Under the pieces are notes generated by a model. The model had not been told where the DNA came from and searched no databases. It saw only the letters and a program-made list of their open reading frames with translations. Of a DNA stretch of 25,291 bases, positions 1-25,291 are shown in pieces. Within the stretch, counting starts at the first letter, position 1; every line of letters begins with the position of its first letter. The translations under genes and the position numbers were made by a program. Source of the DNA: a virus; IMG/VR virus record IMGVR_UViG_3300025598_000159, positions 1 to 25,291 of that record; one strand, 5' to 3'.

Positions 1-2
1 AA

Positions 3-224
3 AACCCCGGCGCTGCTTACAGCACCACTATTTACCCAACGGTTGCCAGCACCCAAGACTACACATCTGCACCTTTCTACGGCACACAACAGTTCACCCA
101 ACAGATCAATATTCGGGTGCGCGGTCGTCAGATTGCGGCGGTGTTTGGCTCCAACACGCTGGGCACGCAGTGGCAGGTTGGTATTCCTCGGATGGACGTT
201 AGACCAGATGGACGGAGAGCATAA
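3..224 (+). CDS. C-terminal end of a phage structural protein (partial)
   Basis: An open frame runs in from the left edge and stops at TAA (222-224), giving about 73 residues that end in RMDVRPDGRRA. No start codon is in the window. The end has alternating polar and beta-type residues (INIRVRGRQIAAVFGSN), as in the C-termini of phage head or head-completion proteins lying just before the internal-protein genes. I cannot name the family; a P22 gp10-like stabilisation protein is one possibility from the closing RGRQ...GTQWQ...PRMD pattern, unverified. Its stop overlaps the next start as TAATG, so the two are probably translationally coupled. Confidence 0.7.
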   Translation, partial: NPGAAYSTTIYPTVASTQDYTSAPFYGTQQFTQQINIRVRGRQIAAVFGSNTLGTQWQVGIPRMDVRPDGRRA

Positions 225-538
225 TGGCAAATGCAAACGTAATCGCCCCGCGCTTACAAAGTGCTCCCGCAGAATACGACCAAGCATGGATGAACAACTT
301 GGTCAGCCAGTTGCGCCTGTATTTCACTCAGTTGGATAATGGTGGCCCTATGGTGGCTTCGTCCTCAAACATAGGGAAAACCAGCGTGAAGTCGGGTTTA
401 ACGTTTGCCCACCCCGACCCAAGCAACCCAAATAAATTCGTTTCCAGCTTGCCAACGCAGGCGGATTTGTCTAACCTACGCAGTGGGGACGTTTACTACG
501 ACACTTCTGCCAGCAACGTACTAAAGATCAAACCATGA
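224..538 (+). CDS. Small conserved virion-block protein, 104 aa, function unknown
   Basis: The 104-residue product begins MANANVIAPRLQ. It has a helical N-terminal half (DQAWMNNLVSQLRLYFTQLDN) and a C-terminal part with the pattern LPTQADLSNLRSGDVYYD, which reads like a short beta-rich module. GDVYYD-type segments are common in small phage proteins next to structural genes, but I do not recognise a named family. The ATG overlaps the upstream stop (TAATG) and its own TGA overlaps the next ATG (ATGA at 535-538). It therefore sits in a strict polycistronic run of virion genes. There is no transmembrane segment or signal peptide. A minor structural or assembly protein is an inference from position only. 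Confidence 0.75.
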   Translation: MANANVIAPRLQSAPAEYDQAWMNNLVSQLRLYFTQLDNGGPMVASSSNIGKTSVKSGLTFAHPDPSNPNKFVSSLPTQADLSNLRSGDVYYDTSASNVLKIKP

Positions 539-1974
539 GCTTACAAGCAATTGCCCAACAAATCGCCGCACAAGGGCGCGGTAATGATACTCAACTGGTA
601 CACATGTCTACCAAAGAAGTGGCGGGCCTTCAAGCCTTGGCCGCTCAACACGGCATGCAGCTTCCCCAAAACCCACGCACAGGTTTGATTGAAGCCAATT
701 TCCTAGACTCGATTCTTCCCGCTGTGGCCGGTATTGGATTGATGGCTTTTGCGCCTGAATTGGCTCCGTTCCTTGGAGAAAGTGCGGCAGGTTTCTTGGG
801 CACTTCTACTGGCGCTGGGTTGGCTGTTGGTGGCGCAGATGCTTTGGCAACCGGCAGTCTGAAGAAAGGCCTCATGGCCGGACTGGGTGCGTATGGTGGC
901 GCGGAACTGGGCAGCGCTCTTGGTGCTGCTGGATCAACTACTCCCGCTGTCACGGGTATTTCTGCGGCCCCCACTGTGGGCGCTCCTGCTGGCGCAAGCG
1001 CTGGGTTACAAAATGCTGGGGATGTTTTCCGCGCCGCGCAGGGGATTCCTACTACCGCCACGACTGCGGCGGAATCTGGTTTGCAAAATGCTGGGGATGT
1101 TTTCCGTGCTGCGCAAGGCCTCCCTAGCGCTGCTCCGTCCGTAGCCCAAACAGTTGCCAGCTCTGGTATTACTACCACGCCTTCTGTGATTTCAGAAGCG
1201 CTGCCCGGTACGGCCACGCCTTCTCTCGGCAGCATGGGTAAAGGTCTGGCTAGCTTGGGTAATGGTGGCGGCTCTACATTCATGGACACTCTGGGAAGCA
1301 CAGGCCCGTTCAGCACGCCCGGATACAACCAGATGTTTAAAGCAGGGGCAACGCTTGCGCCTATCGTTGCGGATACTTCTGCAGCAGCGCCCAATAACGA
1401 AATTACTAAACTGCAAAACACCGTGCGCCCCTACACATTTACGCGCACCCCCACTGCTGCTCCCGGCGCTCCCGGCGACGCATCCAAATCCTATTTCAAT
1501 CAGTACTTTACTGCGCTGCCTACTTACCAAGCTGGCACAAATCAACCTTCCACGATCCCCACTTCGCAGCCTTTGGCTGGCGGCGGTTTGGCTACAGGCT
1601 TTCCTCGCGGCGACACCATGCACGGTACTATCGCAGGCTTGCGCGGCGTTGAGCGCTTGACTCGTATGGCAACCGGCGGTATCTCAAACTTGGGCAGCTA
1701 TTCTGATGGCGGGCAGCTGCTTCGCGGCCCCGGTGATGGCGTATCGGATAGCATCCCCGCACAGATTGGTCGGCACCAGCCAGCGCGTTTGGCCGAAGGT
1801 GAGTTTGTAGTCCCCGCTCGTATCGTATCTGAGTTGGGTAACGGTTCCACCAACGCTGGCGCTAAGCAGTTGTACTCTATGATTGACCGTATCCAAGCCG
1901 GACGCAAGAAGACCGTAGGCGGTAAACACGCCTATGCTGACGACACCAAAGCAGCCAGCCACTTGCCAGCATGA
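535..1974 (+). CDS. Gly/Ala-rich virion protein, likely internal or ejected, 479 aa
   Basis: Residues about 55-135 are hydrophobic and rich in Gly and Ala (ILPAVAGIGLMAFAPELAPF onward), long enough for two or three membrane-associating helices. A direct repeat of GLQNAGDVFRAAQG occurs twice (DNA 1003-1050 and 1078-1125). The middle is Ser/Thr/Pro/Gly-rich and probably flexible. The C-terminal block, about residues 398-460, contains GPGDGVSDSIPAQIG and then LAEGEFVVPARIVSELG. That module recurs in many phage virion proteins as I remember them, and looks like a conserved domain. Just before it is MATGGISNLGSYSDGG, a glycine element also seen in the two following large proteins. The start overlaps the upstream stop (ATGA) without a clear SD, so translation probably depends on coupling. 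An internal or ejected virion protein is inferred from composition and position. Confidence 0.75.
   Translation: MSLQAIAQQIAAQGRGNDTQLVHMSTKEVAGLQALAAQHGMQLPQNPRTGLIEANFLDSILPAVAGIGLMAFAPELAPFLGESAAGFLGTSTGAGLAVGGADALATGSLKKGLMAGLGAYGGAELGSALGAAGSTTPAVTGISAAPTVGAPAGASAGLQNAGDVFRAAQGIPTTATTAAESGLQNAGDVFRAAQGLPSAAPSVAQTVASSGITTTPSVISEALPGTATPSLGSMGKGLASLGNGGGSTFMDTLGSTGPFSTPGYNQMFKAGATLAPIVADTSAAAPNNEITKLQNTVRPYTFTRTPTAAPGAPGDASKSYFNQYFTALPTYQAGTNQPSTIPTSQPLAGGGLATGFPRGDTMHGTIAGLRGVERLTRMATGGISNLGSYSDGGQLLRGPGDGVSDSIPAQIGRHQPARLAEGEFVVPARIVSELGNGSTNAGAKQLYSMIDRIQAGRKKTVGGKHAYADDTKAASHLPA
1027..1125 (+). repeat. Imperfect direct repeat inside the 479-aa virion gene
   Basis: The coding segment for GLQNAGDVFRAAQG(I/L)P appears at about 1003-1050 and again at about 1078-1125, with a period of 75 bases. 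The copies differ mainly at synonymous third positions (for example cgcgccgcgcag against cgtgctgcgcaa). This suggests an old duplication kept for its amino acid sequence rather than a recent one. The listed range covers the second copy and the linker before it. Confidence 0.6.
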
Positions 1975-2378
1975 AGATTCAACACGTCCCATTAGAGTTC
2001 GTACAACAGGTATGGCCCTCGGTTGAGGGTTTTATCGCATCTGCTAATGAGCATGGCGGGGATGACTACACGCTAGATCAAATTCGACTTTTAGTTGGTT
2101 CAGGGCAGTGGTTGCTCTTGGTGGCGAGCGATGATGAGAATAAAATCCACGGTGCAGCAACTGTGTTTTTTCAAAACTACCCAAATCACCGCGTTGCGTT
2201 TATTACGTTTATTGGTGGCAGACTAATTAGCAACCAAGAAACTTTTGCGCAAATGGCGGGTATTTTGAAAACACACGGAGCTACAAAGATTCAAGGCGCA
2301 GCTCGCGAAGCGATTGCTAGGCTGTGGAAGCGATACGGATTTACTGAACGCCACGTGATCGTGGAGACTAGGATTTAA
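1971..2378 (+). CDS. GNAT-like acetyltransferase-fold protein, 135 aa
   Basis: The 135-residue protein has the alpha/beta alternation of the GNAT fold: an N-terminal helix (EFVQQVWPSVEGFIASA), paired strands (GQWLLLVASDD, HGAATVFFQN, RVAFITFIGG), a helix (QETFAQMAGILKTHG), and the closing pattern AIARLWKRYGFTERHVIVET. A helix ending KRYGF followed by a strand is typical of the GNAT C-terminus. The usual acetyl-CoA loop (Q/R-x-x-G-x-G/A) is not clear, so catalysis is uncertain. Small GNAT-like genes are often placed among virion genes of podovirus-like phages. This one may modify a virion or host protein, or be a structural reuse of the fold. It overlaps the previous stop as ATGA and ends two bases before the next ATG. 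Confidence 0.6.
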   Translation: MKIQHVPLEFVQQVWPSVEGFIASANEHGGDDYTLDQIRLLVGSGQWLLLVASDDENKIHGAATVFFQNYPNHRVAFITFIGGRLISNQETFAQMAGILKTHGATKIQGAAREAIARLWKRYGFTERHVIVETRI

Positions 2379-2379
2379 T

Positions 2380-4440
2380 ATGAGTTACTCCCGCCGACAA
2401 CTAGAAGCTTTTGGCGAACCGCTTGGCGATAGCGCTACACGAGTTAAGGTGGGCGGTCGTATCTACGGTGGCGGCGGCGGCGGTTCTTCCACGCCTTCTT
2501 CCATGCAAACAACCAGCGGTGTGCTGGCTCCCTATGCTGCCCAGTACGGCCAACAGTTGCTTGGTCAAGTATCCGCACTGACAAGCCAAGGGTATACCCC
2601 ATACCAAAGCGGTCAAGCACTACCCAACGGCCAAGTAGCGGGCTTCAGTGATTTACAAAACCAATCGTTCAACGCCGCCGGTAACATGGGCGTAGCTCCT
2701 CAAGTTGGCACAGCCAGCACAATGGCCGCGCTTTCTGGTCAAGGCATGATGGGATCTGCCGGTAACGCCATGAATTACGGGCAAATGGGCGCAAACTACG
2801 GCGCTCAGGGCGCTAACATTGGCACTCAAGGCGGCGGTATGTACGGCCAAATGGGGGCCAACTACGGAGCCCAAGGCGCTAATATCGGTCAGCAAGCAAC
2901 AAACTACGGCCAAAACATGGCTGGGCAAGCGGCTAACGCAGCTTACGGCTACGGAGCCCAAGGCGCTAATATTGGTCAGCAAGCGACAAACTACGGTCAG
3001 AACGTGGCTGGACAAGCTGCCAACCAAGCTTATGGTTACGGCGCTCAAGCTGCTGGCTTAGCCAACCAAGCCCAAGGATACGGTAACCAAGGCGCAAACT
3101 ACGGCGCTCAGGCTGCGCAACTCTCCAACACGGCTCTGGGCTACGGTCAAGGTGCATCCAACATTGGTATGCAAGCCCAACAACAAGCTCAGGGTTTGGG
3201 CCAAGGAATCAGTAACCAGTCGCAAAACTATGCCGCGCAGCAAGCGCAAGCTGGGCAAAACTACGCCAACCAAGCGACCAACCCCGGCGCTGTTAGCGCG
3301 TACATGAACCCCTATCTGCAGCAGTCTTTGGCTCCGCAGATGGCTTTGCTGGCTCAGCAACAAGGTCAACAACAAGCTGTCAACCAAGCCAAGGCTACTC
3401 AGTCCGGCGCATTTGGTGGTAGTCGTGCAGGAGTTGAAGATGCCCTGCAGAACCAGTCTAACCAGTTGGCTATGTCCAATTTGATCGGTCAAGGCTACAA
3501 CACCGCCTACAACCAAGCTTTGCAAAACATGCAGTTTGGAACTACGGCAGGTATGCAAGGTTTGTCTGGGGCTCAATCGGGGCTTGCGGGCGCGGGGCTT
3601 GGCGGTGGTCAGTTAGGTTTGTCGGGTGCTAACACTGCGCTTCAAGGTCAACAAGGCGCTTTGTCTGGAGTTGGTCAAGCGGGCTCTATGTACGGCCTCG
3701 GTATGCAGGGTGCGCAGTCTGGTCTGGCCGGACTGAACGCAGCCAACCAAGCTTATCAAACAGGTCTGTCTGGCGTGGGCCAAGGCATCAACGCAGGTCA
3801 GCTTGGCATGTCCGGCTACAACGCAGGTCTTAGCGGTAACGCACAAGGTCTGCAAGGCGCAGGGCAGGCTGTCAATGCTGGACAGCTCGGCATGTCTGGC
3901 TACAACACGGGCCTCACCGGAACCGCACAAGGCATCTCTGGCGCACAAGCTGGACTGCAGGGTGTTGGTCAACAACTGGCTGGAACCGCACAGGGTATCT
4001 CTGGCGCACAAGCAGGTCTCCAAGGCGTGGCTGGCGCACAAAGCGGCTACAGCGGAGCCAATACATCTGCGGCCAACTTGGGTAACTTGGGCAACACCCA
4101 GTACCAACAGCAGGTCGGCAACATTAACTTGCAGAACCAATTGGGCGCTCAACAGCAACAGTACCAACAAAACTTGGATACTACGGCTTACCAAAACTAC
4201 CTCAACCAGATGCAGTTGCCGTACCAAAACGCCAGCTTCTTCTTGAACGCGGTGAATGGTTTGCCCACGGGCGGTCAGAACACAAGCATATACTCCAACC
4301 CATCACCTATTTCAATTGCCGCTGGTTTAGGTACGGCCGCTATTGGTGCGAGCAAACTCACAGGCAAAAAAGGTGGTGGCGTAGTTGTCGGCATGAAGCA
4401 AGGCGGTTTGGCCGCGCTGGCTGTTTCAAAAATAGCGTAA
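2380..4440 (+). CDS. Gln/Gly/Ala/Asn/Tyr repeat virion protein, 686 aa
   Basis: After a short N-terminus (MSYSRRQLEAFGEPLG) and a Gly stretch, most of the protein is low-complexity repeats of Gly, Gln, Ala, Asn and Tyr. Residues about 133-225 carry YGQMGANYGAQ and GANIGQQATNYGQN units. Residues about 470-550 carry GQLGMSGYN and GTAQGISGAQAGLQG units. Between them, around residues 335-385, is a non-repetitive helical segment with QSGAFGGSRAGVEDALQNQS. This SGAFGGSR-type motif recurs, as I remember it, in phage proteins thought to be internal virion or tail-needle components. The C-terminus has KKGGGVVVGMKQGG. There are no cysteines in the repeat regions. An SD-like AGGAT precedes the ATG. A fibrous or disordered virion protein ejected with DNA is the best inference; no enzyme motif is visible. 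Confidence 0.75.
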   Translation: MSYSRRQLEAFGEPLGDSATRVKVGGRIYGGGGGGSSTPSSMQTTSGVLAPYAAQYGQQLLGQVSALTSQGYTPYQSGQALPNGQVAGFSDLQNQSFNAAGNMGVAPQVGTASTMAALSGQGMMGSAGNAMNYGQMGANYGAQGANIGTQGGGMYGQMGANYGAQGANIGQQATNYGQNMAGQAANAAYGYGAQGANIGQQATNYGQNVAGQAANQAYGYGAQAAGLANQAQGYGNQGANYGAQAAQLSNTALGYGQGASNIGMQAQQQAQGLGQGISNQSQNYAAQQAQAGQNYANQATNPGAVSAYMNPYLQQSLAPQMALLAQQQGQQQAVNQAKATQSGAFGGSRAGVEDALQNQSNQLAMSNLIGQGYNTAYNQALQNMQFGTTAGMQGLSGAQSGLAGAGLGGGQLGLSGANTALQGQQGALSGVGQAGSMYGLGMQGAQSGLAGLNAANQAYQTGLSGVGQGINAGQLGMSGYNAGLSGNAQGLQGAGQAVNAGQLGMSGYNTGLTGTAQGISGAQAGLQGVGQQLAGTAQGISGAQAGLQGVAGAQSGYSGANTSAANLGNLGNTQYQQQVGNINLQNQLGAQQQQYQQNLDTTAYQNYLNQMQLPYQNASFFLNAVNGLPTGGQNTSIYSNPSPISIAAGLGTAAIGASKLTGKKGGGVVVGMKQGGLAALAVSKIA
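2776..2889 (+). repeat. 66-base coding tandem repeat
   Basis: One full 66-base unit (2776-2841, 22 residues starting YGQMGANYGAQ) is followed by a second copy that matches for 16 residues (2842-2889) before diverging into the 87-base repeat. The copies differ at several third positions. Confidence 0.8.
2875..3048 (+). repeat. 87-base coding tandem repeat, two units
   Basis: Units at 2875-2961 and 2962-3048 each encode 29 residues starting GANIGQQATNYGQN. The two protein units differ at two positions (M/V, A/Q). The DNA differs mostly at synonymous sites, so the protein period is under selection or the duplication is not recent. Confidence 0.85.
3787..4029 (+). repeat. 84-base then 63-base coding repeats
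   Basis: Two 28-residue units (3787-3870 and 3871-3954) share (I/V)NAGQLGMSGYN. They run into two 21-residue units (3919-3981, and 3982 to about 4029) sharing GTAQGISGAQAGLQGV. This second repeat block has a different period from the one at 2776-3048, so the gene holds at least three independent repeat families. Confidence 0.8.
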
Positions 4441-4449
4441 GGACGAATC

Positions 4450-6141
4450 ATGGATACACAAAACCCCGCTATGGGCAATGCCCAGCCTAGCCCCGGTGTT
4501 ACGCAGCAAGACATTTCTGGTCTTCGGGAAATGATGATGGGCATGTCGTTGCCCCAGTTGCAGCAATTTGCGCAGCAACACATGAACAACCCAAACGGCG
4601 GCATCATCGTCGGCATGGCCTCTCAGATCGCCAACGCTAAGAAATCTGCGCAAGCTCCGCAACCGCCTCAAGGTTCTGTTGCTCAACAAGCTGTGGCAGG
4701 TATCGCGCCTCAACCGCAGGGCATGCCTCAAAGAGCGCAGCCCATGCAAGCCCCCCAAATGCCCCAAACCAATTCTTTGGGTTTGCCGGAAGAACAAGGC
4801 ATTGGTGTTTTGCCCGCTAAGAATCTTGAAAATTTAGCCAATGCCAAAGGCGGCATTATTGGCTACGCTGGCGGTGGTCGGATTCCTAGTTTTGCTGGGC
4901 GCGAGGACAGCTATGTTGGTGGCCCCTACTCTGTATCTGAAATCTTTAGCCCGTTGTTTAGCGCTAACACACGCAACAAATACGGCGTTAATGCCGCTGT
5001 TACCCCAGCTGCTGGAACCAATCCAACGGATTTAAATACGGGAATCCCCAGCACATTAACAATGCCTATGCAGAGCGGTTCTGGGCCAACTCAAATTCCT
5101 ACAGGGTTTAATAGTACATACGACCCCAACGCAAAACCAACGCCCGCACCGGCCCCCACCGCCGGTGCACCGACTGCGTCTCCGGCAGCTACACCGGCTG
5201 CTACCCCCGCAGCAACACCTAACGCCAACGCAGGTATTGCTGGTTTACCAAATGCACAGAACATCATGCAGCAGTTTGGGCTTTCAAAACCCCAGTCCGT
5301 GGCGGATAACTTGGCTATGCTTAAACAGCAAGCACCTAACCCAGAAACTGAACACACAATGAGTCTTGGCGAAAACGTCCAAGAGCTCAAGAAACAAGCG
5401 CTCGCTATGGGCATTGATCCTGACAACAGCAAAGCGTTTGAGCGCTTGGACAAAATGGATGCAAAAGCGCAGGAACTGCTCGATCGTAAACAAGCACTGT
5501 CCATTATTGAGGGTGGCTTGGGTATGATTAAATCCGGTAATCCGTTCATGGCTATTGCCGAGGGCGCTGGAAAAGGCATTAAATCCTACGGCGACGCGAT
5601 GGATCAGGCACAACAAACACAAATGAAGTTGGCCGAGTCCCGCATCAGCTTGGACAACGCCAAGAACGCCATGAACATGGGTCTGTTCAGCAAGGCTGTG
5701 GACAACCAAGAGAACGCACAAAAACGAAACTTGGAGTATTTGATGAGTCAAAACCGCGACGCCGCGGCCATGACAACTGCCCAAGGACAAAACGCTGCGC
5801 ACTTGGCAGGTACAGTAATTGCTGGTCAGTATGGATATGCAGGTCAAAAACTGTCTGCTGATACGCAAAAAGAAATCTGGGCCGAACGTGCTAAAACCAG
5901 CCTTAGTCGTGCCGAAATTATGGCCCAAGCGCACAACCACCCGAACTATGCACAGTTTGTCACCACAGCGCAAAAAGAATTATCCGGAGGAACTCCTGCA
6001 CAAATTGATGCACGTGCCCGGGACTTAGTGGCACAAGACGCTATGTTCCGTCAGATGTATAGTGGGATAGGAGGAATGGGTATGGGAGGTGGGTTTGTTT
6101 CCGCACTCCCCGGTGGCGCTCAAGTAAGAACTACGCCATAA
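4450..6141 (+). CDS. Virion protein with helical C-terminal half, 563 aa, function unknown
   Basis: The N-terminal part is Gln/Met/Pro-rich (GMSLPQLQQFAQQHMNNP) with a GGIIVGM patch near residue 50. Around residues 133-146 is AKGGIIGYAGGGRI, a hydrophobic glycine motif like those of the two large proteins upstream. A Pro/Ala/Thr linker lies at about residues 229-262. Residues 300-480 are mostly predicted helix with charged heptad-like stretches (ELKKQALAMGIDP, MDAKAQELLDRKQALSI) and a Gly-rich hinge (GKGIKSYGDAMDQAQQ). The C-terminus is GMGMGGGFVSALPGG. SD TAAGGACG sits just upstream of the ATG, overlapping the previous stop. No enzyme motif is seen. Its position between the repeat protein and the giant polyvalent protein supports an internal or ejected virion protein. 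Confidence 0.75.
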   Translation: MDTQNPAMGNAQPSPGVTQQDISGLREMMMGMSLPQLQQFAQQHMNNPNGGIIVGMASQIANAKKSAQAPQPPQGSVAQQAVAGIAPQPQGMPQRAQPMQAPQMPQTNSLGLPEEQGIGVLPAKNLENLANAKGGIIGYAGGGRIPSFAGREDSYVGGPYSVSEIFSPLFSANTRNKYGVNAAVTPAAGTNPTDLNTGIPSTLTMPMQSGSGPTQIPTGFNSTYDPNAKPTPAPAPTAGAPTASPAATPAATPAATPNANAGIAGLPNAQNIMQQFGLSKPQSVADNLAMLKQQAPNPETEHTMSLGENVQELKKQALAMGIDPDNSKAFERLDKMDAKAQELLDRKQALSIIEGGLGMIKSGNPFMAIAEGAGKGIKSYGDAMDQAQQTQMKLAESRISLDNAKNAMNMGLFSKAVDNQENAQKRNLEYLMSQNRDAAAMTTAQGQNAAHLAGTVIAGQYGYAGQKLSADTQKEIWAERAKTSLSRAEIMAQAHNHPNYAQFVTTAQKELSGGTPAQIDARARDLVAQDAMFRQMYSGIGGMGMGGGFVSALPGGAQVRTTP

Positions 6142-6206
6142 TATAGGCAACGCGCTGACAGATCATCGCCCGTAGCGCAGGTGAACCCTAACTGAAGAGC
6201 AAATCC

Positions 6207-9200
6207 ATGCCATACGTACGACTGCCAGACGGAACCTATTATCAAGCGCCGGAAGGCATGGATTATCCAACAGCCGTACAAACGGCTATGAAGGCTTTCC
6301 CCGATGCGTTCGGTATCAAGCCGCCCCCTCCACCCCCTGCACCTGCTCCTTCTACATTCGGAAGTGAGTTGGGACGTGGCTTCTCTGAGAGCTTATCCAA
6401 TTTAGGAACTGCTGCCGGTTCTATTTTTGGCGCAAACAGGGCGGCAGAGAGTGCAGTCAAAGAACAAGAAGCGTATGACAAAACCCACGCCGCTTCTACA
6501 GACATTCTGAAAGACATCGAAGAAGCCTACAAGAAACCGGGTGGCGGCGTTGGGTCTGCCATCATGGCAGGTATTGGGGATATTCCGTCCGTAGTGGGCG
6601 GTATGCTACCTGTGTTGGGTGAGTACGGCGCTGCATCTAGGCTGGGGGCTATAGCTGGTACTGCGGTTTCTCCCGGCCTTGGTACTACTATTGGCGCTAT
6701 TGGCGCTCCTTTGGCGCTTGCATTTGCGGAACACTACGGCTCCAACATCAAAGCGCAAGCTGCCGAGCAGATGCAAAAAGGCGAACCTGTGGATGTGCAC
6801 ACAGGCAAGGCGCTGGCATACGCCGCTCCCGAAGCTGTGCTGGATGCTGTTCAGCCATTAACGCTAGGTAAGACTGTTGCCGGAGCTTTGTTTGGTGAAG
6901 GCGTCAAGAACTTGCTGAAGCGCGGGGCGGAAGAAGGCGCAGAAAAAGTAGCTAACCGAACTCTTGGGCAAGCCGTTGCCGCGGGTACAGCGCATGCTAC
7001 CGTTACGGGCGTTCCGTTGATGGTGACTCAAACTGCGTTGCAACGTGCGCAATTAGGGAAATCCCTAGTAGACGAAGATGCGTTCCATGACTACGGCAAC
7101 GCCATGCTGGCGGCTATTTTGGCCTCTCCTGTCGGTGCATATGACGGCTATCTTGGCCGGGGCGCAGCGCGTGAAGCTGTAGAACGTGCCCGCCTTGAAG
7201 CTGCTGAGAAAGCAGCTAAAGAACAAGAAGCCGCACAGTTGGCTACCGAAGCCACCGCTGAACAAGCACCTTCACCATTTTCTGCTGGGCCACAAGGCGA
7301 ACTGCCGGGCATGGAAACAGCGGCAACCGAAGCGCCTCCACCAGTACGTCCTAAAGAATCTGAAGAACCTTTCGAACCTTCTTTAGACTACAACCGCCAA
7401 GCCAAGTTGCTTACCCAGCAACTAGACGATTTGAAGGCGCAAGCCACACAGACAACTGACCCACGTCAGATTTTGCAATTGGCCGCGCAGCATGACCAAG
7501 TTGAAGCTGCGTTGGAAAAGGCTAAAGAAGCATCTGTTAAACAAGAAAAAGCTCCAGAAGTTCAATTGGCCGAAGCACAAAAGGCGCTGGACAAAGCCAA
7601 AGAGCAAGGAGACATGAAGGCTGCAGCCAAGCATGCCCAAAAGATTCTGGACTTGCAAGAAGTGGGCGGCACGCAGCAAACGCTTGATCTTGGCAAACCA
7701 CAAAAACTTGTACAAGAACCTGTACCAATTATTCAAAAAGTTCCGCTGATCGAAGCAAAGAGTGCAACGCGTGAGGCTAATCAACAACGCCTAAATACGG
7801 TTGAGGAAGAAGAGCAAGCCGCCCGCGAGCAGCAGGCTGCGGCTGAAGCGCAGTATACGCAGGACATTGAGAACATTAAAAACCGCACGGTGCCCAACCA
7901 GTTTGAGCTGTTCTCGCCTGAAGAAGCGCCTATAACTAAAGAACCGCAACAACCGCAACAGCCACAAGCTACCGAAGTTGACCTCAACGCCGACTATGGA
8001 CAGCAAGCTAGGGCATTGCAACAACGCTCTAGCGATCTTAAGAATTTAATTAAAACTGTGCAAGGTCCCCGTGCACAGGATCCGTTGATCGAACAGAAGC
8101 GCCAAATAGATGAAGCGCTTAGCAAAGCACAAGGACTGGCGGCAACTACCACCAGCCCAGAGGAACGCCGCACTGGTCTCGATCTGAACACTCTGGATTT
8201 GTTTACTCCAGAGAATATGCGAAACACGGATTACCAAAATTTGGATCCGGCTACTCGCGCCAAGATTGAACAACAAAGGTTAATGGAGACTTTGGGCAAT
8301 CTGGAGGGCAAACGCGTTACCCGTGCAGTGATAGAAGATGAAGACAATAAACGCATGCTGCGCGCTGGTACGCACCCCAATGAATACAAACAACGTATTT
8401 GGGACGAGCAAGGTGAACAAGCGTATGACTACCAAATGGTTATGGATGAGATCGAGCGCATTAAGGCGCAGATTAATAATCCACAAGGCAACGCTAAACG
8501 CTCTTTATATACCAAGTTAGAAGATTTAGCGACTGAACACGAGTCTCTTTCGCGTTCTTTAGAACAAGGCGAACCAACGCCAAGTCAAAGATCGTATACC
8601 CAGCGCAAACTGGATACGCTTAAGAAAGAATACGACCGTATTGTTAACACTTACGTAGCCCCAGCCCGTGAAAAAATTGCTGGATTGATGCGCAGTTTGT
8701 ATACGGTAGAAGACGTGGGTATTCCCACCGAAATAGAGAAGAAAAACAGAGACGTTAAAGAAATTATTGCTGAAGCCAAACAAGCTCGGACTAATAAACT
8801 GCGCGACATAAAAGCACAGTATGACGAAATCAAGGCAAGCCTAAAAGAACTTGGACCAAAAGAACAAGCTGAAGCCAGAAAAGAAATGGCTAAGCTGAAA
8901 AAAGAACACGACGAGTTGGCATTTGCTCCTGATCCATTAGCGCCCGAAGTGTTAGAGAAAACAGCGCCAGATAAAAAAGAAGAAATTACCGAAGCGATCA
9001 AGAGTTATTACGATGCGCTTGAACGGGCAAATCAAAAACCCGAGATGTCACGCCCAGCCAAACGTGCACAGCGCATGAATGCGGGCGAGACTAAGTACGA
9101 AGTCGAACGTACCCAAGACGTCATAAACATGGCTTTTGAATTGGGCACCCAAGAAGAAGGGTACAAACAAGCTTTTGCTGAAGTTGATCGTAGACTCAAA

Positions 9201-12200
9201 GCGCTTACTGACCGCTATGGTGCAGACGATACCGCTGTTAAACAGTACAAGGAAGATGCCGGTAAAGACCTGCTGGAGTTAGCCATTAAGCTAGGTAAAA
9301 CCACACCAGAGTACAAAGAAACTGTTAAGCAACGCATGGCTGACTACAACCAAGCGTTGCAAGAATCTGGGCCATTAAAACCTGCAAGCAAGCGCACAGA
9401 GCAAGTTACCCGCAAAGCAGTTAATGCACCACGAAAACTGAAAACAACTTTGCCGGGCTATACACCCCCAGAAGAAAAAGGTTTGCCCACTACGTACCGA
9501 GAAGAAACTCGTACAGATCTAAGCGAAGACAATCAAAACCGCCTTGCCAAAGGCGACTTGACTGGCGTGTTGGAAGACTTGGCAACAACCAGCGCTAATC
9601 CTTTAATTCGTGAAAAAGCGCGGATGCTGTTGGAGCATAACAAAGAGACCAACGTCAAAATTGTTTCTAATCTTAAGCACGAAGGCAAGAGTGTTCCTGC
9701 GCTGTACGAACCCAGCACCAATACGATTAAATTCCATATTGATGGCATGAATGAGGAAGACCTTGTTCACGAAGCCACCCACGCCGCTACTGCGCGTTTG
9801 CTGGATACTCCCGCCAAAGACTTAAGCACGTATCAACGCTATGCTCGTAATGAACTTGAAGGCTTATATAACAAGCTGCAAGCTGACGGCATACTGACCG
9901 GCGAATACGCCGCCAAGAACCTTAAAGAGTTTGCCGCTGAACTTACATCTAACCAAGGCTTGCGCAAAAAACTAAATGGCCTAGAGTGGCAAGGCCAGTC
10001 AATGCTGCGCCGAATCATGAACTCCATCATGAAGTTCTTTGGGTTTAACCCACGCGATGCGTTGGCTGCTGCCGACCATTATGTGGACAAGATGCGTGCT
10101 GACTCTGTGGCCTATCGCGCCGGAGAATCTGCGTCTGTGTTCCGTGGAGAAACTAAATACGCGCCCGGCTTAGAACGCGCCGCAGCTGTTGCCAACAAAA
10201 CGATTGCCACCCAAAAGCCTTTGACCGAGCGCTATGACCGGGATGCACTAGGCCGCGGCGGTCTTGAGTTTATGACCAAAATGGTCGACCAGTTTGCGCC
10301 TCTGGTGCGGGCTTCGCGTTTGATGGATTCGTTGGCCGGTACACAGATGATGTACTTCCTGCGTATGTCTGCCCAGCGCTCGAACTTGCTTGGTGCTGTC
10401 TTGGCTCACGGCTCACTGGAGCGCAAAGAGTTTACCCGTGCGGACGGCAAAAAAGAATTCTTGTATCAAGCCAAGCCCGGTGCTAGCCTTGTCAACGTCA
10501 ACAAACTGCTGTCTAAAGCCAACGACATTACTGGCGGCGGACGACAAACCGATGCGCTGTTTTCCTTGTACAGCGTAGCTAAACGTGCTGAGAGCGTTGG
10601 CCTTGCCAAGCTCCAGTATGAGGATCTGACGCAGCGTGAATTGAACGACGCCATGCAAGACATCCGCAACAAGCCCGGGCTTGAGCAGATTTTTAAAGAC
10701 GCACATGCAGAGTATCAGAAGTTCAATACCAACATGGTTAACTTCGCTGTGCAGACAGGCTACCTATCCAAAGAGCTTGCCGCCAAGATGCTGGCAAACA
10801 AAGACTACGTTCCTTACTACCGCGAAAAGAACGGTGAAGTCAGCCTCATGATGGGCGGCGAAGAGATCGGCCGCATCGGTAATATCAAAGCACAACCCTA
10901 CTTGCATGAACTTGTGGGCGGCAACCAACGCATCTTGGACTTCAATACCGCCGCTGTGCGTAATGCCAATATGTTGCTGGAGATGGGTTTGCGTAACCAA
11001 GCTGCGCAGTCTGCCGCCTTCAACCTACAAGAAATTGGCATGGCTAAGATCGGCAAAGGTTCTGGCAAGGGAACCAACCTCTTTAACTTTAAGCGTGACG
11101 GCGAAGACTACCACGCACTTGTTCAAGACAGCAAAGACGTTCCAGCCGACTTGCTTGTCAAGGGTATGGAAGGTATCCCCGTTCAGACCAGTTCTTTGCT
11201 GCACTTAATGGGTATGCCTAGCCGACTGCTGCGTCAGATGTTTGTGGCTAATCCTATTTCTGCGGCGCGTATTTTGTTCAAGGATACGATCTCCTCGGCC
11301 ATGACCTCTGGCTCAAACCTAGACACTGTGGGCAAAGCGTTGCGTACTGTTGGGGATAACCTGATGGAAAAACGCGGCATCTCCGGCGGTGAAGTGTTCC
11401 AAGGCTTGCCTGACGACATGGCTAACATCCTGCGCGAAGTGCAAACCGGTAAGCCCGGATGGGAAACTCTGATGGCTAAAGCCCACGTGCTGCACGCCAA
11501 AGCCGATGCGCTGACACGCCAGATTCGCTACGAGAGCTACAAGAAGCAAGGCCTGTCCGATATGGAAGCCAGCTACATGGCGCTGGAGTCCATGAACTTT
11601 ACACGTCGCGGCATCTCGCCAAGTATCCACGTACTCAACACGCTGAATCCTTTCATCAACTCGCAAATTCAAGGCATCAACACGTTGGTTCAATCCCTCC
11701 GCGGCACGATGCCTATGAACGAAAAGTTGAAGATCCGCGAGAAGATTATTCAGCGCGGTATGTTGGTGGCCGGAGCCACCATGCTGTATGCCACCATGAT
11801 GCAAGACAAGGAAGCGTACAAAAACGCAACACCCGACCAGAAGTTCAACAACTGGTTCCTCCCGCTGGATACATTTGGCATCAGCGAACCTCTGCGTGTA
11901 CCAATCCCGTTTGAAGCCGGTATGCTTTTCAAAGCCGTACCCGAGATGCTGGTCAGCGCCATGCACGGTAACAACGACGAAGCGGCTGAAGGTCTCAAGC
12001 AAGTGGTTCAAAAGATGATTCCCGGCGGCGACACCTACGGTATCCCTCAAGCACTGCGCCCGGGTATCGAAGTTGGTATGGGCAAGTCGTTCTACACTGG
12101 CCGCGACCTCGAATCTCGTCATGAGCAATCATTGCAAGCTGGCTACCGTAGCCGCCCTACAACTTCAGGCTTTGCAGATGCACTGGGCCAAGAGCTAAAT

Positions 12201-12704
12201 GTTTCGCCAATTAAGATTGACCATTTGATTCAAGGCTACACAGGCAGCTTGGGTCTAGCTATTACGCAAATGGCTTCGTCAATTGTCTTTGGCAAACAAA
12301 AGCAAGAGCAAATAGCGCCCAATTTGTCACAGATGCCTTTGATTGGCAGTTCGTTCCAGCCTCAAGACGCTGGCGCTATTGTTGAGCAGACATACAAAGT
12401 CATGAACGATGCCGCCCAAGTTAAGGCTACTTACACGGATATGCTGAACAAAGGACGCTCCGATGCTGCCGAAGCGTACAAAAACAAAAACGCCGATGAG
12501 TTTAATAAGGCGTCAATGTCGTCCCGCTTCACCAGCTCAATGAGTCAGTTCACCAAGGAAATGCAAGCGATTCAGACGCAGGTGGCGACGGGTCAGATAA
12601 CTCCGGAGGAAGGCCGTCAAAAGAGAAATGATTTGGTTGCTCGACGGACGGCTTATGCACAAACCTTGTTGGCACAGGCTTCCGGTAGAACAGCACCCCA
12701 ATAA
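6207..12704 (+). CDS. Giant polyvalent virion protein with HExxH peptidase motif and LPD38-like region, 2165 aa
   Basis: The 2165-residue protein begins MPYVRLPDGTYYQAPEG, followed by a poly-Pro stretch (about 38-46). Residues about 110-180 form a Gly/Ala hydrophobic region (VGSAIMAGIGDIPSVVGGML) that could insert in a membrane. Residues about 310-950 are highly charged, Gln/Glu/Lys/Ala-rich and probably coiled coil or disordered. A gluzincin-type zinc site is visible: H1188-E1189-A-T-H1192, with a candidate third ligand in KEFAAEL (E1241 or E1245). From about residue 1670 (SRLLRQMFVANPISAARIL) through FINSQIQGINTL and FNNWFLPLDTFG to about 1900, the sequence resembles large polyvalent protein-associated domain LPD38. 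Polyvalent proteins are multidomain phage and plasmid proteins thought to be delivered with the DNA. The start follows a weak GAAGAG. The last 155 bases overlap a gene on the other strand. Confidence 0.75.
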   Translation: MPYVRLPDGTYYQAPEGMDYPTAVQTAMKAFPDAFGIKPPPPPPAPAPSTFGSELGRGFSESLSNLGTAAGSIFGANRAAESAVKEQEAYDKTHAASTDILKDIEEAYKKPGGGVGSAIMAGIGDIPSVVGGMLPVLGEYGAASRLGAIAGTAVSPGLGTTIGAIGAPLALAFAEHYGSNIKAQAAEQMQKGEPVDVHTGKALAYAAPEAVLDAVQPLTLGKTVAGALFGEGVKNLLKRGAEEGAEKVANRTLGQAVAAGTAHATVTGVPLMVTQTALQRAQLGKSLVDEDAFHDYGNAMLAAILASPVGAYDGYLGRGAAREAVERARLEAAEKAAKEQEAAQLATEATAEQAPSPFSAGPQGELPGMETAATEAPPPVRPKESEEPFEPSLDYNRQAKLLTQQLDDLKAQATQTTDPRQILQLAAQHDQVEAALEKAKEASVKQEKAPEVQLAEAQKALDKAKEQGDMKAAAKHAQKILDLQEVGGTQQTLDLGKPQKLVQEPVPIIQKVPLIEAKSATREANQQRLNTVEEEEQAAREQQAAAEAQYTQDIENIKNRTVPNQFELFSPEEAPITKEPQQPQQPQATEVDLNADYGQQARALQQRSSDLKNLIKTVQGPRAQDPLIEQKRQIDEALSKAQGLAATTTSPEERRTGLDLNTLDLFTPENMRNTDYQNLDPATRAKIEQQRLMETLGNLEGKRVTRAVIEDEDNKRMLRAGTHPNEYKQRIWDEQGEQAYDYQMVMDEIERIKAQINNPQGNAKRSLYTKLEDLATEHESLSRSLEQGEPTPSQRSYTQRKLDTLKKEYDRIVNTYVAPAREKIAGLMRSLYTVEDVGIPTEIEKKNRDVKEIIAEAKQARTNKLRDIKAQYDEIKASLKELGPKEQAEARKEMAKLKKEHDELAFAPDPLAPEVLEKTAPDKKEEITEAIKSYYDALERANQKPEMSRPAKRAQRMNAGETKYEVERTQDVINMAFELGTQEEGYKQAFAEVDRRLKALTDRYGADDTAVKQYKEDAGKDLLELAIKLGKTTPEYKETVKQRMADYNQALQESGPLKPASKRTEQVTRKAVNAPRKLKTTLPGYTPPEEKGLPTTYREETRTDLSEDNQNRLAKGDLTGVLEDLATTSANPLIREKARMLLEHNKETNVKIVSNLKHEGKSVPALYEPSTNTIKFHIDGMNEEDLVHEATHAATARLLDTPAKDLSTYQRYARNELEGLYNKLQADGILTGEYAAKNLKEFAAELTSNQGLRKKLNGLEWQGQSMLRRIMNSIMKFFGFNPRDALAAADHYVDKMRADSVAYRAGESASVFRGETKYAPGLERAAAVANKTIATQKPLTERYDRDALGRGGLEFMTKMVDQFAPLVRASRLMDSLAGTQMMYFLRMSAQRSNLLGAVLAHGSLERKEFTRADGKKEFLYQAKPGASLVNVNKLLSKANDITGGGRQTDALFSLYSVAKRAESVGLAKLQYEDLTQRELNDAMQDIRNKPGLEQIFKDAHAEYQKFNTNMVNFAVQTGYLSKELAAKMLANKDYVPYYREKNGEVSLMMGGEEIGRIGNIKAQPYLHELVGGNQRILDFNTAAVRNANMLLEMGLRNQAAQSAAFNLQEIGMAKIGKGSGKGTNLFNFKRDGEDYHALVQDSKDVPADLLVKGMEGIPVQTSSLLHLMGMPSRLLRQMFVANPISAARILFKDTISSAMTSGSNLDTVGKALRTVGDNLMEKRGISGGEVFQGLPDDMANILREVQTGKPGWETLMAKAHVLHAKADALTRQIRYESYKKQGLSDMEASYMALESMNFTRRGISPSIHVLNTLNPFINSQIQGINTLVQSLRGTMPMNEKLKIREKIIQRGMLVAGATMLYATMMQDKEAYKNATPDQKFNNWFLPLDTFGISEPLRVPIPFEAGMLFKAVPEMLVSAMHGNNDEAAEGLKQVVQKMIPGGDTYGIPQALRPGIEVGMGKSFYTGRDLESRHEQSLQAGYRSRPTTSGFADALGQELNVSPIKIDHLIQGYTGSLGLAITQMASSIVFGKQKQEQIAPNLSQMPLIGSSFQPQDAGAIVEQTYKVMNDAAQVKATYTDMLNKGRSDAAEAYKNKNADEFNKASMSSRFTSSMSQFTKEMQAIQTQVATGQITPEEGRQKRNDLVARRTAYAQTLLAQASGRTAPQ

Positions 12705-12867
12705 GGCCGTCCTTGATGCCGATGGTAGCGCCCGCATTAAATACGCGGGCGTTCAGTGCTTGATTGAGTCCCTCCAGCCGTAACGGCTCGGGGTCGAGGC
12801 AGGGGATGAAGAACCCCTGCCCCCGCTCAACTTTGTCCCACGGCCAACGCACCTGTAACTTTTTCAA
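12550..12867 (-). CDS. Small phage protein (GQGFFIPCLD type), TTG start, antisense to the giant gene's 3' end
   Basis: A 105-codon frame starts at TTG (12865-12867), with the SD GAGAGGA five bases upstream inside the end of the primase-helicase gene. The first 60 residues look like a compact domain: WPWDKVERGQGFFIPCLD, then a helix, then NARVFNAGATIGIKDG and LIGVLFYRKP. I recall similar short 'GxGFFVPCLD...GVxFYR' proteins as unannotated genes in other phages, but this is from memory. The remaining 45 residues are Pro/Ser-rich and lie antisense to the last 155 bases of the 2165-residue gene, so this tail may be a mere read-through to the first stop. It fills the 12705-12826 stretch that would otherwise look non-coding. 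A GTG at 12850-12852 is an alternative start but lacks an SD. Function unknown. Confidence 0.6.
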   Translation of the reverse strand: MKKLQVRWPWDKVERGQGFFIPCLDPEPLRLEGLNQALNARVFNAGATIGIKDGLIGVLFYRKPVPTRFVHKPSVEQPNHFSFDGLPPELSDPSPPASESLAFPW

Positions 12868-15775
12868 GCTCGTCCTCTCGTCTAGAGATTTTCATGGCAT
12901 TAACTCGCATCGGCGGGCCGCTGGTTTTAGACAGCAAGTCCTTCTTGTGTGCATACGAGACCATGAACTTAGCCTCAAGTTGTTTCTTGAGTGTGGCATA
13001 GCCAAAGCTATGGTTGGCGCAATACGTTTTAAGTAAGCGCTCCTCGATGTACAGGTCAACGTAACCCGGCGATACGCCGTGTTCAATGCGCCCCATCACC
13101 CCGTTGCGGGTAGTATGTCGGTCAATCGCCGTGTCGCCTCCCATAGTGGCAAACGGCCCAGCTTTGTCACCAAAGCGCACAATGACAAACTTGCCGTAGT
13201 ACTCTTGGATGAACCCGTTAAGGATGTCCTCGGCGTCTCGCTTGCCCACTTTCATTGCTGAGCGGCTGATTTCAACTACCTTGCGACAGCTCTCCAGCAA
13301 CGGCTCGACAGGCACGTCTACGATACCCGCATACTTACGACTAAAGTGAATAGCCGCGCTCGCCATGCAAGCAACACCCGCCATCCAGAAGCGCTCATCG
13401 TTAGGCGCGCCGTAGTACTTATACATGCGCGTGATGGTCTCAGGCACAAAGCTTGCCAGTTCATCCACGTTGTTGACCATGTAACGCACCCAAGCATCTC
13501 CGGCCACGGCGTAGTTCTTCTGGATTGACTTGATGATCTCCACCTCTTCGGCAGTCCACTCAAGCTTCTCGTCCATGACCCACTCCAGCAAGCGGCGCAG
13601 TTCACCTTCCGAAGAGTGCTTGCGAGCGCCAGTCATGTAGTCAACCGCGTGGGTATTGGATGAAAAGATTGCAACGGCTTGCCAAATCGACAGGTTCAAA
13701 CGCTCTTTGTTAGCGCCGGACTCCATGCGTTCTTTGCCACGCCCTTCGCTGATTGTCATGGTCATGCCGGGAAACCACTCGAAATCTTCCCGAGCCTTGG
13801 TTGTAATTTCATCGCTGATGAATGGGCCGCTGTGCAGCAAACCCAAACGCTGTTGCATTGCCACAGGAGATGTGCCCGAGCCAGTGCGGTAGTGGATAGG
13901 GTGACCCCAGATGGAGGCCGCACCGTCTAGTGCCAAAGACTTACCAGTGCCTGACTCGGTTGAGCAGCAGTGGATAGTCAAGCCGTACAGACCAGTGAAA
14001 CGCATCAGCGGTGAGCCAGCGCCCATGAAGATGACCGCCAAGTGATCCCACATTTCGCGAGCCACCAGCATCTTGATGAACTTAGCCCAAGTCTCCAGAT
14101 CGCCAGTGATCTGCGTGTTGCTCGTCAGGTTCTCCAGCCCCGGCATGGGGATGCGAACCGGCTCTTGGCCGCGCTTGTACACCATATTAGCGTGCACGAA
14201 GCTGTCGTCTTTCTGCCAGCCGTAGTGCAGGGGCACTCGGATTGGTACGCGCTCGTCACTCATCTTAGCCACAGACGCACGAACGTAGTCAGCCAAATTC
14301 TTGTCGTTGCCAGAGCCAAACGCAGACAGGATGTTCTGTGCAGCTAGTACCTTCACAGTCTCGTCCTTACTCACCATAGCCTTTTGGGGCATGATGATCT
14401 CCTGCGTACCGTAGGTGCGGCAAGCCAGCAAGTGAACCACGTGTTCACCGTCAATGTTCAGAATGTCTACAGGAAACAGGTCAAACGGCAGAATCATGAC
14501 TTGGCGTTTTGTCTTGTTGCCGTTGGCGTCCTCGTCTTCCTTCTCTTGGAAGATGCCGCCGCGCTGACCATAGGCGTAGCCTCTGGGTGGCTCGGGGCGT
14601 AGGATTTGTTCTGTTTCACCGTCTTCGACTTGAACCTCAATAACTGTAGGTTCGGTGACGGTCGCCACTTCGCGGCCCAGCGCCAGTGGGTTGGTGATCT
14701 TGCCCCAGTGTACACACGATGTACACACACCGGGGTTCTCCGAGTCAAACTTGGTGCAGGGATACGGCCCTTTGATCTCCGACAGCTTTAGGTTCATGCG
14801 GTCTTCATCGTAGGGATGCAAGCCGCTCAGCCATACTGCGGCTCTAGCGCCGTCCTCACACTTCTGCGCAATACTAAGGTGTGCCCTCCACAACGGCTCC
14901 ATGCCGTCATCGCTGGCGTTCTCAACGTAGTACCTGAGTTGCTCGCAGCCGCGCCCTTCCTTGGTGGCCTTGTAAATCTTGCCAAACTTGGTGACGCTGT
15001 TCTCGAACAACTTAATGGCGGTCGGGTCTGCACTTGGGCGGTGGCCCGGCAGATCAATCGACTTACCCGCAGGGGGTTTCACCTCGTAGGCTGTACCTAC
15101 TAGGTGCTTGGTGATGAGCGCCTTGATGTCCTCAAAGTCAAAATGATCGCCCTCGTTTTTGAACACCACGCTGGTTTGCTCACGGACTTTCTTCTTGCCC
15201 TTGACGCCGTTGTTCACGGTATCAGGTACGCGAAGGACACGCGAAGCGTCTCCAGTTACGGTTGGGTCTATGGCGAGCTTCTTTTGAAAGCACAGGCGCT
15301 TGAACGCCTCGGCCACAGGACGCCACTCGTCAATGTCCACCGTCTCTTTGAACGGCCAGTAAGCGTGTACGCCGCCGCCAGATGCGACCATCCAAGGGTT
15401 GCCCAGATCGGACAACCCTATTTCATCAGCAAACTGCATGATGGCATGGGCGGCAGCTTTAGCGGACGCATAAGCTTTTTTAGATATCTCACCCGTTGCT
15501 GGGTCGGGGATATCCTTTGGGTGGTTGCAGTCAACGTCTACGGCTATGCACTTGACATGGCGCACATTGTCCTTGACTCGGGTGGCTTCGTCTCCAAAAG
15601 TCCCGAGTGCAAAGTAAATGTCATAACCGTTTCGTTTCCACAAGTCCAGCTTGGGGAGTGCTTCCTCAAGCTGGTCTACAAACACGTGCTCTTTTCTTCG
15701 GGTAAGTTCTGTGAAGCAGTACTTCCCGTTTCCCGGGGGCGGCAAAACCTCCGCTAGAAACTCAAGCGGTTGCAT
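12827..15775 (-). CDS. Primase-helicase: AEP-type primase N-terminus, DUF927-like ATPase C-terminus, 982 aa
   Basis: The likely role is priming and unwinding at the phage fork. The N-terminal 250 residues carry archaeo-eukaryotic primase features: AVDVDCN with D80 and D82 as metal ligands, SGGGVHAYWPF with H137, and GDASRVLRVPDTVNNG, the third conserved block. A short Cys set, CTKFDSENPGVCTSC, in the middle could bind zinc. The C-terminal half has a Walker A loop, ESGTGKSLAL (K612), followed by GPFISDEITTK as a Walker B-like acidic pair and IFSSNTHAVDYM as a possible sensor. This fits the DUF927 type of helicase domain fused to phage primases. The ATG follows AAAGGTAACCTT. It is the last large gene of the replication block, and its 3' end overlaps the small TTG-start gene by 41 bases. 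Confidence 0.85.
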   Translation of the reverse strand: MQPLEFLAEVLPPPGNGKYCFTELTRRKEHVFVDQLEEALPKLDLWKRNGYDIYFALGTFGDEATRVKDNVRHVKCIAVDVDCNHPKDIPDPATGEISKKAYASAKAAAHAIMQFADEIGLSDLGNPWMVASGGGVHAYWPFKETVDIDEWRPVAEAFKRLCFQKKLAIDPTVTGDASRVLRVPDTVNNGVKGKKKVREQTSVVFKNEGDHFDFEDIKALITKHLVGTAYEVKPPAGKSIDLPGHRPSADPTAIKLFENSVTKFGKIYKATKEGRGCEQLRYYVENASDDGMEPLWRAHLSIAQKCEDGARAAVWLSGLHPYDEDRMNLKLSEIKGPYPCTKFDSENPGVCTSCVHWGKITNPLALGREVATVTEPTVIEVQVEDGETEQILRPEPPRGYAYGQRGGIFQEKEDEDANGNKTKRQVMILPFDLFPVDILNIDGEHVVHLLACRTYGTQEIIMPQKAMVSKDETVKVLAAQNILSAFGSGNDKNLADYVRASVAKMSDERVPIRVPLHYGWQKDDSFVHANMVYKRGQEPVRIPMPGLENLTSNTQITGDLETWAKFIKMLVAREMWDHLAVIFMGAGSPLMRFTGLYGLTIHCCSTESGTGKSLALDGAASIWGHPIHYRTGSGTSPVAMQQRLGLLHSGPFISDEITTKAREDFEWFPGMTMTISEGRGKERMESGANKERLNLSIWQAVAIFSSNTHAVDYMTGARKHSSEGELRRLLEWVMDEKLEWTAEEVEIIKSIQKNYAVAGDAWVRYMVNNVDELASFVPETITRMYKYYGAPNDERFWMAGVACMASAAIHFSRKYAGIVDVPVEPLLESCRKVVEISRSAMKVGKRDAEDILNGFIQEYYGKFVIVRFGDKAGPFATMGGDTAIDRHTTRNGVMGRIEHGVSPGYVDLYIEERLLKTYCANHSFGYATLKKQLEAKFMVSYAHKKDLLSKTSGPPMRVNAMKISRREDELEKVTGALAVGQS

Positions 15776-15796
15776 AAGGTTACCTTTGGGAACGTG

Positions 15797-15985
15797 TTAA
15801 GCGAAGTCTAGTTCTAACTGACGTGGGTCTTTCTCTTTGGATTCAAACCAGTTTTTCTCGGTACGGCGTAAGATTTCAGTAACCCATGCGGCGGGTAACT
15901 TGTCGGCCCCAATCAAGTCTGCGTAGTTTTTGAGTTCTTGGTTGGTGAGGGATTGAGGTTGTAGACTTTGCATATTCTGATCCAT
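15797..15985 (-). CDS. 62-aa protein with C-terminal sliding-clamp-binding motif
   Basis: The product begins MDQNMQSLQPQSLTNQEL and is mostly helical, with ELKNYADLIGADKLPAAWVTEIL and a basic middle (RRTEKNWFESKEKD). It ends RQLELDFA. QLELDF fits the hexapeptide QLxLxF consensus for proteins that bind the bacterial beta sliding clamp, and the extreme C-terminus is where such motifs often sit. No catalytic motif is present. The gene overlaps the end of the helix-turn-helix gene by 73 bases in another frame and sits 21 bases before the primase-helicase. A clamp adaptor or clamp-competing peptide is inference; the motif is only six residues and could be chance. Confidence 0.6.
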   Translation of the reverse strand: MDQNMQSLQPQSLTNQELKNYADLIGADKLPAAWVTEILRRTEKNWFESKEKDPRQLELDFA

Positions 15986-16224
15986 GCTTCTTTTGCAGTT
16001 GATGATGTTGCCATGATGGATGTCATCAGGTCAACGCGTTGTTGATAAGCGACAAAGACCTCGCCTCCGGCAAACCAGTTGTAAACGGTCTGGCGCGTAA
16101 CGCCCAAGGCGTAGGCTAGTTTTGTCACAGGAAATTCCAAGTGCACAGCCCACCGACCGAGCGTACTACCCGGGGTGCGAGGTGCATCTCGTACGAGTTG
16201 TTTCAGTTTCTCTGAGTAGGCCAT
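15913..16224 (-). CDS. Helix-turn-helix DNA-binding protein, 103 aa
   Basis: The core FPVTKLAYALGVTRQTVYNW (about residues 31-50) is a typical helix-turn-helix: first helix VTKLAYAL, turn GVT, recognition helix RQTVYNWFAGG. A helical tail (QQRVDLMTSIMATS, then AWIRICKVYNL) may dimerise. The C-terminus is Ser/Thr/Lys-rich and disordered. This resembles the small Cro/XRE-type or terminal-domain HTH proteins in phage replication operons; it may regulate this operon or the switch to the virion block. The ATG is preceded by a strong hairpin (16234-16251) and no recognisable SD, unlike almost all its neighbours, so its translation or transcription may be separately controlled. It overlaps the next gene by 73 bases. 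Confidence 0.75.
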   Translation of the reverse strand: MAYSEKLKQLVRDAPRTPGSTLGRWAVHLEFPVTKLAYALGVTRQTVYNWFAGGEVFVAYQQRVDLMTSIMATSSTAKEAWIRICKVYNLNPSPTKNSKTTQT

Positions 16225-16233
16225 AGTTGAATG

Positions 16234-16251
16234 GGGCGGCTTGCGCCGCCC
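16234..16251. promoter_or_regulatory. GC-rich hairpin between the SSB-like and HTH genes
   Basis: A perfect 7-bp stem, GGGCGGC (16234-16240) and GCCGCCC (16245-16251), with a four-base loop. It lies ten bases upstream of the HTH gene's ATG on the minus strand and just after the SSB-like gene's stop at 16258. There is no T-tract after it on either strand, so it is not a classic intrinsic terminator. It occupies the place where an SD would be. It may limit readthrough, protect the upstream mRNA end or control HTH translation. Confidence 0.5.
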
Positions 16252-16257
16252 TAAACT

Positions 16258-17223
16258 TTACTCGTCGTCCCAGTCCGACACAATGTCGGCTAGCTTACCT
16301 TTAGCCGCAGGAACGGCTGTTACTTTTGCCGCAGGCTTGCGCACTTCGGGTTCGGCTGTCTCTTCAACAGCTTCAACCGCGGGTTCTTCCTTGGCTTTCT
16401 TGGCCTTGGGTGCGGGCGCTGGGGCGCGTTCTTCTTCCTCTTTCAGCAACTCGCCCATAGGACGGGCGCCTGCAATAGCCAAAGGCTTCACGCCGTCAGC
16501 TTGAGCCGCAGTCACGTTGACTGCGCGGGCGGCGTCTTCCGACTCGCTTTGCTCTTTCACAGACTCGTACTCTTCCTCGGTCAACCAACGCACAGGCGCA
16601 AAGTGAAGCTTGGGGGCCTCGGCGCGAGTGTCGAACTTCATGCGGGTAACAATCTGTTCGGGGTTGATCGGGGGGTTTTGCACAGCCAAGTAGCGAACGA
16701 ACGCTTGGAGCGGACGCTTGTCCCCCTCTTCTTTGCCAAAGATAGAAGTTGCTGGCAGAGTTAACTGTAGCACATCGCCAGTGGGGTCATTAGCCAAAAC
16801 GACAGCCAAGCGCTGTTGATAGCGGCAAGCGCGGCTATTACCCTGACCCGAACCAGCCACGTTTTGAGGGCAGCTCATGCAGGTAGCAGACTGCTTGTTG
16901 GCGGCAGAGGCGTCAGGCTTTTCACCGTCATTGCTCCAGCAGTCGGGCGCAGCGGCGGCAGCGTCCTTGTCGTAGGTTCCAGCGTAGAAGATACGGCTGA
17001 CCTTGGGGGCGGCTTTTACGATCACCACATCGAGGTGGCGGTCTTCGATACTAGCCACTTCTTTGCCGCCAGCGACCAGACGGAACACGCCGCCCTTGAT
17101 GCTGATGCGTTTGGTGGTGTTGCCTACGCTACCGCCCAACAGGGCCTTGGCAGTTTCAGACAGCGCGTTGTTGCGCGCAAAAGCGGGGACGGCTGCGCCG
17201 TTAAAGATTGCGATGTTACTCAT
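16258..17223 (-). CDS. Four-cysteine protein with acidic tail, candidate single-stranded DNA-binding protein, 321 aa
   Basis: Residues 1-245 form the folded part, with strands such as RISIKGGVFRLVAGG and HLDVVIVKAAPK. Four cysteines, C95, C115, C118 and C133, are spaced to hold one zinc. Residues about 255-305 are a Lys/Glu/Ala/Pro linker, and the protein ends SDWDDE, an acidic aromatic tail like those of bacterial SSB, T7 gp2.5 and T4 gp32. Such tails recruit replication partners. Phage replication modules with a family A polymerase, SNF2 helicase, VRR-NUC and RecB-type nuclease usually include an SSB-like gene, and this is the only candidate here. SSB function is therefore inferred from layout and synteny, not from a recognised OB-fold signature. 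Its ATG overlaps the upstream TGA (ATGA), with AAAAGG as a modest SD. Confidence 0.7.
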   Translation of the reverse strand: MSNIAIFNGAAVPAFARNNALSETAKALLGGSVGNTTKRISIKGGVFRLVAGGKEVASIEDRHLDVVIVKAAPKVSRIFYAGTYDKDAAAAAPDCWSNDGEKPDASAANKQSATCMSCPQNVAGSGQGNSRACRYQQRLAVVLANDPTGDVLQLTLPATSIFGKEEGDKRPLQAFVRYLAVQNPPINPEQIVTRMKFDTRAEAPKLHFAPVRWLTEEEYESVKEQSESEDAARAVNVTAAQADGVKPLAIAGARPMGELLKEEEERAPAPAPKAKKAKEEPAVEAVEETAEPEVRKPAAKVTAVPAAKGKLADIVSDWDDE

Positions 17224-17627
17224 AAAGTTGCCTTTTTAACAGAAATGTCGTACTCCGTTATGGAGCTTAGACCGGGGGGAACTAGGGTGGGATTCTCTTC
17301 GAGGAAGTTTGCCATGTTGGTCTGCGCGATGCGCTTCTCAAGCAAGTCTACAACCTCATGGTCAATGATGAACCGTTTGAATGAATCCCAATCTTGGGTG
17401 TTGTAGCGGGTCTTTGTTACCAAAGAGACCGTACCGTTTACAGTTCGCACAGACTTGACGCCCATCTTTTTCATCTGGTCTTTCATTGCGAACTTGATTT
17501 CGTCTTGCTGGGCCTTGAGTATTTCCACTTGCGTGTCGTACTCTTTAGTCAGCGCCTCGATTCGAGTTTTTATCTTGCGATAAATGTGCGCTAGTTTGTC
17601 TAGCGGCACTGGCTCTTCTACATCCAT
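17220..17627 (-). CDS. Coiled-coil protein of the replication block, 135 aa, function unknown
   Basis: Residues about 8-55 form a long charged helix, probably coiled coil (LAHIYRKIKTRIEALTKEYD and on to FAMKDQMKKMG). A strand pair (KSVRTVNGTVSLVTKTRYN) follows, then a helical part with IIDHEVVDLLEKRIAQTN and the end GLSSITEYDISVKKA. The plan, a coiled coil followed by a beta hairpin, resembles Gam-like and Gp157-like phage proteins that protect DNA ends or counter host nucleases, but the sequence alone does not let me assign either. The ATG has a strong SD (GTAGGAGAAGCAA) and the stop overlaps the SSB-like gene's ATG, so the two are translationally coupled and may act together on DNA. Confidence 0.75.
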   Translation of the reverse strand: MDVEEPVPLDKLAHIYRKIKTRIEALTKEYDTQVEILKAQQDEIKFAMKDQMKKMGVKSVRTVNGTVSLVTKTRYNTQDWDSFKRFIIDHEVVDLLEKRIAQTNMANFLEENPTLVPPGLSSITEYDISVKKATL

Positions 17628-17705
17628 TTGCTTCTCCTACGTTGATTAAAATTGTAAAGCGTTTGACAGTTTAACATGGGATTTTCACATTTAGCAACTC
17701 CTTCT
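17628..17705 (-). promoter_or_regulatory. Longest intergenic gap of the block, with an SD-linked start-stop codon pair
   Basis: Right after the helicase stop (17706-17708) comes the SD AAGGAG (17698-17703). Seven bases later is ATG (17688-17690), followed at once by TGA (17685-17687). The ribosome signals are as good as those of real genes, yet the frame has one codon. A GTG two bases on from that ATG gives a five-codon frame, and an ATG at 17675-17677 opens a 19-codon frame ending across the next gene's start. A TACAAT at 17651-17656 (minus strand) could be a -10 box, but no good -35 lies at the right distance. This could be a leader or attenuator, or the remains of a lost small gene. Confidence 0.35.
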
Positions 17706-19259
17706 TTATTTAATTTCAGTGTTGAACATTTGGGTCAGTAGACCGTGATCGTCTACCTTGCCAACCAAAGCCTTGAACATCTTCTTCTCGATGGGCGAGC
17801 CTTCGATGTGCACGACTGTGACCTTGTCTGAGTTCTGCCCCTTGCGGTCAGCGCGGGCAATACACTGGATGTACTGCTCCACACTCATGAGCGGGCCATA
17901 GAACACCACCGTGTCGGCGGCGGTCAGTGTAATCCCATGCGCGGTAGCTTGCGGTTGCATGACCAATACGTGGGGGTCTTTCTCATTCTGGAACCTGCGG
18001 ATGATGTCGGCTCGTTTGGGCGGCGTGATGTCACCGTGGATGGTGTCCGTGGTGTAGCCCTTCTTGTTGAGGTGCGTTGTGATGGTATCGATGGTGCTTC
18101 GGAACAGCGCAAAGATGATGACCTTGCGGTTGGTCTCTTCCAAAATCTCCTCCAGCACATTGAGCCGAGGCGCTGAGTCGAACTCCACAACTTCACGGTC
18201 TTCGGTGTAGGCAGCGCCACAACTGATCTGAAGTAACTTGCTGACCGCTGCTGCCGCATTGACCGCGGTGATCGTCTCGCCAGCCGCTTGCACCAGCATA
18301 CGTTCTTTGAGCAAGTTGTAATACTTGGCTTGCTGTGGGGTCAGCGGCACGTCCCGAGTCATTGTCAGCACAGGAGGCAAGTCCAAGCACTGCTCTTTGG
18401 TAAACCGTATCGCAGGTTGAAGCGCTTCGTGCACCAGTTGCTGGGCTTCTGGTTTGGCCGACCACTTGTACATCGTCAACTTCTGCATCACCTTGTCGCG
18501 CCAGCCTGTAAAGAACTGCGGCACACCTTCAGGGTTGACCAGCTTGGCAAGGCCGTAGGCATCCACAGGCGACTGCGAAGCAGGTGTGCCTGTCATCATC
18601 CACAGGTGCGTGTTGGGTTTGATAATGGACTTGAGCGCCTTCCACCGCCTTGTCGTGATGTTCTTGTAAGCGTTGGCTTCGTCCACGATGATGAGGTCAA
18701 ACCGCCCATCGGCGTTCACCTCGTTGGCGATCAAGTTCAACCCATCGTAGTTGGCGATCACGAAGTCATAGTCCTCCTGCACCATCTCGATGCGGCGGGT
18801 AGCCTGAGAATGGTGCGCGACTACGGCAGAGCGGTGAATGATGCTGTTGTTCAAGTCACCGAGCCACGCCGACTGCATGATGGACAGCGGGCAAAGAATC
18901 AGACAACGCCGCACCTTGCCAATCGACATGAGGTAGTCAGCCGCCCACAGAGCGGATAGCGTCTTGCCTGTCCCCGGCTCAGAGAACACAAACGCCTTGC
19001 GGTTGAGTGTCAGGAAAGACGCCGTCTCCTTTTGGTGCGCCATTGGTTTGTACTTGCCGGGCCAGTTGTAGCGCTGGGTTATTGGCGAGGGTACGTCCTT
19101 GACGCCCAGATTCTGAAGCACACGGCACTCATCCAAGCCCCAGTAGACTGTGACTTGGTATCCCCCATCGACCGGCTCGACATGGTGCTTAGGGATGATG
19201 CTGTACTTGTGCGGGTTTCTGGTTTTGAACTGTAGTGCTTTGTTATGTACAACTTGCAT
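17706..19259 (-). CDS. SNF2/superfamily 2 helicase, 517 aa
   Basis: This DNA-dependent ATPase probably remodels or unwinds DNA in replication or recombination. Walker A is FSEPGTGKTLSA (GTGKT at residues 96-100), motif II is IIVDEANAYKN (DEAN, about 193-196), and motif III is MMTGTPASQSP. The second RecA domain begins near KVIIFALFRSTID, and motif VI is QCIARADRKGQNS, with arginines at about 469-472. The motif set is SNF2-type, and the short length is usual for phage members. I place the start at the ATG 19257-19259 (MQVVHNKALQF), which has the SD AAGAGAAG. The frame is open 28 codons further up, but that part overlaps the HNH gene and lacks an SD. It lies 13 bases after the HNH gene. Confidence 0.9.
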   Translation of the reverse strand: MQVVHNKALQFKTRNPHKYSIIPKHHVEPVDGGYQVTVYWGLDECRVLQNLGVKDVPSPITQRYNWPGKYKPMAHQKETASFLTLNRKAFVFSEPGTGKTLSALWAADYLMSIGKVRRCLILCPLSIMQSAWLGDLNNSIIHRSAVVAHHSQATRRIEMVQEDYDFVIANYDGLNLIANEVNADGRFDLIIVDEANAYKNITTRRWKALKSIIKPNTHLWMMTGTPASQSPVDAYGLAKLVNPEGVPQFFTGWRDKVMQKLTMYKWSAKPEAQQLVHEALQPAIRFTKEQCLDLPPVLTMTRDVPLTPQQAKYYNLLKERMLVQAAGETITAVNAAAAVSKLLQISCGAAYTEDREVVEFDSAPRLNVLEEILEETNRKVIIFALFRSTIDTITTHLNKKGYTTDTIHGDITPPKRADIIRRFQNEKDPHVLVMQPQATAHGITLTAADTVVFYGPLMSVEQYIQCIARADRKGQNSDKVTVVHIEGSPIEKKMFKALVGKVDDHGLLTQMFNTEIK

Positions 19260-19272
19260 TTGCTTCTCTTGT

Positions 19273-19542
19273 TTATTTATTCTTACCGTAAACCTTGCCG
19301 TGTTCATCGCGCCAACTTCTGTTAACGCTTCTTGGCACAACACGCAAGTTCTTCTTCACGTTCTTGCCGCCCGCATCAAGCATCTTGATGTGGTCAACTT
19401 CTTTGTTATCGCCTTTCTTAACTTTACCTGCCCGCATCTCAATGGCTCTGGCGCGGTTGCGTTCTTCACGCATCTTGACTTCTTTGGGTGATGACTCGTA
19501 CTTGGTGTTGTACGCTAGTTTTGCTGGCGAAGATTTAGGCAT
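19273..19542 (-). CDS. Small HNH-type endonuclease, 89 aa
   Basis: The product starts MPKSSPAKLAYNTKYESSP and is strongly basic (KVKMREERNRARAIEMRAGK). It contains EVDHIKMLDAGGKN followed by NLRVVPRSVNRSW. The Asp-His pair, then N-x-x-x-V-P and a final Asn, match the beta-beta-alpha metal fold of small HNH nucleases, in which the first His acts as general base. The usual zinc-binding CxxC pairs are absent, so it belongs to the cysteine-free type. The ATG 19540-19542 has the SD AGGAG; a longer frame to 19599 would overlap the nuclease gene upstream and has no SD. It may be a homing-type or recombination nuclease. Lying between two nucleic-acid enzymes, it more likely serves the phage than itself, though that is inference. 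Confidence 0.75.
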   Translation of the reverse strand: MPKSSPAKLAYNTKYESSPKEVKMREERNRARAIEMRAGKVKKGDNKEVDHIKMLDAGGKNVKKNLRVVPRSVNRSWRDEHGKVYGKNK

Positions 19543-19550
19543 GATTGCTC

Positions 19551-20216
19551 CTAATGTTTTGGATGGTTTGAACAGCTTGTGACTGGGCACCACGGGCATA
19601 GCGGGGATGGTTTAGGGTTCCACACGCCAGACTCGTATGCTTGCTCGATGCGCCCCACACGTTCGCGGTAGTCCCACCACTCGGGTTCGGCTTCATCAAT
19701 AGACATACTGTACTTAACCATGTCGTTTTTGACAACAAAGAGAAGCGCGGCCTTGACTTTACGAATGTGCGGCATGTGCTTGAACACCATCATCGCCATG
19801 AGTTTAAGTTGCTCACGGTCTGGGTACTTGTTGTTGCCGGTCTTGTAGTCAATGATCCACGCTGTCAGGTTCTCGTCATCTACGATGATTAAGTCGGCTA
19901 TGCCGCGCACCCATACGCGAGAGTCCATCCAGTCCACAGGCTCCAACCGTTGGGTCAGCGCCATCTTGTACTCGCACAGCTTGCGTCCGGGCTTGGCTAG
20001 TAGTGCATCGAGTGTGTCCTTAATGAACTCAAACTGCCCCGGTAGGGGCGTTCCATCGCGTACATACTCTTCTGCGGCCTTGTGCAGTTCGGTTCCGTAT
20101 CGGGTAGCCTCGGTCTCTTGGAACGGGTAGTTCTTCAAAACCCTCACCTCTTGGTAACGGCGTGGGCATCCTTCGTAATCCTTCAGAGCCGAGTGACTCC
20201 ACGATACAACTTTCAT
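19551..20216 (-). CDS. Cas4/RecB-family PD-(D/E)XK nuclease with four-cysteine set, 221 aa
   Basis: The nuclease core motifs are in order: GTELHKAAEEYV (H45), CEYKMALT (E82), VRGIADLIIVDD (D108), AWIIDYKTG (D123, K125) and REQLKLMAMMVF (Q136). This is the PDDEXK_1 / RecB exonuclease pattern. In addition, C17 (YEGCPRRYQ) and a C-terminal C207-x2-C210-x4-C215 set (CPWCPVTSC) match the layout of the iron-sulphur site of Cas4 and AddB: one N-terminal cysteine and three near the C-terminus. The likely job is resecting DNA ends for phage recombination. Its ATG overlaps the upstream stop as TAATG. The closest alternatives are DUF2800-like phage nucleases, which hold the same place in related modules. 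No CRISPR genes are nearby. Confidence 0.85.
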   Translation of the reverse strand: MKVVSWSHSALKDYEGCPRRYQEVRVLKNYPFQETEATRYGTELHKAAEEYVRDGTPLPGQFEFIKDTLDALLAKPGRKLCEYKMALTQRLEPVDWMDSRVWVRGIADLIIVDDENLTAWIIDYKTGNNKYPDREQLKLMAMMVFKHMPHIRKVKAALLFVVKNDMVKYSMSIDEAEPEWWDYRERVGRIEQAYESGVWNPKPSPLCPWCPVTSCSNHPKH

Positions 20217-20527
20217 TAGAACCTCGCTGATTTGATAGCTTTAGATAATCGACTTGCGAAAGCCGATACAAATTGTTCATTACGGTATAGCGGACTTCCC
20301 ATGTCGTGCAGTATGGCGTGGGTTGTCTCGTGCCAGAAGGTATCCTGAATCTCGTGGTCGGTGAAGCTGCGCCCTGAGACGTTGCTCTTGCGAGCCACTT
20401 TGATGCGCTTGGCTGTGTAGTCCACACAACCTTGCCAGCACTTCTCAAGCATTGCTTCTACGACCTCGACAGAATACTTACGTTGGCCTATGCGAATGAG
20501 CTTCGGCAGTGGTGTCATTACTTTCAT
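20216..20527 (-). CDS. Small HExxH zinc-metallopeptidase-like protein, 103 aa
   Basis: The motif FWHETTHAILHDMG (H66, E67, H70) is the zinc-binding HExxH helix. NEQFVSAF (E84) downstream may supply the third ligand, which would make it gluzincin-like, as in ImmA/IrrE-type or SprT-like small peptidases. The N-terminal part (KLIRIGQRKYSVEVV) forms short strands, and TAKRIKVARKSN could be the substrate-edge strand. At 103 residues it is close to a minimal protease domain. The SD AAGGAG precedes the ATG by four to five bases. Lying between the polymerase and the Cas4-like nuclease, it may cleave a host repressor or a replication protein; the target is unknown. Confidence 0.75.
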   Translation of the reverse strand: MKVMTPLPKLIRIGQRKYSVEVVEAMLEKCWQGCVDYTAKRIKVARKSNVSGRSFTDHEIQDTFWHETTHAILHDMGSPLYRNEQFVSAFASRLSKAIKSARF

Positions 20528-20535
20528 GCTTCTCC

Positions 20536-22503
20536 TTAGTTTTTAGCTAACCCATATCTACGGTGCGCGCCACCGTCAGCGTCTAGAGGAATCCCCGGCA
20601 TATACCGTGGCTCCACAGTCATCTGAGCCAAGACCCAAGTCTTAGCTTCTTCAATCTCTGCGTTCGGCACAACAGCGATCAACTCGTCGTGTACCGTCCC
20701 TGCGATGTGGTATCTCTTAGCCACGCGCAGCATCCCATCCGTCATCACAATGCGGGCAACCGCTTGCGTCACGTTGTTTGTAATCTTACCTGCGTACAAC
20801 TTGGTAGCGTCTGGCCCGTATACCCACTGGCTCCTACCTCGGTCGTCCTTTTCCTGACGCAGATTCGGATACAACAACTTCATTCCGTTGGGCAATTCTA
20901 TTTCACCTTTGCGAAATGTCAAACACTTATGTTTGTACTCGCGCCCACCAGCCAGCGCCGAGACGATCAGGCCGCTGCACATCTCCCAAAAGGATGCCAC
21001 GGGGTGCGCGGTTGAGCGGTAGATGTCAATGATCTTCTTAGCCGCAACGCAGTGAACCAGCAGCTCTTGGTCAGAGCAGGTATGCGGTATCTCAGACATC
21101 TTCACTAGGTTGTCCTCCCAGTCCATGAACCGCTCAAGGTACTCGGTATCAACGCCTAGCTTCTTCGCAAAGTCTTTCGTGTACCTTTGGGGCGGTGCAC
21201 CAAGAAAGCCGACAAGTAATTGCGCCGCAAACGACGACCAACCGAGTCCATAACCGCAACCCAAGAGCGCACTTTTCGCAGACTGCCGTAGGTCTGGATG
21301 CGATTCCTTACTAAGTCCGGGTATGTTAAACATCTGCGCACCGAACGCGGCATAAGGGTCACCGCCTCCCCGGAAGATGTCGAGCATTTCTTCGTAATCC
21401 GAAAGCCACGCGAGTACTCGCGGTTCAATCTGTGAGAGATCCCCCACGACGAGTTGATAACCTTCGGGAGCCATAATCGCTTTGCGTAAGAACGAACCTC
21501 GCTTGAGGTTCTGCATGTTAATGGCACTGCCCTTGCTTGCCGTCCAACGGCCCGACAATGCGCCGTAATATGAGAGTGGTACTGGTAAGCGGCCTCTCTT
21601 AGCGATTTCCAAAAACCGTTGTGCACGCGTTCTTTCGGTCGTAGACTTAACCGCCAAGCGAGCTTCACAAAGAAGGGCAACCTCTTCGTGCTCCCCGTTG
21701 AGTAGCGCTTGGAAGTGCGCATCGTTTTTAGCGAGAGCAAGTGTTTGTTTGCCCGTTGTCTTGCTGGTTTTGTAGGGCGGTATAGCTCCCAAGGACTCGA
21801 GGAGTGCCGCAAACTTTGGATTCGACGCAAGCGCAGCTTCATCCACGTCAAGCTTTTGTAAGAGTGATTCACGTTTTTCTTTCTCCTCTGCGATAGCGTT
21901 AAGTAGCATGAGTTGGTCAAGCTGCAACGTGGGTTGCGTATACATCTTGAGCGTCATGTCGATCAGTCTGAGTTCAGATGCTGGGTAACCCTTGACGAGT
22001 CGCTCGAAGATTTGCTCGCACAGATACACGTCATGCTTGCAGTAGTCCGCAAGCTCAAGCTCTAACTCCGCGCCCAGTTCGGCCACACCGTCGGTACTGT
22101 GCACCGCTCGCCCCTTCTCAGGTAACCCGAAATCGTTCGCAAGTCTGGCGAGACTGTTGCCAACCTCCACGCCTCGTAAAGCTCGCGCCATTGATAGCGT
22201 GTCGAAGATAAAAGCGGGTCGGGCGTTGTACCGCCAAGAGAGTATGGAAACATCGAACTGCGCGTTATGCGCAAGGACGGCGGTTCGTCTCCAGTCGATT
22301 CCAAAAAAGAACTCAGGTAGGTCTGCTCCTCCAACCCATCTAATGTCTGAATCGCTTCCAAGCTCATGGACACACGCCCCAAATGCTTTAAACCTCTCGT
22401 CACGGATGTACTCCTCGGTGGTCATTTTTGAGAGCGTGTAGTCCTTGCTTGACCAGCGTGTCTCAAAGTCGATGGTCAGGATGGTTTCATATGGGGCGGT
22501 CAT
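20536..22503 (-). CDS. Family A DNA polymerase with 3'-5' exonuclease, 655 aa
   Basis: This is the replicative polymerase of the phage. The N-terminal exonuclease has ILTIDFETRW (D12, E14), VLAHNAQFDVS (D84) and ADYCKHDVY (D158), so all four metal-binding acids are present and proofreading should work. The polymerase domain has motif A VVGDLSQIEPRVLAW (D355), the fingers motif B DLRQSAKSALLGCGYGLGW (R406, K410, Y418), and motif C GTVHDELIAVV (H605, D606, E607). There is no 5'-nuclease domain. The length and layout fit T7-like and related phage polymerases. No thioredoxin-type insertion is obvious. The ATG, with SD GAGGGG, overlaps the upstream gene's TGA (ATGA). Confidence 0.95.
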   Translation of the reverse strand: MTAPYETILTIDFETRWSSKDYTLSKMTTEEYIRDERFKAFGACVHELGSDSDIRWVGGADLPEFFFGIDWRRTAVLAHNAQFDVSILSWRYNARPAFIFDTLSMARALRGVEVGNSLARLANDFGLPEKGRAVHSTDGVAELGAELELELADYCKHDVYLCEQIFERLVKGYPASELRLIDMTLKMYTQPTLQLDQLMLLNAIAEEKEKRESLLQKLDVDEAALASNPKFAALLESLGAIPPYKTSKTTGKQTLALAKNDAHFQALLNGEHEEVALLCEARLAVKSTTERTRAQRFLEIAKRGRLPVPLSYYGALSGRWTASKGSAINMQNLKRGSFLRKAIMAPEGYQLVVGDLSQIEPRVLAWLSDYEEMLDIFRGGGDPYAAFGAQMFNIPGLSKESHPDLRQSAKSALLGCGYGLGWSSFAAQLLVGFLGAPPQRYTKDFAKKLGVDTEYLERFMDWEDNLVKMSEIPHTCSDQELLVHCVAAKKIIDIYRSTAHPVASFWEMCSGLIVSALAGGREYKHKCLTFRKGEIELPNGMKLLYPNLRQEKDDRGRSQWVYGPDATKLYAGKITNNVTQAVARIVMTDGMLRVAKRYHIAGTVHDELIAVVPNAEIEEAKTWVLAQMTVEPRYMPGIPLDADGGAHRRYGLAKN

Positions 22504-22781
22504 TGCATCGGCCCCTCGTGTGCCGCAAGCACACCGCTTAACACCTTGGTGCCCAGCACGTCAGCCAAAAGACCGAACGCAGTTTCTTCATCGGCGTTGA
22601 TACTGAAGAAGTCTATGCGCCCTGCGTTGTTGTCGTTGAATACAGCAACGCCTTGGTACTGGCTATCGGGCTGGGCGCAGAGTGCTACTCGGATCAGGAT
22701 GTCCCTCATCTGTTTCTGTTGATGATGGTTCATCCGGTTGACCAGCGCGTTGAATTGTTCGGACGATAATTCTTCTAACAT
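22500..22781 (-). CDS. 93-aa protein coupled to the DNA polymerase, function unknown
   Basis: The product starts MLEELSSEQFNALVNRMNHH and has an N-terminal helical part (QKQMRDILIRVALCAQ), a central strand pair (YQGVAVFNDNN, IDFFSIN) and a C-terminal helix (ADEETAFGLLADVLG). I do not recognise a family. A strong SD (AAGGAG, seven bases ahead) and the ATGA overlap with the polymerase start support it as a real gene made with the polymerase. Its first 119 bases also encode the tail of the VRR-NUC gene in another frame. A polymerase accessory role is only a guess from position. Confidence 0.75.
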   Translation of the reverse strand: MLEELSSEQFNALVNRMNHHQQKQMRDILIRVALCAQPDSQYQGVAVFNDNNAGRIDFFSINADEETAFGLLADVLGTKVLSGVLAAHEGPMQ

Positions 22782-23058
22782 TTAATAACTCCTTGAGGTT
22801 TTCGACATTGGTTTCATTAATCACGAGGGCTATGCCCCCGGCATCATTGATGCGCTTTAACTCCCGCTCTTGAAGCGCAGTGGGTTTGTTCTTACCCGCC
22901 TTACATTCAAGCGCGAAGAGACGACCGTCAAGTTTGCACCCAACGATGTCTGGTATCCCCGCTCGGCCAAAGCCGTTGGCGGGGGGCATAAAGAAGTAGT
23001 AGCCCAGTTCAGTGAGCAGCTTCTTTGCTTTTGCTTTTACTTTTGCTTCTGGTGTCAT
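22663..23058 (-). CDS. VRR-NUC domain nuclease, 131 aa
   Basis: Using the ATG at 23056-23058 (MTPEAKVKAKAKKLL), the protein has the compact VRR-NUC / Holliday-resolvase-like core: GYYFFMPP, then GRAGIPDIVGCK (catalytic Asp in GIPD), then RLFALECKAG (Glu and Lys of ExK), then PTALQERELKRI (the conserved Gln), and ALVINE as the last strand. Such stand-alone phage enzymes cut branched or flapped DNA. I reject the 38-codon upstream extension because it overlaps the HTH gene and lacks an SD. MTPEAKV is the usual beginning of such proteins. The last 39 residues are Pro/Ser/Thr-rich, fall after the core, and overlap the next gene's 5' end by 119 bases. They are probably dispensable. Confidence 0.85.
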   Translation of the reverse strand: MTPEAKVKAKAKKLLTELGYYFFMPPANGFGRAGIPDIVGCKLDGRLFALECKAGKNKPTALQERELKRINDAGGIALVINETNVENLKELLNVRRIIVRTIQRAGQPDEPSSTETDEGHPDPSSTLRPAR

Positions 23059-23284
23059 CAGGTCTTGGACAGTTAGGTGGAACTTCAACGGCACACCATA
23101 CAGCGGCCATCGGTGCGCTACGTAATTTAACCCAACGATCAATGTATGTATCGACCATAGATCGCAAGGCAACTTTTATTGAATCGTTCTTCACGCCCAA
23201 TGCTTTAGCTACCTCGCTGACCATGAGTCCGTCAGGGTTCTGGTGTAGCAGTGCCCGAATTGCCGCGTGATTTGATTTGCGCAT
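23009..23284 (-). CDS. Winged-helix-like DNA-binding protein, 91 aa
   Basis: From the ATG 23282-23284 (SD AAGGAAG) the product starts MRKSNHAAIRALLHQNPDG, followed by LMVSEVAKALGVKNDSIKVA. That reads as a helix-turn-helix: helix SEVAKAL, turn GVK, recognition helix DSIKVALRSM, then a strand and wing (DRWVKLRSAPMAAVWCAVE). This is the MarR/ArsR-like winged-helix plan found in many small phage regulators. The C-terminus is a Ser-Lys repeat (SKSKSKSKE), written by a hexamer repeat that also codes the N-terminus of VRR-NUC in another frame. It overlaps VRR-NUC by 50 bases. It could regulate early transcription or be a replication accessory. Confidence 0.65.
   Translation of the reverse strand: MRKSNHAAIRALLHQNPDGLMVSEVAKALGVKNDSIKVALRSMVDTYIDRWVKLRSAPMAAVWCAVEVPPNCPRPDDTRSKSKSKSKEAAH
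23020..23050 (-). repeat. Hexamer microsatellite (AAAGCA-type) coding in two frames
   Basis: On the minus strand, near-perfect repeats of AAAGCA/AAAGTA cover the overlap of the winged-helix gene end and the VRR-NUC start. One frame reads Ser-Lys-Ser-Lys and the other Lys-Val-Lys-Ala-Lys. Slippage here would lengthen both proteins in step without a frameshift. Confidence 0.7.
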
Positions 23285-23417
23285 TGATTGATACTTCCTT
23301 TTTCCATGCATCATGTAGTGCTGTGTTGAGTTCCCGCAAGACAATGAGTTCGTCTGCCGTTTCACGGGCAAACTGTTCAAGAGTCTCCCGCTTCCACGTT
23401 TTGAAGTCTGTTTTCAC
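23232..23417 (-). CDS. Small helical protein, 61 aa, GTG start, function unknown
   Basis: The product starts at GTG (23415-23417), with the SD AAAGGAA six bases upstream. It is a single charged helix with a basic, Ser/Thr/Pro-ending tail: TDFKTWKRETLEQFARETAD, then ELIVLRELNTALHDAWKKE, probably coiled coil. It overlaps the NTase-like gene by 41 bases upstream and the winged-helix gene by 53 bases downstream. No family recognised. The good SD and gene-dense context make it likely real. Confidence 0.6.
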   Translation of the reverse strand: MKTDFKTWKRETLEQFARETADELIVLRELNTALHDAWKKEVSINAQIKSRGNSGTATPEP

Positions 23418-23985
23418 TGTGTTCCTTTAAGTAGTCTAGTATGCGTTTGGATTGCGGCACAGCCTTGTCAGGGTTACTCATAACCAAATCAAGTAGTTTC
23501 TTTTTTTGGTAGTAGAAATACATGGTGCGTTGCATGTTTTCACTGAGTTTGTCAGGCGGTGTGAGGAGTTTGGCGTCGAGTGGGCGCACGTTGCCGTTGG
23601 AGCCTTTGAATATGTTGAACGTGAAGATGGCGTGAACAGGTCTGACCTCGCTCTCATCAAAGAAGTTTGCATACTCAAAGGGTGGGAACATCATGGACAC
23701 CCACTTAACGTCCACCAACAAGTTGAACTTGTTCAGCGACACGTCAAGCAAGTAGTCCAAGTCATCCTCAAGCCCCTGCGGTTCGTAGCATCCAGTCAGG
23801 TTGATGTCCACATCCCAAGTGTCTTCTATGCCGTATAAAAAAGCACCCACGACGTAGGCATCATACCTGTCAAGAATGGTTGAGTTGTCTTTTATGTAGC
23901 GGAAATAAGCCAGCGCCTTGTCGTGCGTTGGCTTAGTCCATCTGGCCGTGGTTTTGACACGGCCTCGCTGATAAAAGAAGCTCAA
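23377..23985 (-). CDS. Nucleotidyltransferase-fold protein, 202 aa, TTG start
   Basis: Residues 44-63 read YVVGAFLYGIEDTWDVDINL, matching the polymerase-beta-type nucleotidyltransferase signature hhG(S/A)xxxG...DxD, with D58 and D60 as metal ligands. A third acid follows in NLLVDVKWVS (D92), on a strand at the expected place. The usual serine of GS is alanine (GA). The rest is helical with a C-terminal basic helix (FYYQKKKLLDLV). No HEPN partner or antitoxin is obvious beside it. The start is TTG (23983-23985), overlapping the upstream TGA (TTGA), with SD GAGGAG eight bases before. It could transfer a nucleotide to a host protein or RNA, or to a small molecule. The family assignment rests on the motif alone. 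Confidence 0.6.
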   Translation of the reverse strand: MSFFYQRGRVKTTARWTKPTHDKALAYFRYIKDNSTILDRYDAYVVGAFLYGIEDTWDVDINLTGCYEPQGLEDDLDYLLDVSLNKFNLLVDVKWVSMMFPPFEYANFFDESEVRPVHAIFTFNIFKGSNGNVRPLDAKLLTPPDKLSENMQRTMYFYYQKKKLLDLVMSNPDKAVPQSKRILDYLKEHSENRLQNVEAGDS

Positions 23986-24170
23986 GCTGTTAACTCCTCA
24001 ACGCGCTTGTCCATCTCTGCAAAGAAGCGATCGCGGCTGTTCTTGTCCTTGATTAGCAAACCAATGAACCGCCTGTGCGATGTCTCTTGCTCACGGTAAA
24101 CAATACAAAACACTGTGGCTAGGATAGCCCACAGCAACAAAAACATATCGGCAAATGTAATTTCAATCAT
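23982..24170 (-). CDS. Small single-pass membrane protein, 62 aa
   Basis: The product is MIEITFADMFLLLWAILATV followed by FCIVY, a single transmembrane helix of about 20 residues (6-25), then a basic and charged helix (REQETSHRRFIGLLIKDKNS) to the end. The N-terminus out and positive C-terminus in is the expected orientation by the positive-inside rule. SD AAGGAG with the ATGA overlap shows coupling to the gene before it. Such small early membrane proteins are often superinfection or host-takeover factors, but that is inference. Confidence 0.7.
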   Translation of the reverse strand: MIEITFADMFLLLWAILATVFCIVYREQETSHRRFIGLLIKDKNSRDRFFAEMDKRVEELTA

Positions 24171-24184
24171 GTGTTCTTCTCCTT
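24167..24184 (-). promoter_or_regulatory. Coupling junction: SD plus ATGA overlap (copy 1)
   Basis: AAGGAG followed by AAGAACAC and ATGA. It ends the 72-residue gene and starts the membrane-protein gene. The same string, with one to three changes, occurs at 24382 and 24573. Confidence 0.75.
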
Positions 24185-24385
24185 GTTAATCCCTGCCATG
24201 AATCCTTTGTCCCATGCCTTCGCCCAGCAGATGCACCACAGGTCGTAGTAGCCACGGTTAAGTGGGAAGCCAAAGCCTTCTTCTGAAAACATGGCCTTCA
24301 CGTCTTTGCGCTTTATGAACGACTCCCACGAATTGTCTCGTTCACGGTTCATTAGTGGCACATCATCAAACAGTCCTTCACTCAT
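24167..24385 (-). CDS. 72-aa Trp-rich early protein, function unknown
   Basis: From ATG 24383-24385 (SD GAGGAG, ATGA overlap with the upstream stop) the product starts MSEGLFDDVPLMNRERDNSW. It is rich in aromatic residues toward the end: GYYDLWCICWAKAWDKGFMA, a helix with Trp and Cys on it. It ends in KEKNT, a tail also found on the two genes before it because it is written by the ribosome-binding site of the following gene. The 19-codon extension upstream overlaps the previous gene and has no SD. Function unknown. Confidence 0.7.
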   Translation of the reverse strand: MSEGLFDDVPLMNRERDNSWESFIKRKDVKAMFSEEGFGFPLNRGYYDLWCICWAKAWDKGFMAGINKEKNT

Positions 24386-24399
24386 GTGTTCTTCTCCTC
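24382..24399 (-). promoter_or_regulatory. Coupling junction: SD plus ATGA overlap (copy 2)
   Basis: GAGGAG, then AAGAACAC and ATGA, joining the 64- and 72-residue genes. Fourteen bases, from AAGAACACATGA back into the SD, are identical to copy 1. Confidence 0.75.
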
Positions 24400-24576
24400 T
24401 TTGGAAAACGTGTCGATGCAGGGGCAGCCGCGCTCCATGCAAGCGGGATCAAGATCAGGGATGTGCTTGTTGATAGCCTCGGCAATCTTTTGGCGCAGCA
24501 AGCTGGGGCTTGCGTGAAACAACACCGCAATATCCATCAGCTCCTCAACGAGTGGTTTGGATTGTTCGTATCTCAT
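24382..24576 (-). CDS. 64-aa early protein with Cys cluster, function unknown
   Basis: The product starts MRYEQSKPLVEELMDIAVLF, has a basic helix (ASPSLLRQKIAEAINKHIP) and then DPACMERGCPCIDTF, in which three cysteines (C-x4-C-x-C) could bind a metal or form a disulphide. It ends EEKNT. The ATG 24574-24576 overlaps the upstream stop as ATGA with a strong SD. Helical with a compact Cys end; no family recognised. Confidence 0.65.
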   Translation of the reverse strand: MRYEQSKPLVEELMDIAVLFHASPSLLRQKIAEAINKHIPDLDPACMERGCPCIDTFSKEEKNT

Positions 24577-24590
24577 GTATTTTTCTCCTT
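24573..24590 (-). promoter_or_regulatory. Coupling junction: SD plus ATGA overlap (copy 3)
   Basis: AAGGAG, then AAAAATAC and ATGA, joining the 65- and 64-residue genes. It differs from copy 1 at two bases in the spacer, both silent or conservative for the shared KEKNT tail. Confidence 0.75.
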
Positions 24591-24770
24591 GTCGTATGGC
24601 CCTACCCCCAACTCTTTGGCGATTTTGTGTTGCAACTCCGTGATTCGGTGAGTGTTGCCAGCCACTTGTGCATTTAGCAAACGAACATAACCAAGCGTGT
24701 TTTCATTGTGGTCTACAAGCAAACGCAGCTCTTCTTGCAACCGTTTTAGATACGTTGTTGGTTTATCCAT
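24573..24770 (-). CDS. 65-aa coiled-coil early protein, function unknown
   Basis: The product is almost all helix: MDKPTTYLKRLQEELRLLVD, then NENTLGYVRLLNAQVAGNTH, then RITELQHKIAKELG, with leucines every three or four residues, as for a coiled coil that makes oligomers. The end is KEKNT. ATG 24768-24770 with SD AAGGAG; its start overlaps the previous gene by eight bases. No family recognised. Confidence 0.65.
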   Translation of the reverse strand: MDKPTTYLKRLQEELRLLVDHNENTLGYVRLLNAQVAGNTHRITELQHKIAKELGVGPYDKEKNT

Positions 24771-25164
24771 TTTTGCTCCTTAGTTTGTCGGCAATGGCTC
24801 GATAGACTTCATAGTTGGTTGCAACGGCATCAAAGGTTTTTCGTCGAATTTCTATGATTTCGTCATCCGTCAAGCCCACCCATTCTTTGGGGAGTTTGTA
24901 GTCTTTCTTTGCCAAGTCTATTGCCGCATTCTGCATCTGAAACAGACACGTGTTTAAACGCTGTACTTCTGTAAGCAACTGCCCAATGGTGCGGTAGCAC
25001 TCCGCATGTAGGTTGTTGGCATCGTTGTAGTTGGTAGTGCCAGCCTGACAGAGCTTCATAATTTTCTCAACCGCCTCTGATGAGAACGTACCTGTTGGCA
25101 AATCGTACCGTCTGCTGACGTAAACCATTTTGTCAGGGTCTGTTGGATGTGGTTTAACCGGCAT
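24763..25164 (-). CDS. 133-aa early protein, function unknown
   Basis: From ATG 25162-25164 (SD CAAGGAG, eight bases ahead) the product begins MPVKPHPTDPDKMVYVSRRY. It then has helical parts (SEAVEKIMKLCQAG, AECYRTIGQLLTEVQRLNTC) and ends with DDEIIEIRRKTFDAVATNY. The nine-codon upstream extension overlaps the previous gene and lacks an SD. It overlaps the partial gene at its start by 11 bases and the 65-residue gene by eight. Mostly helical; no enzyme motif or family recognised. Confidence 0.65.
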   Translation of the reverse strand: MPVKPHPTDPDKMVYVSRRYDLPTGTFSSEAVEKIMKLCQAGTTNYNDANNLHAECYRTIGQLLTEVQRLNTCLFQMQNAAIDLAKKDYKLPKEWVGLTDDEIIEIRRKTFDAVATNYEVYRAIADKLRSKNG

Positions 25165-25291
25165 TGTTTTTCTCCTTGAGTTTGGCTTCAATGGCTTCTT
25201 TGAGTTCGTGAATTAACCAATAAATTCCTTCTGCATCTCCGCCCATTTCAACCCAAAGATTAGCCACGGCATCAACTATTTTTCTGTCTGC
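25154..25291 (-). CDS. C-terminal end of a small early protein (partial)
   Basis: A frame enters from the right edge and stops at TAA (25154-25156), giving 45 residues with NLWVEMGGDAEGIYWLIHEL in the middle and KEKNNAG at the end. Its tail contains the ribosome-binding site of the next gene, the same arrangement as in the other small genes here. The start lies outside the window. No family recognised. Confidence 0.6.
   Translation of the reverse strand, partial: ADRKIVDAVANLWVEMGGDAEGIYWLIHELKEAIEAKLKEKNNAG

Follow-up and report, generated by a model that had tools for sequence, protein, structure and literature searches.

A predicted phage-type polyvalent protein that joins an exchangeable zinc metallopeptidase to LPD38

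LPD38 and zincin metallopeptidase (MPTase) domains have been described in phage-type polyvalent proteins, including the DarB homologues of Bcep22/JC1-like phages (Iyer et al., 2017, PMC5512222), and the role of metallopeptidases in injected phage giants was raised as a question in 2017. Another LPD38 giant, JC1 gp69, was detected by mass spectrometry in CsCl-purified virions with 51 unique peptides (PMC9144972). N4 gp50 (Schitoviridae; PDB 11fw, 9pnr) is likewise a giant ejected protein, with a membrane-inserting N-terminal domain, an RNA polymerase module, an HExxH-bearing C1 domain and a C2 domain. PhiKMV-, PhiM1- and Drulisvirus-like phages have shorter, tetrameric ejection proteins of ~1240-1420 aa (gp37, gp48 and gp10-type; PDB 9sfn, 8vb2, 23sg), whose genes come after one that is gp15-like and bears a lysozyme motif. 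T7 gp16 is a large protein of the internal core that is also ejected along with the DNA.

The window analyzed here is a virus fragment of 25,291 nucleotides (IMG/VR record IMGVR_UViG_3300025598_000159, positions 1 to 25,291). On its plus strand, at 6207..12704, a single frame of 2165 codons, preceded by a Shine-Dalgarno-like GAAGAG (6194..6199) 7 nt 5' of the ATG, encodes a 2165-aa predicted ejection or polyvalent protein, with all features given coordinates below lying on the same strand. A conserved N-terminal module (aa 1-345, 6207..7241) is followed by a variable, charged middle (aa 346-1104, 7242..9518), a gluzincin-type metallopeptidase domain (aa 1105-1310, 9519..10136), here called the zincin, and a conserved C-terminal block (aa ~1379-2161, 10341..12689) that includes LPD38. 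The LPD38-like C-terminal region proposed in an earlier note on this DNA was borne out by the Pfam scan, in which PF18857 matched aa 1869-2037 (11811..12317; E=3.6e-30) and, at 105.9 bits, lay above its cut-off of 27. At least two unrelated domains thus reside in one very large polypeptide (the N-terminal module, the zincin and the LPD38 block), and by its predicted domain content the protein is of a known kind, the phage-type polyvalent proteins, with which it shares LPD38, the zincin, the giant multidomain layout and, in its relatives, a placement with virion genes. It differs from them in that its middle holds no recognizable nucleic-acid or nucleotide enzyme, and from JC1 gp69, which has 4515 aa and an LT-like domain at aa 80-192, in having no N-terminal SLT domain.

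These comparisons allow a model, to which we assign a probability of roughly 0.72, in which the ORF encodes a giant phage-type polyvalent protein located inside the virion and built as a frame with peptidase cargo. It would be packaged in the phage head and be ejected into the cell along with the DNA. Its constant frame would consist of the N-terminal module and the LPD38 block, probably serving packaging, membrane passage and anchoring, and the variable middle, including the zinc metallopeptidase, would be the cargo carried between the two ends. After ejection, the site of action of the peptidase may be the envelope or the cytoplasm.

The fold of the zincin domain was modelled with AlphaFold2 (aa 1105-1330) from an alignment built solely from viral loci, giving a pLDDT of ~90 or more over most of the first 140 residues. 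The elements of the model follow the zincin order, in which three strands lead to the HExxH helix (79-96 of the model) and then to a later helix with glutamates, E1241 being located in helix 135-144. Compared with the PDB by Foldseek, the model matched anthrax lethal factor first (probability 0.97, E=0.03) and N4 vRNAP with probability 0.90 (E=0.2); these fold matches, the best being lethal factor and other gluzincins, are individually weak, none reaching E<=0.001, and lethal factor is delivered by an unrelated route. Matches among viral models extended down to E=3e-8 and included phage structural and internal proteins as well as large polyvalent proteins. Profile comparisons with proteins of solved structure matched the phiKMV-type internal virion protein (E=7e-13), the PhiM1 tetrameric ejection protein (E=2e-12), the Drulisvirus-type internal virion protein (E=5e-7) and the N4 virion RNA polymerase (E=2e-4), and hhalign paired the zincin with the N4 HExxH C1 domain at a probability of 92.7 (E=4e-7). 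As judged from these profiles, the predicted peptidase domain is homologous to domains of phiKMV-type gp37, PhiM1 gp48, the Drulisvirus-type protein and N4 vRNAP. The HMM and fold comparisons for which the earlier note had called found both the LPD38 and the gluzincin domain, so that its sequence-and-fold ground for refutation does not apply. The tetrameric ejection proteins lack the LPD38 block and carry their zincin motif near aa 380-560, while T7 gp16 differs further, having an SLT domain, no zincin by profile and no similarity to LPD38. Solved structures exist for the internal virion and ejection proteins to which the zincin is now tied, PhiM1 gp48 among them, so that existing cryo-EM maps can be checked for zinc, and tractable laboratory phages such as N4 on E. 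coli K-12 can be used for testing zincin function.

The earlier note had also pointed to a HEATH zinc site with a candidate glutamate ligand, and conservation supports this reading while assigning the ligand best to E1241. HEATH (aa 1188-1192, 9768..9782) would supply two zinc-ligand histidines and the catalytic glutamate; an HExxH motif is expected by chance 0.028 times in a protein of such length and composition. Among 52 non-redundant homologues, H1188, E1189, H1192, F1242 and E1245 (9939..9941) are invariant, and position 1241 (9927..9929) is glutamate in 51. The search patterns did not create this conservation, since the homologues found by each peptide keep the other motif: the 38 found only via the HExxH peptide retain E1241 in 37 cases and E1245 in 38, and HExxH is kept in all 10 found only via the Glu peptide. 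The two histidines, the glutamate and E1241 are all present in 10 of 10 ejection or internal virion proteins checked, the T7-like and N4 proteins included. E1245, invariant in the LPD38-linked zincin family, is not kept in them, and E1241 is thus likely to be the third zinc ligand. The predicted zinc metallopeptidase looks active, with H1188, H1192 and E1241 as putative ligands and E1189 as the putative general base.

It has to be considered whether the domain has become chiefly structural, serving in an ejectosome ring and no longer as an active enzyme. In PhiM1 gp48, the corresponding region falls within a domain that belongs to the tetramer modelled in the capsid and that the authors of that study labelled endolysin/exotransglycosidase-like (PMC11440229), and among T7-like homologues both E1245 and its surroundings vary. 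However, structural reuse would not require conservation of the four predicted zinc and catalytic residues, which are kept in the ten ejection proteins and in essentially all of the 52 homologues, and we regard a structural role as unlikely.

The predicted packaging in the virion and ejection with the DNA, suggested by the earlier note, are well supported by homology to virion and ejection proteins, with JC1 gp69 as an LPD38 precedent, and the context of the gene block points the same way. The giant protein would thus probably bring a protease into the host as infection starts. Its gene is the last of a plus-strand block, with replication genes on the opposite strand, and the matching block of relatives holds head and tail genes; a 135-aa gene of the same block (1971..2378) has 51-52% identity in relatives. 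An alternate scenario, in which the protein is early or intracellular and no virion component, is very unlikely, given this position, the block of relatives with its head, tail and SLT genes, the replication genes on the other strand and the presence of JC1 gp69 in virions. The gene adjoining on the 5' side (4450..6141) occupies the position at which close relatives have a gene for an SLT transglycosylase (directly upstream of the giant-protein gene in L002, L003 and L014), so that these relatives follow an SLT gene where the tetrameric ejection proteins follow the gp15-like gene; SLT was found neither in this gene nor in the giant protein nor anywhere in the record. As a general partner SLT was ruled out, occurring in 5 of 33 records, none of them known to be complete. 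In Pfam and PHROGs scans the window's own neighbours matched no named family and the giant protein contained no RNA polymerase family, in contrast to N4 gp50; PHROGs gave no match for the giant protein and, for its upstream neighbours, a single weak one (phrog_22172, E=0.0086, function unknown). A full-length query against genome contigs found no relative.

What appears to be new here is that the zincin occurs in every sampled LPD38 protein (39 of 39; 14 with HExxH, 25 with HExxxH) and that its type is without phylogenetic signal. On the LPD38 tree, zincin type changes 15 times, against a shuffled mean of 15.3, and at least 11 changes are forced by well-supported branches. Two relatives, L116 and L137, are 78% identical in the N-terminus and 84% in LPD38, but 37% in the middle and 21% in the zincin. 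Within the sampled LPD38 proteins, the predicted peptidase is thus a cassette that is obligate but can be exchanged, set between conserved ends. The pairing does have an exception, in that an LPD38-region relative from Bacillus phage Pony has no HExxH or HExxxH. That proteins otherwise alike have exchanged their peptidase type suggests a substrate that is host-facing or specific to the cassette.

Two uses of the peptidase may be considered. It could be an effector aimed at the host, cutting one of its defence, envelope or regulatory proteins once ejected, the frequent exchange reflecting an arms race; this possibility, which falls just short of an even chance, is consistent with the lack of phylogenetic signal, with the hypervariability of the middle adjoining the zincin and with the effector-like InPase, ddrB-ParB and methyltransferase domains found at comparable positions in relatives. 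However, presence in every sampled member would suit a housekeeping function no less than an optional weapon. Alternatively, the zincin may free the modules of the giant protein by cutting it, whether ahead of packaging, inside the head or once in the cell. Such self-processing has been proposed for polyvalent proteins, with P1 DdrB cited as processed before packaging (PMC5512222), and the zincin is always in cis in the sampled proteins and always N-terminal to LPD38, often by ~190 aa. However, N4 vRNAP is packaged unprocessed (PMC5512222), and a cut at a conserved frame site is hard to reconcile with type exchange between ends that are 78-84% identical, unless the cleavage site moves together with the cassette. 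A host-directed cut is judged somewhat more likely than self-processing to free the cargo, itself a serious contender. More tentatively, LPD38 proteins could be delivery chassis whose conserved ends hold an obligate, freely exchanged metallopeptidase of the HExxH or HExxxH type under diversifying selection, injected proteases acting against host proteins in the first minute of infection, and the same zincin could be an overlooked ejectosome enzyme of phiKMV-like, PhiM1-like and Drulisvirus-like phages.

The C-terminal model (pLDDT 72, pTM 0.58) has no PDB fold match and no function is therefore claimed for LPD38; the C-terminal block likewise lacks a PDB sequence match, and the LPD38 block bears no sequence or fold relation to known ejection proteins. 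Comparisons of LPD38 with N4 C2, T7 gp16 and phiKMV-like proteins showed no relation, the profile giving no significant match to the latter two. The N-terminal 345 residues are a module kept across the family, for which PDB and Pfam searches returned no convincing match. The membrane-prone Gly/Ala N-terminus of the earlier note, its weakest element, is indeed Gly/Ala-rich (34% over aa 100-345) and conserved, but only mildly hydrophobic: hydropathy is slightly positive, the best 19-residue window scores 1.59 (aa 119-137) and none reaches 1.6, which rules out a classical transmembrane N-terminus. The N-terminal domain of N4 gp50, which inserts into nanodiscs, has similar hydropathy (best window 1.47). 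The long middle described as charged and helical is charged (33% DEKR over aa 345-1100), and predicted from its composition to be helical. It is enriched across the family in a Q-x-[DE]-L-F motif, represented here by QFELF at aa 565-569 (7899..7913).

The 25,291-base window, an IMG/VR virus record in itself and probably a fragment, holds an uninterrupted frame (6207-12704, + strand) that encodes a giant protein of 2165 residues and is preceded by GAAGAG, a Shine-Dalgarno-like sequence. The best conserved part of this protein is a C-terminal block of ~780 residues (residues ~1379-2161; ~70% with the related viral loci L001, L002 and L104), in which the LPD38-like region announced in the earlier note was recovered as Pfam LPD38 at residues 1869-2037 (E=3.6e-30). 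The structural model of the block is of moderate quality only, and no PDB match to it was found by sequence or by fold. The middle is charged, as that note had it, and variable. Of the Gly/Ala-rich, hydrophobic N-terminus also proposed there, the composition stood, as a conserved module of 345 residues, but hydropathy is only mild (best 19-residue window 1.59, none at 1.6). The N-terminal domain of N4 gp50, which has been shown to enter nanodiscs (PMC12633501), is about as hydrophobic. Polyvalent proteins with LPD38 and a zincin metallopeptidase (MPTase), the HExxxH form included, have already been described (PMC5512222), and the giant protein is a further member.

The putative zinc site HEATH (residues 1188-1192) is an HExxH motif, for which 0.028 occurrences are expected by chance in a protein of this composition; the motif by itself is thus only suggestive, and conservation decides. 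Viral contigs gave relatives at 44-53% overall identity, plus one more from a later search, and a profile search with the HEATH region gathered 80 loci. H1188, E1189, H1192, F1242 and E1245 are invariant in 52 sequences non-redundant at 80%, and position 1241 is Glu in 51 of them. As the search was built on two peptides, each was tested against homologues found by the other alone: those found with the HExxH peptide keep E1241 in 37/38 and E1245 in 38/38 cases, and those found with the Glu peptide keep H, E and H in 10/10. AlphaFold2 (51 sequences) confidently predicted a domain in which three strands precede the HExxH helix and the glutamates lie on a helix further along. Foldseek matches of this model in the PDB, weak but pointed, suggest zincins and the N4 vRNAP (anthrax lethal factor first, probability 0.97, E=0.03; N4 vRNAP fourth, probability 0.90, E=0.2), and viral models matched down to E=3e-8, among them phage structural proteins, "internal protein D" and large polyvalent proteins.

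Among PDB chains, the zincin profile matched ejection proteins with solved structures: 9sfn (internal virion protein, E=7e-13; phiKMV-like gp37 by tblastn), 8vb2 (the tetrameric ejection protein gp48 of PhiM1, E=2e-12), 23sg ("gp10", E=5e-7; Drulisvirus-like internal virion proteins by tblastn) and 11fw (virion RNA polymerase, E=2e-4), whose putative identity with N4 gp50 rests on a common motif and flanking sequence. T7 gp16 gave no match to the profile. A conserved HExxH...E zincin was present in all ten ejection proteins checked, N4 included. The candidate glutamate ligand of the earlier note is thereby narrowed: E1241 is the probable third zinc ligand, because its equivalent is kept in all ten, together with H, E and H, whereas that of E1245 is substituted in nine. 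Zincin-bearing proteins include PhiM1 gp48 (L183:3367-7158), LKD16 gp37 (L101:4759-8772), the F19 internal virion protein (L102:4894-8613) and internal virion proteins of two further loci (L187, L188), and hundreds of records match such proteins by tblastn. In many T7-like phages, internal virion proteins often annotated "with endolysin domain" or "exotransglycosylase" bear this HExxH...E domain. The region in PhiM1 gp48 was called endolysin/exotransglycosidase-like by its authors, whose text contains no "protease", "peptidase" or "metallo-" and names zinc only with nanoparticles (PMC11440229); we think that it is a zincin. The HExxH in the N4 C1 domain had been noted earlier (PMC5512222; PMC12633501).

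In the sister locus L001 (70% identity in the C-terminal block), HEAAGH stands where the window has HEATH. A search with the C-terminal block alone, chosen to avoid bias, drew on the 80 loci that resemble the window most. After removal of redundancy, 39 of the proteins extended far enough upstream to be assessed, and a zincin motif occurs in every one of them (HExxH as in the window in 14, HExxxH in 25; 0.012 expected per protein by chance). Bacillus phage Pony, a distant relative, has neither motif, so that, given this sample, "always" is restricted to the window's branch. Within the HExxxH type, H, E, H, one Gly and two Glu are conserved in 37/37; its relationship to the HExxH type is remote (hhalign probability 93.5 over 46 columns). 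A C-terminal-block tree, made by a quick method with a simple model, requires at least 15 changes of type, 11 forced by starred branches, no different from the 15.3 obtained with shuffled labels. Sister pairs with similar ends and differing zincin types (L116/L137, L139/L163, L110/L168 and window/L001) point to recombination inside the gene; in L116/L137 the N-terminal module is 78%, the LPD38 block 84% and the zincin 21% identical. Chimeric metagenomic contigs could produce such pairs, but would hardly do so at this frequency over so many samples. The peptidase is thus an obligate, exchangeable part of LPD38 proteins in this branch. This pairing, and the homology drawn explicitly between the zincin and ejection proteins of the phiKMV, PhiM1 and Drulisvirus types, are worth following; no earlier description of either was found in the literature consulted, and both may already have been published.

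The giant protein combines this domain content with a complete conserved catalytic set and homology to virion-found proteins. For JC1 gp69 (4515 residues; LT-like domain, LPD3 and LPD38), 51 unique peptides were identified in virions purified on CsCl (PMC9144972). The giant protein would be packaged in the window's phage and ejected through the tail, and its zincin would bind zinc and act as a peptidase. The substrate may be a host target (probability about 0.45); self-processing of the giant protein is only slightly less likely, and a structural or other role takes the remaining share.

In relatives, head and tail families lie in the block of the giant protein's gene, and an SLT transglycosylase gene is directly upstream of that gene in L002, L003 and L014; no SLT gene occupies that position in the window. 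Replication genes lie downstream on the opposite strand. A 982-residue protein (12827-15775, - strand) matches phage families that include a DNA primase/helicase (phrog_25314, E=2e-89; phrog_8841, E=8e-24). Further upstream, a 479-residue protein (535-1974) has relatives of 1409 residues in L002 (2170-6399), with a weak PT-HINT match under the cut-off in its extra part (E=2.6e-4), and of 955 residues in L003. A 135-residue protein (1971-2378) resembles a GNAT acetyltransferase by eye, with no convincing Pfam match, and a 686-residue protein (2380-4440), rich in YGAQGANIGQQ-like repeats, resembles its syntenic counterparts in L002 and L003 only in the last ~140 residues.

The motif Q-x-[DE]-L-F, which we take to be similar to bacterial sliding-clamp-binding motifs, occurs at 7899-7913 and in the variable middles of relatives; across 61 proteins it appears 21 times upstream of the LPD38 block, against 2.1 in shuffles, and zero times in the C-terminal block, and it may dock these proteins onto the host clamp. 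The 3326-residue relative in L014 (5318-15298) has an insertion of ~700 residues (~1770-2430) between zincin and LPD38 block, which contains a CAGTSWCTG motif.
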